From: an uncultured Trueperaceae bacterium
GTDB taxonomy: Bacteria; Deinococcota; Deinococci; Deinococcales; Trueperaceae
DNA: 64,000 nt
Direction of reading: 5' to 3'
NCBI GenBank assembly: GCA_913057685.1
Contig: CAJXOA010000001.1
Location: 62,001-126,000 of the forward strand
Shown here: positions 1 through 64,000 of the stretch, piece after piece
Layout: the number at the start of each line of letters is the position of its first letter
Numbering within the stretch: the stretch's first letter is position 1
Notes under the pieces: generated by a model
Database searches by the model: none
Seen by the model: the letters and a program-made list of their open reading frames with translations, nothing else
Told to the model about the DNA's origin: nothing
Program-made: the position numbers and the translations under genes

Positions 1-1100
1 GCGCGCACGTGCGCGCCTGGTGGGCGGCGCTCCTGCAGGAGGACGCCCCCCGCGAACGCCCCCCTGCCGGCGTCGCGCTGCTGCACGCCGACCAGATCGC
101 GGGACGCCGCTTCGCGCGGGTCTGGATCCTCGGCGCGACCGACGGCGCGCACCTGCCCCCCGAACGGGAGGACTACTTCGTCGCGGAGGACGCGCGGGTC
201 GCCTGGCCCGACGCCTTCGCCGGTCCGGCCCTCCCGGTCCGCTTCCGCGCGGGGCGGGACGCGGCGGGGGCGGCGTTACGGGCGCGCGGGGACGTCGTCA
301 CGATCACCGTCGCCGCCGGCGACGGGGGCGGGCCCACCACCCCCGACGCGGCGTTGCTGGGCGGCGCGCCGACGCCGCCCCCCGAGCGGCCGGCCGCCAG
401 CGCCCTCGAGCTGGGGGAGGGCCGCCGCTGGCGGCCGCCCGACGCGCCCGTCGACCTCGGGCCGCCCGACGTCCCCCGCCTGGTGACGTACGCCACCTGC
501 GGCGTGCGGGCGTGGGGCGAACGGCACCTCCCCCGCGACGACGCGCCGCCCGCCTGGGCGGCGCTCCGCCGGGCGCTGCTCGAGCGCGACGCCTGGACGC
601 CCCCCGACCTGCGTTCGCTCGCGGAGGACCACCCCGCGTTCGCGACCTGGCTCGACGCGTACGCCGAACCGCTCGCCGACCTCACCTTCGCCGTCCGCCT
701 GCGCGACCCCGAGAGCGGCGTCCCCGCCCGGCTCGACGCCGCCCGGCGGGAGGCGGGCGAAGCGACCCTCGTGCGGTTCCTGGCGCCCGGCCGGGCGGCG
801 GACGACGACGCGGCGGAGGCCGCGTTCGACGCCCACCCGGAGCTCGGGTGGGCGGGCGCGCAGTTGCTGGCGCGCCGCGACGTCCGCGCGGTGCGCTTCC
901 GCCTGTGGCCGGTCGGCGACGCCCCCGTCGACTGGCCGGAACGCGGCCCGATCCGCAAGGCCTGGGGCCGGATGGAGCGCACCGTACGCGAGGTGCGCGA
1001 GGCGCTTCCGCCGTGGCACGCCGGCGAGGTGACCGCCTCGCCCGGGTTCGCCTGCCGCGACTGCCCCGTCTTCGACCTGTGTCGCGAGGGCGTCCGGTGA
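1..1100 (+). CDS. AddB-like nuclease, C-terminal part (5' end outside window)
   Basis: Reading frame is open through the left edge (codons begin at base 3), so only the last ~365 residues are visible. An N-proximal stretch reads LLHADQIAGRRFARVWILGATDG, of the kind found where AddB/RecB-superfamily proteins name the helicase-like core. The C-terminus has clustered cysteines (CRDCPVFDLC) like the 4Fe-4S-stabilised PD-(D/E)XK nuclease domain of AddB. The stop overlaps the GTG of the following AddA-like gene by 4 bases, as expected for an addB-addA pair making a dual-nuclease recombination helicase. The classical nuclease residues are not obvious to me. The AddB call rests mainly on the Cys cluster, the partner gene and the order. 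Confidence 0.6.
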   Translation, partial: AHVRAWWAALLQEDAPRERPPAGVALLHADQIAGRRFARVWILGATDGAHLPPEREDYFVAEDARVAWPDAFAGPALPVRFRAGRDAAGAALRARGDVVTITVAAGDGGGPTTPDAALLGGAPTPPPERPAASALELGEGRRWRPPDAPVDLGPPDVPRLVTYATCGVRAWGERHLPRDDAPPAWAALRRALLERDAWTPPDLRSLAEDHPAFATWLDAYAEPLADLTFAVRLRDPESGVPARLDAARREAGEATLVRFLAPGRAADDDAAEAAFDAHPELGWAGAQLLARRDVRAVRFRLWPVGDAPVDWPERGPIRKAWGRMERTVREVREALPPWHAGEVTASPGFACRDCPVFDLCREGVR

Positions 1101-3913
1101 GGGTCCGCGTCGCCTCGGCCGGGACCGGCAAGACGACCCGCCTCGTCGCGCGGTTCCTGGAGGCCATCCAGGGGGGCACCCCGCTGCGCCGCATCGCCGG
1201 CGTCACCTTCACGCGCGCCGCCGCGGCGGAGCTCCGCGAGCGGGTCGGGGAGGGCCTCGACGTGCTGCTGGAGGAGGGCCGCTACCTCGACCTGGTCCGC
1301 CTCGACCCCGCCGCACGGGAGGCGGTCGAGCGCGCCCGGCGCGAGCGCGACGGGGCGACGTTGACGACGATCCACGGCTTCATGGCGTCGGGCTTGCGCC
1401 TCTCCGCACCGCAGTTGGGGCTGGATCCGGCGTTCGGGACGCTGCCGCCGTGGGAGGCGCAGGCGACGTTCGACGAGGAGTTCGCCGCGGTCCTCCTCCT
1501 CGCCGAGGACCCGGAGCACCCCCTCCACGGCCCCGCCACCCGCCTGGCGGGGCGGGCGGCGGCGCTGGCGGGCGTGCTGTTCCGGCAGCGCTCCCTCGCG
1601 CCCACCCTCGCGCCCGCCCCCGACGACGCGGACGCGGCCGACCTGCTGGCGCTCTACCGCGCGGCGTACGGGCGCTACCAGGCGCGGATCGGTGCGGCGC
1701 GGCTCGCGCCGGCGGAGATCGAACGGCGCGCCCTGGCGATGGTCGAGGTGCCCGCCGCCCGCGCCCGCCTCGCCGCCCGCGCGCCGCTCGTGATCGTGGA
1801 CGAGTACCAGGACGTCAACCCGGTGCAGGGCCGCTTCTTCGCGGCGCTCGAGGCGGCCGGCGTCGAGGTCGAGGTGGTCGGCGACCCGAAGCAGTCGATC
1901 TACGGCTTCCGTCAGGCGGACGTCGAGGTGTTCCGCACCGCCCTCGCGCACGGCGAGGCGCTCGAGCCGCTCACCCGCACCCGCCGCCACGCGGCGCTCG
2001 TGACGCGCTTCCTGAACGCCCTGACGCGCACCCTCGCCGGCCGGGGGGAGGGCTTCGGGCCGGACGAGGCGCCGCCGGTCGAGCCCGCCGGCGCGCAGGC
2101 CGACGTCCACGGCCGCGTCGAGATCCACTGGGTGACCGGCGCGCCGCGGCTGCCGGACCTCCGGCCGCACGAGGCGGCCGTCCTCGCCGAACGCCTCCGG
2201 GTGGCGCACGAGCGCGACGCGATCCCCTGGTCGGACATGGCGGTCCTCGCCCGCAACTACGCCGGCCTGGAGCGGGTGCGCGAGGCGCTCGCGGCGCACG
2301 GGGTGCCGGCGGTCCTGCGGCAGGGCCGCGGGTACTACGAACGCAGCGAGATCCGCGACCTGGTGCACGCCCTTCGGGTGGGGATCGAGCCGACCGGCCC
2401 CAGCCTCGCCCCCTGGTTGCGCGGCCCGTTCGGGGGGCGGACGCCGGACGCGATCGATGCGATCGTTCGCGCCGAGGATCCCCTCGCCGTCCTGCGCGAG
2501 GCGCACCCCGACGTCGCCGCCCGCCTCGACGCGACCCGCGAGGCGGTCCGCGCGGGGCCGCTCGGGGCGCTCCGGCGCCTGCTGCGCGAACCGTTCCTGG
2601 ACGGCGAACGGTTCGTCGACCGGCTCGATGCGCGGCAGCGCGACAACGTCGACGCGTTGCTGTTCGAGATCGCCGAACGCCCGCCCGGTGCGCTGGAGGT
2701 GCTCCTCGAACGCCTCGACCTGTTGTCGCGCCGCGCGAAGGAGGCGGGCGACGTCCCCGCCGAGGGCGAGGGCGTCACCCTCGTCACGGTGCACGGGTCG
2801 AAGGGCCTCGAGTGGCCGTTGGTCGCCGTCGCCGACGTCGGCGCGCAGGGCGGCGGGCGGCCGGAGCCGCTGCACGTCGTGGACGGCGCCGTGCACCTCC
2901 CCGGCGGGCCGGGCTTCGACGCCGCCCGGGAGGCGGACCTGCAGCGCGCCCGGCAGGAGGCGTCGCGGCTGTTGTACGTCGCGGCGTCGCGGGCGCGCAC
3001 CGTCCTGATCCTGACCGGCAGCGTGCCCGACCGCGGTCCGCAGGGGTGGGCGGCGTCGCTCGCCGCGATGCGGGTCGGGCCCGACGCCGCCCCCCGCGAC
3101 GCCGACGGCATCCTCCTCGCCGTCCATCCGTTGCCGGCCGACGGCGCGTCGCCGCCGGTCGCGGCGGACGCCCCGCCGGAGGGGGAGGCCGCCCCCCTCG
3201 CCGAGGCGCCGTGGACCCGGGCGGCGTTCCCCGCCGGCGACCTCCCGCCGGTCGAGAGCCCCTCGCGCGTGCGGGGGGCGGAGGACGGAGGCGGAGGGGC
3301 CGCCCTGCAGCCGGCCGCGCCCGGCACGCCGTCCGCCCCCGCGGCGGAGGACGGGCCGGCCGAACCGATTCCGCCGGGGGCGGCGCGCGAGGAGGGGCGC
3401 CTCCCCGGGCAGGCGGTGGCGGTGGGGACGCTCCTGCACGACGCGATCCGCCGCGACGCCGATCCGGACGACGCCGTGGAGATGGACCTCCTGCGCGCGC
3501 AGGAGGTGATGTTCCCCTACGAACCCGACGAGCAGGCGCGGTTGCTCGAGGAGGTGCGCGCCATGCTGCGGACCTACCGGGGGTTGCTGGGGGGCCCGCT
3601 GCCCCCCCTCGAGGCGCGCGAGCGGGACCTGCGCGAGTGGCCGGTCGTCCTCCCCGACGGCGCGCAGGTGTGGCAGGGCGTCATCGACCGGCTGTACCTC
3701 GCCGACGGGACGTGGACGCTGGACGACTACAAGACCGACCGGACGATGCATCCGGGACGCTACGCGTTTCAGTTGGCGACGTACCGCGAAGCGGTCCGGC
3801 GGGCGTTGGGCGTCGATCCGGTCGCGCGACTCGTGAACCTCCGCGACGGCGCGACGTACCCGTTCGACCCCGCCGACCTGGACGCCGCCTGGGCGGCGCG
3901 GCCCGGGGCCTAA
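1097..3913 (+). CDS. addA: AddA-like UvrD-family helicase with C-terminal nuclease domain
   Basis: A 938-residue ATP-dependent DNA helicase/nuclease for double-strand break end processing. Walker A is at residues 7-13 (SAGTGKT) and motif II at ~234 (VDEYQD). Motif III-like GDPKQSIYGFRQAD is at ~262 and motif V-like TVHGSKGLEWP at ~565. The C-terminus has the PD-(D/E)XK signature GVIDRL (~862) and DYKTD (~876), diagnostic of RecB/AddA-type nucleases. GTG at 1097 is chosen because it overlaps the upstream stop (GTGA) and puts Walker A at the extreme N-terminus, as in the family. A Pro/Ala-rich linker (~residues 690-770) separates helicase from nuclease. It is shorter than B. subtilis AddA (~1200 residues). 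Confidence 0.85.
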   Translation: MRVRVASAGTGKTTRLVARFLEAIQGGTPLRRIAGVTFTRAAAAELRERVGEGLDVLLEEGRYLDLVRLDPAAREAVERARRERDGATLTTIHGFMASGLRLSAPQLGLDPAFGTLPPWEAQATFDEEFAAVLLLAEDPEHPLHGPATRLAGRAAALAGVLFRQRSLAPTLAPAPDDADAADLLALYRAAYGRYQARIGAARLAPAEIERRALAMVEVPAARARLAARAPLVIVDEYQDVNPVQGRFFAALEAAGVEVEVVGDPKQSIYGFRQADVEVFRTALAHGEALEPLTRTRRHAALVTRFLNALTRTLAGRGEGFGPDEAPPVEPAGAQADVHGRVEIHWVTGAPRLPDLRPHEAAVLAERLRVAHERDAIPWSDMAVLARNYAGLERVREALAAHGVPAVLRQGRGYYERSEIRDLVHALRVGIEPTGPSLAPWLRGPFGGRTPDAIDAIVRAEDPLAVLREAHPDVAARLDATREAVRAGPLGALRRLLREPFLDGERFVDRLDARQRDNVDALLFEIAERPPGALEVLLERLDLLSRRAKEAGDVPAEGEGVTLVTVHGSKGLEWPLVAVADVGAQGGGRPEPLHVVDGAVHLPGGPGFDAAREADLQRARQEASRLLYVAASRARTVLILTGSVPDRGPQGWAASLAAMRVGPDAAPRDADGILLAVHPLPADGASPPVAADAPPEGEAAPLAEAPWTRAAFPAGDLPPVESPSRVRGAEDGGGGAALQPAAPGTPSAPAAEDGPAEPIPPGAAREEGRLPGQAVAVGTLLHDAIRRDADPDDAVEMDLLRAQEVMFPYEPDEQARLLEEVRAMLRTYRGLLGGPLPPLEARERDLREWPVVLPDGAQVWQGVIDRLYLADGTWTLDDYKTDRTMHPGRYAFQLATYREAVRRALGVDPVARLVNLRDGATYPFDPADLDAAWAARPGA

Positions 3914-4752
3914 CCGATCTCGACGACGTCGGGGTCGTTCGTGGGTTCCTCGCGGAGCGACGCCTTGTACGTCAGTTTCGTGTGGGGCGGCACCGACCGG
4001 GTGAGCCACACGTTCCCGCCGATCACGCTGTCGTGCCCGACCTCGGTGTCGCCGCCCAGCACCGTCGCGCCGGCGTAGACGACGACCCGGTCGCCGAGCG
4101 TCGGGTGGCGCTTGAGGTCGGCGTCCTCCTTGCGGACGCTCAACCCACCGAGCGTGACGCCCTGGTACAGCTTCACGTCGTCGCCGACGACGGCGGTCGC
4201 GCCGATCACGACGCCGGTCCCGTGGTCGACGAAGAAGCGCGCGCCGATGCGGGCGGCGGGGTGGATGTCGATGCCGGTGTGCCGGTGGGCGTACTCCGCG
4301 ATCATGCGCGCCATCAACGGCACCTTGCGGCGCCACAGGGCGTGCGCGACGCGGTGCGCGACGACCGCCCGCACGCCGGGGTAGGTGCGGACCACCTCGT
4401 CGCGGTTCTGCGCCGCGGGGTCGCCGCGCAGGGCGGCGTCGACGTCCAGCTCCAGCGCGGCGTGCAGCTCGCCGAGGTCGGCGAAGAAGGCGGTCGCGAC
4501 CCGCTGCGCGAAGTCGGACGTCCCGCGCGGGCAGCGCTCCACCAGGTGCGCCAGGCGCGTCTCGAGGTCGGCGACGAACGCCGCGAAGGCGTCGGCGTCC
4601 GCGTGCCGGCGGGTGGCGTGCTCGGGAAACAGGACGCCCGCGAGGTCGTCGAACCAGGCTTCGACCTCGCGGGGTGGGGGGCAGCTCGTCAGGGTCTCGT
4701 AGGCGCGGTAGCGCTCCCGGACGAAGGCGTCGATGCGTTCGGACTCGCTCAC
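3910..4752 (-). CDS. cysE: Serine O-acetyltransferase
   Basis: Acetylates L-serine with acetyl-CoA to O-acetylserine, the first step of cysteine synthesis. The 280-residue protein has an alpha-helical N-terminal domain and, from ~165, a left-handed beta-helix of hexapeptide repeats. The repeats include HPAARIGARFF, DHGTGVVIG (catalytic His ~174) and KLYQGVTLGG. GTG start at 4752: a -10-like TAGGGT lies 5 bases upstream, suggesting a leaderless message. Its TAG stop (3910-3912) overlaps the TAA stop (3911-3913) of the convergent helicase gene. No O-acetylserine sulfhydrylase gene is adjacent. The longer N-terminus resembles the EpsC/SATase type. Confidence 0.9.
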   Translation of the reverse strand: MSESERIDAFVRERYRAYETLTSCPPPREVEAWFDDLAGVLFPEHATRRHADADAFAAFVADLETRLAHLVERCPRGTSDFAQRVATAFFADLGELHAALELDVDAALRGDPAAQNRDEVVRTYPGVRAVVAHRVAHALWRRKVPLMARMIAEYAHRHTGIDIHPAARIGARFFVDHGTGVVIGATAVVGDDVKLYQGVTLGGLSVRKEDADLKRHPTLGDRVVVYAGATVLGGDTEVGHDSVIGGNVWLTRSVPPHTKLTYKASLREEPTNDPDVVEIG

Positions 4753-4757
4753 ACCGG

Positions 4758-4763
4758 ACCCTA
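4758..4763 (-). promoter_or_regulatory. -10 box, leaderless promoter of serine acetyltransferase
   Basis: TAGGGT on the minus strand with 5 bases to the GTG start and no Shine-Dalgarno sequence between. Confidence 0.5.
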
Positions 4764-6251
4764 GCGCGGTGGGCGCGCCGCGCGTGTACCGGGCGCGCCC
4801 GACGCCGTGCGGGCCGAATCCCACCGCAACGCCGCCTCCGCCGCCCGCACGCCCGCCATCCCGTGCACGCCGGGCCCGGGCGGCGTCGCGGCGCTGCACA
4901 GGTAGGTGCCGGGGAGCGGCGTGGCGTACGGCACGCGCGCCAGGTTCGGGCGGACGACGAGCTGCCGCAGGGTCGGCGCGCCGTTCGCGACGTCGCCCCC
5001 CACCAGGTTCGGGTTGTCCGCCGCCAGGTCCACCGGGCCCCACGTCCGCTCCGCCCGCACCCGCGCCCGCAGGCCGGGGGCCGCCCGCTCCAGCTGCTCG
5101 ACGATGCGCGCCGCGAGGGTCCGGACCGCCGCCCCGTCCCCGACCCGGCGGCGGGGCAGGTGCGCGTACGCCCACACCGGCTCGAGGTCGCCGGCCCGGC
5201 GGCTGGCGTCGAAGCGCCCGGCCTGCGCGACGAGCACGTACGGCTCCGCCGGCAGGCGGCCCGCCGCGACGTCCGCCTCCGCCGTGCGAATCGCCTCGAA
5301 CCGGCCGCCCAGGTGCACGGTGCCGGCCGCGTGCACCGCCGGGTCGGACCAGGGCACGCCCCCCTCCACCGCCAAGTCGAGCTTCACGACCCCCTCGCCC
5401 GGGCGGTAGCGGCGCAGGGCGCGGACGTACCCGGCCGGTAGGCGCTCCGGTCCCGCGAGGCGAAGGAAGGTCGCGGGCGTGACGTCCAGCAGGCGGACCG
5501 GGGCGGGGGGAAGGTCGCGCAGGTCGCGCACCTCCACGCCGGTCGTCACCCGCCCCCCGAGCGACGTCAGGTAGGCGGCGAGGGCGTCGGCGAGGGCGCC
5601 CGCCCCGCCGCGCGGGAACGGCCAGCCGACGCGTTGCCCCATCGCCGCGAGCAGCAACGCCGGAGCGGACGTCGCGGGCGCCCCGAACGGCAGTGCGGCG
5701 TGCGCGGCGAGGCCGGCCCACAGCGCGCGGGCGGCGTCGGTGCGCAGCGCCCGCGCCGGCCACGCCGCGGGCGGCAGCCCGCGCACCCCGAAGCGTGCGA
5801 GGGCGACCGGTGACGCCGGCCAGCGCAGGAGCGGCCCCAGGACGTCGGGTGCGAGGCGCCCGAGGTCGCGGGTGGCGGGGCCGGTCAGGAACCGCCAGGC
5901 GTCGGCGTCCGCCCCGAGGGCGTCCGCGGTGGCGTCGAGGTCGGCGGCGAGGGTGGCGGCGGGCGCGTCGTCCAGCGGGTGCGCGAGCGGCGTGGGGGGG
6001 TGCAGCCACCGGAGGCCGTGCGCCGCCAACGGCCAGGCGGTGAACGCCGGGCTCGTGACGCCGAACGGATGGACGGCGGAGCCGAGATCGTGGCGGAGGC
6101 CGGGGAGGGTCGTCTCCGCGGTGCGGGCGGCGCCCCCGACCGCGTCGGCGCGCTCGAGGACGTGCACCGACCGGCCGGCGCGCGCGAGGGTGATCGCCGC
6201 GGCGAGGCCGTTCGGGCCGGCCCCCACCACGACGGCGTCGGGCGTGCTCAC
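4761..6251 (-). CDS. FAD-dependent oxidoreductase, phytoene desaturase/PYROXD2-like
   Basis: A 496-residue flavoprotein. The N-terminal Rossmann dinucleotide motif [13 protein letters not shown] (residues 8-20) continues to an acidic ribose-binding position ([14 protein letters not shown]), the layout of the CrtI/amine-oxidase superfamily. Near the C-terminus [15 protein letters not shown] is the usual second FAD-contact motif. The arrangement resembles the PYROXD2-like branch annotated simply as NAD(P)/FAD-dependent oxidoreductases. The substrate is not deducible and no carotenoid genes flank it. It starts GTG at 6251 with TACCGT 6 bases upstream, divergent from the SIS-domain gene. It ends 8 bases before the serine acetyltransferase start. 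Confidence 0.8.
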
Positions 6252-6257
6252 GGCCGC

Positions 6258-6263
6258 ACGGTA
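6258..6263 (-). promoter_or_regulatory. -10 box, leaderless promoter of FAD oxidoreductase
   Basis: TACCGT on the minus strand, 6 bases before the GTG start at 6251. Confidence 0.5.
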
Positions 6264-6309
6264 CGCGCGCGCGGCGCTCCCGACGGTGACCCGGAACGCC
6301 GGACCGGGG

Positions 6310-6315
6310 TAGCGT
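6310..6315 (+). promoter_or_regulatory. -10 box, leaderless promoter of SIS-domain gene
   Basis: TAGCGT with 7 bases to the ATG at 6323. The divergent partner box lies at 6258-6263. Confidence 0.55.
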
Positions 6316-6322
6316 GGCGCCC

Positions 6323-7363
6323 ATGAGCGACGCCACCCACCTCGAGCGCGAGATCTTCGAACAACCGGGCGTGCTGCGACGGGTCCTCGCCGACGACGCG
6401 GTCGTGCGGGTCGGGCGCGAGATCGCCGAGCACGACCCGCACACGGTCCTCACCCTCGCGCGCGGCTCCAGCGACAACGCCGTCACCTTCTTCGCCGGGC
6501 TGGCGGGCACCGTCCTCGGGATTCCGGTCGCGTCGATCCCGCCGAGCCTCCCGACGCTCGCCGGCGCGCCGCTGCGCGCCGAGCGGGGCCTGGGGATCGG
6601 CGTCAGCCAGTCCGGCGAAAGCCAGGACGTCGTCGCGGCGTTGCGGGCGCTCGAGGCGCGCGGCGTCCCGACCCTCGCGGTGGCGAACCCGGAGGACAGC
6701 TCCCTGGCGCGCGGCGCCCGCTGGGCGTTGTCGCTGCACGCCGGCGAGGAGACGTCGGTGGCGGCCAGCAAGACGTTCACCAGCCAAATGATGGTGTTGG
6801 CGCGCTTGGTGGCGGTCTGGGCGGACGACGCGGCGTTGCACGCCGCCCTGGCGGCGGTCCCCGACGCCGTCGAGGCGCTGCTGCAGGACACGAGCGCCAT
6901 CGACCAAGCGGCGGTCCGCTGGACGCACGGCGACCGGCTGGTCGTCCTCGGGCGCGGGCCGTCGTTCGGTCCGGCGGCGGAGGTGGCGCTCAAGACGAAG
7001 GAGACCGCCTACCTGCACGCGCACGCCTACAGCAGCGCGGAGTTCCAGCACGGCCCGATCGCCTCGCTGGGGCCCGGCGACCCGGTGTTGATGCTCGCGC
7101 CGTGCGACCCGACCCTGCCCGCGCAACGCGAGGCGGCCGACCGGCTGGTGGACGCCTCCGCCGACCTGACGGTCGTGTCCGCCGACGCGGAGCTGCTCGC
7201 CAAGGCGACGACGCCGATCCCCCTCCCGGAGGGGCGCGACCCCATCACCGACGCCTTCCTGGTCGTCGTCGCAGGGCAGTGGTTGGCGCTGCGGTCCTCG
7301 CTCGAGCGGGGCCTCGACCCCGACGCGCCCCGGCACCTGCGCAAGGTCACGCAGACCCGCTGA
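6323..7363 (+). CDS. SIS-domain sugar-phosphate isomerase/deaminase (AgaS/NagB-II type)
   Basis: 346 residues with two SIS domains. The first carries LARGSSDNAVTFF and the phosphosugar loop VSQSGESQDV. The second carries GRGPSFGPAAEVALKTKETAYLHA and EFQHGP, matching the isomerase half of GlmS. The N-terminal glutaminase of GlmS is missing, so it cannot use glutamine directly. Stand-alone proteins of this type are usually glucosamine-6-phosphate deaminases, AgaS or fructoselysine-6-P deglycases. The exact substrate is unknown. ATG at 6323 is preferred over an in-frame GTG at 6314 because the -10 box overlaps the latter. No sugar-transport genes are nearby. Confidence 0.8.
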   Translation: MSDATHLEREIFEQPGVLRRVLADDAVVRVGREIAEHDPHTVLTLARGSSDNAVTFFAGLAGTVLGIPVASIPPSLPTLAGAPLRAERGLGIGVSQSGESQDVVAALRALEARGVPTLAVANPEDSSLARGARWALSLHAGEETSVAASKTFTSQMMVLARLVAVWADDAALHAALAAVPDAVEALLQDTSAIDQAAVRWTHGDRLVVLGRGPSFGPAAEVALKTKETAYLHAHAYSSAEFQHGPIASLGPGDPVLMLAPCDPTLPAQREAADRLVDASADLTVVSADAELLAKATTPIPLPEGRDPITDAFLVVVAGQWLALRSSLERGLDPDAPRHLRKVTQTR

Positions 7364-7382
7364 CGCCGATGGGGGTCAGCGG
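7357..7382. terminator. Bidirectional hairpin containing both stop codons
   Basis: Inverted repeat CCGCTGAC (7357-7364) and GTCAGCGG (7375-7382), 8 bp with a 10-base loop. The SIS-gene TGA and the GlnRS TGA both lie in the arms. It probably serves both convergent genes, although no U-run follows. Confidence 0.45.
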
Positions 7383-9703
7383 CGCGCGTCGAGCGCCGCG
7401 GTGAGCGCCTCGCGGACGGCGGCGGGGTCGGCCCGCCCGTCGGTCGCGCGCAGGACCGCACCGACGAAGAAGCCGATCAGGCCCTCCTTGCCGCCCAGGT
7501 AGGTGGCGACCTCGTCCGGGTGGGCGTCGAGCACCTCCGCGACGGTCTCGGTGAGGGCGTCCGCGTCGTCGATGCGCGCCAGGCCGCGCGCCTCGACCCG
7601 TTCGCGGGCCGACCCGCCGTCCGTCACGAGCTCGGCGAGCAGCGCCTTGCCGGTCGGGCCGCTCACGACCCCCTCCTCGACGAGGGCGACGAGCTCGGCG
7701 AAGGCGGCCGGCCCGAGCTGCGCGTCGGCGAGGGGACGGTCGCCCGCGTCGGTGAGGGCGCGCGGCAGTTCGTTGAGCGCCCAGTTGGCGAGCGCCGCGG
7801 CGGACGCGCCCGCGCCCGTCCCGTGTGCGGCCTCGACGAGCCCGGTGACGTCGGCGTGCTCCGCGAGGCGGGCGGCGTCGCGGTGCGCGACCCCGAGTCC
7901 CTCGAGGCGCGCGAGGCGGGCGCGGCCCTCGGCGTCGAGGGTCGCGGCCTTGTCCGGCTCCGGATCGGGGGCGGTCGGTGCGGCCGGCGCCGGACGCCGT
8001 TCGCGGCGGGGGGCGGGCGCTTCCGCCTTCGCCCAGCCGTCCTTGAGGGTCACGATGCGCAGGAAGACTGGTGGGCCGTCCGCATCGCGGTGCGCGGGGT
8101 CCCGCCAGAAGTAGCCCTGCCGCTCGAACTGCCAGCGGGTGGCGGGGTCGGCCTCCAGGACGTACGGCTCCACGACGCCGTGCAGGGTCCGCAGCGCACC
8201 CGGGTCGACCTTTTCCGCGACGTCGCGGTCGTCCGCGCCGGGGTCCGGCATGGGGAACAGCCGGTCGACCAACTGGAACGTCGCCGGCACCGCGACCGAG
8301 CGCGCCACCCAGTGCACGACCCCCGCGACCTTCACGTCGTCCGCGCCGGGGTCGACGGCGGTGCCGTGCACCGCCGTGACGCGACCGTCGTCTGCGACGT
8401 CGACGCGGTCGCACCGCACGACCGGCCCGTGGCGGAGGCGGACGGTGGCGCCCGGCGCGAAGCGTTTCCAGCCCTTGGGGGGGTCGCGCGCGACGTCGCC
8501 GCGCTCCACCCACACCTCCCGCGCGAGGGTGAGGGGGCGGTCGCCCTCGCGGGGGACGTCGTGCGGCCAGAGCGGCGCGTCGCGCACCCCGACGTCGCCC
8601 TCGTCGAGCCCCTCGACGGTGAGGGGGACCGGATCGAGGACCGCCATGACGCGCGGCGCCTTCGCGTTGAGGTCGTCGCGGATCGACGCCTCCAGCAGCC
8701 CGACGTCGGTCCGCGCGTTCGTCTTCGTCACCCCGACGCGGTTCGCGAAGTCGCGGATGGCGGCGGGCGTCACGCCCCGCCGCCGCAACGCCGCGAGGGT
8801 CGGCATGCGCGGGTCGTCCCAACCGTCGACGAGGCCGGCGTCGACGAGGGGCGCCAACTTGCGTTTGCTGACGACGGTGTGGTCCAGCTCGAGGCGGTTG
8901 AACTCGTACTGCCGGGGGACCGGCTCGTCGAAGAGGCGTTCGACGAGCCAGTCGTAGATCGCGCGGTTGTTCTCGAACTCGAGGGTGCAGAGGCTGTGCG
9001 TGACCCCCTCGATCGCGTCGGAGAGGGGGTGCGCGAAGTCGTACATGGGGTAGACGTGCCAGGCGTCCCCGGTGCGGTGGTGCGTCGCGTGCAGGATCCG
9101 GTAGAGGACCGGGTCGCGCAGGATCATGTTCGGGCTGGCCATGTCGATCTTCGCGCGCAGGACGTACGCGCCCTCGGGGTGGTCGCCGCGCCGCATCGCC
9201 TCGAACAACGCCAAGCTCTCCTCGGCCGGGCGGTCCCGGTCGGGGCTGGGGGTGCCGGGGGTCGTGACGGTCCCGCGGGTCGCGCGGATCGTGTCCAGGT
9301 CCTGCGAATCGACGTACGCGTCGCCCCGCCGGATCAGCGTGCGGGCGAGCTCGTACAGCCGCTCGAAGTAGTCGCTGGCGTGCCGCAACGCGATCCACTC
9401 GAAGCCGAGCCAGGCGACGTCCCGCTGGATCGCGTCGACGAACTCCGGGTCCTCCTGCACGGGGTTCGTATCGTCCAGCCGCAGGTACGTCACGCCGCCG
9501 TAGTCCGCCGCCACCCCGAAGTCGAGGCAGATCGCCTTGGCGTGCCCGATGTGCAGGTAGCCGTTCGGTTCGGGCGGGAAGCGCGTGACGACCCGCTCGA
9601 CGCGACCGCTGGCCAGGTCGCGGTCGACGGCGGCGGTGACGAAGTTCGGCGCGACGGTGCGCTCGTCGTCGCGCGGGATGCGGCTGCGGGCGCCTTCGTC
9701 CAT
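7376..9703 (-). CDS. glnS: Glutaminyl-tRNA synthetase with C-terminal YqeY-like domain
   Basis: 775-residue class I synthetase that charges tRNA-Gln. The HIGH motif is at 51-54 (YLHIGHAKAI) and the KMSKS-equivalent at ~278 (VVSKRKL), followed by the beta-barrel anticodon-binding domains to ~560. A Pro/Ala-rich linker leads to a ~190-residue tail (~580-775) with YqeY/GatB-tail character. It includes ALANWALNELPRAL, VSGPTGKALL and VATYLGGKEGLIGFFVGAVLRAT. This GlnRS-YqeY fusion is documented for Deinococcus radiodurans, where the tail aids tRNA binding. Start ATG 9703 is chosen over GTG 9707-9709. TAGACT lies 8 bases upstream, and GTG would leave only 2 bases. Confidence 0.95.
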   Translation of the reverse strand: MDEGARSRIPRDDERTVAPNFVTAAVDRDLASGRVERVVTRFPPEPNGYLHIGHAKAICLDFGVAADYGGVTYLRLDDTNPVQEDPEFVDAIQRDVAWLGFEWIALRHASDYFERLYELARTLIRRGDAYVDSQDLDTIRATRGTVTTPGTPSPDRDRPAEESLALFEAMRRGDHPEGAYVLRAKIDMASPNMILRDPVLYRILHATHHRTGDAWHVYPMYDFAHPLSDAIEGVTHSLCTLEFENNRAIYDWLVERLFDEPVPRQYEFNRLELDHTVVSKRKLAPLVDAGLVDGWDDPRMPTLAALRRRGVTPAAIRDFANRVGVTKTNARTDVGLLEASIRDDLNAKAPRVMAVLDPVPLTVEGLDEGDVGVRDAPLWPHDVPREGDRPLTLAREVWVERGDVARDPPKGWKRFAPGATVRLRHGPVVRCDRVDVADDGRVTAVHGTAVDPGADDVKVAGVVHWVARSVAVPATFQLVDRLFPMPDPGADDRDVAEKVDPGALRTLHGVVEPYVLEADPATRWQFERQGYFWRDPAHRDADGPPVFLRIVTLKDGWAKAEAPAPRRERRPAPAAPTAPDPEPDKAATLDAEGRARLARLEGLGVAHRDAARLAEHADVTGLVEAAHGTGAGASAAALANWALNELPRALTDAGDRPLADAQLGPAAFAELVALVEEGVVSGPTGKALLAELVTDGGSARERVEARGLARIDDADALTETVAEVLDAHPDEVATYLGGKEGLIGFFVGAVLRATDGRADPAAVREALTAALDARR

Positions 9704-9711
9704 GAGCACGC

Positions 9712-9717
9712 AGTCTA
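9712..9717 (-). promoter_or_regulatory. -10 box, leaderless promoter of glnS
   Basis: TAGACT on the minus strand, 8 bases before ATG 9703. A divergent box for the transporter lies 15 bases away. Confidence 0.5.
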
Positions 9718-9732
9718 CCCGGGGCCGGGCGG

Positions 9733-9738
9733 TACGCT
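9733..9738 (+). promoter_or_regulatory. -10 box, leaderless promoter of DMT transporter
   Basis: TACGCT followed by 6 bases and the GTG at 9745. No Shine-Dalgarno sequence. Confidence 0.55.
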
Positions 9739-9744
9739 CCGCAC

Positions 9745-10653
9745 GTGCCGAATCCGAACCGTCGCGCCGCGTTCCTCCTCGTCGTCGCGGTCACCTTCTG
9801 GGCGGGGAACTTCCTGGTCGGCCGCGCGATCCGCGGGGACGTCCCGCCCGTCACGCTGGCGTTCGGGCGGTGGGTGGGCGCCAGCCTGCTGCTCGCGCCG
9901 TTCGCGCTGCGCGGCGCCTGGCGGGCGCGCGAAGCGTTGTGGGCGGGGCGGTGGAGCGTCGTGACGTTGTCGGCGTTGGGCGTGGCCGCCTTCAACACGC
10001 TGTTGTACGTGGGGCTGCAGACCACGACGGCATTGAACGCCTTTTTGTTGCAGGCCGGCATTCCGGTGTTGATCGTGGTGCTGGGGGCGGTGGCGTTCCG
10101 CGAGGCGTTGCCCGCCGTCCGCGTCGCGGGGTTGGCGGTGTCGCTCCTGGGGGCGGCGTGGGTGATCCTCGAGGGCGACGTCGGTCGCCTCGCGGCGCTG
10201 CAGGTGGCGCGCGGCGACCTGTGGGTGCTGGCCGCGGTCGTGAGCTACGCCGGCTACTCGGTGCTGCTGCGCCGCCGCCCCGACGTGCCCGGCGTCCCGT
10301 TCGCCTTCACGACGTTCGTGGTGGGGTCGCTCCTGCTCGCGCCGTTCTGGCTGGTGGAGGCGCGCGTGCGGCCGTTCGAGCCCGGCCCGGAGGCGCTCGC
10401 GGCGCTGGCGTACGTCACGGTCTTCCCGTCGATCGTCTCGTACCTGGCGTTCAACCGCGGCGTCGCCCTGCTGGGGTCGGCGCGGGCGGGCCCGTACCTG
10501 CACCTCCTGCCGGTGTTGGGGAGCGTCGGCGCGGTCCTGCTCCTCGGGGAGCGGTTCGCCCCGTACCACGCGGTCGGCGTGGCGCTCGTGGCGGTCGGCA
10601 TCGTGCTGGCGACGCGGCCGGTGGGGCGGTCAGGCGAGACCGAGGAGGCGTAG
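9745..10653 (+). CDS. EamA/DMT-family membrane transporter
   Basis: 302-residue integral membrane protein with about ten hydrophobic segments and the duplicated EamA (drug/metabolite transporter) organisation. The first half opens FLLVVAVTFWAGNFLVGRAI, the usual motif of the first helix. The second repeat ends YLHLLPVLGSVGAVLLLGERF, the conserved end of the family. Members export metabolites or amino acids, and the substrate here cannot be told. GTG start set by the -10 box 6 bases upstream. The 3' end overlaps the convergent cdsA by 24 bases. Confidence 0.85.
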   Translation: MPNPNRRAAFLLVVAVTFWAGNFLVGRAIRGDVPPVTLAFGRWVGASLLLAPFALRGAWRAREALWAGRWSVVTLSALGVAAFNTLLYVGLQTTTALNAFLLQAGIPVLIVVLGAVAFREALPAVRVAGLAVSLLGAAWVILEGDVGRLAALQVARGDLWVLAAVVSYAGYSVLLRRRPDVPGVPFAFTTFVVGSLLLAPFWLVEARVRPFEPGPEALAALAYVTVFPSIVSYLAFNRGVALLGSARAGPYLHLLPVLGSVGAVLLLGERFAPYHAVGVALVAVGIVLATRPVGRSGETEEA

Positions 10654-11496
10654 TAGCAGGTAGCCGGCGGGGATGCCGAACAGGTGCGAATCGATGCGGT
10701 CGAGCACCCCGCCGTGCCCCGGGAGGAACAACCCCGTGTCCTTCACCCCGACCCAGCGTTTGAAGAGGCTCTCCGCGAGGTCGCCGAGTTGGGCGGCGGC
10801 GGCGACGGCGACCCCGAAGGCGACGGCGCCCGCGCCGTGCAGCGGCGCGACGGCGCCGCGCGCCTCGAGGATCGTCATGGCGACCGGCGCGGTGGCGGCG
10901 GCGAGGACCAGCCCGCCGATCGCGCCCTCGACGCTCTTGTCGGGACTGAGGCGGGGCGCCATCGGGCGGCGGCCCCAGGCGCGGCCGGCGACGTACCCGC
11001 CGACGTCCGCGGCGACGACCGACAGCACGACGAGCAACGCCGCGCCGTGGCCGACGACGTCGAGGGCGCGGACGTCGAGGGCGTAGCTGAGGAACAGCGG
11101 GATCCAGACGAGGCCGAGGAGGGTGTGCGCGACGGTGGTGAGCGACTCCTGGTGGGGACGCCGGAGCGCGAGGACGAACAACGCCAGGGCGAAGGCGACG
11201 AGGAGCGCTTCGCGGCCGGGGGCGAGGAGGCGCAGGGGGCCGCCCTCCGCGCCCCAGCCGAGGGCGGAGGGGAGGACGAGGACGGCGAAGACGAGGAGGG
11301 TGGTGCGGTGGACGAGGAGGCCGCGCAGCCGCAGCATGGCGGCGTACTCGAGGATCCCGACGATCCCCAGGGTCAGGACGATGGGGGCGATCGCCGGCGT
11401 GCCGAGCCACACGACGAGGAGGAGCGCGAAGAACGCGACCCACCCCGACGCCACGCGGGCCGATCGGGGCCAGGCGGTCGGCGCCCGCCGGGTCAC
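10630..11496 (-). CDS. cdsA: Phosphatidate cytidylyltransferase
   Basis: Makes CDP-diacylglycerol from phosphatidic acid and CTP in the membrane. 288 residues, multiple transmembrane helices, and the family signature near the C-terminus: SPDKSVEGAIGGL, then QLGDLAESLFKRWVGVKDTGLFLPGHGGVLDRIDS (the CTP/Mg-binding Asp-rich region). GTG at 11496 overlaps the frr stop (GTGA), so it is the last gene of the rpsB-tsf-pyrH-frr-cdsA operon, a widespread bacterial order. Its 3' end overlaps the convergent DMT transporter gene. Confidence 0.93.
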   Translation of the reverse strand: MTRRAPTAWPRSARVASGWVAFFALLLVVWLGTPAIAPIVLTLGIVGILEYAAMLRLRGLLVHRTTLLVFAVLVLPSALGWGAEGGPLRLLAPGREALLVAFALALFVLALRRPHQESLTTVAHTLLGLVWIPLFLSYALDVRALDVVGHGAALLVVLSVVAADVGGYVAGRAWGRRPMAPRLSPDKSVEGAIGGLVLAAATAPVAMTILEARGAVAPLHGAGAVAFGVAVAAAAQLGDLAESLFKRWVGVKDTGLFLPGHGGVLDRIDSHLFGIPAGYLLLRLLGLA

Positions 11497-12047
11497 ACCT
11501 CCAGGATGTCCGCTTCTTTGCTCTTGACGCGCGCGTCGATCTTGGCGGTCACCTCGTCGGTGATCTTCTGCACGTCCGCTTCCCCGTCGCGCACGTCGTC
11601 CTCGGTGAGTTCGTTGCGTTTCTGCATCTCCCCGAGTTCGTGGTTGGCGTCGCGGCGGATGTTGCGCAGCGCGACCTTCGCCTCCTCCGCCATGTGCTTG
11701 ACGGTCTTGACGAGTTCGCGGCGGCGTTCGTCGTTGAGCGGCGGGACGGTGACGTACACCGCGTCCCCCTGGTTGCTGGGGTTGAAGCCGAGGTCGGAGT
11801 CCCGGATGGCGCGCTCGATCTCGTCGATGACGCTCTTGTCGAACGGCGCGATCACCAGCGTGCGGGGGTCGGGACTGCTGACGTTGGCGACCTGGTCGAG
11901 CGGCATGCGGGTGCCGTAGTACTCGACCTGCACCCGGTTCAGCACCGCCGGGTTGGCGCGGCCGGTCCGGACCGTCGCCACGCTGGCCTCGAAGGCGTCG
12001 TACGTCTTGTCCATGCGGGCCCGGGTGTCCTTGATCAGGTCGTTCAT
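11493..12047 (-). CDS. frr: Ribosome recycling factor
   Basis: 184 residues, standard length. With EF-G it splits post-termination ribosomes. Family features include the N-terminal helix (DTRARMDKTYDAFEASVATVRTGRANPAVL) and PLNDERRRELVKTVKHMAEEAKVALRNIRRDAN. ATG 12047 has a strong Shine-Dalgarno GAGGAGGTG. It has its own promoter candidate (TAGACT, 12115-12120) besides read-through from pyrH, and overlaps cdsA downstream. Confidence 0.97.
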   Translation of the reverse strand: MNDLIKDTRARMDKTYDAFEASVATVRTGRANPAVLNRVQVEYYGTRMPLDQVANVSSPDPRTLVIAPFDKSVIDEIERAIRDSDLGFNPSNQGDAVYVTVPPLNDERRRELVKTVKHMAEEAKVALRNIRRDANHELGEMQKRNELTEDDVRDGEADVQKITDEVTAKIDARVKSKEADILEV

Positions 12048-12114
12048 GACGCACCTCCTCGGTCGCGGTCCGGCGGGCGGACGCGACCGTGCCGCGTGGT
12101 GCGGCGGTTCCCCG

Positions 12115-12120
12115 AGTCTA
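12115..12120 (-). promoter_or_regulatory. -10 box upstream of frr
   Basis: TAGACT on the minus strand about 67 bases before the frr ATG. The putative -35 region falls inside the hairpin at 12128-12148. Confidence 0.4.
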
Positions 12121-12127
12121 CCGCGCA

Positions 12128-12148
12128 GCGCGCGGCTGCGCCGCGCGC
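12128..12148 (-). terminator. Hairpin between pyrH and frr
   Basis: Perfect 9-bp stem GCGCGCGGC / GCCGCGCGC with a TGC loop, 13 bases downstream of the pyrH stop. No U-run follows, so it may attenuate or stabilise rather than terminate fully. Confidence 0.4.
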
Positions 12149-12160
12149 AGGGAACCGCGT

Positions 12161-13517
<1,357 letters not shown>

Positions 13518-13565
13518 TCAGGTCCTCCTCGACTCCGCGCGCCGCGCGGGGAATGCGGTGTGGCG

Positions 13566-14588
<1,023 letters not shown>

Positions 14589-14723
14589 GCGTGCCTCCTG
14601 TGCGGAACGTTGGGCGAGGGATCGCGGCCGAGGTGGGCGGGGGATCCGCCGCACCCGGGACGCCGGGCGGTTCGGGGCCGGGCGCGGACGTTCCGCTGCC
14701 GCGCCGGACCGGCAAACCGCGTG

Positions 14724-14732
14724 ATTCTAGCA
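14724..14732 (-). promoter_or_regulatory. Extended -10 promoter of the rpsB operon
   Basis: TGCTAGAAT on the minus strand, i.e. TGn plus TAGAAT, close to consensus. Predicted 5' leader of ~130 bases. The -35 region lies inside the hairpin at 14734-14766. Confidence 0.6.
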
Positions 14733-14733
14733 G

Positions 14734-14766
14734 ACGTCGGCCCGGGCGGGAAGCCCGGGCCGACGT
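14734..14766 (-). terminator. 14-bp perfect hairpin after the TPR gene
   Basis: ACGTCGGCCCGGGC, 5-base loop, GCCCGGGCCGACGT. Begins ~22 bases past the TPR-gene stop and abuts the rpsB -10 box. Lacks a U-tract but is very stable. Confidence 0.6.
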
Positions 14767-14788
14767 GCGGGGGTGCGCGCGGGGTCGG

Positions 14789-15904
14789 TCAGTCGAGCGC
14801 GGCGAGCGCCTCGCGGGCGGCGGCGTCGTCGGGATCGATCTCGAGCGCTCGCTGGTACGCCTCGCGGGCGGCGGCGGTGTCGCCGTCCCCGCCGCGCGCC
14901 AGGTACGCGTCCCCGAGCACCACGTGCGCTTCGGCGCGTTCGGGCGGAAGCAGGGCGCCCTGTTGGGCGCGCCGCACCGCGTCGTCGGCGCGGCCCTGCT
15001 CCAGGTAGGCGCGCGCGAGGTACGTGTACAGCGGCGGGGTGAACACCGCCCCCTCGAGCTCGAGGGCGCGCTCGAGGACCGGGACGGACGCGGCGGGGTC
15101 GCCGCACTCGAACAGCGCGATACCGAGCTGCGAGACCGCCGACAGCGAGGTCGGCGCGAGCGTGACCGCCTGCGAGAGTTCGTAGCGGGCGCCGGGGCAG
15201 TCGCCGATCCGGTACAGCACGTTGCCGAGCAGGTTGCGGGCCGCGACGTTCGTCGGGTCGTCGACGACGCCGCGCCGGAAGGTGGCCGCCGCCAACTCCA
15301 GGTCGCCCAGGTCGCGGTAGACGCGGCCCTGGTTGACGCGGATGGTGGACACCTCGCGGTTCGACAGCGCCTCGTCGCCCGCCGCGACGTCGGCGGCGGT
15401 CTCGAAGGCGGTGCGGGCCTCCTCGAGGGCGCCGCTCTCGTACAGCACGATCCCCTTCGTGTTGTAGACGCGGGCGTCGTCGGGGGCGACCGCCTCGGCG
15501 CGAGCGACCGCGTCGAGCGCGTCCCCGAGGCGCGAGGCGTAGCCCGCGGAGTCCTCGAGGTACTGCTCGCGGTACGTGAGCGCGAGCTGCACCCACGGGG
15601 TCGCGTCGTTCGGGGCGGCGTCGGTGGCCGCGCGGAGCGCCTCGACGGCGCCGGGCAGGTCGCCCTGGCAGCGCAGGGCGCGCCCGCGACCGACGAGGGC
15701 GTCGACCTCGGCGGGGGCGACGGCGAGCGCTTCCTCGTAGAAGTACTGCGCCAACGCGCAGTCGCCGCGGTTCAGGTAGAAGGCGCCGTCGCGCACGAGC
15801 GCGTCGACGTCCGCCGGCGGGGATTCGGCCTCCTGCGCGAACGCCGCGCCGGTCACGAGGACCAGCAGCGTCGACACCAGCAGGGGAAGCGTTCGGTTGA
15901 GCAC
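14789..15904 (-). CDS. Secreted tetratricopeptide repeat protein
   Basis: 371 residues. N-terminal signal peptide (NRTLPLLVSTLLVLVTGAAFAQ), then roughly nine TPR-like helical pairs to the end (e.g. YEEALAVAPAEVDALVGRGRAL, LALTYREQY, FRRGVVDDPTNVAARNLLGNVLY, AYQRALEIDPDDAAAREALAALD). Paired cysteines in repeats near residues 45, 78, 230 and 270 could form disulfides outside the cytoplasm. The function is unknown beyond protein-protein scaffolding. GTG 15904 follows GGAGG and a TATGGT box 38 bases upstream. An in-frame GTG/ATG farther upstream would precede the promoter. Confidence 0.8.
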   Translation of the reverse strand: MLNRTLPLLVSTLLVLVTGAAFAQEAESPPADVDALVRDGAFYLNRGDCALAQYFYEEALAVAPAEVDALVGRGRALRCQGDLPGAVEALRAATDAAPNDATPWVQLALTYREQYLEDSAGYASRLGDALDAVARAEAVAPDDARVYNTKGIVLYESGALEEARTAFETAADVAAGDEALSNREVSTIRVNQGRVYRDLGDLELAAATFRRGVVDDPTNVAARNLLGNVLYRIGDCPGARYELSQAVTLAPTSLSAVSQLGIALFECGDPAASVPVLERALELEGAVFTPPLYTYLARAYLEQGRADDAVRRAQQGALLPPERAEAHVVLGDAYLARGGDGDTAAAREAYQRALEIDPDDAAAREALAALD

Positions 15905-15942
15905 GGGGTTGCCTCCGGGGGGAACGATGCGGATTTCTCGGC

Positions 15943-15948
15943 ACCATA
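15943..15948 (-). promoter_or_regulatory. -10 box of the TPR-protein gene
   Basis: TATGGT on the minus strand, giving a short leader that contains the GGAGG Shine-Dalgarno sequence. Confidence 0.4.
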
Positions 15949-16034
15949 CCGCGGACGCGCCCCCCGCCCCCCGGAACGCGCGCACGCCTGGGCGGACCCG
16001 TCGTCGGGCGACGCCGCATGCGGGGGCGAGGTGC

Positions 16035-16040
16035 TACATT
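16035..16040 (+). promoter_or_regulatory. -10 box of the ctaA operon
   Basis: TACATT, 9 bases before the ctaA ATG. A very short or absent leader is implied. Confidence 0.5.
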
Positions 16041-16049
16041 TTCCTCCGC

Positions 16050-17021
16050 ATGAGGCGCTTCGCTCCCTCCCTGCCCACCCTCGCTTGGATCACGCTCGCC
16101 GCCAACCTGGTGGTCATCCTCCAGGGGGCGGTCGTGCGCATCACCCACAGCGGTGCCGGCTGCGGTCGTCACTGGCCGCTCTGCAACGGCGAGGTCATCC
16201 CCCTCGCCCCGACCCTGGAGACGTCGATCGAGTTCGGGCACCGACTCCTGAGTCTCGTGGTGCTGATCCTCGGCACCTGGTTGCTCGTCAAGGCGTTCCG
16301 GGCGCGGCGGGACATGCCGGGCACGTTCGCGTTCGCCACCGCCTCGTTCGTCTTCCTGCTCATCGAGGCGCTCCTCGGGGCGCTCACGGTGTTGTGGGGC
16401 CTCACCGCCGACAACGTCAGCGTCGCGCGGGGGTTGATGGTCGCCAGCCACCTGGTGAACAGCATGCTGCTGGTCGGGGCGCTCTCCGGCACCGTCTGGT
16501 ACGCGACGGGGCGCGGCGTCTGGCCGCTGCGCGTCCGCCACCAGGGGGTGCTCGGCACCACCCTCGCGGTGGCGGGGGTCGGGATGCTGGTGTTGATGTT
16601 CAGCGGCGGGATCGCCGCGATGGGCAACACGATGTTCCCGAGCGCGTCGCTCGCCGAGGGCCTCGCCGCCGACTTCGATCCGGACTCGCACCCGCTCGTC
16701 CGCCTGCGCATCCTGCACCCGCTGATCGCGGTGATGGTGGGGACGTACCTGTTCGTCTCGCTCGGGTTCGGGTGGTGGCTGAAGCCCGCCCCCGAGGCGC
16801 GCGGGCCCGCCCGGGCGCTCCTGGGGACGTACCTGGCGAACCTGGCGATCGGCACCTTCAACCTCGCCCTCCTCGCGCCGGTCGTGCTGCAGCTGCTGCA
16901 CCTGGGCGTGTCGGTGGCGGCCTTCGGGCTGTTGACGATCACGTCGGTCGCGATGCTGGGGTCGGCGACGCGGACGCGGGTGGCGGGCCCCGTGCGCGGC
17001 GCGACGTGGGAGAACGCCTGA
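16050..17021 (+). CDS. ctaA: Heme A synthase
   Basis: Membrane enzyme that oxidises the C8 methyl of heme O to give heme A for aa3-type oxidases. 323 residues, eight hydrophobic segments in two pseudo-symmetric halves. Heme-ligand histidines appear in EFGHRLLS, ASHLVN, LHPLIAV and LLHLG. Between helices 1 and 2 the cysteine pair CGRHWPLC matches the redox-active pair of Bacillus-type CtaA, with the nearby Glu in ETSIEFGHR. ATG 16050 is set by the -10 box at 16035. Overlaps ctaB by one base (TGATG). Confidence 0.93.
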   Translation: MRRFAPSLPTLAWITLAANLVVILQGAVVRITHSGAGCGRHWPLCNGEVIPLAPTLETSIEFGHRLLSLVVLILGTWLLVKAFRARRDMPGTFAFATASFVFLLIEALLGALTVLWGLTADNVSVARGLMVASHLVNSMLLVGALSGTVWYATGRGVWPLRVRHQGVLGTTLAVAGVGMLVLMFSGGIAAMGNTMFPSASLAEGLAADFDPDSHPLVRLRILHPLIAVMVGTYLFVSLGFGWWLKPAPEARGPARALLGTYLANLAIGTFNLALLAPVVLQLLHLGVSVAAFGLLTITSVAMLGSATRTRVAGPVRGATWENA

Positions 17022-17929
17022 TGGCGGACGCCGCGACGGCGCGACCGCGGGCGACCTGGCGCGACTACGTCACGCTCACGAAGCCGAAGGTCATCAGCCT
17101 GCTGCTCCTCACGACGGTCGGCGCGATGTTCGTCGCGGCCGGCGGGTGGCCGGGCACGGTGCCGCTGATCGGCTTGTTGGTCGGTGGGTACATGTCGGCC
17201 GGGGCGGCCGGCGTCTACAACATGGTGTACGACCGCGACATCGACGTGCGCATGAAGCGCACCGCCGGCCGCCCGGCGGTGACCGGGGTCGTGTCGACCC
17301 GCGACGCGCTGATCTTCGCCGTCGCCCTGACGTTCGGGTCGTTCGCGGTCATCTGGGCGGTCTCCAACCTGCTCGCGGCGTTGTTGTCGTGGGCCGGCAT
17401 CGCCTTCTACGTGATCATCTACACGATGTGGCTGAAGCGCTCGACGTGGCAGAACATCGTGATCGGTGGGGCCGCGGGCGCCATCCCGCCGTTGGTCGGG
17501 TGGGCGGCCGTGACCGGCGAGTTGAGCCTCCTGGCGTGGCTGTTGTTCGCGTTGATCTTCATGTGGACGCCGGTGCACTTCTGGGCGCTGGCGCTGATGA
17601 TCCAGGAGGACTACGCCGCGGTGGGCGTGCCCATGGCGCCGTCGGTCATCGGGGAGCGCGCGACGGTCCTGCAGATCGTCATGTACGCCGTCCTCACCGC
17701 CGTCCTCACGGTCGTGCCGTTCGCGCTGCAGGAGTTCTCGCTCGCCTACCTGCTCGCCGCCCTCGCCCTGAACGTCGTGCTGGCGTTGCGGGTCGCGAGC
17801 TTGTGGAACCTGGCGCGCACGGGCGCGGCGATCCGCAAGGCGCAGGCGCTCCCGCTGTACAAGTACTCGATGCTGTACCTGGCGTTGCTCTTCCTCTCCA
17901 TGGCGCTCGACCGCGCCCTGTTCGTCTGA
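17021..17929 (+). CDS. ctaB: Protoheme IX farnesyltransferase (heme O synthase)
   Basis: Transfers farnesyl to heme B, giving heme O, the substrate of CtaA. UbiA-superfamily membrane protein of 302 residues. The first Asp-rich motif is NMVYDRDIDVRMKRTAGRP, typical of CtaB/CyoE, and the second conserved loop is HFWALALMIQEDYAAVGVPM. Translationally coupled to ctaA and 10 bases before the SURF1-like gene. The three genes form a cytochrome oxidase cofactor/assembly operon, while oxidase subunits lie outside this window. Confidence 0.95.
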   Translation: MADAATARPRATWRDYVTLTKPKVISLLLLTTVGAMFVAAGGWPGTVPLIGLLVGGYMSAGAAGVYNMVYDRDIDVRMKRTAGRPAVTGVVSTRDALIFAVALTFGSFAVIWAVSNLLAALLSWAGIAFYVIIYTMWLKRSTWQNIVIGGAAGAIPPLVGWAAVTGELSLLAWLLFALIFMWTPVHFWALALMIQEDYAAVGVPMAPSVIGERATVLQIVMYAVLTAVLTVVPFALQEFSLAYLLAALALNVVLALRVASLWNLARTGAAIRKAQALPLYKYSMLYLALLFLSMALDRALFV

Positions 17930-17939
17930 GCCCACGACC

Positions 17940-18794
17940 GTGAGGGGCCTCGCCGCTCCCCGTTTGTGGCCGTGGCACCTGCTGGTCGCCGCCGTCATGA
18001 CGCTGTTCGTGACGCTCGGTTTCTGGCAGTTGGCGCGCCACGGACAACTGCAGGAGCGCAACGCCCGCCTCGAGGCGCGCCTCGACGCGCCGACCCTGCC
18101 CCTCCAGGAGCGCCTGGCGGACCTCGATCCCGACGCGCCGGAGGGCGCGACGGCGAACGCCCGCTTCCGGCCCACCTCCGCCGCCGGCGTGCTCCTGCCC
18201 GACCACGAGGTGCTGCTGCGCGGCCGCGCGTACGAGGAACGCCCCGGCTTCCACGTCCTCACCCCCATGCGCCTCGACGCCGCCACCACCGCGGCGCTCG
18301 GTGTGCAGGCGGGCACGTTGGTGCTCGTCAACCGCGGCTGGATCCCCTTCCAGACCGACGATCCCGTCCTGCCCGCCTGGGACGCCCCGACCGGCCGGGT
18401 GGCGGTCGACGGTTGGTTGGAGCCGGAGGCCGACCCGCCGACCGGCTTCCTGTCCGGCCTCGCGCCGCGCGATCCGCCCGAGGGGCCGCTGGACCGCATC
18501 GCCCGCCCCGACGTCGACCGCCTCGCGGCGCAGATGCCGGCCCCGCTGCTGCCGTACGTCCTCGTCGCCGAACGCCTCGCGCCCGCCGGCGCGGGCGACG
18601 CCCCGCCCCCCGGGACGGTGCGCGAGGTTCGGACCGGCGAGGACGGGTGGGTGGCGCTCCCGGTCCGCGTCCCGACCCCCGAACCGGAGGGTGGGCCGCA
18701 CCTCTCCTACGCCCTGCAGTGGTGGAGCTTCGCCCTCATCGGTGGGGTGGGGTACCTGTTCCTCTTGCGCGAGCGCCTGCGGCCCTCCGACTGA
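17940..18794 (+). CDS. SURF1-family cytochrome oxidase assembly protein
   Basis: 284 residues with the SURF1 layout: one N-terminal transmembrane helix (WHLLVAAVMTLFVTLGFWQL), a large extracytoplasmic domain, and a C-terminal helix. Diagnostic motifs are GFWQLARHGQLQERN near the start, GFHVLTPM, VNRGWIP, and HLSYALQWWSFALIG before the last helix. SURF1 helps insert heme a into oxidase subunit I, fitting the upstream ctaA-ctaB. GTG 17940 is the first start after ctaB. Convergent with the histidine phosphatase gene. Confidence 0.88.
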   Translation: MRGLAAPRLWPWHLLVAAVMTLFVTLGFWQLARHGQLQERNARLEARLDAPTLPLQERLADLDPDAPEGATANARFRPTSAAGVLLPDHEVLLRGRAYEERPGFHVLTPMRLDAATTAALGVQAGTLVLVNRGWIPFQTDDPVLPAWDAPTGRVAVDGWLEPEADPPTGFLSGLAPRDPPEGPLDRIARPDVDRLAAQMPAPLLPYVLVAERLAPAGAGDAPPPGTVREVRTGEDGWVALPVRVPTPEPEGGPHLSYALQWWSFALIGGVGYLFLLRERLRPSD

Positions 18795-18846
18795 CCCTTC
18801 GCCGTTCCACCCCGGCGTCCTGCGGGCGGACCGGCGCGTTCCGCCG

Positions 18847-20199
18847 TTAGCGGTACATCTCGTACATGTCGTACATGTCGGACGTCCCCCCGTCGCCACC
18901 CATGGGGTCCATGCCGTACCCCGGGGAGCTCATGCCGGTCATCGGCTCCATGCCGTACATCCCGCTCATGCCGCCCCCGCCGTACATGCCGCTCATGCCG
19001 CCCCCGCCGTACATCCCGCTCATGCTGCCCATCCCGCCCATCCCGTAGAACCCCCCGCCGGACGCCCCGTCCCCCCCGGAACTCCCGCCACCCCCGGCGT
19101 TCCCGTTCGCGCCCGCCGTTCCGGACGTCCCCTGCATCGCGCTCATGCCGCCCATCGGTTGCATGCCGTACATCCCGCTCATGCCGCCCGCCCCTGCCAT
19201 ACCGTAGTAATCGACGAAGAGGCTGAAGCGCCCGGACGGTGCGCCGTCGAGCGGATCGGCGAGGGCGTAGCGGATGGCGGGCCGACCGTCGTCCGTCGTC
19301 GTGCGCTCCGCGTCGGTGAGCACCACCCACCGCTCGTGCACGTCGTCACCGAACCAGGTGAGCACCGCGTTCGGAGGGTCGGCGCCGAACGATTCCGGAC
19401 CCCCGTCCCAGCGACCGACGTACGCCTCGGCGTCGAGGGTCTCGTGGCGGCGGTAGGGCGCCTCGGTGAACCCGAAGACGTCGCGGTCGAAGGTGGCCAC
19501 CAGGGTACGGGGGTCCTCGAGCGCGACGCGCCCGCCGGCGTGAACGTACAGCCACGGCACGACCTCCCGGATCGCTGCCGCCGCCGGGTCGCGGGGCAGG
19601 ACCGCTTGCGCCGTGCGGGTCGCCGGGTCGAACGCCAGCATCCCGCCGGACGGGACGTCCACGCCGGTCCACGCACGGATGGTGTCGCTGTGCGTGACCA
19701 TCACGACCGTTTCGTCCGCGCCGACGTGATCGATGGTTTCCGCCAGCCGGTCCAGACCGAAGCTGCGCGTCGCCCCGAACGTCCGGTTGAGGCCCGAGAA
19801 CGTCGTCACCGGACCGAGCCCGAGGAGGCGCGCGGTGTCCCGCGCGCGGCAGTACTCGCTCGCCAACACCCGGTCGGGGGTCACGCCCGCCGTGCGCAGG
19901 GCCGCTCCGAGGGCGTTGGCCTGCACCCGTCCGCGGGGGTCGAGGTTGCGTTGCGTGGCGCAGTCGGTCAGGTCGAAGCGGGTCGGGTCGTCGTCCCCGG
20001 TCGCGAGGGCGTGGCGCACGAACAGGATGCGTCCCTCCGCAGCGGCCGCGAACGTCGCGACGTCGACGGGGGACGCCGTCGATTGGGCGTGGGCGACGGT
20101 GGGGACCAGGACGGCGAAGGCGAGGGCGGCGAACGCGAGCACGGCGGGGCGGGCGACCGAGCGTCCGACGGTGCGTACGCGGGGGTGTGCGTGGTTCAT
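18847..20199 (-). CDS. Secreted histidine phosphatase with Met/Gly/Tyr-rich C-terminal tail
   Basis: 450 residues in three parts. (1) A signal peptide ending VAHAQS, then a histidine-phosphatase domain: FVRHALATG (phospho-His RHA variant of RHG), EYCRARDTARLLG and VTHSDTIRAW with the second His. (2) A ~95-residue module (ATFDRDVFGFTEAP ... PNAVLTWF ... PAIRYALADPLDGAPSGRFSLF) also found in the preceding gene's product. (3) Residues ~331-450, a low-complexity tail with ~23 Met and ~11 Tyr in Gly/Ser background, including four MSGMYG copies and ending DMYDMYEMYR. ATG 20199 overlaps the upstream stop (ATGA). Tail function unknown. Its Met density recalls copper-binding Met-rich segments, which is inference only. 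Confidence 0.75.
   Translation of the reverse strand: MNHAHPRVRTVGRSVARPAVLAFAALAFAVLVPTVAHAQSTASPVDVATFAAAAEGRILFVRHALATGDDDPTRFDLTDCATQRNLDPRGRVQANALGAALRTAGVTPDRVLASEYCRARDTARLLGLGPVTTFSGLNRTFGATRSFGLDRLAETIDHVGADETVVMVTHSDTIRAWTGVDVPSGGMLAFDPATRTAQAVLPRDPAAAAIREVVPWLYVHAGGRVALEDPRTLVATFDRDVFGFTEAPYRRHETLDAEAYVGRWDGGPESFGADPPNAVLTWFGDDVHERWVVLTDAERTTTDDGRPAIRYALADPLDGAPSGRFSLFVDYYGMAGAGGMSGMYGMQPMGGMSAMQGTSGTAGANGNAGGGGSSGGDGASGGGFYGMGGMGSMSGMYGGGGMSGMYGGGGMSGMYGMEPMTGMSSPGYGMDPMGGDGGTSDMYDMYEMYR
18955..19023 (-). repeat. 27-bp tandem repeats encoding GGGGMSGMY
   Basis: About two and a half near-perfect copies of a 27-base unit (minus strand) in the tail of the histidine phosphatase gene. 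It is in frame and therefore a coding minisatellite that could vary in copy number. Confidence 0.75.
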
Positions 20200-20726
20200 C
20201 GGGTGGCCTCCCGGCAGACGAGGCGGGTGTCGCAGCCCTCCGCGACGACGGTGAAGAACAGCGAGTACGGCCCCGTGACGGGGGCGTCGAGCGGTTCGGC
20301 GAGGGTGTAGCGGATCGTCGGGACGTCCGCGTCCACGACCGTCGCATCCGCGACGATCACGAACGCCTCCGCGACGCCGCCGTCCGGCGCGGTCCACGTC
20401 AGGACCGCGTTCGGGGGGCCCGTGTCCGCCGGGAACCCGTCCGCCCACAGCGACGCGAACGTCGCGAGCGTCAGGTGGTCGTGCAGCCGGTCGGGGCGGT
20501 CGGTGAACGCGAGGATCTCGTCCTCGGACGTCGTCGTGAGGGTACGGGGGTCGTCCAGCGTCGCGGACGGCCCGATCTGGGCGGCGAGCCACCGCGGCGG
20601 CGCCGCATCCGTGGTGGGGGTCGCCTGCGCGAACGCGGCACCGACGCACGCGACGACGGCGAGGAGCGTCAGGCGTCGCAGGAGGGGGCGGGGGTCGGTC
20701 CGGGGGTCGGGGGCGCGGTCCGGCAT
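20196..20726 (-). CDS. Secreted protein sharing a module with the downstream phosphatase
   Basis: 176 residues: an Arg-rich start, a signal peptide (LLAVVACVGAAFAQA), then one ~110-residue module. The module (DDPRTLTTTSEDEILAFTDRPDRLHDHL ... GPPNAVLTWTAPDGG ... PTIRYTLAEPLDAPVTGPYSLFF) aligns by eye with the middle region of the adjacent histidine phosphatase. Two Cys near the C-terminus (CDTRLVC) may form a disulfide. I do not recognise the family. ATG 20726 lies 7 bases after the transaldolase stop, and the gene overlaps the phosphatase start by 4 bases, so the two are probably co-translated. Confidence 0.7.
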   Translation of the reverse strand: MPDRAPDPRTDPRPLLRRLTLLAVVACVGAAFAQATPTTDAAPPRWLAAQIGPSATLDDPRTLTTTSEDEILAFTDRPDRLHDHLTLATFASLWADGFPADTGPPNAVLTWTAPDGGVAEAFVIVADATVVDADVPTIRYTLAEPLDAPVTGPYSLFFTVVAEGCDTRLVCREATR

Positions 20727-20733
20727 GCCGGGC

Positions 20734-21858
20734 TCAGCCGCCCCGCGCGTCGCGGACCGCAGCGTCGATCGACGCCATCATGGCGTCGAACGGGCCGGTG
20801 AACTTCGCGAGCCCCTCCACCTCGAGGTCGTGCGTCACGGCGTCCAGGTCGATGCCGAGCGTCGCGAGGCGGGCGACCTGCGCGCGGGCCTCCTCGACGC
20901 CGTCCTCGATGCGGGCCGCGGGATCGCCCTGCGCACGGTACGCGTCGAGGGTCCCCACCGGCATGGTGTTCACGGTCTCGGGCCCGATCAGCGGCTCGAC
21001 GTACGCGACCGGGGAGTAGGCGGGGTTCTTCGTGCCGGTCGACGCCCACAGGAGGCGTTGCGGCCGGGCGCCGGCCTCCGCCAACGCCGCCCAGCGGGGG
21101 GTGGCGGTGACCGCCTGCCAGTGCGCGTAGGCGAGCTTGGCGTTCGCGACGGCGAGGGTGCCCTTGAGGCGTTCGGCGTGCGCCGCCGCTTCGCTGCCGG
21201 CGTCCGCCGCGGCGTCGAGGAGCGGATCGACGGCGACGTCGATGCGGCTCAGGAAGAAGCTGGCGACGCTGGCGACGTTCGGCGCCTCGCCGCGCGCGGC
21301 GCGCGCCTCCATCGCCGCGAGGTACGTCTCCAGGACCGCCTCGTAGCGCGCGACGGCGAACAGGAGGGTGACGTTGACGGGGATGCCCTCCTCGAGGAGC
21401 GTGCGGATGGCCGCCAGCCCCTCGACGGTGCCGGGCACCTTGATGAAGACGTTGGGGCGCCCCACCCGCGCGAACAGGTCGCGCGCCTGGTGGACGGTGC
21501 CGGCCTCGTCGCGCGCGAGGTGCGGGTCGACCTCGAGCGACACCCAGCCGTAGCGCCCGTCGCTCGCGTCGTACGTGGGCCGGAACAGGTCCGCGGCGCG
21601 GCGGATGTCCTCGACGACCAACGTCTCGTAGACGCCGTTCACGTCCAGGTCGGTCGCGGCGAGGTCGCGGATGGCGGCGTCGTAGTCGCCGGTCTCCGCG
21701 ATCGCCTTCTGGAAGATCGCGGGGTTGCTCGTGACGCCGCGCAGGCCGTCGCGCTCGATCCAGGTCGCGAGGGTGCCGTCGTCGAACCAACCGCGCCGGA
21801 TCTCGTCGACGTACACCGATTGCCCGAGTTCGGGGAGGCGGGCGAGGGGGCTGCTCAT
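20734..21858 (-). CDS. tal: Transaldolase
   Basis: Pentose-phosphate-pathway enzyme that exchanges dihydroxyacetone units between sugar phosphates. 374 residues, i.e. the long Mycobacterium/cyanobacterial-type TalB. Motifs: GVTSNPAIFQKAI near residue 45, the Schiff-base lysine in NVFIKVPGTVEG (~136), and LLWASTGTKNPAYSP in the C-terminal half. ATG 21858 overlaps the stop of the upstream membrane-protein gene (ATGA). Here it sits between unrelated genes rather than with zwf/gnd. Confidence 0.95.
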   Translation of the reverse strand: MSSPLARLPELGQSVYVDEIRRGWFDDGTLATWIERDGLRGVTSNPAIFQKAIAETGDYDAAIRDLAATDLDVNGVYETLVVEDIRRAADLFRPTYDASDGRYGWVSLEVDPHLARDEAGTVHQARDLFARVGRPNVFIKVPGTVEGLAAIRTLLEEGIPVNVTLLFAVARYEAVLETYLAAMEARAARGEAPNVASVASFFLSRIDVAVDPLLDAAADAGSEAAAHAERLKGTLAVANAKLAYAHWQAVTATPRWAALAEAGARPQRLLWASTGTKNPAYSPVAYVEPLIGPETVNTMPVGTLDAYRAQGDPAARIEDGVEEARAQVARLATLGIDLDAVTHDLEVEGLAKFTGPFDAMMASIDAAVRDARGG

Positions 21859-22394
21859 GGGGTCTCCTCCTGGGGGGCGGGCGTCCGCCCGGGGGGCGCG
21901 GCGTCCGCCGCCGTGCTTCGCACGGGAGCATACGCGTCGTCGGGCGCCCCGTGGGCGGGCGCCTCCTGCGCCGGGGCCTCGTGCGCGGGCGCACCCTGGG
22001 CGTCGGTCGGGGGGCGGGCGGGGAGGACCAGCGTCGCGGTCGCGACGCGCGCCGGTGCGCCGCGCGTGACGTGGACCTGCGGCGTGGCGTCGGGCGTGGC
22101 GTCGGGCGTGGCGTCGGGCGTGGCGTCGGGCGCGGCGTCGGGCGCGCCGTCCGCCGGGACGGTCGCGACCCCGTCGGTCGGGATGCGCTCGCGCCTCCTG
22201 CGCCAGCGCCGGCGGGCGCGCAGTGCGCCGCCGGTGGCGGCCACCGTCCCGAGGCCCCCGATCAGGCCGACGGGGAGGGCGGGACCCGGCCCCGCCTGGA
22301 AGCGCAGCCATTCGGTGGCGAGCGCGACCACGCCGCCCACCAGCACCAGCACCCCGAACGGCGACGGGGGCTTGGGTGGGGGGTCCGGCGTCAC
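21855..22394 (-). CDS. Membrane protein with Pro-Asp-Ala-Thr repeats, unknown function
   Basis: 179 residues. Two hydrophobic helices near the N-terminus (FGVLVLVGGVVALATEWL and LPVGLIGGLGTVAATGGAL) are followed by a basic stretch (RARRRWRRRRER), then a low-complexity tail with four consecutive PDAT units and many Ala/Pro residues. The positive-inside rule places the tail in the cytoplasm. No family recognised. GTG 22394 overlaps the stop of the RusA-like gene (GTGA), and its own stop overlaps tal. Confidence 0.6.
   Translation of the reverse strand: MTPDPPPKPPSPFGVLVLVGGVVALATEWLRFQAGPGPALPVGLIGGLGTVAATGGALRARRRWRRRRERIPTDGVATVPADGAPDAAPDATPDATPDATPDATPQVHVTRGAPARVATATLVLPARPPTDAQGAPAHEAPAQEAPAHGAPDDAYAPVRSTAADAAPPGRTPAPQEETP
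22081..22145 (-). repeat. 12-bp tandem repeats encoding Thr-Pro-Asp-Ala
   Basis: Five to six copies of a GCGTGGCGTCGG-like unit inside the membrane-protein gene, in frame, giving PDATPDATP-type sequence. Confidence 0.8.
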
Positions 22395-22837
22395 GCGGCG
22401 TCCTCGTCGACGCGGACCTGCACCGCCGGGTCCCCGACCCGCTGGACGACCCGCAGGTCGCGGATGCAGCCCTGCAGGCCGGCCTCGCCGTCGCGGTCGT
22501 CGCGCAGCAGCGGGAGGCCGTTGGCGGTATCGAGGATCCGCCGTCCGCCGACCTTGCGGGCGTACCGGCGGCCGGGCTGCAGCACGTCGAGGAGCGGCTT
22601 CACCGCGCCGTACTTGGCGTCGGCGTCGAGCAGGCGGCGGGCGGGACGCCAGAGGGTGACGTGCACGGTGCACGCCGCGAGCGGTTCGTCGGGGAGGGCG
22701 GGATCCAGGCTGGCGCGGGCGAGCAACACCAGCTCCTCGCGCAACCGCCGGTAGTCGTGCGCGTGCATCCGCAGCAGCTCGTTCGGGCCGGGCAGCAGCA
22801 CGTCGTCGAGGCGAAGGGTCCAGGTGCGCTCGGGCAT
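22391..22837 (-). CDS. RusA-like Holliday-junction resolvase candidate
   Basis: 148 residues. The N-terminus (LPGPNELLRMHAHDYRRLREE) and the core LLDADAKYGAVKPLLDVLQPG ... LLRDDRDG resemble the RusA family, which has D-x-D-N-x-x-K-x-x-x-D-x-L followed by an acidic DD-containing segment. The Asn of the canonical DxDN is replaced by Ala here. RusA proteins are usually phage-derived, but no phage genes surround this one. It may instead be an unrelated small nuclease or a degenerate member. ATG 22837 has TATCGT 9 bases upstream. First gene of a five-gene minus-strand run. Confidence 0.5.
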   Translation of the reverse strand: MPERTWTLRLDDVLLPGPNELLRMHAHDYRRLREELVLLARASLDPALPDEPLAACTVHVTLWRPARRLLDADAKYGAVKPLLDVLQPGRRYARKVGGRRILDTANGLPLLRDDRDGEAGLQGCIRDLRVVQRVGDPAVQVRVDEDAA

Positions 22838-22846
22838 CTCGCGCGC

Positions 22847-22852
22847 ACGATA
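22847..22852 (-). promoter_or_regulatory. -10 box, leaderless promoter of RusA-like gene
   Basis: TATCGT on the minus strand, 9 bases before ATG 22837, divergent from the box at 22875. Confidence 0.5.
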
Positions 22853-22874
22853 CCGGCCGGGCGGCGCCCGGGCG

Positions 22875-22880
22875 TATGCT
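22875..22880 (+). promoter_or_regulatory. -10 box, leaderless promoter of YczE-like gene
   Basis: TATGCT followed by 8 bases and ATG 22889. No Shine-Dalgarno sequence. Confidence 0.5.
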
Positions 22881-22888
22881 GCACGGTC

Positions 22889-23590
22889 ATGGATGCCGCC
22901 ACCCTCCGCCGCCACGCGCGCGCCTCCGCCCGCGTCGCGAGCGATCGCCTGCGCCGCCCCGCCTTCCACGCCCGCCTCGTGAAGTACGTCGCGGGCCTCG
23001 CGATGATGGGGGTCGGCCTCGCGGTCATGCTCGAGGCGGGGATCGGCGTGGGGCCGTGGGCGGTGTTCCACGACGGGATCGCCCGCGTCACGCCGCTCAC
23101 GTTCGGGCAGGGGCTGGTGCTCGCCGGCCTCGTCATCGCCAGCCTGGCGTGGGGGGCGACGGGGGAGCGGCCGGGTCCGGGGACGGTGGTGAACATGCTC
23201 ACCATCGGGCCGGTCGTCGACGCGGTGCGCGCTTCGGGGGCGGTCCCGACCCCCGAGGGGATCGGGCTGGGGACGGTGCAGTTCCTGGTGGGGATCGCGA
23301 TCATCGGGATGGGGACCGGCGCGTACATCACCGCCCGTTTCGGGGCGGGGCCCCGCGACATGTTCATGCTGGGCTTGTCGCGGCGGCTGGCGATCCCCGT
23401 GCGGCGCGCCCGCACCAGTATCGAGATCGTCGTCCTGATCGTGGGCGTCGCGATGGGCGGTGCGGTGGGGCTGGGGACGGTCCTGTTCGCGGTCCTGATC
23501 GGGCCGGTCGTGCAGGCGACCCTCCGGCTGTGGGGGCCGCGCACCGCTTCGGCCGACGGACGCCGGGGCGGGGGGCCGCCCGGGTCGTAG
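22889..23590 (+). CDS. YczE/YitT-like membrane protein
   Basis: 233 residues with about five hydrophobic segments. The pattern MLEAGIGVGPWAVFHDGIARVTPLTFGQG followed by a second GTGAYITARFGAGPRDMFMLGLSRR matches the internal repeat of the YczE family (paired GxGPWD/GxGPRD motifs). The biochemical role is unknown. YczE of Bacillus influences surfactin production. The C-terminal ~20 residues are Gly/Arg-rich. Convergent with the Rieske gene. Confidence 0.75.
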   Translation: MDAATLRRHARASARVASDRLRRPAFHARLVKYVAGLAMMGVGLAVMLEAGIGVGPWAVFHDGIARVTPLTFGQGLVLAGLVIASLAWGATGERPGPGTVVNMLTIGPVVDAVRASGAVPTPEGIGLGTVQFLVGIAIIGMGTGAYITARFGAGPRDMFMLGLSRRLAIPVRRARTSIEIVVLIVGVAMGGAVGLGTVLFAVLIGPVVQATLRLWGPRTASADGRRGGGPPGS

Positions 23591-23605
23591 GCCGTCGTTC
23601 CGCGG

Positions 23606-24283
23606 TCAGCTCTCCGGCGCCGGTTCGAGGCCGGTCGCGACGAGCTCGCGCCCCTCTCCAGCGTCGCGCACGTCCAAGCGAACGCGGGGGAGCGGCTGGA
23701 TGGCGGGGCCGGCGACCGCCCGCCCGGCGCGGGTGGGGTCGAACACGCTCAGGTGGCAGCGGCACACGAACTGCGGGCCGTCGGCGCGGTAGTTGAAGGC
23801 GAAGGCGATCGCTTCGGCGTCGCGGTTGAGCGCGACGACGCAGCCGAGGTGGGTGCACACCCGCGAGTAGGCGGCGTAGTGGCGGCCGTCCACCTCCCGC
23901 GACCCGGCGACCGGGCCGGGGAGGCGGACGGCGATGGCGGGCACCCCCTGGTAGACGAACGTCACCTCGTCCCAGACCGCACCGAAGCGCGCGAGGGGGG
24001 CGACGAGCTGGGGGGGTCCGTCGACGAAGGTGGGGGTGGGGTCGGGGCGGCGCTTGAAGAAGTGCACGTTCGCCGCCTGGAAGACGCCCCACGCCCCCGC
24101 GCCGGCGGCGAGGAGGACGGGGAGGCGCCACAACCAGGCGTTCAGGGCGCGGCGTTCGGTGTCGACCGACCCCTCGGGATCGCGCGGGGCGTCGGGCGCG
24201 ACGTCGGGCGTGACGTCGGGCGTGCCGTCGTTCGGAGCTCCGTTCGTCGCGTCGTTCGTCGCGTCGTCCCGGGGCGCCGTCAT
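23606..24283 (-). CDS. Membrane-anchored Rieske [2Fe-2S] protein
   Basis: 225 residues. An Asn/Asp/Pro/Thr-rich cytoplasmic head (about 45 residues with PDVTPDVAPD repeats), one membrane helix (LPVLLAAGAGAWGVFQAA), then a Rieske fold. Cluster ligands are in CTHLGC and CRCHLSVFD. The usual second box is CPCHGS, so the Pro and Gly positions are changed. Likely an electron carrier of a bc1-like or related complex, although no cytochrome b gene is visible. ATG 24283 overlaps the stop of the CcmI-cytochrome fusion, making it the last gene of the ccm operon. Confidence 0.85.
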   Translation of the reverse strand: MTAPRDDATNDATNGAPNDGTPDVTPDVAPDAPRDPEGSVDTERRALNAWLWRLPVLLAAGAGAWGVFQAANVHFFKRRPDPTPTFVDGPPQLVAPLARFGAVWDEVTFVYQGVPAIAVRLPGPVAGSREVDGRHYAAYSRVCTHLGCVVALNRDAEAIAFAFNYRADGPQFVCRCHLSVFDPTRAGRAVAGPAIQPLPRVRLDVRDAGEGRELVATGLEPAPES

Positions 24284-25863
24284 GGGGCGAAGGTGTCGAC
24301 CGTCCAGTCGCGGAGGGTGAGGATCTGCGCTTCGCTCAGGGTCGCCTGGTAGCCGGGCATCAGGCCCCGCCCGTAGCGAATGAGGTTCTCGACGTTCGCG
24401 ACCCGCGCGACCGACGGGTTGCCGGTCAGGCGGGGACCGCTGCCCCCCTGCCCGCGGGCGCCGTGGCACTGCGCGCAGTGCGCGGCGTACAGGCCGGGCC
24501 CGTCGGAGATCTGCATCGCCGCCTCGCCGCCCCCCGCCGCCCCGCCGTCCGCGGTTGCGGCGGGAGCGTCGGCGACGGCGCCCATGCCGGGGTCCGGCTC
24601 GCCGGCGGCGAGCGCTTCGGCGCGGGCGAGGAGTTGCGGGACGCGTCCGGGCGGCGCGTCGCTCGCGAGGAGCGCCTCCCAGGCGTCGATGGCGGTGGCG
24701 TAGTCCGCTTCGGCGAAGGCGGCGTTGCCGAGGAACAACAGCGCGTTGGAGGGGAGGGCAACGTCGCGGTCGGCGGCGGCGCTCCGGGCGCGCTGGAGGA
24801 TCTGCACGGCGTCCGCGCTGGAGCCGCGCAGGAACAACGCCTCCCCGACGCGGGCGAGGGCGAGGGGGTCGTTCGGGTCGAACTCGGTCAGGATGCGGAA
24901 GTACTGCTGCACCGCGGCGTTGCGGGCCTCCTCGTCCCAGAGGGCGTTCCCGAAGGCGCGCAGGTCGGCGGCGGTGGGGTCGTCCTCGACCGCGCGCGCG
25001 AGCGGTTCGAGGCGGCGCAGCAGCTCGAGGCGTTCGACGACGAGCTCGTCCGATTCGATGCCCGGCAGCGCGTCGAGCGCCTCGAACGCTTCGAGCGCCT
25101 GCAGGTAGGCGCCCTGCTGGAGGTACAGCTCCCCGAGCGAGCCGAGGGTGGTCGGGTCGTCGGGGGCGCGCAGGCGGGCCTGCTCGAGGAGGACGCGCGC
25201 TTCGGCGGGGTCCTCCTGCGCGCGGAGCAGCCCGAGGCGCAGGAAGGCGCGGGCGGGGGCGTCGTCGAATCCCTCGACCGCGCGGGCGTACGCCTCGCGC
25301 GCGCCGTCCGGATCCTGGATCTGCCAGTAGACGTCCCCGAGCGCGGCGAACGTCGCGCCGCTCGGGTCGTCCTCCGCGGCGCGTTCGGCGTCGCGCAGCG
25401 CCTGTCCGGCCTCGAGGCGGGCGGCGTCGGCGGTGGTGACGGTCGCGTCCTGCCCGACGCGGGGCAGCACCCACCCGCCGAGGGTCGCGGCGATGCCGGA
25501 GGAGACGACCAACAGCGACACCCAGCCCCACGCGACGCGCGGTCGACCCCGCGCCGCGGTGGGGGCGGGGGGCGGCGCCCCGTCGAGCTCGGCGCGGCGT
25601 TCGTCGAGGGCCTTGAGGACCTTCGCGGCCTTCGCTTCGTAGCGGGCGTGGAGTTCCGCGCGGCGGGCGTCGCTCAGGTCGGTGCGGGCGTCGAGTTCGC
25701 GGATGGCGGCGAGCAGCGCGGCGCGTTCCTCCTCGAGGTCGGTGAGGAGCGGATCGCGGGCGTCGGGGAGGGGGTCGGCGGCGCTGGGCAGCGCCAGCGG
25801 CAGCAGCACGAACGCGGTGAGGGCGAGCGCCACCACGGCGATGACGACGAGCGTGAGGGTCAC
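24280..25863 (-). CDS. CcmI-like TPR protein fused to a C-terminal cytochrome c domain
   Basis: 527 residues. The N-terminus is CcmI-like: helix (VVIAVVALALTAFVLLPLAL), cytoplasmic coiled-coil segment (EEERAALLAAIRELDARTDLS), second helix (WVSLLVVSSGIAATLGGWVL). A large extracytoplasmic TPR region (~165-410) follows, then a Gly/Ala linker and a class I cytochrome c domain. That domain has the heme motif CAQCH at ~463 and a candidate axial Met in GLMPGY (~502). CcmI normally holds apocytochromes for heme ligation, so a c-type domain fused to it is unusual. GTG 25863 overlaps the ccmH stop. Confidence 0.85.
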   Translation of the reverse strand: MTLTLVVIAVVALALTAFVLLPLALPSAADPLPDARDPLLTDLEEERAALLAAIRELDARTDLSDARRAELHARYEAKAAKVLKALDERRAELDGAPPPAPTAARGRPRVAWGWVSLLVVSSGIAATLGGWVLPRVGQDATVTTADAARLEAGQALRDAERAAEDDPSGATFAALGDVYWQIQDPDGAREAYARAVEGFDDAPARAFLRLGLLRAQEDPAEARVLLEQARLRAPDDPTTLGSLGELYLQQGAYLQALEAFEALDALPGIESDELVVERLELLRRLEPLARAVEDDPTAADLRAFGNALWDEEARNAAVQQYFRILTEFDPNDPLALARVGEALFLRGSSADAVQILQRARSAAADRDVALPSNALLFLGNAAFAEADYATAIDAWEALLASDAPPGRVPQLLARAEALAAGEPDPGMGAVADAPAATADGGAAGGGEAAMQISDGPGLYAAHCAQCHGARGQGGSGPRLTGNPSVARVANVENLIRYGRGLMPGYQATLSEAQILTLRDWTVDTFAP

Positions 25864-26354
25864 GCGGGACCTCCGGGACCGGAGTCGGCGAGTTCGGCGC
25901 GGACGCGGGCGCGTTCCTCGTCGCTGAGCGGGGCTTCCTCGGCGAGGCGGCGGGCGTTGCGGGTCCAGCGGACCATCAACGTAGCGAGGCCCAGCGCGCC
26001 GGCGGCGAGGGCGATGCCGGGCAGCCACCAGACGATCAGGTGGATACCGCGGCGCGGCGGTTCGAGCAGCACCCAGTCGCCGTAGCGTTCCTGGAAGAAG
26101 GCGAGGATCTCCGCTTCGCTGCGGCCCTCCTCGAGTTGCGCCTGGATCTGGTTGCGCATCTCGATGCTGATGCCGGCGCTGCTGTCCGCCACCGACTCGC
26201 TGACGCAGGTGGGGCAGCGCAGCTGCTGCGCGATCTCGAAGACGCGCGACTCGAGCCGTTCGGGCGGCGCGGCCGCCCCCGGGTTCGCGACTTGCGCCTG
26301 CGCGGGGAGGGCCGCGAGGACCAGGGCGGCGAGCAGGACGTACGCGGACCGCAT
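25860..26354 (-). CDS. ccmH: Cytochrome c maturation protein CcmH
   Basis: Reduces apocytochrome c cysteines before heme ligation. 164 residues: signal peptide (VLLAALVLAALPAQAQ), then the CcmH core with redox motif LRCPTC (LRCxxC is diagnostic) and SVADSSAGISIEMRNQIQAQLEEGRSEAEILAFFQERYGDWVL. One C-terminal membrane helix (LPGIALAAGALGLATLMV) is followed by a cytoplasmic tail. ATG 26354, 32 bases after the ccmG stop. Overlaps the next gene by 4 bases. Confidence 0.95.
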   Translation of the reverse strand: MRSAYVLLAALVLAALPAQAQVANPGAAAPPERLESRVFEIAQQLRCPTCVSESVADSSAGISIEMRNQIQAQLEEGRSEAEILAFFQERYGDWVLLEPPRRGIHLIVWWLPGIALAAGALGLATLMVRWTRNARRLAEEAPLSDEERARVRAELADSGPGGPA

Positions 26355-26386
26355 TCGGGTGGGACGCTCGGGGGGGCGGGGGAGCC

Positions 26387-26932
26387 TCACGAGGCGGTCA
26401 ACTCCGCGATCTTCTCCTCGAGCAGCTCGAGGGTGACGGGGCCGGTGTGCTTCTCCATGAGGGTGCCGTCGGCGCGGACGAAGAAGGTTTCCGGCACGCC
26501 GAACAGCCCGTAGTCGATCGAGGCGCGGCTGGTGTCGTCGATGACGTTGGGGAAGGTGAAGGCGAAGCGGTCGAGGAAGGCGCGGCCCTCCTCGCGCTTG
26601 CCGCGGTCCTGCGTCTGGACGCCGACGAACAGCACGTCGTCCTGGTGCCGCGCCCAGGCGGCCTGGAGGTGCGGCGCCTCGTCGTAGCAGGGGCCGCACC
26701 AGGTCGCCCAGAAGTTCACGACCATCGGCGTCTCGCCGAGGTACGCATCCAGGTCGAGGGTCGGCCCGTACGCCGCCTGGTAGCGGGGGTACAGCGGCAG
26801 CTCGAACGCCTCCACCGCGCGGTTCAGGCGGGCGCTTTCGACGTCGCGGTCGTCGCTGCCGTACAGGAGCCCCCAGAGGAACAGACCTCCGAGCGACAGG
26901 CTGAACGCGAGGACGGCGGCGACGCGGATCAC
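26387..26932 (-). CDS. ccmG: Thiol:disulfide interchange protein, DsbE/CcmG type
   Basis: Membrane-tethered thioredoxin-like reductant for cytochrome c maturation. 181 residues: N-terminal helix (VAAVLAFSLSLGGLFLWGLLYG) and thioredoxin fold with active site ATWCGPC (~residue 77) plus the cis-Pro loop GVPETFFV (CcmG-type). It would keep CcmH and apocytochrome thiols reduced using electrons from CcdA. GTG 26932 overlaps the ccmF stop (GTGA). Confidence 0.93.
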   Translation of the reverse strand: MIRVAAVLAFSLSLGGLFLWGLLYGSDDRDVESARLNRAVEAFELPLYPRYQAAYGPTLDLDAYLGETPMVVNFWATWCGPCYDEAPHLQAAWARHQDDVLFVGVQTQDRGKREEGRAFLDRFAFTFPNVIDDTSRASIDYGLFGVPETFFVRADGTLMEKHTGPVTLELLEEKIAELTAS

Positions 26933-28926
26933 GCCGTCTGCGAACCTTCGGGTGCGGAGAGCGTCTCGCGTTCCCGCCGCCGCGACGGCGTCAGGGCGTA
27001 CGCGGTGCCGAGCGCCATGACGACGCCGCCCACCCAAATCCAGGAGATGAGGGGGCTGCGCACGACGCGGAGGATGACGAAGTCCTGCCCCTCGCGCACG
27101 CCCGCACCGACGTTCAGGTAGACGTCGTACAGCGGGAGGTACAGCACGTCGGGGGTGGGGACGTCCATCGATTGACCGAAGAAGCTGTTGATCTTCGGGC
27201 GCAGCGTCCCCAGGACCTCACCGTCGCGCTCGACGCGGACGGTGGCGCCCGCCCCGATGCGGTACTCGGTCTGCTCGACGAACGTGTTCAGGGCGGTGAA
27301 CTCGAGGTCGCGGAAGGCGTGCGTCTCCCCCATCTCGATGCGGACCTGTTCGTCGACGCGGTAGCCGCTGCTGCCGAGGATGCCGGCCGCCATCACGACG
27401 ACGCCGAGGTGCACGATCATGCTGCCGAAGCGGCGGCGGTTCTCGAAGGCGTAGTCGCCGATCACCTGCACGACGCTGCGGGTTCCGACGCGGACGCGGG
27501 GGACGACCGCGGCGGTCAAGAGCAGCGCGAACGAGGCGAGGTTCCAGCCGATCAGGCCGACCGTCAGCAGCGGGTAGGTGCCGCGCATCCCCAGCGCCGC
27601 GGCGACCACGGCGAAGGCGACGCCGACGCCCGTCATCCAGGTGAGGTTGCTGCGCAGCGTCTGCCAGCGCGCGCGGCGCCAGGGCAGCAGCGGCCCGATG
27701 CCCATGAGGCCGAGGACGCCCATCCACAGCGGGAGGGTGGCGGCGTCGAAGAACGGTGCACCGACCGTCACCTTGTCGCCGGTGAACGCCTCCACGATCA
27801 ACGGGAACAACGTCCCCAGCAGCACCGCGAAGGCGATGGCGAGGAACAGGACGTTCCCCGCGAGGAAGGTGCCCTCGCGGCTGACGGGGTGGTCGAGGTC
27901 GGCGCGGTCGCGGACCTGGTCCCAGCGCCACGCCATCAGCCCGAGCGAGATCACGGTGACGACGACGAAGAACGCCAGGAACGCCGGCCCGACGGGGCCG
28001 TCCCCGAAGGCGTGGACGCTGCTGACGACGCCGCTGCGGGTCAGGAACGTCCCCAAGAGCGTCATGGAGAAGGTGAGGATGATCAACGCCAGGTTCCACG
28101 CTTTCAACATGTGGCGGCGTTGCTGCACCTGGACGCTGTGGATGAACGCGGTCGCGGTCAGCCAGGGGATGAAGCTGACGTTCTCGACCGGGTCCCACGC
28201 CCAGTAGCCGCCCCACCCGAGGACCTCGTAGCTCCACCAGCCGCCGGTCACGATCGCGGCGGTCAGGAAGCCCCACCCGATCAGCGTCCAGCGGCGGGTC
28301 TGCAGCATCCATTCGCTGCCCGGCCGGCGGGTGATCAACGCCGCCATGGCGTACGCGAACGGCACCGTCAGGCCGACGAAGCCGAGGTACATCAGGAACG
28401 GGTGGACCGCCATCATCCAGTGGTTCTGCAGCAGCGGGTTCGGGCCGGGCCCGTCGGCGGGGACGGGGTTCATGACCTCGAACGGCGGCGCGATGACGGC
28501 GGGCACGAGCACGAAGAACGTCTGCACCGACGCCATGACCGCCAGCGCCCAGGGGCGCAGCGGGGTGTTGGGCGCGCGCAGCGCCAGCAACGCCCAGTAG
28601 CCGCTCAGCAGCCACCCCCAGAGGATCAGCGAGCCCTCGAGGGCCGCCCAGAGGGTCACCATCTTCACCCACACCGGGTTGGCGGCGCGCGAGGTTTCCG
28701 CGACGTAGGAGACGCTGAAGTCGTCGGTGAGGAGGGCGATCTCCATGACGGCGACCGCGACGCTCATCGCCAGGAACGTCGCGACGCCCGCGAGGCGCGA
28801 CGACGTCAGGAGGCCGGCGTCGCGGCGCACCGCGCCGACCCAGGCGGCGATCAGGCTCCAGACGCTGAAGGCGAGCGCAAGCAGCAGCGAGGCGCTGCCG
28901 ATGGGGCCGAGGGACAGCTCGTTCAC
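26929..28926 (-). CDS. ccmF: Cytochrome c heme lyase CcmF
   Basis: 665-residue polytopic protein of the heme-handling family with the tryptophan-rich WWD-type signature WGGYWAWDPVENVSFIPWL flanked by conserved His residues (e.g. AFIHS). Attaches heme from holo-CcmE to apocytochrome with CcmH/CcmI. About 13-15 hydrophobic segments, length normal. GTG 28926 overlaps the ccmE stop, and its own stop overlaps ccmG. The C-terminal extracytoplasmic domain before the last helix matches family layout. Confidence 0.97.
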   Translation of the reverse strand: MNELSLGPIGSASLLLALAFSVWSLIAAWVGAVRRDAGLLTSSRLAGVATFLAMSVAVAVMEIALLTDDFSVSYVAETSRAANPVWVKMVTLWAALEGSLILWGWLLSGYWALLALRAPNTPLRPWALAVMASVQTFFVLVPAVIAPPFEVMNPVPADGPGPNPLLQNHWMMAVHPFLMYLGFVGLTVPFAYAMAALITRRPGSEWMLQTRRWTLIGWGFLTAAIVTGGWWSYEVLGWGGYWAWDPVENVSFIPWLTATAFIHSVQVQQRRHMLKAWNLALIILTFSMTLLGTFLTRSGVVSSVHAFGDGPVGPAFLAFFVVVTVISLGLMAWRWDQVRDRADLDHPVSREGTFLAGNVLFLAIAFAVLLGTLFPLIVEAFTGDKVTVGAPFFDAATLPLWMGVLGLMGIGPLLPWRRARWQTLRSNLTWMTGVGVAFAVVAAALGMRGTYPLLTVGLIGWNLASFALLLTAAVVPRVRVGTRSVVQVIGDYAFENRRRFGSMIVHLGVVVMAAGILGSSGYRVDEQVRIEMGETHAFRDLEFTALNTFVEQTEYRIGAGATVRVERDGEVLGTLRPKINSFFGQSMDVPTPDVLYLPLYDVYLNVGAGVREGQDFVILRVVRSPLISWIWVGGVVMALGTAYALTPSRRRERETLSAPEGSQTA

Positions 28927-29351
28927 TGCAGGGTGTCCTTGAGTTCCTCGAGGTCGATGTGTTGGCCCTCGGCGGGCGCTTCGTACACCTCGCTGTGCTT
29001 GACGAGGAGGTTGTCGCTGACGAACACGCCGTCCTCGAAGCGGCCCTCGACGACGACGCCGGTGTTCTCCTGGAACAGCTCGGGGGGCGTGCCGCGGTGG
29101 CGGACGGGGTAGGTCTCGAGGCTGTCGGTCACCTGGAAGGCGAGCTGCAGTTCGCGGTCGTCGAAGTCGATCGAGCCGCGCTCGACGATCCCCCCGAGGC
29201 GGATGCGGCGGTCTTCGTACTGCTCCGGTTCCGCCGCGTACTCGCTGGGCAGCACGAAGTAGACGAGGCCGTCGCTGAGCGCGCGTTGGATCAGGAACCC
29301 GGACGCGGCCAGCACGCCGACACCGAGCAGGCCGTAGATCAGGCGTTTCAT
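28923..29351 (-). CDS. ccmE: Heme chaperone CcmE
   Basis: 142 residues: one N-terminal helix and an OB-fold. The heme-binding histidine lies in LLVKHSEVYEAP (about residue 117), corresponding to the LxKHxxxY motif in which His covalently binds heme. The typical DG(V/I)FVSDNLLVKH stretch is present. ATG 29351 overlaps the ccmD stop (ATGA), and the 3' end overlaps ccmF. Confidence 0.95.
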   Translation of the reverse strand: MKRLIYGLLGVGVLAASGFLIQRALSDGLVYFVLPSEYAAEPEQYEDRRIRLGGIVERGSIDFDDRELQLAFQVTDSLETYPVRHRGTPPELFQENTGVVVEGRFEDGVFVSDNLLVKHSEVYEAPAEGQHIDLEELKDTLQ

Positions 29352-29479
29352 GTCTCCTCCTCCTCGGCGCGGAGGCGCTTCGCGCGCCACGCCAGGTAGA
29401 TCAGGTAGGCACCGTAGGCGAGCGGCAGTTGCAGCCACGCCACCGCCACCCAGGTCCAGGGGCCCCAGGCGTCAAACAC
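29348..29479 (-). CDS. ccmD: CcmD-like small membrane protein
   Basis: 43 residues, too short for usual gene calling. One hydrophobic helix (WVAVAWLQLPLAYGAYLIYLAW) is followed by a basic then acidic tail (RAKRLRAEEEET). Size, topology (Trp-rich start, single helix, charged tail) and its place between ccmC and ccmE are exactly those of CcmD, which releases holo-CcmE from CcmABC. GTG 29479 lies inside the end of ccmC (8-base overlap), and its TGA overlaps the ccmE ATG. Confidence 0.85.
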   Translation of the reverse strand: MFDAWGPWTWVAVAWLQLPLAYGAYLIYLAWRAKRLRAEEEET

Positions 29480-30197
29480 GGACGGCGTCCCCGGCGGGCG
29501 GCCCCTCGCGGGTCCGGCGCACCTCCAGGTCGTGCTCGCGCAGCGAAATGCGCATGCGTTCCGCCAGCAGCCACGCGAACGTGAGGGCGGCGGCGACGAC
29601 GTTGACGAGCAGCACGGTCAGCATCGTGGGGTCCATCGTCACGCCCCCGCCGGTCAGGTCGATCGACTTGGCGGGGTGAAGCGTGCGGAACCACTCCGCG
29701 GCGAGGTAGTTCAGCGGGAGGCTGGCGAGCACGACGATGAGGATGACGGCGCTCACGCGGCCGCGGCGTTGCGGTTCGTCGATCAGGCCGCGCACGATGA
29801 ACACGCCGGCCAGCAGCGTCACCATCAACGCGGTCAACGTCAACTTCGCGTCCCACGTCCAGAAGGTGTTGAGGGTCGGCTTCGAGTACGTCATGCCGCC
29901 CACGATCGTGAGCGCCCCGAACAGCAGCGCGGTTTCCGCCGCCGCGACGCTGAGCGCGTCGAAGCGACGCGTGCCGCGCCACAGGAAGGCGATCCCGGCG
30001 AAGGCGGCGACGGCGACGGCGAGGAACGACACCCAGGCGACGCTGACGTGGGCGTACATGACGCGGATCAGTTCGCCCTGGTTGACGTCGGGGGGGCTGA
30101 GGCGGAGGCCGGCCCACGCACCGACGAGGGCGGAGAGGACGGCGACGCCGGCCAACGCGTTCAACCAGGTGGGCCGGTGGGCGGGGGCGGGGTTCAT
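29472..30197 (-). CDS. ccmC: Heme exporter permease CcmC
   Basis: 241 residues, six helices. The family's WWD-type domain appears as MTYSKPTLNTFWTWDAKLT, with conserved His in YAHVSVAW and LHPAKSI flanking it. CcmC loads heme onto CcmE outside the membrane. ATG 30197 is 70 bases downstream of ccmB, the largest gap in the operon. Followed by overlapping ccmD. Confidence 0.95.
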   Translation of the reverse strand: MNPAPAHRPTWLNALAGVAVLSALVGAWAGLRLSPPDVNQGELIRVMYAHVSVAWVSFLAVAVAAFAGIAFLWRGTRRFDALSVAAAETALLFGALTIVGGMTYSKPTLNTFWTWDAKLTLTALMVTLLAGVFIVRGLIDEPQRRGRVSAVILIVVLASLPLNYLAAEWFRTLHPAKSIDLTGGGVTMDPTMLTVLLVNVVAAALTFAWLLAERMRISLREHDLEVRRTREGPPAGDAVRV

Positions 30198-30267
30198 CGG
30201 CGGCGGGCTCCCTTCGACTCCGGGTGGGCCCCGATGGGCCGGCGTACGGAGAAGCGCGCGTTCGGTC

Positions 30268-30945
30268 TCATTCCTCGACCACGATGTGGAAGATGGCGCT
30301 GGTGACGACCACGTACATCAGATCGAATCCTGCCAGCAACTGTACCCAGTCACCCGCGAGGGACGTGTCACCCGCGATCATCACGGCATCGGTCGCGCGG
30401 ACCGCGGCGAGCAGGACCGGGACGACGACGGGGAACATCAACACGGGCAACAGCGACTCGCGGGCGGCGAGGTTCGCGGTCAACGCCGCGTAGAAGGTGG
30501 CGATGATCGCGAAGCCCAACGTCCCGAGCGCGATCGTCGCGAGCAGCACCGGCAGGCCGCCGGCGATCGGGGCGTCGAACAGCAAGGCGGTGACCGGCAG
30601 CAACGCCGCACCGAGGACCGTCATCGTCACCCAGTTCGCGAGCAGCTTGCCGAGGAACACCGCGGCGCGGGGGACCGGGAGGGTCAACAGCGCCTCGAAG
30701 GCGCCGCCCTCGAGGTCGCTCTGGTACGACTGCGCCGCGCTGATCACGCCGCTGAACGCCAACGCCACCCAGAGGGCGCCGGGCGCGGCGCGCGTCATGA
30801 GGTCCGCGTCGCGGCCCAACGCGAACGCCAGGACGACCAGCGTGACGCTGCTGAAGAACACCGTCGCGACCGTCGCGGCGCGGCTGCGCGCCTCGCTGCG
30901 GAGGTCCTTCCCGGCGATCGCGAGGAGGGCGCGGACGTCGTTCAC
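30268..30945 (-). CDS. ccmB: Heme exporter permease CcmB
   Basis: 225 residues with six hydrophobic helices. The family motif ALWVALAFSGVISAAQSYQSDLEGGAFEALLTLP is characteristic of CcmB. Partner of the ATPase CcmA, whose activity drives release of heme-loaded CcmE. GTG 30945 overlaps the ccmA stop (GTGA). Confidence 0.94.
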   Translation of the reverse strand: MNDVRALLAIAGKDLRSEARSRAATVATVFFSSVTLVVLAFALGRDADLMTRAAPGALWVALAFSGVISAAQSYQSDLEGGAFEALLTLPVPRAAVFLGKLLANWVTMTVLGAALLPVTALLFDAPIAGGLPVLLATIALGTLGFAIIATFYAALTANLAARESLLPVLMFPVVVPVLLAAVRATDAVMIAGDTSLAGDWVQLLAGFDLMYVVVTSAIFHIVVEE

Positions 30946-31673
30946 GGCGTCGCCTCGCGGTGGAGGGCGCCCTGCTCGAGGTGGATCGTCGCGTCGACGA
31001 ACGGCGCGACGCGGTCGGGTTCGTGGCTGGCGACCAGCACCGTCCGCCCGTCGCGGCGGGCCTCCTGCAGGAGGCGGTCGACGAGCCGGCGGCCGTCCTC
31101 GTCGAGGCTGGCGTACGGCTCGTCGAGGAGCCACAGGGCGGCGTCGGTGAGGAGCAGGCGGGCGAGGGCGAGGCGGCGCTTCATGCCGCTCGAGAACACC
31201 CGCACGAGGCGGTCGCCGTGCGCGGCGAGGCCGACGCGCTCGAGGGCGGCGTCGGCGTCGCCGGGGGGGCGCTGCAGCAGCGTGGTGGCGAGGCGCAGGT
31301 TCTCGCGCGCCGTCAGAGCGCCGTACGAGCCCGGCACGACGCTCAGGTAGGCGACGTGCCGGCGGACGGCGGCCGCCTCGCGCGCCAGGTCGTGCCCGAA
31401 CACCGCGCCCCGCCCGGCGCTGGGCCGGAGGCGGGTGGCGAGCAGCCGCAAGAGCGTCGTCTTGCCCGAGCCGTTGTGCCCGCGCAGGAGCACGATCCGT
31501 CCCGCGGTCACCTCGAGGTGGACGTCGCGCAGCACCCGTTCGCGGCCCCAGCGGCGGTCGACCCCCTCGAGGGCGACCGCCGGCACCACGCCCTGCGTGG
31601 GGGCGCCCGCCGGCCCGGGCGGACCCGCCGGCGCGGGGGGAGCGGGCGAAGCCTCGTCGGGTGCGTCGCTCAT
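30942..31673 (-). CDS. ccmA: ABC transporter ATPase CcmA
   Basis: 243 residues. Walker A is GHNGSGKTT, the signature is FSSGMKRRLALARLLL (SSG instead of LSGG, as often in CcmA), and Walker B is LWLLDEPYASLD, with the switch His in VLVASHEP. The N-terminal ~35 residues are Ala/Pro/Gly-rich and lie before the domain. ATG 31673 overlaps the ccdA stop, so translation is coupled. An internal later start is possible. Confidence 0.93.
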   Translation of the reverse strand: MSDAPDEASPAPPAPAGPPGPAGAPTQGVVPAVALEGVDRRWGRERVLRDVHLEVTAGRIVLLRGHNGSGKTTLLRLLATRLRPSAGRGAVFGHDLAREAAAVRRHVAYLSVVPGSYGALTARENLRLATTLLQRPPGDADAALERVGLAAHGDRLVRVFSSGMKRRLALARLLLTDAALWLLDEPYASLDEDGRRLVDRLLQEARRDGRTVLVASHEPDRVAPFVDATIHLEQGALHREATP

Positions 31674-32374
31674 AGCCGCTCGAACAACCAATCGGGGGTG
31701 AACTGCAGCAGCCAGGTGTTCAGTCGCGTGTAGGTGCCGGTCACCATCAGCACGCCGGCGAGCAGCAGCAGCGCGCCGGACGTCCGTTCGATCCACGGCA
31801 GCCACGAGCGCACCCGGCGCGAGACGCGCAGGAACTGCTCGAGCGCCAGGGCGGCGGCGAGGAACGGCACCGCCAGCCCGAGGCTGTACACCGCGAGCAT
31901 CGTCACGCCGTCGATCAGCGTGCCGGTCGCGCCGGCCAACGTCAGGATGCCGCCGAGCACCGGGCCGATGCACGGCGTCCAGCCGGCCGCGAACGCCATG
32001 CCGAGCAGGACCGCGCCCCACGGCGTCGAGGCGTCGTGCGTCGCGTGGACGCGGGTGTCGCGCATCAGGACGGGGAGGCGGATCACGCCCAGCAGCACCA
32101 GGCCGAAGGCGATCACCAGGACGCCGCCGACGATCGTCAGGGCCTCGCGGTGGTCGCGCAGCAGCGACCCGAGCGCCGACGCCGACGCGCCGAGCCCGAT
32201 GAAGATCAGCGAGAACCCGACGACGAAGAGCGAGGCGTTGCGCAACAGCAGGCGGCGCGACGTCGCGCCGCTCCCGCCGACGTACGCGAGGTACGACGGC
32301 ACGAGGGGGAGGACGCACGGGGACAGGAACGACAGCAGCCCGGCGGTGAAGGCGAGGGAGAGCGTGGGCGTCAT
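31670..32374 (-). CDS. ccdA: Cytochrome c biogenesis protein CcdA
   Basis: Six-helix membrane protein that passes electrons from cytoplasmic thioredoxin to extracytoplasmic thiol proteins such as CcmG. 234 residues. The two redox cysteines lie in FLSPCVLPLVPSYLAYVGG and AFAAGWTPCIGPVLGG, both with the conserved Pro-Cys surroundings. First gene of the ccm operon, divergent from the giant secreted protein. ATG 32374 is the first start at the natural N-terminus, preceded only by a weak AATACT -10-like box. Confidence 0.95.
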   Translation of the reverse strand: MTPTLSLAFTAGLLSFLSPCVLPLVPSYLAYVGGSGATSRRLLLRNASLFVVGFSLIFIGLGASASALGSLLRDHREALTIVGGVLVIAFGLVLLGVIRLPVLMRDTRVHATHDASTPWGAVLLGMAFAAGWTPCIGPVLGGILTLAGATGTLIDGVTMLAVYSLGLAVPFLAAALALEQFLRVSRRVRSWLPWIERTSGALLLLAGVLMVTGTYTRLNTWLLQFTPDWLFERL

Positions 32375-32541
32375 TGCCGACGAGTATTCCTGGTCGCCGG
32401 CTTCCCCGTCCCGCCCGCGCGGACATGGCGCGGCACGCCCGATCACCCCAAAGGTTGCACATCCAACCGCAGACTTGCTATTCCTTACATTTGGGTAACG
32501 CAACGTCGCGACGTCGCGACCCAGCCCCGAGGAGGAACGCG
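32375..32541. promoter_or_regulatory. Divergent promoter region, ccdA operon / giant secreted protein
   Basis: This 167-base region is relatively AT-rich near 32470-32500. It holds -10-like candidates for the plus strand (TATTCC, TACATT) and a tandem pair of the 8-base palindrome GTCGCGAC (32505-32520) just before the AGGAGG of the giant gene. I cannot decide the actual start sites. Confidence 0.4.
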
Positions 32542-35500
32542 ATGGTGACGTTGGCGTGGAAAACGGGTTCGGGCGTGGTGCGCGCCCTGCGCCTCACGAG
32601 GTTCGTGGCGGTGCTCGCCGCGATGGTCGGGATGGGGTCGGTGCACGCCGAGACCAATCCCTGCGACCTCCTCATGGGCGGCACCTACGACGCCGCCTCG
32701 GGGACCTGTTACCTGAGTTGGGGGCAGAACAAGCGCGCCACACTGAGCGTGCCGGAGGGCATCGACACGCTGGAGGTGTACCTGCAAGGTGGGCGAGGTG
32801 GGGATGCGTTCGCCAACAGCAATCACGGGCGAGGGGGTCGAGGAGGCCGCGTGCGGGGGACCGTGCGCGTCACGCCCGGCCAGAACATCCACGTGAGAAC
32901 CGGCTACATGGACGCCTTCAGCGGCGGGTCCGGTGGGGGTTTTTCAGGCTGTTCACAGGGTGGCGGCGGTGGATGGGCCTCCGGCCTCTTCGACGGCGAT
33001 CGCGACAGAGCGAGCCACGCCCTTCTGGTCGCCGGCGGCGGCGGGGGTTCGGCCGGATCGCAGTTCTGCCGGCACGATTTTTCCTCGAACGGTGGTCACG
33101 CCTACAACAATGGGAGCAACATCGGTTGGAGCTTCAAGGGGCCAACGGGGGGGAGTGGACGACGTGACACCAGCGATGGCGGGTCGAACGCCACGAACGG
33201 CGGGGGAACGGGCGGTGGCGGGTCCCCCGCCGGGCACCGTGGGAGCGGCGGAACGTCGAGTTCACGTAGCACGCCTGGCGGTGGCGGCGGCTCCGCCTAC
33301 CGCGAGGGGCGCGTCACCGGCTACACGTTCAAGACCCGCTCCCTCGAGGACGTCGAGGGCAACACGCCGTTCGCCTCCATCCGCTACGACGCCGGCGTCA
33401 GCGTCCTCTCGCTGGTTCGCCTCGATGCGAACCCCACCAACGCCTCCAGCATCGCCTTCGAGGTCACCTTCAGCGAGGACGTCGTAGGCGTCGATGCCGC
33501 CGCGTTCGTTCCCATCGGCGACGTTGGGGGAAGCGTCGCCGACGTCCAGGGCGACGGCGCCACGTACGCCGTGAGCGTGGATCTCGCCGCCGGGGACGAG
33601 GGCGTCGCCGGATTGCGGGTTCGCTCCGACACCGGCATCACCTCCCCCGCGACGAACCTGGGCATGGTGGCGGACTACGAATCGGGTGAGACCTACGACG
33701 TCGACGTCACACCCCCGCACGTCGCGGACGGATCGGTGTCCGTCGCGGGGGCGAGCTCCGCGGGCGGGTTCGCGGTGGGCGACCGACTCACGGCGACGTG
33801 GGACGACGCCGCGTCCGGAGAGGCGCTCGGGTACGCCCGCATTGCCTTCGACGTCACCGCCGTGGACGGACCGGCCGACGTCGCCGCCACCTCCACGAGC
33901 GACGGCTGGACGGGGACGTACGACGTGCCGGCTGGAAACGATGCCTGGAGCGACGCCGCGCTCGGCCTCACTGTGGAGGACGCCGCGGGGAACGTGACGC
34001 GCGTCCCCGACGCCGCCTTGGTGAGCGTCGACGGCGTCGTGCCCGACGTTCGCAGCAGCGCGCTCCACATCGCCGGGGGGACCGGCCCCGGGGGTGGCTA
34101 CGTCGTGGGCGACGAGGTGACGGTGACGTGGAACGCCGGGGCCGAGGGCGCCGGCGTCACCGACGTCGCCGCCGACCTGAGCGCGTTCGGGTTGGGCACC
34201 GACGTCGCGCTCGCATCGTCCTCCGACGCGACCTGGACGACGACGCAGGAGGTGACCCAAACCGTCGACGCAACCGTCGACGTCGCGGTGCGCGCAACCC
34301 GCCCCTCGGGCAACGAGGGCGCGGCCACCGTCCCGGTCCGCGTCGCCTCCCTCGACGACTCCGTGATCCACGTCGACGCACCCGCGGCGGTCTCGACCGA
34401 GCACCCCGAGGCATCCATCACCGTCGAACTGCGCGACGCGCGTGGGGGTGCCATGGGCGCGAGCGCGGGGGTCGTGGAGGTCGCCACCGATCTCGGGACG
34501 CTCGGCGCGGTCGACGACCTGGGCGATGGACGCTACACGGTGGCCCTGAGCGCCGAGCCGGAGGTAGGAGGCGGCACTGCGACGATTTCCGCGACGCTGG
34601 ACGGCGCGCCGATCGCGGCGACGGCGACGGTGCGGATCGACTTCACCGCGCCCGTCGTGTCGGCCGGCGACGTCACGGTCGCCGGGGCGACCGGCCCCGG
34701 CGGGCGCTTCCGGATCGGCGACGACGTCACGCTCACCTGGAGCGACCCCGAAGCGAGCGGCGCCAACGCCGACGTCGCGGCGGTCACGCTCGACGCGTCG
34801 GCGCTCGGGGGCCCCGCCGAGATCGATGCGACCGCCTCGGGCGGGACGTGGACCGCCCGGTACACCGTGGGGAACACCGGGGTGACCGGGGACGACCTCC
34901 CCGTCGGGTTGCGCGTCCGCGACGCGTCCGGAAACGCCACCACCGCGCCGCGCGTCGCGGGCCTCACGCTCGACGCCGCCGCTCCGGTCGTGACCCGCGC
35001 CAACCTTCGGACGTCGGGCGGAACCGGCACGGGCGGGGCGTTCCGGGCGGGCGACGTCGTCACCGCCACGTGGACGGCGGGAGCGGCGGGGGACGGCAAC
35101 GTCGACGTCTCCAGCGTCACGCTCGATTTCGGGGCGCTTGGGGGTCCGACCGCCGTGAGCGCCACGCGGGACGGGGAGGCCTGGCGGGCCTCGTGGACGC
35201 TCCCCGATCCGTTGGCCGTCGACCGGGCCGACGCCCAAATCGTGTTGACGACCGACGACGCGGCGGGCAACGTCACGACCCTCGCCTCGAGCCCCTTCGA
35301 GGTGGACGGCGTCGCACCGACCGTGACCTCGGGCGCGCTGACGGTCCAGGGGGCAAGCGCCGCCGGCGGCATCTTCAAGGTGGGGGACGTCGTCGAGGTG
35401 CGGTGGGACGACGGACCCGGCGGGGACGCGAACCCCGACGCGATCGCCGAGGTCGCCGTCGACTTCGGCGCGTTCGGGGGACCGGAGCGGGCGCCGGCGA

Positions 35501-38085
35501 CGCGGGAGGGCGACGTGTGGGTCGCGACCTACCCGTTGGGGCCGGGGACGTTGAGTGCTACCGACCTGTCCGCCGAGGTCCACGTGCAGGACGACGCCGG
35601 CAACGCCGCGTCCACGGTCACTCCGAATCCGATCTCCGCGAACACCGTGGCGCCCTCCGTCCCCACCCCGGTCGCGCTCGGGTCGGGCAACGCTTCGACG
35701 CGGCCGGCGCAGGTCCGCAAGGACGGCGTGCCGACCCTCGCCACGCCCGAGGTGCGCCCCACCCTGTCCGGTCGCGTCGATCCTGGGACCACCGTGACGC
35801 TGTTCGTCGATGGGGTGGAGCACGCGACGTTCCCGTCCGACGCGGAGGGCGCCTGGAGCTACACGTTCCCCGATGCGTTCGAGGACGGTGCCTACGAGGT
35901 ACGGATCGCGGCGACCGCGGACGACGCCATCGCCAACACGTCCCCGCCGTCCGAGCCCGTCCGGCTGACGATCGACACGCAGCCCCCCGAGGCGCCCCCC
36001 GCCCCCGACGTCGTGGTGTCCTCGGGGAGCGACGTGCGTCCGGAGGTCGGCGACGCGAGGTACGTCACGCGCGACCCCAACCAAAGGATTTCCGGGTCGG
36101 GGGAGTCGATGACGGACGTCGTGCTGTACGTGCGCCCCGCGATCGAAGCCGCCCAGCGGGCAGCGCCCCAGGTCGCGACGGCCGCCACCTCCGAGCGCGA
36201 CGTCCCGGTGACCGCCTCCACGAAGGACGGCTGGTCGTCGGTGGGGGACGCACCCATCGACGCCGAGGGGAGCTGGACGTTCGCGTTCCCCGACGGCGCG
36301 CTCCGCGAAGGGGACAACGACGTCGCGGCGGTGGTGCGCGACGCCGCTGGGAACCTTTCCCCGATGTCGGGCTCCATCGTCGTGCGCCTCGACACCGCCC
36401 GCCCGACCCTGACGTGGCGGACGCCCCTGGCCGGCGACGCTACGGGCGTGCCGACGCAGGCGACGTTGGCGGTGTCCGGCACGTCGACCGGATTGGACGA
36501 CGGCGCCGTCGTTCGCATCTCCGCCTCCGATGCGACGCGGCACGTGGGGGTGGAGGCCACCGTCGAGAGCGATGCCTGGCAGGCGACGCTCGACCTCTCG
36601 ACGCTCGACGACGGTCCGCTCACGTTGCGGGCCACGGCCACCGACCGAGCCGGGAACGCCGCGGAGCCGCAGATCCTGAACCTGGTCAAGGACGTCGGGC
36701 GTCCCACCGTGCGCCTCGAAGGCCCGGAGGCGGTGGACGGGCCGTTCGAGGTGACGGTCGCCTTCTCCGAGCCCGTTCGCGGGTTCGACGCCGCCGACGT
36801 CGTGCTCGAGGCGGCTGCCGTCGCGGAGGTGCAGCCCGCCGACGACGCCGCGACGTATCGTCTCGCCCTCGTCGACGTCGAGCTCGGGGAGCGCGTGACG
36901 ATCGCTGTGCCCGAAGGGGCGGCGCACGATACGGCGGGGAACGCCAGCTACGCCTCCGACGTGCTCGAAATTCGAACCGGGAGCCCGGCGTCGGCGTTCG
37001 AGGCGCACCGCGCCACCGTCGAGGCGTGGCTGGACGAAGCCGTGCGCGACGACCTCGAACGGACGCTGGACGTCGCGACCACCCAGCTGGAGGCTCGTGA
37101 CGGGGCCGCTCCGGGTGGGCGGTCCGCAGCGGCGTGTGGCGCCTCCACGCCCTCCCGGTCCGACGCGGACGCCACCCCGTGCCGGAGCCCCACGGTCGAC
37201 GTCTGGACCGCTGGCGAGGTTCGAAGCGGTGGGGCGGAGGCCGAGGGGCGCCTGCGGGTACGCACGCCGCGAGGGGCGGGGGGAGGCGCCTGGCGGGTGG
37301 CGGCCGGCTACGCCGTCGACACGTTCGCCGAGGAGGCCGTCGCGGCCGCCGACCTCGAGATCGGCTGGACGCGAGCGGCGGACGCCACCTCGCCCGCACC
37401 CCGCTTCGGGGTGGCATGGCGCACCGACGTCCATACCCGTGAGCGGCGCGATGGAGCGCTGGCGGGTACGGGCACGACGATGGGGACGTCGCTGACGGCG
37501 TACGCGGCGCGACGTCCGTGGCCGGGGGTGACGGTCCGTGGGCTCGCCCTTGCCCGCGCGAATCGCGTGGGCCTCGACGTCGCGGACGACGAGGTCCACG
37601 TCGTCGCCGTCTCGCGCGGGACCGCGGCGGTGGTGGCCCTCCAGGTCGAGGGCCGCGCCCCATCCGAGGGGGCGCACTTCGTCCCGAGCGCCGAGATCGC
37701 CGCCGGGCGCACGTGGCCCGGAGCGGCACGGGTCGCTGCGGAGGCCTACGGCCGGCGAACGACCGGTCTCGTCGCCGACGTCGAGGGCGCCTGGATGGCC
37801 TCCGCGACGCTTCAGCCCCGCTGGACGTCGGCCCCGTTCGTGGTCGCCTCCGACCGTGCGGCGTGGCAGGTGTCGGCCGCGCCGGGCGTCGCGTGTCGGT
37901 GGTCGGACGCCCCGTCCGCCGCGCTGCAGCTCCCCTGCGAACCCGAGCTGGAGGCGTCGCTGACCCGGAGCCTGGACGGCGTGCGCGGCGCCTGGGAGAC
38001 GAACGTCACCGCGACACTGGACCGCGCAGGGTATCGGGTCTCGATCGGGACGCTCGGGACGTTCCGCGGCCCGGTCGGCCCCTGA
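32542..38085 (+). CDS. Giant secreted multi-domain protein: Gly-rich head, Ig-like repeats, possible beta-barrel tail
   Basis: 1847 residues. A signal peptide (to SVHAE, ~36) leads to a Gly-rich domain (~60-290) of the kind seen at bacterial and animal cell surfaces (LEVYLQGGRGGDA ... LLVAGGGGGSAGS). Then come Ig-like modules. The first (~290-393) contains FEVTFSEDVVG. Next are about five ~110-residue repeats sharing GA-x-GxGG-x-F-x-VGD-x-V-x-x-x-W and ending D-x-AGN, one interrupted by an invasin-like insert. Three or four further Big-type domains follow, the last with VAFSEPVRGFDAADV. The final ~350 residues alternate polar and hydrophobic residues and could be an outer-membrane barrel. No LPXTG seen. 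ATG follows AGGAGGAACGCG. Adhesin or S-layer-like role is inference. Confidence 0.8.
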   Translation: MVTLAWKTGSGVVRALRLTRFVAVLAAMVGMGSVHAETNPCDLLMGGTYDAASGTCYLSWGQNKRATLSVPEGIDTLEVYLQGGRGGDAFANSNHGRGGRGGRVRGTVRVTPGQNIHVRTGYMDAFSGGSGGGFSGCSQGGGGGWASGLFDGDRDRASHALLVAGGGGGSAGSQFCRHDFSSNGGHAYNNGSNIGWSFKGPTGGSGRRDTSDGGSNATNGGGTGGGGSPAGHRGSGGTSSSRSTPGGGGGSAYREGRVTGYTFKTRSLEDVEGNTPFASIRYDAGVSVLSLVRLDANPTNASSIAFEVTFSEDVVGVDAAAFVPIGDVGGSVADVQGDGATYAVSVDLAAGDEGVAGLRVRSDTGITSPATNLGMVADYESGETYDVDVTPPHVADGSVSVAGASSAGGFAVGDRLTATWDDAASGEALGYARIAFDVTAVDGPADVAATSTSDGWTGTYDVPAGNDAWSDAALGLTVEDAAGNVTRVPDAALVSVDGVVPDVRSSALHIAGGTGPGGGYVVGDEVTVTWNAGAEGAGVTDVAADLSAFGLGTDVALASSSDATWTTTQEVTQTVDATVDVAVRATRPSGNEGAATVPVRVASLDDSVIHVDAPAAVSTEHPEASITVELRDARGGAMGASAGVVEVATDLGTLGAVDDLGDGRYTVALSAEPEVGGGTATISATLDGAPIAATATVRIDFTAPVVSAGDVTVAGATGPGGRFRIGDDVTLTWSDPEASGANADVAAVTLDASALGGPAEIDATASGGTWTARYTVGNTGVTGDDLPVGLRVRDASGNATTAPRVAGLTLDAAAPVVTRANLRTSGGTGTGGAFRAGDVVTATWTAGAAGDGNVDVSSVTLDFGALGGPTAVSATRDGEAWRASWTLPDPLAVDRADAQIVLTTDDAAGNVTTLASSPFEVDGVAPTVTSGALTVQGASAAGGIFKVGDVVEVRWDDGPGGDANPDAIAEVAVDFGAFGGPERAPATREGDVWVATYPLGPGTLSATDLSAEVHVQDDAGNAASTVTPNPISANTVAPSVPTPVALGSGNASTRPAQVRKDGVPTLATPEVRPTLSGRVDPGTTVTLFVDGVEHATFPSDAEGAWSYTFPDAFEDGAYEVRIAATADDAIANTSPPSEPVRLTIDTQPPEAPPAPDVVVSSGSDVRPEVGDARYVTRDPNQRISGSGESMTDVVLYVRPAIEAAQRAAPQVATAATSERDVPVTASTKDGWSSVGDAPIDAEGSWTFAFPDGALREGDNDVAAVVRDAAGNLSPMSGSIVVRLDTARPTLTWRTPLAGDATGVPTQATLAVSGTSTGLDDGAVVRISASDATRHVGVEATVESDAWQATLDLSTLDDGPLTLRATATDRAGNAAEPQILNLVKDVGRPTVRLEGPEAVDGPFEVTVAFSEPVRGFDAADVVLEAAAVAEVQPADDAATYRLALVDVELGERVTIAVPEGAAHDTAGNASYASDVLEIRTGSPASAFEAHRATVEAWLDEAVRDDLERTLDVATTQLEARDGAAPGGRSAAACGASTPSRSDADATPCRSPTVDVWTAGEVRSGGAEAEGRLRVRTPRGAGGGAWRVAAGYAVDTFAEEAVAAADLEIGWTRAADATSPAPRFGVAWRTDVHTRERRDGALAGTGTTMGTSLTAYAARRPWPGVTVRGLALARANRVGLDVADDEVHVVAVSRGTAAVVALQVEGRAPSEGAHFVPSAEIAAGRTWPGAARVAAEAYGRRTTGLVADVEGAWMASATLQPRWTSAPFVVASDRAAWQVSAAPGVACRWSDAPSAALQLPCEPELEASLTRSLDGVRGAWETNVTATLDRAGYRVSIGTLGTFRGPVGP

Positions 38086-38117
38086 AGCGGAACCGGGTCG
38101 CCCTGCGCCGTCGCCGG

Positions 38118-38145
38118 GTGGGGTCGCACGCGAACGTGACCCCAC
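38118..38145. terminator. Hairpin after the giant secreted-protein gene
   Basis: GTGGGGTC / GACCCCAC, 8 bp with a 12-base loop, 32 bases after the stop. No U-run, so only a possible terminator. Confidence 0.35.
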
Positions 38146-38172
38146 GCCGGGTCACGACGCCCCGCGCCGGCG

Positions 38173-38178
38173 TACCCT
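38173..38178 (+). promoter_or_regulatory. -10 box, leaderless promoter of msrA
   Basis: TACCCT followed by 7 bases and ATG 38186. Confidence 0.55.
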
Positions 38179-38185
38179 ACACCCC

Positions 38186-38803
38186 ATGAGCGACCCCACC
38201 TCTCCGCCCGCGCAGGACGCCACCTCAGCGACCACCCCCCTGGAGACCACCACCTTGGGCGGCGGCTGCTTCTGGTGCCTCGACGCCGTCTACCGCGGGG
38301 TCGAGGGCGTCCACGACAGCGTCGCCGGCTACGCCGGCGGGCACGCTCCGCACCCCACGTACGCCGACGTGTGCACCGGCACGACCGGCCACGCCGAGGT
38401 CGTGCGGCTCACGTACGACCCCGGGGTGGTGACGTTCGACGACCTGTTGAACGTCTTCTTCTCCATCCACGACCCCACCACGAAGGACCGGCAGGGGGCG
38501 GACGTCGGGCCGCAGTACCGCTCGATCGTGCTGGCGGAGAGCGACGCGCAGGCGGAGGCGGCCCGCGCGAAGATCGCCGAGCTCGACGCGGAGGCGACCT
38601 TCGGTGCCGCGATCGTCACCGAGGTGGAGCGGCTCGAGACGTTCCACCCGGCGGAGGGGTACCACCAGAACTTCTTCGCGAACAACCCCGGGCAGGGCTA
38701 CTGCGCGGCCGTCATCGCGCCGAAGGTCTCGGCGTTCCGGGCGCGCCACGCGCACCTGCTGAAGCCCAACCGCGCGACGCCGGGCACGACCGGCGCGACC
38801 TGA
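38186..38803 (+). CDS. msrA: Peptide methionine (S)-S-oxide reductase MsrA
   Basis: Repairs oxidised methionine (S-sulfoxide). 205 residues. The active-site motif GGGCFWCLDAVYRGVEGV has catalytic Cys28. Further family signatures are GYAGG, GTTGHAEVVRLTYDP, and QGADVGPQYRSIV. YHQNFFANNPGQGYC near the end carries a resolving-Cys candidate. The N-terminal ~20 residues are extra Thr/Ala-rich sequence. Convergent with msrB, so both stereoisomer-specific reductases sit side by side without being an operon. Confidence 0.96.
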   Translation: MSDPTSPPAQDATSATTPLETTTLGGGCFWCLDAVYRGVEGVHDSVAGYAGGHAPHPTYADVCTGTTGHAEVVRLTYDPGVVTFDDLLNVFFSIHDPTTKDRQGADVGPQYRSIVLAESDAQAEAARAKIAELDAEATFGAAIVTEVERLETFHPAEGYHQNFFANNPGQGYCAAVIAPKVSAFRARHAHLLKPNRATPGTTGAT

Positions 38804-38827
38804 GGGCCGCCCCGGCGCGCCCTCAGG
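38799..38827. terminator. Bidirectional hairpin containing the msrA and msrB stop codons
   Basis: Perfect 9-bp inverted repeat CCTGAGGGC / GCCCTCAGG with an 11-base loop. Each arm contains one gene's TGA. Same design as at 7357-7382. Confidence 0.5.
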
Positions 38828-39245
38828 CGTCGTCGGGCACGAACCGTAGGGCGACGCCGTTGCTGCAGTAGCGCAGGCCGGTCGGCTCCGGGCCGTCCTC
38901 GAAGACGTGCCCGTGGTGCCCGCCGCACTTCGCGCAGTGGTACTCCGTGCGCGCGTAGCCGACGTGGTAGTCGGTCTTCGTTTCGAACGCGCCGGGGAGG
39001 GCGGTGTGGAACGACGGCCAGCCGCAGTGCGCGTCGAACTTCACCGACGCGTCGAACAGCGGGTGGCCGCAGGCGGCGCAGACGTAGCGTCCGGGCCGCC
39101 ACTCGTCGTTGAGGGGGCTGCTGCCGGGGCGTTCGGTCGCCTCGTGCCGCAGCACCCGGTAGGCGGCGTCGTCCAGGCGCGCCCGCCAGTCGTCGTCGTT
39201 CAGGGCGGTCGGGTCGAACGCGGCGTCGCGGGGATCGTCGTTCAT
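38823..39245 (-). CDS. msrB: Peptide methionine (R)-S-oxide reductase MsrB
   Basis: 140 residues. Zinc ligands in CAACG and CAKCG, substrate region CGWPSFHTAL, and the catalytic Cys in LRYCSNGVALRF. Most family members have RYCINS here, so the two residues after Cys are altered. Reduces the R-sulfoxide, complementing MsrA. ATG 39245 has TACCAT 6 bases upstream (leaderless). Confidence 0.95.
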   Translation of the reverse strand: MNDDPRDAAFDPTALNDDDWRARLDDAAYRVLRHEATERPGSSPLNDEWRPGRYVCAACGHPLFDASVKFDAHCGWPSFHTALPGAFETKTDYHVGYARTEYHCAKCGGHHGHVFEDGPEPTGLRYCSNGVALRFVPDDA

Positions 39246-39251
39246 GCGGGC

Positions 39252-39257
39252 ATGGTA
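39252..39257 (-). promoter_or_regulatory. -10 box, leaderless promoter of msrB
   Basis: TACCAT on the minus strand, 6 bases before ATG 39245. Confidence 0.5.
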
Positions 39258-39297
39258 CGGGGGCGCGGCGGGGCCGTCCGTGGTCCAGGACGCGGCG

Positions 39298-39960
39298 TCA
39301 GCCGTCCGCCTCCCCGAACGCCTGCGCGACCCGCGCCCGACCGACCTCGAGTTGGTCGGCGCCGATCGTGTGCCCCAAACCGGGGTACAGCCGCACCTCG
39401 ACCTCCGCGCCCAGCCCCCGAAGGATCTCCGCGCTGGCCTCGACCCGCCCGGTGGGGATGTGCGGGTCGGGGTCGGCGCTCCCGAGGAACACCGGCGTGC
39501 CCGCCAGGTCGCCGTCGTACGCGTCGGGGTCGAGCGTCTCGCCGATCAGGCCGCCGGCGAACGCCAGCACCGCGCCCAACGGTCGGCCGCGGCGGGCGGC
39601 GACGTCGGTCGCGAGGCAGGCGCCCTGGCTGAACCCGCCCAGGACCGTGCGGGTGGGGTCGATGCCGGCCGCCTCGAGGGCGTCGAGCGTCGCGCCGACC
39701 TTGGCGCGGGCGGAGTCCAGCCACGGTTGGTTGGCCGCTTCGGGCTCCACGAAGCGCCGCGGGTACCAGACCGACCCCGCCGCGCGGGGGAGCCGCACCG
39801 CGACGGCGGCGGTGCGGCCCTCGAGCAGCAGGTTCGCGAGCGGCGCGAGGTCGTCGGGCGCCGCGCCGCGCCCGTGGATCAGGACCAGGGCGGCGTCGGC
39901 GTCGGCGAGCGCGGCGCCGGACTCGAGCGGCGCGAGGGGGGCGTGGGGATCGTCGTTCAC
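39298..39960 (-). CDS. Phospholipase/carboxylesterase-family alpha/beta hydrolase
   Basis: 220 residues. Nucleophile elbow GFSQGACLA (Ser), oxyanion-side motif LIHGRGAAPDDLAPLA, and the catalytic Asp/His in GSADPDPHIPTGR and PGLGHTIG. This is the layout of the small carboxylesterase/lysophospholipase family (acyl-protein-thioesterase-like). The substrate is unknown. GTG 39960 is preceded by GGCAGGAGG. Ends 52 bases upstream of the msrB start on the same strand. Confidence 0.87.
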   Translation of the reverse strand: MNDDPHAPLAPLESGAALADADAALVLIHGRGAAPDDLAPLANLLLEGRTAAVAVRLPRAAGSVWYPRRFVEPEAANQPWLDSARAKVGATLDALEAAGIDPTRTVLGGFSQGACLATDVAARRGRPLGAVLAFAGGLIGETLDPDAYDGDLAGTPVFLGSADPDPHIPTGRVEASAEILRGLGAEVEVRLYPGLGHTIGADQLEVGRARVAQAFGEADG

Positions 39961-40059
39961 GAAGAACCTCCTGCCGGCATGAGACCACGGCGTCCGCGCT
40001 GCGGACGTCGGCGGGGACGGCGTGCCGTCGGCGCGACCCACGTCGCGGCGGCCGCTCGG

Positions 40060-40065
40060 TACCTT
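40060..40065 (+). promoter_or_regulatory. -10 box, leaderless promoter of thioredoxin-like gene
   Basis: TACCTT followed by 6 bases and ATG 40072. Confidence 0.55.
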
Positions 40066-40071
40066 GGGTGC

Positions 40072-40572
40072 ATGACGCACGACGACGCCTCCGACGACGC
40101 CCCGCAGGTCGCCCCCGCGCACGATTGGCCCGACGCCGAGGACTGGGTTTGGCACGGCCCCCTCGGCGCGCCGGGCACGTGGGGGAAACCGGGCCTGGTG
40201 ATGGCCTTCAACCTCGAGTGCCCCGGCTGCATCTCGCGGGGGATCCCGTTCCTCAAGCGGTTGCAGGGGGAGCACGGCGACGCGTTGCAGCTGGCGCTGC
40301 TGCACACCGCCTACGGGCACCGCGACCTGCCGCGCGACGGCGTCGAGCCGGAACTGCTGCGCTTCGCGGAGAGTTTCGCCCGCCTGACGATGCCGATCGC
40401 GCTCGACGTGAGCGGCGAGCGGGCCCGCCGGTGGGGGACGGAGGGCACCCCGCACTGGTTCGCCTTCGGTGCCGACGGCACCCTGGTGCGCAGCGTTTAC
40501 GGCTCGCAGGAGAACGCGCAGACGCGCCTCGAGTACCTCCTCGACGAGCTGGTGCAGGCCCCCACCTCGTGA
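40072..40572 (+). CDS. Thioredoxin-fold protein (TlpA/AhpC-like), cytoplasmic
   Basis: 166 residues without a signal peptide. The fold is suggested by GLVMAFNLECPGCISRGIPFLKRL (CPGC redox pair after the first strand) and the later cis-Pro region GTEGTPHWFAFGADG. Probably a disulfide reductase or peroxide-related protein. The partner is not known. Followed by a NUDIX gene with a possible GTGA overlap, so the two may be co-transcribed. Confidence 0.75.
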   Translation: MTHDDASDDAPQVAPAHDWPDAEDWVWHGPLGAPGTWGKPGLVMAFNLECPGCISRGIPFLKRLQGEHGDALQLALLHTAYGHRDLPRDGVEPELLRFAESFARLTMPIALDVSGERARRWGTEGTPHWFAFGADGTLVRSVYGSQENAQTRLEYLLDELVQAPTS

Positions 40573-40679
40573 CGAGGGTCGGTCGCGGCGACGGCGGTGG
40601 CGACGGCGGCGTCGGCGGCGGTGGGGGCGGTGCGCCGACCGCCGGGGCGGCGGTTGGAAGCGCCGGCGGGGCCGCCCGC

Positions 40680-41177
40680 ATGATCCCCAGCACCCTCGTG
40701 TACGTCGAGCGCGGCGAGGCGGTGTTGATGCTGCGCAAGGCGCGCGGGCACCAGATGGGCATGTGGAACGGCTTGGGCGGCAAGGCCGAACCGGGGGAGA
40801 TGCCCGAGGCGTGCGCGGTGCGGGAGGTGCGCGAGGAGGCGGGGCTCGAGGTGACCGACCTGCGCTACCGCGGCCTGATCGTCTTCCCGCGCTTCGACGG
40901 CCTGAACGACTGGTACGTCTGGGTCTACCTCGCCTCGGCCGACGGCACCCCCGTGAGCGGGGACGAGGGGGAGGTGGCGTGGGTCGACCGCGCCGACCTC
41001 GCCGACCTCGACCTGCACGAGGGCGACCGGACGTTCCTGCCGTGGCTGTGGCAGCGCGAGCTGACGTTCTCCGCGCGCTTCGACTACGAGGACGGGCGCT
41101 TCCAGGGGCACGAGGTGGCGTTCTACCCTGGTGCCGGCTCCAGCGGCCCCGGACGCGGCGGGCGGGCCGACGGGTAG
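40680..41177 (+). CDS. NUDIX hydrolase, MutT/MTH1-like
   Basis: Hydrolyses nucleoside-diphosphate-linked substrates, likely oxidised dNTPs. The Nudix box GGKAEPGEMPEACAVREVREEAGL fits the Gx5Ex7REUXEEXGU pattern. The N-terminal strand (STLVYVERGEAVLMLRKARGHQMGMWNGLGGK) resembles 8-oxo-dGTPase members. Start uncertain. ATG 40680 begins exactly at the domain (165 residues). GTG 40569 would overlap the preceding stop and add a 37-residue Gly-rich stretch. I prefer the ATG because the extra stretch is low complexity. Confidence 0.85.
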   Translation: MIPSTLVYVERGEAVLMLRKARGHQMGMWNGLGGKAEPGEMPEACAVREVREEAGLEVTDLRYRGLIVFPRFDGLNDWYVWVYLASADGTPVSGDEGEVAWVDRADLADLDLHEGDRTFLPWLWQRELTFSARFDYEDGRFQGHEVAFYPGAGSSGPGRGGRADG

Positions 41178-41252
41178 CGTCCAGGGGGCGCGATCCCGTT
41201 CGCCGGGCGGTGGGAGGCGTACGGGTTGGCCGGCTCGGGAGAGGAGGACCGC

Positions 41253-43139
41253 GTGGACGAACAGGGCACCTCGCGCCGGACGTGGGCCGTTCGGTGGACG
41301 GTCGTCGCCGTCGTCCTCCTGGTGGTTTCGTCGGCGTGGGCGGCGGAGCACCTTGGCTACTACGAGGACGTCGCGGGGACGGTGCCGCTGTCGCAGGTGC
41401 CCGACCTGCCGTTCACGCCGCTGGATCGGGGTGTGGCCCAGGGGTACGGAGACGTGACGACGGTGCACTGGTTCGAGGTGCACGTTGGCGCGGCGACGAC
41501 GGAGCCGTGGCGCCTATTGCATCTGCGACCGCACCACGTCGACGAGGTTCGTCTGTACGAGCAGGCCGACGGCGCTCTGCGGCACGTGGGGACGACCGGG
41601 ATGTACGCCGCCGGAGGGAGCGACCCCCGCAACCCGGGGTTGGCGGGGTTCGTGCTCGATGCGGAAGCGACGCCGACGACGTACTACGTCGCGGTGTCGA
41701 CCCGCGATTCGATGGCGCTGTCGTTTCGGGTGCTGGGCGCCTCCCAGGCGCGGGCGGTCTTCCTCCGGACGGTGCTCCCAGCGGTCGCCTACGTTGCTCT
41801 GGTGCTGGCCGCGATCGTCGCCACGTTGGCGTCGTTCGCGCTCCATCGTGACGGGCTCTTCCTTGCGTTCGCGGGGGCGCAAGCGGCGTGGCTGACGTCG
41901 TTCGTCCTGCTCGAGGGGTACCCGCTGCTCGGGGCGTCGTGGAGCGGGCTCGGTGGGCCGGTGTTCGATCACACCCTCCCACTGGCGACCCTGATGGCCA
42001 ACGTGTTTCACGCCACCGTGTTCACGCGGTACGGGGCGCGCCCGTTCGTCGTGTGGGGCTTCGGGCTGGGGGCGCTGACGTCTGCGGTGGCCGCGACGCT
42101 GGTGGCGACGGGGTTCGTCACCCTTGGCCTACGGATGAACGGGTTCGCCGTGGTCGCCACGCCGCTCCTGCAGTTGATCGGCGCCGTCGGGCTTCTGGAG
42201 CGCCGGCCACGGCCGAACGGCGTGATCGCGGCCTACGCGATCCTCGCGCTGGTGACGCTGGGGTGGGTTGGCTCGGTGGTGGGCGCGACTCAACCCAACG
42301 TCCTCACGGAGTGGGCGCCGTTGGCGTACGGCGTGTCGACGATCGCGCTGATGTTCGCCATCGTCGTCGGCTTCGAGCGAGACGCGGATGCGCAGCTTCG
42401 TGAGGCGGAGCGCCTCCAGGAGGTGTGGCGCACCCGACGGGGTGCCGAGCAGCGGGCTCGTGCGCAGCGCGCGGAGATCCTCGACGCGATCGACCACGAG
42501 GTGCGGAACGCCTTCGCCGTCATCGGCATGAACGTGCCATGGTCGACGCTCCCACCGAAAGCGCGGAGCCGGAGTGAGGTGGCGTTCCGCGCCGTCGAGG
42601 AGGGGCTCGAACGGATGCGGCGGCTCGAGGTAGGGGCGGACGGTACCGCCGGCGAGGAGGTACGCGAGCGCCGCTACCTCGTCCCCAGCCTGCGCGAGCT
42701 CGTCGCGCAGCGTTTCGCCACACCCGACGCCGTCGCGGTGAAGGGCGACCGGTCGGTCGCCGTGCGGGTCGATGCGTACGCCTTCGACAGCGCCTTCGGG
42801 GAGCTCCTCGACAACGCTGAGAAGTATGCTGCTCGCAGCACGCGTCCGGCGGTCCTCGTGCAGCGCGTGCGCGGCACCGGGTCCGCGGCGACGTGGTTCG
42901 CGTCGGTCCGCGTGCGCAACGACGTTCCGGACGACGTGACGCTCGACGTCGATGCCGTCTTCGAGCGGCACTACCGCGGCGAGCGTGGCGAGCGCGGAGA
43001 GCGCGGCGAGGTGGTGCCCGGTGACGGGATGGGCCTCGCAGTCGTTCGAACGTTCGTGCACCGCATGGGCGGCACGATCGGTGCGACGTTCGAGAAAGGG
43101 GTGTTCGAGGTATGGATCCGACTTCCGGCGGACGCGTAG
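41253..43139 (+). CDS. Sensor histidine kinase with 7TMR-DISM-type sensor
   Basis: 628 residues. Signal-like helix (VVAVVLLVVSSAWAAEHLG), then an extracytoplasmic beta-sandwich sensor (~40-175, WRLLHLRPHHVDEVRLYEQADG ... TYYVAVSTRDSMALSFRV) and seven membrane helices: the 7TMR-DISMED2/7TM layout. A coiled coil leads to the kinase core: H-box DAIDHEVRNAF (~414), N-box ELLDNAEKY (~521) and G-box GDGMGLAVV (~591). A GERGERGERGE tandem is inserted before the G-box. GTG 41253 is chosen because GAGAGGAGG sits just upstream. A TTG at 41226 would bury that site. Overlaps the response regulator by 28 bases. Confidence 0.88.
   Translation: MDEQGTSRRTWAVRWTVVAVVLLVVSSAWAAEHLGYYEDVAGTVPLSQVPDLPFTPLDRGVAQGYGDVTTVHWFEVHVGAATTEPWRLLHLRPHHVDEVRLYEQADGALRHVGTTGMYAAGGSDPRNPGLAGFVLDAEATPTTYYVAVSTRDSMALSFRVLGASQARAVFLRTVLPAVAYVALVLAAIVATLASFALHRDGLFLAFAGAQAAWLTSFVLLEGYPLLGASWSGLGGPVFDHTLPLATLMANVFHATVFTRYGARPFVVWGFGLGALTSAVAATLVATGFVTLGLRMNGFAVVATPLLQLIGAVGLLERRPRPNGVIAAYAILALVTLGWVGSVVGATQPNVLTEWAPLAYGVSTIALMFAIVVGFERDADAQLREAERLQEVWRTRRGAEQRARAQRAEILDAIDHEVRNAFAVIGMNVPWSTLPPKARSRSEVAFRAVEEGLERMRRLEVGADGTAGEEVRERRYLVPSLRELVAQRFATPDAVAVKGDRSVAVRVDAYAFDSAFGELLDNAEKYAARSTRPAVLVQRVRGTGSAATWFASVRVRNDVPDDVTLDVDAVFERHYRGERGERGERGEVVPGDGMGLAVVRTFVHRMGGTIGATFEKGVFEVWIRLPADA
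42981..43009 (+). repeat. 9-bp tandem repeats encoding Gly-Glu-Arg
   Basis: Three imperfect GAGCGTGGC-like units in frame within the ATP-binding domain of the histidine kinase, in the lid-like region before the G-box. Confidence 0.7.
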
Positions 43140-43861
43140 CGGTCGTCGAGGATCACACGGATTTGGCGGCGAGCATCGTCGACGTGTTGCGGGACGCCGG
43201 GTGGGATGCGCGCTCGTTTCCGAGTGCGGAGGCGTTCCGGCATGCGCTCGCCACGTTCGTGCCCGACGTCGCCGTCGTGGACCTGAATCTCCCGGGAGAG
43301 GACGGCGTGTCGCTGACGCACTTCCTTCGAGAAGCCCATCCTCGCGTGGGGATCGTGATGCTGACGGCGCGGACGTCGGAGGGCGATCGGCGTGTCGGGT
43401 ACGAGGCCGGTGCCGACGTGTACGTGGCCAAGCCGGCGCGGCCGGACGAGTTGACGACGATTCTCGCGCGGATGTTCGAGCGCCTACGCGGGGGGGATGG
43501 CCCCGGCGGAGGGGAGGCGCCCTACTCCCTCGACGTCGAGCGATTGGTCCTCGTCGGGCCCGACGGAACGGAGGTCCAGCTCCTACCGCGCGAAGCGGCG
43601 TTGCTGGAGCGTTTGGTGGAGGCGGGCGCGGACGGCCTCACGATCGAGACGATTCGTGAGCTCGACCCGGGGGCGGCGACGTCGAAGGGCTCGATCGAAG
43701 TACGGATCACCCGGCTCCGCGAGAAGCTCGGGGCCGCGGGGTTGCCGCGTCGGCTGGTCGTCGCGATTCGTGGCGTCGGCTACCGCTTGGCCGAGCGGGT
43801 CGTCGTGTCCAAGCCCGCGCCGAACGGGTCGTCGACCCCACCTGCACCGCCCGACCCCTGA
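43112..43861 (+). CDS. OmpR-family response regulator
   Basis: 249 residues. Receiver domain: acidic pocket VVEDH, phospho-acceptor Asp57 in VVDLNLPG, Thr in LTAR, Lys in YVAKPARPDEL. C-terminal winged-helix DNA-binding domain (LLPREAALLERLVEAG ... SIEVRITRLREKLG ... RGVGYRLAE). Read from within the kinase gene (28-base overlap), so the pair is co-translated. The secreted-protein gene 65 bases downstream is a natural target. Confidence 0.93.
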   Translation: MDPTSGGRVAVVEDHTDLAASIVDVLRDAGWDARSFPSAEAFRHALATFVPDVAVVDLNLPGEDGVSLTHFLREAHPRVGIVMLTARTSEGDRRVGYEAGADVYVAKPARPDELTTILARMFERLRGGDGPGGGEAPYSLDVERLVLVGPDGTEVQLLPREAALLERLVEAGADGLTIETIRELDPGAATSKGSIEVRITRLREKLGAAGLPRRLVVAIRGVGYRLAERVVVSKPAPNGSSTPPAPPDP

Positions 43862-43912
43862 TCAACACCGACAAATTCTAACGAAGGCTGACACATCCTT
43901 GCACGGCGGTGG

Positions 43913-43918
43913 TACCCT
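43913..43918 (+). promoter_or_regulatory. -10 box, leaderless promoter of the secreted Ig-like protein gene
   Basis: TACCCT followed by 8 bases and GTG 43927. Upstream lie two related 9-mers, GACAAATTC (43870) and GACACATCC (43890), 20 bases apart. They are possible response-regulator sites, but the similarity is weak. Confidence 0.4.
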
Positions 43919-43926
43919 GACGCTCC

Positions 43927-45063
43927 GTGTTCGATCCGAAGCCCCCGCGCCGCCCCGCTCCCCGCCCATCTCGCTGGCCGGTGCGGGAGGCGAGCCTGGG
44001 CGTCCTCCTCGTGTTCCTCGGGGCGACCGAGCGGGTTTCGTCGGGGCCCGAATCTTCCCCCCCGCACGATGCCGCGATCCCCGTCGCTGCGGGCCCCGCA
44101 GCCCCTCCGTCGGCGCCCCCACCCGCGTCGTTCGGCGGGGTGCGCCAGGCGTTGCGCCCATCGCCCCCTCCCGATCCGCCGGGCGGGCCCGCCCCCGGCG
44201 TCGCCGCGATCCTCGATCTCGGCCTGCGGACGCCCCCCACGTCGTGGCCCTGCTCGCGTGCCGGAACGCTCGATGGCGTCGGGGGAGGAGCGCCCGTGAT
44301 CGGTGCCGCGGCCGCACCGCGCCCGGCACGTGCCTGCTCGCCGGCATGCCCCACCGTTCGGCCCGCCTCCCTCTGCGAGGTCGGGCGGGGGCCCTTGCGG
44401 ATCCGTGCGACGCCCCACCTCACCGTCGCGCCGGACGCGCGGGCCGCCGACGATCCCCTCCCAGCGCGCGAGGATACGCGCGGCCTCGTCTGGCACGGAC
44501 GGATGACCGCGGGTGTGGGGCGCAGCGTCGTGTCCGTGCGCGTACGGCACGGGCCCGACGAAGTCCGCGCACGGACGCCGGTCGTCGCAGGCACGTGGGG
44601 CGTCGCCGTCGACACCCGCCCGCTGCGTGAGGGGGTCGCACGCGTCACCTTCGCGGCCGTCGACGGCCTCGGTCGCACCGCACGATCCGTCGAGACGCGG
44701 GTACGGATCGACCGAACCCCACCGACGGTGGTGCTCGACGCACCCGCCCATGCGAGCGGTCGGTTTCCCGTCGTCGTGGCCTTCTCCGAGCCGGTCGAGG
44801 GGATGCGGGCGGACGCCCTCGACGTCGTCGGCGGGCGCGTAGCGCACCTCGACGGCGACGGTGCGGTCTACGTCGCCCACGTCGTGCCCCACCGGGACGC
44901 CGACGCCGTGCGCATCACCATCGAACCGGGCGCCACCCGCGACGCGGCCGGACATGCGAACGCCCGCGCCGACGTCGTCTCGGTCGACCACGAATCGCCG
45001 CCGTGGAGCGGGCTCTTCGACGGGGCACCGACGCGTTGGGTCGCGACGCTTCCCGTTCGTTGA
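43927..45063 (+). CDS. Secreted Pro-rich protein with Ig-like module
   Basis: 378 residues. A Pro/Arg-rich start with a hydrophobic stretch (REASLGVLLVFLGATERVSS) that may be a signal or anchor, a Pro/Ala-rich linker with several Cys (PCSRAGTL, CSPACPTVRPASLC), then two beta-sandwich-like regions. The last (RIDRTPPTVVLDAPAHASGRFPVVVAFSEPVEGM ... ATRDAAGHANA) closely resembles the final Ig-like module of the giant protein at 32542-38085. GTG 43927 set by the -10 box. Directly follows the two-component genes, suggesting regulated surface display. Function otherwise unknown. Confidence 0.65.
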   Translation: MFDPKPPRRPAPRPSRWPVREASLGVLLVFLGATERVSSGPESSPPHDAAIPVAAGPAAPPSAPPPASFGGVRQALRPSPPPDPPGGPAPGVAAILDLGLRTPPTSWPCSRAGTLDGVGGGAPVIGAAAAPRPARACSPACPTVRPASLCEVGRGPLRIRATPHLTVAPDARAADDPLPAREDTRGLVWHGRMTAGVGRSVVSVRVRHGPDEVRARTPVVAGTWGVAVDTRPLREGVARVTFAAVDGLGRTARSVETRVRIDRTPPTVVLDAPAHASGRFPVVVAFSEPVEGMRADALDVVGGRVAHLDGDGAVYVAHVVPHRDADAVRITIEPGATRDAAGHANARADVVSVDHESPPWSGLFDGAPTRWVATLPVR

Positions 45064-45266
45064 TCGCGTCGTTGGCGCCTGCGCGCCGGATGTGGCGCGC
45101 TCGCACCGCCCCCCCGAAGCGCCCCCCGCATCGTGGGGGTTGGTGACGGGGTCGACCCTACCGGAGCGCCGGCCGCGGCATGATGCACCCCACGGCGGGT
45201 GGGGCGCGCAGGTGCCCCCGTCCCGCGGGATGCCCCCACGTCGACGGGGGTCGTCGAGGGAGGCGT

Positions 45267-45887
45267 ATGCGGCTCGATTGGAACGACGGACGGACGCAAC
45301 TCGGGGTGGCCCTCATCCTTCTGGGGGTGCTGGCGTTGCTGGCGAACACCGGGGGGTTGGCGGGCTTGGGGCGTTGGGTCGGCGTGATCCTGTTCGCCGC
45401 CGCCGGCGCGGGGGTGCTGAGCGCCTACCGCGACGTCCCCGGTCGGCTCTGGGCCCTGCCGGTCGGCGTGGGGCTGGTCGGCCTGGCGATCGCGAACCTT
45501 CCCGGCGCCTGGTGGGCGGGCGCCCCGTTCGTGGGGGTCGGCCTGGGCTTCCTGGCGATCCACCTGCGCGATCCCGCCCGCGAGCGGTGGTGGGCGATCC
45601 TGCCCGGCGGCCTTGCGATCGCGCTGGGCGTGACCGCGAGCCTCGACGAGGTGCGTGGCGTGCCGGACGAGGTCGGTGGGCTGCTGTTGTTCGGGGGGGC
45701 GGCGGCGACGTTCTTCGCCCTCACCCGCCTCCGCACCCGCCCGCAACGCTGGGCGATCTGGCCCGCCGCCGCCCTCGCGCTGGTGGCGTTGATGGTGCTC
45801 GCGTCGGGCGGCGGCTGGTGGGTGCCGGCGGCGTTGATCCTGGTGGGGGCGGCGTTGTTCCTCGCGCCCGGCCTACGCGCCCGCTGA
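45267..45887 (+). CDS. Polytopic membrane protein of unknown function
   Basis: 206 residues, about eight short hydrophobic helices. The N-terminus WNDGRTQLGVALILLGVLALLANTGGL resembles the LiaF/DUF5668-type membrane segment found in envelope-stress proteins, but no cytoplasmic LiaF domain follows. ATG 45267 has GGGAGG a few bases upstream, slightly close. Its 3' end overlaps the convergent flavin reductase gene by 15 bases. Confidence 0.65.
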   Translation: MRLDWNDGRTQLGVALILLGVLALLANTGGLAGLGRWVGVILFAAAGAGVLSAYRDVPGRLWALPVGVGLVGLAIANLPGAWWAGAPFVGVGLGFLAIHLRDPARERWWAILPGGLAIALGVTASLDEVRGVPDEVGGLLLFGGAAATFFALTRLRTRPQRWAIWPAAALALVALMVLASGGGWWVPAALILVGAALFLAPGLRAR

Positions 45888-46502
45888 GTCGTCGTCCGGC
45901 GGCCAGGCGGGCCGGGCGACGGCGAAGACGTCCCCGAGCGACGCGTAGTCGAGGCCGGCGAGGCGCGCGACCGGGTCGAGGGCGCGCACGTCGACGTACC
46001 CCTGCGCGTCGCGCAGTCCGTCGCGCACGTGCGCGAGGAGGACCCGACCGAACACGACGGTGTTGCCGCCCTCCGGGATGGCGTAGTGGTGGAGCGTCTC
46101 GCACTCGAAGGAGACCGGGGCGGCGCTGACCCGCGGGGCGGCCACCCGCTCCGACGGGGTGGCGTCGAGGTTCGCGAAGTCGAACTCGTCGACGTGGTCG
46201 GGCGCCTCGACGCTGGTGTCGTTCATCGCCTTCACCAGGTCGCCGCTCGCAACGTTCGCGACGAACCCGCCGGTCGCGACGGCGTTCGTGGCGGTGTCCT
46301 TGAGGACGCCGTCGCGCGACCCGACGCTGAACATCAGGACCGGCGGGGTGGAGGCGGCGATCGTGAACCAGGAGAACGGCGCGAGGTTGCGGCGTCCGTC
46401 GCCGTCGACGGTCGAGATCCAGCCGATGGGGCGGGGCACGACGGTGCCGTTGAGGAGCTTGTGGCGTTCCTTGGCGTCGAGGGTGTCGAGATCGATGCGC
46501 AT
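45873..46502 (-). CDS. Flavin reductase-like FMN-binding protein
   Basis: 209 residues of the split-barrel flavin reductase fold: HKLLNGTVVPRPIGWISTVDGDGRRNLAPFSWFTIAASTPPVLMFSVG is the family's FMN-binding region. The middle segment SGDLVKAMNDTSV and the strand SAAPVSFECETL also fit. Could supply reduced flavin to a partner monooxygenase, but none is adjacent. ATG 46502 has TACCCT 6 bases upstream, so the transcript is likely leaderless. Confidence 0.85.
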   Translation of the reverse strand: MRIDLDTLDAKERHKLLNGTVVPRPIGWISTVDGDGRRNLAPFSWFTIAASTPPVLMFSVGSRDGVLKDTATNAVATGGFVANVASGDLVKAMNDTSVEAPDHVDEFDFANLDATPSERVAAPRVSAAPVSFECETLHHYAIPEGGNTVVFGRVLLAHVRDGLRDAQGYVDVRALDPVARLAGLDYASLGDVFAVARPAWPPDDDSAGA

Positions 46503-46508
46503 GGGTGG

Positions 46509-46514
46509 AGGGTA
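46509..46514 (-). promoter_or_regulatory. -10 box, leaderless promoter of flavin reductase gene
   Basis: TACCCT on the minus strand, 6 bases before ATG 46502. Confidence 0.55.
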
Positions 46515-46681
46515 CCGAGATCGACCGCCGAGGTCCCATGCATTCGGACGACACCGTCGATGCGTGCCACCGGTTCGCGAGCGGCGACGTTCGGTACCAC
46601 GAACAGAGGTTGTTGACAAGGGGGAAACGTACGTGGCGATCGGTGGCGCCCGCTACGCTGCGAATCGGAGGAGGTCGTCCC

Positions 46682-48145
46682 ATGCCCACGCCGAGATTCG
46701 TGCTGCGTACGTCCATCATGGTGTTGATCGTCGCGGCTCTCGCAGCCTGCTCAGACGCTCCACGTTCCGACGGGGGCACACCCCCGGATGCGTCCATCCC
46801 GGAAATCGAAAATCCGATGGCGGGCGCAGGAGCGCAACATAACGACGTGTTGGTGTGCCTATCGGACGACGGTCCTCGTGAATCCGAAGATCGGTTTGCG
46901 GCGATGCAGCGCTGCGGATTCGAACCCACCGCGGACTTCTCGATCGATGATGCGCGTTCGCGTTTCCAGGCGTTCGGTCCCGACTTGCCGGACTGGATCG
47001 ATTGGCTGATCGCGTCCCCGTTCAACCCGAACCCCAGCATGATGGGGGGAGGCGTCACGTTCGACGAGACGCAGGCGGGATTTCTGGAGGAACTCGGCGC
47101 CATCGTAGCGCTCGGTGAAGAGGACACCCCGTCCTCGGAACGTGTCGACGAGGCGCTCGTAGCCCTCGATGCGCTCGAAGGGCGCGCCGTCGACGCGCTC
47201 GCCGACGCCGAGGACGACGCCAGCAAGGCCGTTCTTGCGGGCATCGCCATTGCGAAAGCGTCGCTCGGCTACTGGTCCGACATCTGGCTCGACGAGGATG
47301 CGGCCGAGCCGTTCGCCAGTGGACCCAAGTGGTGGCAGGTCGTGACGGCGGACGTCGCCGGAGGCATCGTCGGAGGCATCTTCGGGGGTGGTGTAGGAGC
47401 CGTGGGCCTCGGAACGGCCGCATCGAAGGTCGTGGGGGACCTCGCCGAGGGAGCCAACGACGAGGGAGCGGGCGGCGTCAACCCGGGAGTGGGCGTCGAC
47501 GTCGCCGTCGGCCAGGAGCACAACGACACGCTGGCGTGCATGGAATCGACTGCCGACGTGCGCGCGACGCGCACGGCCGATCCCATCTCGCTTCTGATCG
47601 ACGTCTGTCCCGTCGATGGACTCGATGCCGACATGGCCGATGGATTGCGTGACGTGATGCGAACCGAGCTGGGCCTGCCCGACGCAAGTCACGCTGGTGA
47701 ATTCGCCGACGGGTTGATCGACGATTGGTCCGGCTGGTTCGACACGGATACGTACACCGATGCACAAAAGCGCTACCTCGAGGAGGTCGGCGTGATCATC
47801 GAGAGCATCGACGAGGGGGGTGGGCAAGCGGCGTTCGACCGTGCCCTGCTGCGCCTACGCCTTCTCGAAGGTCGAGCGCGAGGGGACCTCGTAGCCGGTG
47901 ACGATGCGAGCGTTCTGATGGGATTGAACATCGCGGTGCACTCGTATCAGTACTGGGCCGACAGCGACTTCGTCGCGCCCGCAGCAGGTCGTCCCAAGTG
48001 GTGGCAGGTGACCCTCGCGGATGTTGCTGGAGGCGTCGTGGGAGGCATCTTCGGCGGTGGTGCCGGCGCCGTCGGTCTCGGGGCGGCCGCGTCGAAGGTG
48101 GTCGGCGACCTCGGGAACGATCAAGACGGCGACGCCGACCCTTGA
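46682..48145 (+). CDS. Lipoprotein with two tandem copies of a glycine-zipper domain
   Basis: 487 residues. Lipoprotein signal ends LVAALAAC-type lipobox (LAAC, Cys23). Two ~205-residue halves are clearly homologous. Each starts HNDxLxC and contains an EELGAI/EEVGVI helix, a LEGRA segment and an IAxxSxxYW segment. Each ends PKWWQVxxADVAGGxVGGIFGGGxGAVGLGxAASKVVGDL (residues ~217-256 and ~440-478). The Gly-zipper ends resemble membrane-inserting bacteriocin-like segments. I know no named family for the whole. ATG 46682 follows GGAGGAGG. Codon use looks slightly less GC-extreme than its neighbours. Ends at a good terminator. Confidence 0.75.
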   Translation: MPTPRFVLRTSIMVLIVAALAACSDAPRSDGGTPPDASIPEIENPMAGAGAQHNDVLVCLSDDGPRESEDRFAAMQRCGFEPTADFSIDDARSRFQAFGPDLPDWIDWLIASPFNPNPSMMGGGVTFDETQAGFLEELGAIVALGEEDTPSSERVDEALVALDALEGRAVDALADAEDDASKAVLAGIAIAKASLGYWSDIWLDEDAAEPFASGPKWWQVVTADVAGGIVGGIFGGGVGAVGLGTAASKVVGDLAEGANDEGAGGVNPGVGVDVAVGQEHNDTLACMESTADVRATRTADPISLLIDVCPVDGLDADMADGLRDVMRTELGLPDASHAGEFADGLIDDWSGWFDTDTYTDAQKRYLEEVGVIIESIDEGGGQAAFDRALLRLRLLEGRARGDLVAGDDASVLMGLNIAVHSYQYWADSDFVAPAAGRPKWWQVTLADVAGGVVGGIFGGGAGAVGLGAAASKVVGDLGNDQDGDADP

Positions 48146-48174
48146 GGAACCTCTGACGTCAGGCGATTGAACCG

Positions 48175-48209
48175 ACCGAGGCGCTGCAAACGCGGCGCCT
48201 CGGTTTCTT
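48175..48209 (+). terminator. Rho-independent terminator of the lipoprotein gene
   Basis: ACCGAGGCGC (48175-48184), 10-base loop, GCGCCTCGGT (48195-48204), then TTCTTG. Perfect 10-bp stem with a short U-tract. Confidence 0.8.
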
Positions 48210-48354
48210 GTGGCGACGTGGGCCACCTGCACGGCCGACCCATGCCGTGCGTGGACCTCCACCGACGTCGCGGTGCATGGGACCGAGGGGATCCCACCCG
48301 TCCCCGACACGCCTTCATCGGCGCGGGCCGAACGTCCGCGACCCATCCACGCGC
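48210..48354. other. Intergenic stretch without recognisable gene
   Basis: Part of the 330-base gap between the lipoprotein gene and rplS. Apart from a 6-bp inverted repeat (GCACGG/CCGTGC) I see nothing that looks coding or like an RNA gene. Confidence 0.5.
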
Positions 48355-48384
48355 TTGCGCTGGGGCCCGCCGATGCGCTAGTCT
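48355..48384 (+). promoter_or_regulatory. Promoter of rplS
   Basis: -35 TTGCGC (48355-48360), 18-base spacer, -10 TAGTCT (48379-48384). Leader of ~85 bases to the rplS ATG. Confidence 0.55.
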
Positions 48385-48475
48385 CATACGGCTGTGTCGC
48401 GGCTGGAATCGGCCGCCCCGCGCGGAGGGCCTCGCGCGGTTGGACACGACCTCAACGCGCAGTCCGGGAGACATC

Positions 48476-49036
48476 ATGAAGTACAACAAAGGCGCGATCC
48501 TGCGCTCCATCGAACAGCCGTTCCTCCGCGACGACGTCCCCGAGTTCGATACGGGCGACACGATCCGCGTGGACTATAAGGTCGTCGAAGGCAACCGCAG
48601 CCGCATCCAGTCGTTCGAGGGCGTCGTCATCGCCCGCAAGAACGGCAAGGGCGCCCGCTCGACGGTGACGGTGCGCAAGGTCAGCTTCGGCGAAGGGGTC
48701 GAGCGCGTCTTCCCGCTCTCGAGCCCGTTGATCGACGGCATCGAGGTCGTCCGCCGCGGCCGGACGCGCCGCGCGAAGCTGTACTACCTGCGCGAACTGC
48801 GCGGCAAGGCGTCGCGCCTGAAGGTCGACGTCCGCCGCCAGGAGGAGGACCGCGCCGCCGCCCGTACCGCGCGCGACGCGAAGAAGGCGCAGGCCGCCGC
48901 GGACGCCGATGCGGCCGCGAAGGCCGAGGAGGAGGCCGCCGCCGCGGAGGCCGCGGAGGCGGACGCCGCCGAAGCGGTCGCCGGGTCGGAGCCGGCGGAG
49001 GCCGAAACGACCGACGAGGACGCGAAGGAAAGCTGA
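48476..49036 (+). CDS. rplS: 50S ribosomal protein L19 with acidic C-terminal extension
   Basis: Residues 1-~115 are a normal bL19 ([63 protein letters not shown] ... [18 protein letters not shown]). A ~70-residue Ala/Glu/Asp-rich tail brings it to 186 residues. ATG 48476 has a weak GGGAG upstream. It stands alone here, not in the common rpsP-rimM-trmD-rplS operon. Followed closely by tRNA-Ala. Confidence 0.96.
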
Positions 49037-49055
49037 TCGCGCGGGCGGCTGCGCG

Positions 49056-49085
49056 TTGACAGGGTGCGGCCGCCCTCGCTACACT
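49056..49085 (+). promoter_or_regulatory. Near-consensus promoter of tRNA-Ala
   Basis: -35 TTGACA (49056-49061), 18-base spacer, -10 TACACT (49080-49085). The best -35/-10 pair in the window. Confidence 0.75.
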
Positions 49086-49121
49086 CCATTTCGCTCCGAC
49101 GACCGGAGATGCACGATGCAT

Positions 49122-49197
<76 letters not shown>

Positions 49198-49202
49198 GCA
49201 CG

Positions 49203-49233
49203 ACACCCCCGCCGACCGGCGGGGGTGTTCTTC
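49203..49233 (+). terminator. Terminator after tRNA-Ala
   Basis: ACACCCCCGCC, GACC loop, GGCGGGGGTGT, then TCTTC. Perfect 11-bp stem 6 bases beyond the tRNA. Confidence 0.8.
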
Positions 49234-49301
49234 GTGGTGCGGGCGCGGGGTGCCGCGCTCCGTCCCGGGGACCGCGTGACACATCGGGTGGGCGGCACGG
49301 G

Positions 49302-49307
49302 TACCCT
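49302..49307 (+). promoter_or_regulatory. -10 box of cytochrome c gene
   Basis: TACCCT 54 bases before ATG 49362. No clear -35. The gene has a Shine-Dalgarno, so it is leadered. Confidence 0.35.
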
Positions 49308-49361
49308 GGCGGGCGATGCGGCGGCGCCGGGGATGCGCCGCACGGAACTGGAGGCACGACG

Positions 49362-49895
49362 ATGCACACGACCCCCCGAACGACCCTACGAACCCTCGGC
49401 CTCGCTGCGGTGCTGGCCTTCGGCGCGGCGCTGCTGCCGTCCGCCCTGGCGCAGGGCGCCGACGGCGGCGAGCTCGGCGAGACGACGTACAACACCGTCT
49501 GCATGGCATGCCACCAGATGGACGGGCAGGGCCTGCCCGGCGTCTACCCGTCGATCATCGGCAATCCGGTGCGCATCTACGGCGTCGAGGGCTCGCGCGA
49601 GTACCTGGCGAAGTTGATGCTGTACGGCCTGCAGGGCGAGGTGAACATCGACGGCGCGACGTACAACCAGCTGATGACCGGCCAGGAGATGGTGCTGGAC
49701 GACGCGCAGATCGCGGCGGTGCTGAACTACGTCATGCACGCCTTCGGCAACGCCGACGCCCTCCCCGAGGACTACGAGCCGTTCACCGCGGAGGAGATCG
49801 CGCCGTACCGCGGCTTGGGCCTGACCGCCGCCGACGTCTACGCGTTGCGCGGCGAGCTCGGCATCGACGCCGTCACCGCTCCCGCGAACGAGTAA
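49362..49895 (+). CDS. Periplasmic mono-heme cytochrome c
   Basis: 177 residues: signal peptide (LGLAAVLAFGAALLPSALAQ) then a class I cytochrome c domain with heme motif CMACH and Met candidates in QLMTGQEMVL. The next helix is LDDAQIAAVLNYVMHAFGN. The C-terminal ~40 residues beyond the fold are an acidic, helical tail. It would need the ccm products for heme attachment. Possible electron donor for a cytochrome oxidase. ATG 49362 is preceded by CTGGAGGCACGACG. Confidence 0.88.
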   Translation: MHTTPRTTLRTLGLAAVLAFGAALLPSALAQGADGGELGETTYNTVCMACHQMDGQGLPGVYPSIIGNPVRIYGVEGSREYLAKLMLYGLQGEVNIDGATYNQLMTGQEMVLDDAQIAAVLNYVMHAFGNADALPEDYEPFTAEEIAPYRGLGLTAADVYALRGELGIDAVTAPANE

Positions 49896-49908
49896 CCCCC
49901 GCGTCTTC

Positions 49909-49958
49909 CCCACGCTTCGGCGTGGGCGTCCGCCGGCCGCGATCGTTCGCGGCCGGCG
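49909..49958 (+). terminator. Double hairpin after cytochrome c gene
   Basis: First hairpin CCCACGC-TTCG-GCGTGGG (49909-49926) has a stable UUCG tetraloop. The second, CGCCGGCCGCGA-TCGT-TCGCGGCCGGCG (49931-49958), has a 12-bp stem. Terminator or mRNA-stabilising function. Confidence 0.6.
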
Positions 49959-50139
49959 GCGTCGTTGGGGCCGCGCGCGTCGGGTCGTGGCCTCCGCGCG
50001 GTCCGACATTCGGGTAACGAAGCTCCGGCACCGTGGGGGTCGGAAGGGACGGGGCGGCCCGCACCCCGCTCATCGACGCCGCCCGCGACCGGAGACGTGA
50101 AGACGCCGCCACGCTCCGGCGCGCCGCCCCTTTCGCCCC

Positions 50140-50168
50140 GTCGCCCCGGGCCGCCGGCCCGGGGCGAC
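50140..50168. terminator. 13-bp hairpin at the end of the Mrp operon
   Basis: GTCGCCCCGGGCC, GCC loop, GGCCCGGGGCGAC. Lies 19 bases beyond the mrpG stop on the minus strand. No U-run on that strand. The rest of 49959-50186 shows no gene I can support. Confidence 0.5.
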
Positions 50169-50186
50169 TCCCGTTTCGGCAGGGCG

Positions 50187-50618
50187 TCAGGCGCGGCCGG
50201 TGGACGCGTCGTCGCCGTCGCCTAGGGTGGCGTCGTCCGTGCCGTCCTCGGTGGCGTCGTCCGTGCCGACCGCGGTCTTCTCGAGGATCTCCGGGTCGTA
50301 CTTCCCCTCGAGCGCGTCGACCTCGGTGCGCTCCCACAGCGGGACGCCGTCGTAGTACGCCGCCCGGCCCAGCACGTGCGCGGCGACCGGCGCGGTGAGC
50401 AGCAGGAACACGAACGTCAGCAACGCCTTCGTCGCGACCGCCGTCGTGCCGAACACCGCGGCGGCGGCGGCCAGCACCAGGGCGGCCCCGAGCGTGCCGG
50501 CCTTCGTCGCGGCGTGCATGCGCAGGAACAGGTCGGGAAGACGCACCGCCCCGAGGGCGGCGACGAACACGAAGAAGGCGCCGAACAGCATGAGGGCGAC
50601 GGCCAGCACCTCAATCAT
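50187..50618 (-). CDS. mrpG: Na+/H+ antiporter subunit MrpG
   Basis: 143 residues: three helices with the MnhG/PhaG motif GAVRLPDLFLRMHAATKAGTLG. A long acidic, low-complexity tail (TDDATEDGTDDATLGDGDDAS) is not part of the family core. Last gene of the operon; overlaps mrpF by 8 bases. Confidence 0.93.
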   Translation of the reverse strand: MIEVLAVALMLFGAFFVFVAALGAVRLPDLFLRMHAATKAGTLGAALVLAAAAAVFGTTAVATKALLTFVFLLLTAPVAAHVLGRAAYYDGVPLWERTEVDALEGKYDPEILEKTAVGTDDATEDGTDDATLGDGDDASTGRA

Positions 50619-50916
50619 CGCGTTCCTCCCGGTCGCGTCGTTCGATGAAGCGCGCGAACGCCAACGTCCCCAGGAACGAGATCAACGCCAGCGCGATGGC
50701 GGCGTCCATCAGGATCGCCTGGTCGGTCTGGATCGCCACCAGCACGATCACCGACACCGACGCCAAGCCGATCATGTCGAGCGCCATGACGCGGTCGGGC
50801 AGGCTGGGGCCGCGCACGACCCGCACGAAGCCCAGCAGCAGCGACCCGAGCACGAGCACCAGCGCCAACTCCGCGCCGGCCGCCAACAGCGACCCGCTCC
50901 CGAGGCCGGGGATCAC
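50611..50916 (-). CDS. mrpF: Na+/H+ antiporter subunit MrpF
   Basis: 101 residues, three helices. Motif VVRGPSLPDRVMALDMIGLASVSVIVL is characteristic of MrpF. GTG 50916 overlaps the mrpE stop (GTGA). Confidence 0.93.
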   Translation of the reverse strand: MIPGLGSGSLLAAGAELALVLVLGSLLLGFVRVVRGPSLPDRVMALDMIGLASVSVIVLVAIQTDQAILMDAAIALALISFLGTLAFARFIERRDREERDD

Positions 50917-51382
50917 CGGAACACCTCCGCGACGCGCACCTCGAACGTCGTCTTGATGTCCTTCGCCAGCGCCTCGGGGTCGCCGCCGTACATGGCGTGG
51001 ACGTACAGGCAGCTGGCGTCGTCGGCGACGTCGATCGACAACGTCCCCGGCGTGAGCGAGATCAGGTTCGCCAGGAGGGTGATCTCCGCGTCGCTGGTGA
51101 CGTCGAGGGGCACCGCGATCACCGCGGGCCGCATGGACAGCGTCGGGCTGAGCACGTCCGCCGCGACGCGGACGCTCGAGACCACCAGCTCGCGAACGAA
51201 GATCGCGAGCAGCTGCAGCGCCCGGACGATGCGGACGGCGTAGCGGCGGTCGCCGACCGCCGCGCCCGCGACGTGCAGGACGCCCATCCCGACGACGAAG
51301 CCCAACGCCAGGTTCAACTCCGAGAGCGAACCGGTCGCGAGCGCCCACACGAGCGCCAGGATCAGGTTCAGGGCCAACAGGT

Positions 51383-51386
<4 letters not shown>
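50913..51386 (-). CDS. mrpE: Na+/H+ antiporter subunit MrpE
   Basis: 157 residues: two N-terminal helices and a cytoplasmic domain with LANLISLTPGTLSIDVADDASCLYVHAM, the MrpE signature. GTG 51386 overlaps the mrpD stop. Confidence 0.93.
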
Positions 51387-52869
<1,483 letters not shown>

Positions 52870-52873
<4 letters not shown>

Positions 52874-53352
52874 GGCGCGCCCTCCCCGTCGTCGCGCGCG
52901 TCGGTTCCGCTGGGGCCGGTGCGCGGCACCGTGCCCCCCTGCGGCATCGGGCGGGGGCGGGGCGCGCCCGCGGGCGCATCCCCGTTCCGGTCGACCGGCC
53001 GGGGGTCGTCGAGGCGTTCGGGGAGTTCGTCGGTCCGGACGGTGCCGAGGCGTTCGTAGGTGCGCAGCAGCAGCACGATGGCGAACACCGTCAGCCCGAA
53101 GCCGATGACGATGGCGGTGAGGATCAACGCCTGCGGCAGCGCGTTCGCGGAACCGGCCGGGGGCGCGACGGCGCCCTCGGGCACGAACGGCGAGGCGCCG
53201 CGCGTGAGGCGGCCGGCGACGAAGATCGAGACGTTCACCGCGCCGGAGATCAGGATCAGGCCGAAGACGAAGCGCAGCAGGTTGCGTTGCAGCACGAGGT
53301 ACACCCCCGCGCCGAAGACGATGCCGACGGTGAGGGCGACGGGCGCCTCCAC
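52870..53352 (-). CDS. mrpC: Na+/H+ antiporter subunit MrpC
   Basis: 160 residues. NuoK-like three-helix core (ALTVGIVFGAGVYLVLQRNLLRFVFGLILISGAVNVSIF ... LPQALILTAIVIGFGLTVFAIVLLLR), then a Pro/Arg/Gly-rich cytoplasmic tail of ~50 residues, longer than in typical MrpC. GTG 53352, one base after mrpB. Confidence 0.93.
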
Positions 53353-53353
53353 G

Positions 53354-53764
53354 TCAGTGCTCCTCCAGCGAGAACAGCATCGTCAGCACCACGCCGACGA
53401 CGACGAGGTACACCCCGACGTCGAACAACAGCGGCGTGGAGAGCTTCAGCGTGAACGCCTCGAACTCGCGCACCCACCAGAGGCCGGTCAGGAACACGTC
53501 GCCGGCGACGGCGGCGAGGAGGCCGGCGGTCACGGCGGCGGACAGGCCCACCCCGATCAACGTCCGGGGGCGGACGCGCAGCAGCGCGAAGGCGCGTTCG
53601 AAGCCCTCCGCGATGGCGTAGAGCGCGATGGCGGAGGCGGCGACCAGTCCGCCGATGAACCCCCCGCCGGGCAGGTCGTGGCCGCGCAGCAGCAAGAAGA
53701 CGCTGAACAACAGCAGCAGCCCGATCAGGAGCCGCGTGGCGGTGCGGAGGATGACGCTGTTCAC
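53354..53764 (-). CDS. mrpB: Na+/H+ antiporter subunit MrpB
   Basis: 136 residues, four helices. [32 protein letters not shown] is the MrpB signature. GTG 53764 overlaps the mrpA stop (GTGA). Confidence 0.94.
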
Positions 53765-56193
53765 GATCCCGCCCCCCCGTCGTCGGCCGCCCGGCCGCCC
53801 GGCGTCCCCGCGTCGGACGGCTCGCCGTCCCCGGCGGGGTCGGCGCTGCCGCGCGGGGCGGCGTAGGCGATCTCCGGCTCCGGGCGGGGCCCGAGCCGCC
53901 GCAACAGGGCGTACGCGCCGGTCGCCGCGACGGCCAGCACGAAGATCTCGCCGAGCGTGTCGATCGCTCGGAAGTCGACCAGGATGACGTTCACGACGTT
54001 GCTGCCGAGGGCGTCGGGGTACGACGCGGCGTCGAAGAAGTCGCTGAGGCGGCGGTCGAACGGCGTTTGGGTCACCGCCAGCAGCAGCGCGGAGAACGCC
54101 GCGCCGGCGGTGGCGGCGATGACGAGCGCGAGGCGCGAACGGCCGCGCGCCTCACCGTCGCGCAACAGCGCGCTCGGGAGGCGCGTCAGGACCAGCGCGA
54201 GGACGATGACCGTGAGCGTCTCGACGAGGAACTGCGTGACCGCCAGGTCGGGCGCGCTGAACATGACGAACAGCAGGGCGATGCCGAAGCCCACCACCCC
54301 GAGCGAGGTGATGGCGCGCAGGCGGGAGTGGGCGCTGGCCGTCCCCAGGGCGCCGACGACGATCAACGCCAGCACCAGGAATTCGTGGAGGGCGCCGTCG
54401 ACGGTGGGCAGCGCCAGCGTGGGGCCGCCGCGCACGACGGCGGTGAGCGCCAGCAGCCCGACGGTGAACCCGGTGATCGTGAGGAGGTGGTGCTGCAGGT
54501 CGTCGGACTGCACGCGCTTCGTGAGGCCCTTCGCGACGGTGGGGATCCCGCGCAGGACGAGCGCGTCGTAGATGCCGGCGGGGCCGACGCGCACGTCCGC
54601 GAAGCGGGTGCGCAGCGCGTCGTGGAGGGGGCGCCACACGAGCACGAGGAAGGCACCGAGCAGGATCGTCGCGATGGACAGCAGCAGGGCGGCGTTCACG
54701 CCGTGCCAAAGTTTGAGATAGAAGTCGACCGGCGCGCCGACGAGGCCGGCGGCGGCGGGCACCAACAGCGCCTGCGCCAGCACGTCGGGGGCGAGGCCGA
54801 AGCCCAGCCCGAGGGTCGCGAGGACGGCGGGCCCGATCCACATCGAGACCGGCGCTTCGTGCGCCGCCTTCGGGGCGCGCGGTTCGCGGCCGGCGAACGG
54901 GCGCCAGGCGACGAGGACGACGATCGGCACCATCACCGCGCTGGCGGCGACGAGCGCGGCGAGCGCCCACGGGTGCGGCAGCAGCGTCTCGTAGGCGAGC
55001 TCCTTGCCGACGAAGCCGAGCATCGGGGGGAGGCCGGCGGCGCTGATCGCGGCGACGAGGGCGACCGCCCAGGAGATCGGCATCGCCCGTCCGAGGCCGG
55101 ACAGTACCGTCACGTCGCGACTGCCGGCCTCGTGGTCGAGGTTCCCCGCGACCATGAACAGCGGCGCCTTGTACAGCGCGTGGGCGACCATGAACGCCAG
55201 CATCGCCTCCGCCCCGAGGGGGCCGCCCACGCCGACCATCACGACGAGCGCACCCAGCGCGATCAGGGTGGAGTAGGCGAGCAGCCGCTTCGCGTCGCGC
55301 TGCAAGAGCGCCAGCGTCGCGGCGGCGAGGAGGGTGGCGGTCCCGACCCCGGTCAGCAGCCAGAACCAGACGGCGGTGCCGCCCATCGCCGGCGCGAGGC
55401 GGGCGAGGAGGTAGACGCCGGCCTTCACCATCGTCGCGCTGTGCAGGTACGACGAGACCGGCGTGGGCGCCGCCATCGCGTTCGGGAGCCAGACGTGGAA
55501 GGGGAATTGCGCGGACTTCGTGAACGCCCCCAGGGCGATCAGCAGCAGCGCGGGGAGGTAGACGGGGGAGGCCTGGACGACGGCGGGGTCGGCGAGCATC
55601 GCCGAGATCCGGAAGGTGCCCACGTCCGCGCCGAGCAACAGGAACCCCGCCAGCATCGCGAGGCCTCCCGAGCCGGTGATCAGCAGGCCCTGCAGGGCGC
55701 CGGCGCGACTCTCCTCCTTGTCGTGCTTGTAGCCGATCAGGAAGTAGCTCGTGAGGCTCGTCAGCTCCCAGAAGACGAACAACGAGATCAGGTCGTCGGC
55801 GACGACGACGCCGAGCATCGCGGCCATGAAGGCGAGCAGCAGTAGGTAGAAGCGGGGGAGTTGTCGGTCGCCGCGCAGGTACCCGCCGGCGTAGATCACG
55901 ACGGCGGTGCCGATGATCGTGATCATCAAGGCGAAGACGAGGGAGAGGCCGTCGAGGCGGAAGGCGAGTTCGATGCCGAGGCTCGGGAGCCAGGGGACCG
56001 CCTGCTCGAGGGGTGCGCCGGCGCGGACCTGCGGGATCTGCGCCGCGAACCAGGTGGCGAGGCCGGCGGGGAGGAGGGCCCACACCCAGCCGGCGCGCGC
56101 GCCGAGGGCGGGGGTCGCCAGCGGCGCGAGGGCGGCGACCGCGAAGCCGATCAAGACCGCGGCGCTCAGCACGGCGGACCTCGGCGGCGGCAC
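53761..56193 (-). CDS. mrpA: Na+/H+ antiporter subunit MrpA
   Basis: 810 residues. NuoL-like core ([62 protein letters not shown]) and C-terminal MbhD/E-like helices ([51 protein letters not shown]). The Mrp complex exchanges Na+ for protons across the membrane. First gene of mrpABCDEFG. GTG 56193 is the first in-frame start but lacks a Shine-Dalgarno sequence, and a GTG about 20 bases inside is possible. A GAGGAGG at 56242-56248 precedes a 23-codon frame instead. Confidence 0.95.
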
Positions 56194-56237
56194 GCCCGGC
56201 GGGGCGCGGGGAACGGGGTACGGTGCGTCGCCTTCAC
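56166..56237 (-). other. Possible 23-codon leader ORF overlapping the mrpA start
   Basis: GTG 56237 is preceded 4 bases upstream by GAGGAGG. The frame encodes [20 protein letters not shown] and three further residues, ending at TGA 56166-56168 inside mrpA. It could couple ribosomes to mrpA, or be chance. Confidence 0.3.
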
Positions 56238-56329
56238 CAGGCCTCCTCGGGTCGGCGCAAAGGTGCGCAGTACGTCGCGTCGGTGCGCGGGTGCGGGTCG
56301 CGGCCGGAACCGCGACGGTGCCGCCGAGT

Positions 56330-57247
56330 CTACCCCGCCGGTCCGGGGGCGCCGAGGTCGGCGGGCGACGTGCCGGGCGGGGCGTCGGTCGCGTCGGCGG
56401 GGTCGCCGACCCGCACGACGTCGCCGCCGCGCGCGAGGGCGTTCATGCCGAACGCCGGGCCCTTCGCGGTGGCGTGGATGCGGGCGAGCGTCGCGAGCGG
56501 TTCGCGGGCGGCGGCGGGCGCGTCGGGCGCGGGCGCGCCGGCGGGGTCGAGGGTCGTGACGACGCAGCGGACGCACGGCTTGACGAGCTCGAACGTCGCT
56601 TCCCCCACCCGGAGGTGCCGCCATCCGTCCTCCGCCCAGGCGTCCGCGCCGTCGATCACCAGGTTCGCCCGGAAGCGCGTCGCGTCGAAGGTGCGCCCCG
56701 CGGCCCGGGACAGCGCCGCGAGGGAGGCGGTCGTGATCACCAGGTAGGGGTAGCCGTCGGCGAACGACACGCCGTCGTCCGGTCGGCCGAAGGCGGGGTC
56801 GACCGACCGGTGGGCCTCCTTGGGGAGGCGGACGAGGGCGTAGCCGGGCCCGAGCCAGGCGGCGAGCCAGGCGTCGGCGTCGGGCCCGCAGCTGGCGACG
56901 GGGACGTCGTCGCCCCAGACGCGGGCGTGACGGTCGGCGTGCGCGGGCGCATCGAGCGGGAGGTCGAGCGGGGGCGGGGTGGCGCCGGGCGCGAGGGTGG
57001 GGTCGGCGGCACGGTCGGCGGCACGGTCGGCAGCAGGGTCGAGGGTGAGGGTGAGGCGGTCGGCGCCGAGGTGCGGCACGAGCGCTCGGAGGCGCGGGAG
57101 GGTGCGTTGCGAGACGAAGCGGCCGGCGGCGTCGATGATCATCCAGCGGCGGTCGTGGCGGAGGCCGCGGGGGTGGACCTCGGCGGCGGCGACGGCCGCG
57201 CCGCGCGCGCCCTTGACGGGGTGGACGTACAGGGCGTGAAGGTGCAC
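56330..57247 (-). CDS. MOSC-domain protein, YcbX-like
   Basis: 305 residues. N-terminal MOSC_N beta-barrel (LHALYVHPVKGARGAAVAAAEVHPRGLRHDRRWMIID) is followed by the MOSC sulfur-carrier domain with RFRANLVIDGADAWAEDGW and the conserved cysteine in KPCVRCVVTTLDP. Related to mitochondrial amidoxime-reducing components that bind molybdenum cofactor. A PADRAADRAADPT repeat interrupts the N-terminal domain. GTG 57247 with TACGCT 5 bases upstream. Confidence 0.9.
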   Translation of the reverse strand: MHLHALYVHPVKGARGAAVAAAEVHPRGLRHDRRWMIIDAAGRFVSQRTLPRLRALVPHLGADRLTLTLDPAADRAADRAADPTLAPGATPPPLDLPLDAPAHADRHARVWGDDVPVASCGPDADAWLAAWLGPGYALVRLPKEAHRSVDPAFGRPDDGVSFADGYPYLVITTASLAALSRAAGRTFDATRFRANLVIDGADAWAEDGWRHLRVGEATFELVKPCVRCVVTTLDPAGAPAPDAPAAAREPLATLARIHATAKGPAFGMNALARGGDVVRVGDPADATDAPPGTSPADLGAPGPAG

Positions 57248-57252
57248 GCTGC

Positions 57253-57258
57253 AGCGTA
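57253..57258 (-). promoter_or_regulatory. -10 box, leaderless promoter of MOSC gene
   Basis: TACGCT on the minus strand with 5 bases to the GTG at 57247. Confidence 0.5.
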
Positions 57259-57274
57259 GCGCGAGCCGGCCGCG

Positions 57275-58687
57275 TCAGGATGGAGGAGGCGTCCCTCCGG
57301 GGCGGGAGCCGACGTACAGGCTGCGCGTCATGAGGCGCATTTCCGGTGCGACCTCGCAGAAGGGGGTCGTGTCGGTCGCGCGAGCGGGTGCGAGGGCGGC
57401 ACCGTCCAGCGGGACGTCGACGGTCACGAGGGGAATGCTGGCGAGGCCGGCGACGGCCGCCTGGGTTCCGTCGGCGTGCCCGGCGAGGGCGACCTCGTCC
57501 ACGACGGGCCAGTGGCGGAGGGCGGCGAGGACGTCCTCCCGCGTGCGGGTGGGCGAGGTGAAGACGACGGGGAGACCCGCGGTCGTCACGCCCAGCGACG
57601 GGCCGCTGCACGTCTCGTCGTGCAGCGCGAGTGGGATTCGGCGCCACCCCGTGGAGGGGTCCCCCATCGTCCGTCCGCGAACGTCGCGGCGGGGGTAGGC
57701 GGCCGCGAGGGCGTCGAGGATCGCGTAGGCGGCGTTCGAACGGACCGTGAACGGGTCGTCGCGCATCGCTGCGGCGGCGTCGAGACGTTCGGCGAGGGCG
57801 TCCTCGACGGTCGGGTGGGCGAGGACGTGGATGGGGAGAAGGCCACGGCCGGCGGGGGGTCCCAGGAGGGCGTCCGTGAGGTGTCGCGCGATGCGGTCGA
57901 GGTTCGCGTCGGGACCCACCCAAACGACGACGCGGCGGGGCGCGCGTTGGTGGACGCGGAGTCCGCGAGCGAGGGCGCGTGCGGCGACCGGGCTCGCGAT
58001 GTCTCGGGGGCCTGCGATGGAGACCGCCGCGACCTCGGGGTGGTCGACGAGGGCGTCTGCGGTGTCGCGGTCGCCGTGGACGAGGGCCAGGGCGCCCGGG
58101 GGGAGGCCCACACCGTGCGCCACGTCCACGAGCCACTGTGCCGAGAAAGCGGCGTGGATGGACGGCTTCACGATCAGCGGAGCGCCGATCGCCAGGGCGC
58201 GGGCGATGTGCGACGCCGGTTCGGACGCGGGGTGGCTCGCGGGTAGGAGGGCGGCGACGGTTCCGATGGGGACGCACCGTGCACGCGTACCGGGTGCGTG
58301 GGGGGCGGCGCGGGGGCGTTCGAGGGTACGCGCCTCCTCCCCAGCGCGCGCGACGCCGCGAAGGGCGTCGTCGACCTCGGCATCGGCGGCGGCGCGCGTG
58401 AGTCCCGCCTCCCGCGCGACGAGGTCGCTCCACTCCTCTCGGCGTGCCGTGAGGGCGGCGTGGAGGGCGTCGACGCGCGCGAGGCGTGCATCGAGGGTGG
58501 GAATCGAGTGCGGGTCGTGGTCCGCGAGTCGGCGGATGGCGGCGTCCACGTCGTGCTCGGTGGCCCAGGGGACCCGCGCGAGGATGTCGCCCTCGGCGGG
58601 GGCGACGACGTCGGATACGAGCGGGGACGACGCCGCGAACCATGCGCCGCCTCCGAAGAGGGGAAGGACCTGCGTCGACGTCAGCAT
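57275..58687 (-). CDS. Aldehyde dehydrogenase homologue lacking catalytic residues
   Basis: 470 residues with the overall ALDH plan: LFGGGAW ... VVAPAEGDILARVPWATEHDVDAAI, and PIGTVAALLPASHPASEPASHIARALAIGAPLIVKPS (coenzyme loop). GVGLPPGALALVHGDRDTADALVDHPEVAAVSIAGP follows. The ELGGK motif with the general-base Glu reads QRAPRRVVVWVGPDAN, and the GQxC catalytic-Cys motif reads PAGRGLLPIHV. No Cys or Glu is therefore in place. Probably non-catalytic or altered chemistry. ATG 58687 has GGAGG upstream. Divergent from the IclR gene across a shared palindrome. Confidence 0.75.
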   Translation of the reverse strand: MLTSTQVLPLFGGGAWFAASSPLVSDVVAPAEGDILARVPWATEHDVDAAIRRLADHDPHSIPTLDARLARVDALHAALTARREEWSDLVAREAGLTRAAADAEVDDALRGVARAGEEARTLERPRAAPHAPGTRARCVPIGTVAALLPASHPASEPASHIARALAIGAPLIVKPSIHAAFSAQWLVDVAHGVGLPPGALALVHGDRDTADALVDHPEVAAVSIAGPRDIASPVAARALARGLRVHQRAPRRVVVWVGPDANLDRIARHLTDALLGPPAGRGLLPIHVLAHPTVEDALAERLDAAAAMRDDPFTVRSNAAYAILDALAAAYPRRDVRGRTMGDPSTGWRRIPLALHDETCSGPSLGVTTAGLPVVFTSPTRTREDVLAALRHWPVVDEVALAGHADGTQAAVAGLASIPLVTVDVPLDGAALAPARATDTTPFCEVAPEMRLMTRSLYVGSRPGGTPPPS

Positions 58688-58753
58688 CGGCGACCTCCGT
58701 GGCCACGACGGGCCGACCTTCAGTGTGTCGCGTCGTGGATGCCCACCGCCGCC

Positions 58754-58770
58754 GTTGCGCCTACCGCAAC
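58754..58770. promoter_or_regulatory. Palindromic operator candidate between ALDH-like and iclR genes
   Basis: GTTGCG-CCTAC-CGCAAC, a perfect 6-bp inverted repeat with a 5-base spacer, midway between divergent genes. Size and place fit an IclR-family binding site. Confidence 0.5.
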
Positions 58771-58810
58771 TTTGGTGCTTCGGAGGGGCGCCTCGTGCAA
58801 CAGTCCAGGC

Positions 58811-59623
58811 ATGACGTCGCTCCGGAGTCTGAACCGTGCGCTCGCGCTGCTCGATCACCTCGCCGAGCGCCACGCGCGCGGGGAGGGCTTGGTGGCGGTC
58901 CGCGTCGCCGACGTCGCCCAGCTTCTCGCCGTCGACAAGTCGACGGCGTCGCGGTTGGCCGCGACCTTGGAGGCGCGCGGGTACCTACAGCGGGACCCGG
59001 TGTCGCGGCGGTACGCCCTGGGCGCGAAAGTCCGCCCGGCCGCACCGCCCGATGCGTGGGTCCGCGACCTCCGGCGGCGCGCGGGGAGCGCGGTCGCCGA
59101 CCTGGCCGACGTTACCGGCGAGTGCGCCCACGTCGCGGTGCTGGACGGGGACGCCGTCCGCATCGTGGAGGACGTCGTCGCGCGGGTGGAGGGGCTCCAG
59201 GTTCGGGCGGGGGTGGGGCGATCGATGCCGCTTCACTGCACGGCGCTCGGGAAGTGCTTTCTCGCGTTCACCGACGTGGCGCCGCCCACCGAGCTCACGG
59301 CCCACACGCCGCGGACCGCGACCGACGTCGCGACGCTCGAGCGCGACCTGGCGTCGGTACGTCGGCGTGGTTTCGCCCTCGACGACGAGGAGCACGAGCC
59401 GGGGGTGCGCTGCCTCGCTGCGCCGGTCCGCGACGTGGAGGGAACCGTCGTCGCCAGCCTCGGCATCTCCGCACCGCGCCTACGCCTCCAGGACGAGGAC
59501 GTCACCGCCGTCGCCCGCTCCGTCCGCCGTGCGGCGTCCGAGCTGACGCACACCCTGGGAGCGATGCGGCGGCCGCACGACGTCGGGAACGGCGGACACG
59601 CCGATTCCCTGACGCGCCCCTGA
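58811..59623 (+). CDS. IclR-family transcriptional regulator
   Basis: 270 residues. N-terminal winged helix (SLNRALALLDHLAERHARGE ... SFSPSTSR-equivalent region VADVAQLLAVDKSTASRLAATLEARGYLQRDPVSRRYALG) and C-terminal effector domain with RSMPLHCTALGKCFLAF, the conserved ligand-pocket motif, and PGVRCLAAPVRDVEGTVVASLGISAP. Likely controls the divergent ALDH-like gene and the downstream ABC importer. The effector is unknown. ATG 58811 lacks a strong Shine-Dalgarno sequence. Confidence 0.92.
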   Translation: MTSLRSLNRALALLDHLAERHARGEGLVAVRVADVAQLLAVDKSTASRLAATLEARGYLQRDPVSRRYALGAKVRPAAPPDAWVRDLRRRAGSAVADLADVTGECAHVAVLDGDAVRIVEDVVARVEGLQVRAGVGRSMPLHCTALGKCFLAFTDVAPPTELTAHTPRTATDVATLERDLASVRRRGFALDDEEHEPGVRCLAAPVRDVEGTVVASLGISAPRLRLQDEDVTAVARSVRRAASELTHTLGAMRRPHDVGNGGHADSLTRP

Positions 59624-59670
59624 CGAACGGCTTCACGAACCCCTGACGCGCGGGTGATGAAGACCTGACC
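59608..59670 (+). repeat. Four phased CCTGAC direct repeats upstream of the importer operon
   Basis: CCTGACG at 59608, 59619 and 59642, and CCTGACC at 59664. Spacings are 11, 23 and 22 bases, about one and two helical turns, ending ~10 bases before the TAGCCT box. Possible activator sites. Confidence 0.4.
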
Positions 59671-59679
59671 CCCCCGACC

Positions 59680-59685
59680 TAGCCT
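59680..59685 (+). promoter_or_regulatory. -10 box of the ABC importer operon
   Basis: TAGCCT without a recognisable -35. A ~85-base leader follows containing a nested stem (CGAGGC/GCCTCG outside GGGCGG/CCGCCC, 59707-59738) and an AGGAGG. Confidence 0.4.
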
Positions 59686-59772
59686 GCTCGCGGTCCGTGC
59701 CCGAAGCGAGGCGGGGCGGAACCGCCCGTTCGGCCTCGTTCGTCCCATGCTCCAGGAGGGTGACCCCACACC

Positions 59773-61671
59773 ATGAAGAACGTTCTTTTCCTTTGGATCG
59801 CGAGTCTGGTCCTGCTCGGTAGTGCGTCGGCGCAAACGTGCGACGCCTACGGCGAGAGCCCCATGCTCACCGAGCGCGTCGAGGCCGGCGACCTGCCTCC
59901 GGTCGGCGAACGCCTCCCGAGCAACCCCATGGTGCTGACCGGCGCGGACGGCATCGGCACGTACGGGGGGGAACTGCTCGACCTGTACGACGGCAGCCGC
60001 CTCGCCGAATTCCGCCAGTTCGGGTACCAGGGCCTCGTGCGCTGGAGCCCCGACGGAACCGAAGTCATCCCGAACATCGCGTCGGGCTGGGAGGTGTCCG
60101 AGGACGGAAGTTCGTACACGTTCACGCTGCGCGAAGGCCTGCGCTGGAGTGACGGCCACCCGTTCACGACGGCCGACATCGCCTTCTACTTCGACGAGGT
60201 GGCGTGGGAGCCGTACAACTGCTGCAACGACTACCTCCTCGTGGACGGGCAGAAGCCGACCGTCGACATCATCGACGACCTGACCTTCTCGCTGTCCTGG
60301 GACGCCCCGAACTCGACGCTGCTGCAGAACCTCTCGACCAGCTACGGCGTGCAGCTCACCCAGTTCGCCGCGCACTACCTCGAGCAGTTCTCCATGAAGA
60401 AGAACCCCGAGGCGGTCGAGGCGATCATGGCCGAGGACGGCTACGACGACTACAACGAGTGGTGGTCGGCGAACATCGGCCGGTACGGCCAGGACTCGGA
60501 GTACAACAACCCCGAGCGTCCCCTGATGACCCCGTGGATCCCCACCGAATCGTTCATCGGTGAGGAGCGCTTCACCTTCGAGCGCAACCCGTACTTCTTC
60601 AAGGTCGACGAGGCCTGCAACCAGTTGCCCTACGTCGACGAGCGGACCTGGAGCCTGACGCCGAACGAAGAGGTGCGCGTCCTTCGCACGATGGACGGGC
60701 AGGACCACTTCTGCCGCCGCGACGTGTGCCAACCCTCGAACAAGGCGGTCCTGTTCGATGCGCAGGACCAGGGCGACTACCGCTTCATCGACGTCGTCAA
60801 CTCCGACCACAACCACATGCTCCTGCACATCAAGTACACGCACGACCTGACCGAGCGCGCCGAACTCTTCCAGGAGAAGGACTTCCGGGTCGGCCTCTCG
60901 CTCGCCATGAACCGTCAGAACGTCATCGATACGGTGTACGTCGGGCAGGGCACGCCGCACCAGATGGCGCCGCGCTCCGGGCCGTTCTACAACGAACAGC
61001 TCGCCACGCAGTTCACCGAGTACGACCCCGAACGCGCCGCGGAGCACCTCGACCGCGTGCTGCCCGAGAAGGACGCCGACGGGATGCGCCTCCTGAACGG
61101 GGAGCCGTTCACGTTCAACGTGCTGGTCAACACCGGCTTCCGTCCCGACTGGGCGGACGTCATGCAGCTCGTCGAGCGCGACTGGGAGGCGGTCGGCTTG
61201 GACGTCAACGTCATCGCCGGGTCGGACGAGTTCTCCCGCTCCGCCCGCCAGGGCAACGACGTCGACGCGTACGTGTGGGCCGGCGAGAACGGAACCGGTC
61301 AGCTGCCGATCCTCGCGGCGGACGAGTACGTCCCCGAGGCCGCGTACGGCTGGTACGCCTGGGGCGCGGAGAACGTCTTCGGCACCGAGCCGAGCAACCC
61401 GATCGTCACGCCCCCGAGCGACATCCAGCGCATGATCGAACTCGTCTCGCTCATCCCGACCGCCCCGTCGGACGAGGTGCAGACCGAGCGCATGGAGGAA
61501 CTCCTGCAGCTACACGCCGACGGCCTGTGGGTGATCGGCCTGGCGATGCCGGAGGGCGACTACCGCGTCGTCAACGCCGACCTCCGCAACGTGCCCGACC
61601 CGGTCATCGGCGGGTGGCTGTACCCCGGCCCCGGCCCGGCGAACTTCGAGACGTTCTACTTCGGCGACTGA
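59773..61671 (+). CDS. ABC importer substrate-binding protein, family 5 (peptide/opine/nickel type)
   Basis: 632 residues. Signal peptide MKNVLFLWIASLVLLGSASA with no lipobox cysteine, then the family-5 core: FGYQGLVRWSPDGTEVIPNIASGWEVSEDGSSYTFTLREGLRWSDGHPFTTADIAFYFDEV. Substrate is typically oligopeptides, opines or related compounds and cannot be told here. It contains cysteine pairs (NCCNDY; CRRDVC) that may form disulfides. ATG 59773 is 13 bases past AGGAGG. First gene of SBP-permease-permease. Confidence 0.92.
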   Translation: MKNVLFLWIASLVLLGSASAQTCDAYGESPMLTERVEAGDLPPVGERLPSNPMVLTGADGIGTYGGELLDLYDGSRLAEFRQFGYQGLVRWSPDGTEVIPNIASGWEVSEDGSSYTFTLREGLRWSDGHPFTTADIAFYFDEVAWEPYNCCNDYLLVDGQKPTVDIIDDLTFSLSWDAPNSTLLQNLSTSYGVQLTQFAAHYLEQFSMKKNPEAVEAIMAEDGYDDYNEWWSANIGRYGQDSEYNNPERPLMTPWIPTESFIGEERFTFERNPYFFKVDEACNQLPYVDERTWSLTPNEEVRVLRTMDGQDHFCRRDVCQPSNKAVLFDAQDQGDYRFIDVVNSDHNHMLLHIKYTHDLTERAELFQEKDFRVGLSLAMNRQNVIDTVYVGQGTPHQMAPRSGPFYNEQLATQFTEYDPERAAEHLDRVLPEKDADGMRLLNGEPFTFNVLVNTGFRPDWADVMQLVERDWEAVGLDVNVIAGSDEFSRSARQGNDVDAYVWAGENGTGQLPILAADEYVPEAAYGWYAWGAENVFGTEPSNPIVTPPSDIQRMIELVSLIPTAPSDEVQTERMEELLQLHADGLWVIGLAMPEGDYRVVNADLRNVPDPVIGGWLYPGPGPANFETFYFGD

Positions 61672-61705
61672 GCCGAAGGGCCGTCCGCCCCTCCTCGTCC
61701 CAATT

Positions 61706-61739
61706 CGGCCTCGCGGCGCCCCAGCGCGCCGCGAGGCCG
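61706..61739 (+). other. Stem-loop between binding-protein and permease genes
   Basis: CGGCCTCGCGGCGC, 6-base loop, GCGCCGCGAGGCCG, perfect 14 bp. Such intercistronic structures commonly stabilise upstream mRNA and let the binding protein exceed the permeases. Confidence 0.65.
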
Positions 61740-61761
61740 CCCCCACGAAGCGAGATCCGCC

Positions 61762-62748
61762 ATGACGAGCTACATCGCGCGCCGCCTGCTCTACATGATC
61801 CCGACGCTGATCGCCGTGTCGCTCCTGGCGTTCGCCGTCATCACCCTCCCTCCCGGCGACTACGCCGACACCTACGTGCTCGCCGCGCGCCAAAGCGGGC
61901 AGGTCGTCACGCCGGAGGAGGAGGCGCGGATTCGCGCGTTCTACAAGCTCGACCGACCGTGGATTGCGCAGTACTGGGATTGGGCGTCGGGCATCGTCAC
62001 GCGCGGCGACTTCGGGTTTTCGTTCCAGTGGGACCTGCCCGTCAACGAGCTCATTTGGCCTCGCCTCGCGATGACCTTCGTCGTCTCCTTCTCCAGCCTC
62101 CTGCTCGTGTGGATCGTCGCCATCCCCGTCGGCGTCTACTCCGCCGTACGGCAGTACTCGCTCGGAGACATGCTCGCGACGATCTTCGGCTTCCTCGGTC
62201 TCGCCATCCCCAATTTTCTGTTCGCACTCGTCTTGATGTACGTTTCGTTCCGCTATTTCGGTACCAGCGTCGGGGGGCTGTTCTCGCCCGAGTACGTCAA
62301 CGCCCCGTGGTCGCTCGCGAAGCTCGGGGACTTCCTCGGCAAACTGTGGCTGCCGATGGTGGTCCTCGGGACCGCAGGCACCGCGGGCCTCATCCGCGTG
62401 GTGCGGGCCAACCTCCTCGACGAACTCAAGAAACCCTACGTCGTCACCGCCCGGGCCAAGGGGCTCCGGGAGCGCGACGCCATCCGCCGCTACCCGCTCC
62501 GCATCGCCCTCAACCCCTTCGTCAGCAGCCTCAACGACGTCTTCGTGCAGATGGTGTCGGGCGCGACGATCGTGTCGGTCGTGCTGAGCCTCCAAACGAC
62601 CGGTCCCCTCCTCCTCGAGGCGCTCCGCGCCGAGGACATGTACCTCGCGGGGAGTTTCGTGATGATGCTCAGCGTCCTGACCGTCGTCGGGACGTTGGTC
62701 TCCGACCTGTTGCTGGCGTGGCTCGACCCGCGGATCCGCTACCGATGA
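61762..62748 (+). CDS. ABC importer permease, DppB/OppB type
   Basis: 328 residues, six helices. N-terminal family motif SYIARRLLYMIPTLIAVSLLAFAVI. The cytoplasmic EAA loop (VTARAKGLRERDAIRRYPLRIALNP) contacts the ATPase. A periplasmic loop (~40-85, DRPWIAQYWDWASGIVTRGDFGFS) is typical. ATG 61762 has no strong Shine-Dalgarno. Overlaps the next gene by 4 bases. Confidence 0.94.
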   Translation: MTSYIARRLLYMIPTLIAVSLLAFAVITLPPGDYADTYVLAARQSGQVVTPEEEARIRAFYKLDRPWIAQYWDWASGIVTRGDFGFSFQWDLPVNELIWPRLAMTFVVSFSSLLLVWIVAIPVGVYSAVRQYSLGDMLATIFGFLGLAIPNFLFALVLMYVSFRYFGTSVGGLFSPEYVNAPWSLAKLGDFLGKLWLPMVVLGTAGTAGLIRVVRANLLDELKKPYVVTARAKGLRERDAIRRYPLRIALNPFVSSLNDVFVQMVSGATIVSVVLSLQTTGPLLLEALRAEDMYLAGSFVMMLSVLTVVGTLVSDLLLAWLDPRIRYR

Positions 62749-63875
62749 GCGGCCCCACCCCCGCGACGGCGTCCCCCCACTCCGGCCCCGCGGTCGTCAC
62801 CCCCGCCCACCTGGTCTGGCGCCGGTTCCGACGCCACCGCCTCGCCATGCTCGGTGCGGTGATGACCCTCGCCCTCTACGTCGGGGCGGCGTTCGCGCCG
62901 TTCCTGGCTCCGTTCGGCCCCAACGAGTACCAGGCGACGTACACGTACGCACCGCCCCAACCGGTGCACTGGCTGCGGAGCGACGAGGACGGCCGGCGCA
63001 TCTTCGGTCCCTACGTCCACGGTCTGAGCGTCAGCGTCGACTACGATTCCGGTCGGCGGGTGTTCGAGACCGACGAGACGACCGTCACCCCCATCGTGTT
63101 CTTCCCTCGCGGCGCGGAGTACGACCTGTTCGGCTTCATCCCGACCGACCGCCACCTGTTCGGACCCGCCGACCCCGACCAACCGATGTTCCTCACGGGC
63201 GCCGACCGGTTGGGGCGCGACATGTTCTCGCGCACGTTGATCGGGGCCCAGGTATCGCTCTCCGTCGGTCTCGTCGGTGTAGCCGCCAGCCTCGTCCTGG
63301 GGCTGATCTTCGGAGGTCTCTCCGGCTACTACGGGGGAGCGACCGACACGCTGATCCAGCGCGTCATCGAGTTCCTGCAGTCGATCCCCTCGATCCCCCT
63401 CTGGATCGGGCTGGCCGCCGCCCTCCCCAAGGACGTCGACCCGGTGTTGATCTACTTCTACATCACCCTGATCCTCTCGCTGATCGGCTGGACCGGGCTC
63501 GCCCGCGTCGTCCGCGGGCGGTTCCTTTCGCTGAGGAACGAAGATTTCGTGCGGGCCGCCCGCCTCGATGGGGCCGGTCCGTGGCGCATCATGTTTCGCC
63601 ACATGGTCCCGTCGTTCCTCTCGCACGTCATCGCCGCGGTCACCCTCGCCATTCCCGCGATGATCCTCGCCGAGACCGCTCTCAGCTTCCTCGGGCTCGG
63701 CCTCCGCCAGCCGGTCATCAGTTGGGGGGTCCTGCTGCAGGAGGCCCAGAACATCCGCTCGGTGGCGACCGCCCCCTGGTTGTTCCTACCCGGTCTGGCC
63801 GTGGTGGTGGCGGTGTTGTCGATGAACTTCCTCGGGGACGGCCTGCGCGACGCGGCCGACCCCTTCTCCTCGTGA
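62745..63875 (+). CDS. ABC importer permease, DppC/OppC type, with long periplasmic insert
   Basis: 376 residues. After the first helix (AMLGAVMTLALYVGAAFAPFLAP) comes a long extracytoplasmic insert (~58-150, including FFPRGAEYDLFGFIPTDRHLFGP) before the standard GADRLGRDMFSRTLIGAQVSLSVGLVG. EAA loop VRAARLDGAGPWRIMFRHMVPS. This insert occurs in a subset of DppC proteins. ATG 62745 overlaps the DppB stop (ATGA). The importer's ATPase genes are not in view. Confidence 0.93.
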   Translation: MSGPTPATASPHSGPAVVTPAHLVWRRFRRHRLAMLGAVMTLALYVGAAFAPFLAPFGPNEYQATYTYAPPQPVHWLRSDEDGRRIFGPYVHGLSVSVDYDSGRRVFETDETTVTPIVFFPRGAEYDLFGFIPTDRHLFGPADPDQPMFLTGADRLGRDMFSRTLIGAQVSLSVGLVGVAASLVLGLIFGGLSGYYGGATDTLIQRVIEFLQSIPSIPLWIGLAAALPKDVDPVLIYFYITLILSLIGWTGLARVVRGRFLSLRNEDFVRAARLDGAGPWRIMFRHMVPSFLSHVIAAVTLAIPAMILAETALSFLGLGLRQPVISWGVLLQEAQNIRSVATAPWLFLPGLAVVVAVLSMNFLGDGLRDAADPFSS

Positions 63876-63896
63876 CCGACGAAAGGATGACCTCCA

Positions 63897-64000
63897 TGGC
63901 CTACCGCTTCGAAGGCAGCCTCACGCGCACCGACGAACGCCTCACGCGCGTCTACCCGTTCGACGTGCCCGAGGGCACGACGCACGTCAACGTCGCCCTG
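63897..64000 (+). CDS. Start of a gene, possibly CehA/McbA-type metallohydrolase (partial)
   Basis: Only 34 codons are inside the window (MAYRFEGSLTRTDERLTRVY and PFDVPEGTTHVNVAL). This opening, with EGSLT and PFDVPEGTT, resembles the N-terminal beta-domain of CehA/McbA PHP-like metallohydrolases often found beside such importers, but is too short for certainty. AAAGGA lies 8 bases before ATG 63897. An ATG at 63888 in the same frame is less likely. Confidence 0.45.

Follow-up and report, generated by a model that had tools for sequence, protein, structure and literature searches.

A predicted exported histidine phosphatase carrying an unnamed beta domain and a methionine-rich, putatively disordered tail in a lineage-specific two-gene insertion of a Trueperaceae bacterium

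Gene A, located in the 64,000-nucleotide stretch of DNA that was analysed as a whole (hereafter, the window), encodes a predicted exported histidine phosphatase that is fused to a beta domain of an unnamed family and ends in a Met/Gly/Tyr-rich tail. We tentatively regard protein A as a lineage-specific exported phosphatase whose beta domain runs out into a tail that is disordered, rich in Gly, and variable, a reading that we place somewhat short of an even chance. The features discussed below are as follows.

18847..20199, reverse strand: gene A, predicted exported histidine phosphatase with an unnamed beta domain and a Met/Gly/Tyr tail (450 amino acids; ATG at 20199, stop codon at 18847-18849)
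20086..20199, reverse strand: putative Sec-type signal peptide of gene A, approximately residues 1-38 (ending in VPTVAHA, followed by QS), judged by eye from the sequence
19564..20085, reverse strand: histidine phosphatase branch 1 domain of gene A, approximately residues 39-212 (RH, second Arg, and second His conserved; two invariant Cys)
19213..19563, reverse strand: unnamed beta domain of gene A, approximately residues 213-329 (WLxV..FTxxPxRxH..PPNAVLTW..SLF)
18850..19212, reverse strand: Met/Gly/Tyr-rich tail of gene A, residues 330-450, predicted to be disordered
18952..19030, reverse strand: 2.9 near-exact 27-bp tandem units (GGGGMSGMY) inside the tail
20196..20726, reverse strand: gene B, predicted exported stand-alone beta domain protein (176 amino acids), paralogue of the middle domain of protein A
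18795..20733, no strand assigned: insertion of genes A and B, flanked by SURF1 and transaldolase and lacking in four congeners

The match to PF00300 (E-value of 1.2e-8; 35.2 bits against a cutoff of 21.7) confirms, at the level of sequence, that protein A belongs to branch 1 of the histidine phosphatase superfamily. In an alignment of protein A with exported phosphatases of Deinococcus deserti and Peteryoungia plasmids and with two more distant family proteins, two Cys residues are invariant together with the Arg and His of FVRHA, the Arg of CRAR, and the His of VTHS. The protein presumably has phosphatase activity. Because it falls below the curated cutoffs of SixA (TIGR00249; 19.7 versus 74.5 bits) and NF004841 (55.6 versus 178 bits), we treat it as a superfamily member without an assigned subfamily. 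The signal peptide, as read by eye, suggests that the protein is exported to the periplasm or the surface, and a sequence-only reading of this DNA, which had described a secreted histidine phosphatase, agrees with these results. In the AlphaFold2 model of full-length protein A, the phosphatase part is unreliable because the underlying alignment contained no phosphatase rows.

No other instance of the gene A architecture was found in 111 genomes of the phylum, so that a single genome is known to have it; no full-length orthologue was found in the four congeners, and no second strain of the source species was found. A weak match to protein A in genome G014 lies in an unrelated region (an alpha/beta hydrolase-like gene) and was taken as chance. 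A viral origin was rejected, as searches of viral contigs and of phages gave no match.

The beta domain family is marked by the conserved motifs FTDRPxRxH and PPNAVLTW and by a C-terminal SLF(I/V)D strand, which appear in protein A as FTEAPYRRH, PPNAVLTW, and SLFVD; gene B has FTDRPDRLH and PPNAVLTW. The family HMM gives E-values of about 1e-34 in protein A and 1e-31 in protein B, both of which are part of that model. Searches of Pfam, NCBIfam, and PHROGs gave no significant family match for the domain. Its structural model has a pLDDT of 93.5 and a pTM of 0.87. A fold search of the PDB returned nothing at E<=1e-3 (best TM of 0.31; all listed matches at TM <=0.40), and a profile search of PDB sequences also gave nothing significant. 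Fold matches in BFVD to uncultured phage proteins were set aside as too weak (best E-value of 0.012; TM up to 0.50). The family can now be recognised by its motif, and it has a high-confidence model that matches no solved fold significantly.

A scan of 84,980 genomes detected 29 loci with the beta domain, distributed over Alpha-, Beta-, and Gammaproteobacteria, Flavobacteriales, and one Poseidoniales (archaeal) bin, and related proteins are also present on rhizobial megaplasmids (family loci L033-L061 and L085-L108). The distribution is sporadic, with 9 of the 296 genomes of one order holding the domain, and it is often multi-copy or tandem (up to six per genome, in the L034 genome). The C-terminal extensions are very varied. 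Most homologues have short tails, and some carry what we take to be BspA-like repeats and Lcl-like (DWFLPSKDELN) domains. In two rhizobial homologues (L085; L088 at 2853-3698), tails of 109-119 residues directly follow the domain, with 31-33 Gly, 13-15 Tyr, 6-8 Phe, and no Met. On three rhizobial megaplasmids, a HAD hydrolase gene lies directly upstream of the beta domain gene (L085:1032-4657, L087:2719-4678, and L088:16-4597), with an arylsulfatase upstream in two of the three; L088 carries two tandem copies of the domain. No conserved gene neighbourhood of the domain was seen in the marine loci. We consider this unnamed family a more general finding than the Met-rich tail.

The stop codon of gene B overlaps the start codon of gene A (ATGA), and its own start lies 7 nt after the transaldolase stop codon. 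Given this overlap and the short gap, transaldolase, B, and A read as one unit that is probably co-transcribed, and A and B probably form a lineage-specific, translationally coupled pair. Protein B is 48% identical to the beta domain of protein A over 105 amino acids, and the two domains are sisters in the tree (support of 0.95). None of the four congeners has the pair, and all of them retain SURF1 and transaldolase. G004, the nearest of the four (87% identity in SURF1 and 91% in transaldolase), has 7 bp between the stop codons of these two genes, versus a separation of 1.9 kb in the window. The insertion shows no base-composition sign of transfer (GC of 0.737 versus 0.733 for the window). Another congener, G002, carries a GGDEF-type gene in the same interval (L024:4290-6239), which suggests that this spot tolerates insertions.

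The tail of gene A comprises 45 Gly, 23 Met, 13 Ser, and 11 Tyr among its 121 residues, without His, Cys, or Lys; the Met and Tyr counts are exactly those that the sequence-only reading had given approximately for the last ~120 residues. Pairs of Met spaced by three occur 16 times, compared with 4.1 expected from composition-preserving shuffles (none of 20,000 reached 16), and spacings of 1, 2, 4, and 5 do not occur. Other open frames of the window hold no more than 8 Met in any 121-residue stretch, and the binomial probability of 23 Met is 4e-16 at a Met frequency of 2%. The GC content at the third codon position is nearly equal in the tail (0.93) and the remainder of the gene (0.92), and this match indicates that the frame is genuinely coding. 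A description of the repeats as 27-bp tandem units holds for the 2.9 near-exact copies at 18952-19030 (94% match), whereas the remainder of the repetition is degenerate, with units of 9, 18, and 36 bp. The Gly codons are mixed (GGC 21, GGG 20), which together with the conserved Met register suggests that the protein sequence has been maintained, not the DNA repeat alone. The tail is probably disordered, as its pLDDT in the AlphaFold2 model is about 40.

Searches for the tail among 61 relatives, by protein and by DNA pattern, found only the tail itself; the protein search extended to plasmids with the same outcome, where the low-complexity filter of BLAST limits the test. The Met tail is absent from related phosphatases and from related beta domain proteins. 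A Gly-rich disordered tail after the beta domain is not unique to gene A; its Met richness is. Elsewhere in the window, 12-bp tandem repeats (up to 98% identical) are located at 22081-22144 and 24190-24267. Those at 22081-22144 encode DATP repeats in an open frame, and repeat-derived low-complexity protein is therefore not unique to the tail in the window.

The reading that we favour, a tethered exported phosphatase, builds on the architecture, the catalytic residues, the insertion, the paralogy of A and B, the predicted disorder, and the Gly-rich tails at the same position elsewhere. The phosphatase domain would cleave phosphomonoesters outside the cytoplasm, the beta domain may act as a module that recognises a substrate or partner, and the tail, which would be flexible, mildly sticky, and enlarged in gene A by repeat expansion, may hold the enzyme in the envelope or matrix. 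By analogy, the Gly/Phe/Tyr tails on rhizobial members may likewise retain their proteins. Two observations stand against this role of the tail. A Gly-rich tail is not the rule in the family, in which most homologues are short-tailed, and a generic flexible tether would call for nothing nearly as specific as 23 Met in a strict three-residue register.

A copper- or silver-binding array is unlikely. In this reading, Met residues at i and i+3 would coordinate a number of Cu(I) or Ag(I) ions, and the protein would either act as a metal buffer at the envelope or be metal-regulated itself. The tail has sixteen MxxM pairs on a protein that appears to be exported, and its GM[QE]PMxGM elements are similar to the CrdA site MMXEMPGMXXMXEM (PMC9182242). 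The CrdA copper site has neither His nor Cys and uses Met69/72/75/78, spaced by three (PMC9182242), from which Cu(I) binding by the tail appears chemically possible. The Met-only MxMxxM motif of Ctr1 is described as Cu(I)/Ag(I)-selective (PMC9117721). However, the tail lacks the MPGM motif and MxM spacing, the protein lacks a CopC domain, the insertion contains no copper gene, and a register of three can arise from a 9-bp repeat unit alone. For the disordered His/Met-rich N-terminus of PcoB, resistance required a minimal set of His residues (PMC12509749), and the tail has no His. The sequence-only reading had drawn on the convergent oxidase-assembly operon for its copper proposal. CtaA, CtaB, and SURF1 do adjoin gene A convergently, with A and B on the opposite strand, but the copper argument taken from them finds no support: because the congeners lack the A/B insertion and G004 has 7 bp between the SURF1 and transaldolase stop codons, these genes are incidental neighbours. 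The sequence-only reading had named absence of the tail in orthologues as a refuting result, and by that criterion the copper claim is weakened: the architecture did not turn up elsewhere in 111 genomes of the phylum, and related phosphatases and beta domain proteins have no Met tail. The case also shows that an argument from operon neighbours, such as the adjacent copper oxidase genes here, can lead astray if the gene in question is a lineage-specific insertion.

Neutral or near-neutral expansion is also improbable in our view; here, replication slippage on a GC-rich 9-bp unit would have added a disordered tail that is tolerated but without function. The 9/18/27/36-bp repetition and the single known occurrence of the tail fit such an origin. 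Against it, the open frame and third-position GC are kept across 121 codons, synonymous diversification has proceeded while Met was retained, and Gly-rich tails recur after the same beta domain in rhizobia.

We consider it quite improbable that the tail is an oxidant sink, in which surface Met residues would scavenge hypochlorite or peroxide to shield the enzyme or the envelope, a role that has been proposed for MrpX and BcrX. The Met-dense, apparently exported segment would suit this role, periplasmic Met-rich peptides of Azospira and Brucella are oxidant sinks (PMC8315932), and the genome encodes two Oxidored_molyb proteins, of the superfamily that includes MsrP. However, the Lys-free tail has no MXKDX repeats, the operon is transaldolase-B-A with no adjacent msrPQ, and one of the two molybdoproteins, encoded beside a cytochrome c, seems closer to a sulfite dehydrogenase than to MsrP. 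At L110:1171-3242, a molybdopterin oxidoreductase gene is followed by a cytochrome c gene, which looks like a sulfite dehydrogenase pair. A combined reading, with the beta domain as a new fold serving exported esterases (here by fusion to a histidine phosphatase, in rhizobia beside HAD hydrolases and arylsulfatases that are secreted) and a Cu(I)- or oxidant-responsive Met tail making a metal- or redox-gated extracytoplasmic phosphatase, is a long shot.

Protein A is an example of a putatively catalytic exported phosphatase fused to a member of an uncharacterised domain family, one that ranges over bacterial phyla and also occurs in one archaeal bin. The natural, probably disordered tail with 23 Met provides a test case for soft-metal binding versus oxidant absorption versus mere tethering.

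Compared with known systems, protein A resembles MrpX/BcrX in its apparently exported, Met-rich low-complexity segment but differs from them in having no MXKDX repeats and no msrPQ operon and in the fusion of its tail to an enzyme (PMC8315932). With the Met-rich copper sites of CrdA, CopC, and PcoC, it shares apparent export and Met spaced by three and, with CrdA, the lack of His and Cys; it differs from these proteins in that its tail has no MXXMPGM motif, Pfam shows no CopC match, a CopC-type fold is lacking, and the tail is repetitive and predicted to be disordered. The exported small branch 1 phosphatases (PF00300) of Azospirillum, rhizobial, and Deinococcus deserti plasmids have the same RH pair, second Arg, second His, two conserved Cys, and putative N-terminal export signal as protein A. 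They are single-domain proteins of ~186-190 amino acids, and none was found with a beta domain or tail, in contrast to protein A. Other members of the PPNAVLTW family, hypothetical proteins of rhizobial megaplasmids and marine bacteria, have no phosphatase fusion and no Met-rich tail, unlike protein A; they have the same domain at 25-44% identity, are exported and often tandem or multi-copy, and the rhizobial members end, as protein A does, in a Gly-rich C-terminal tail.
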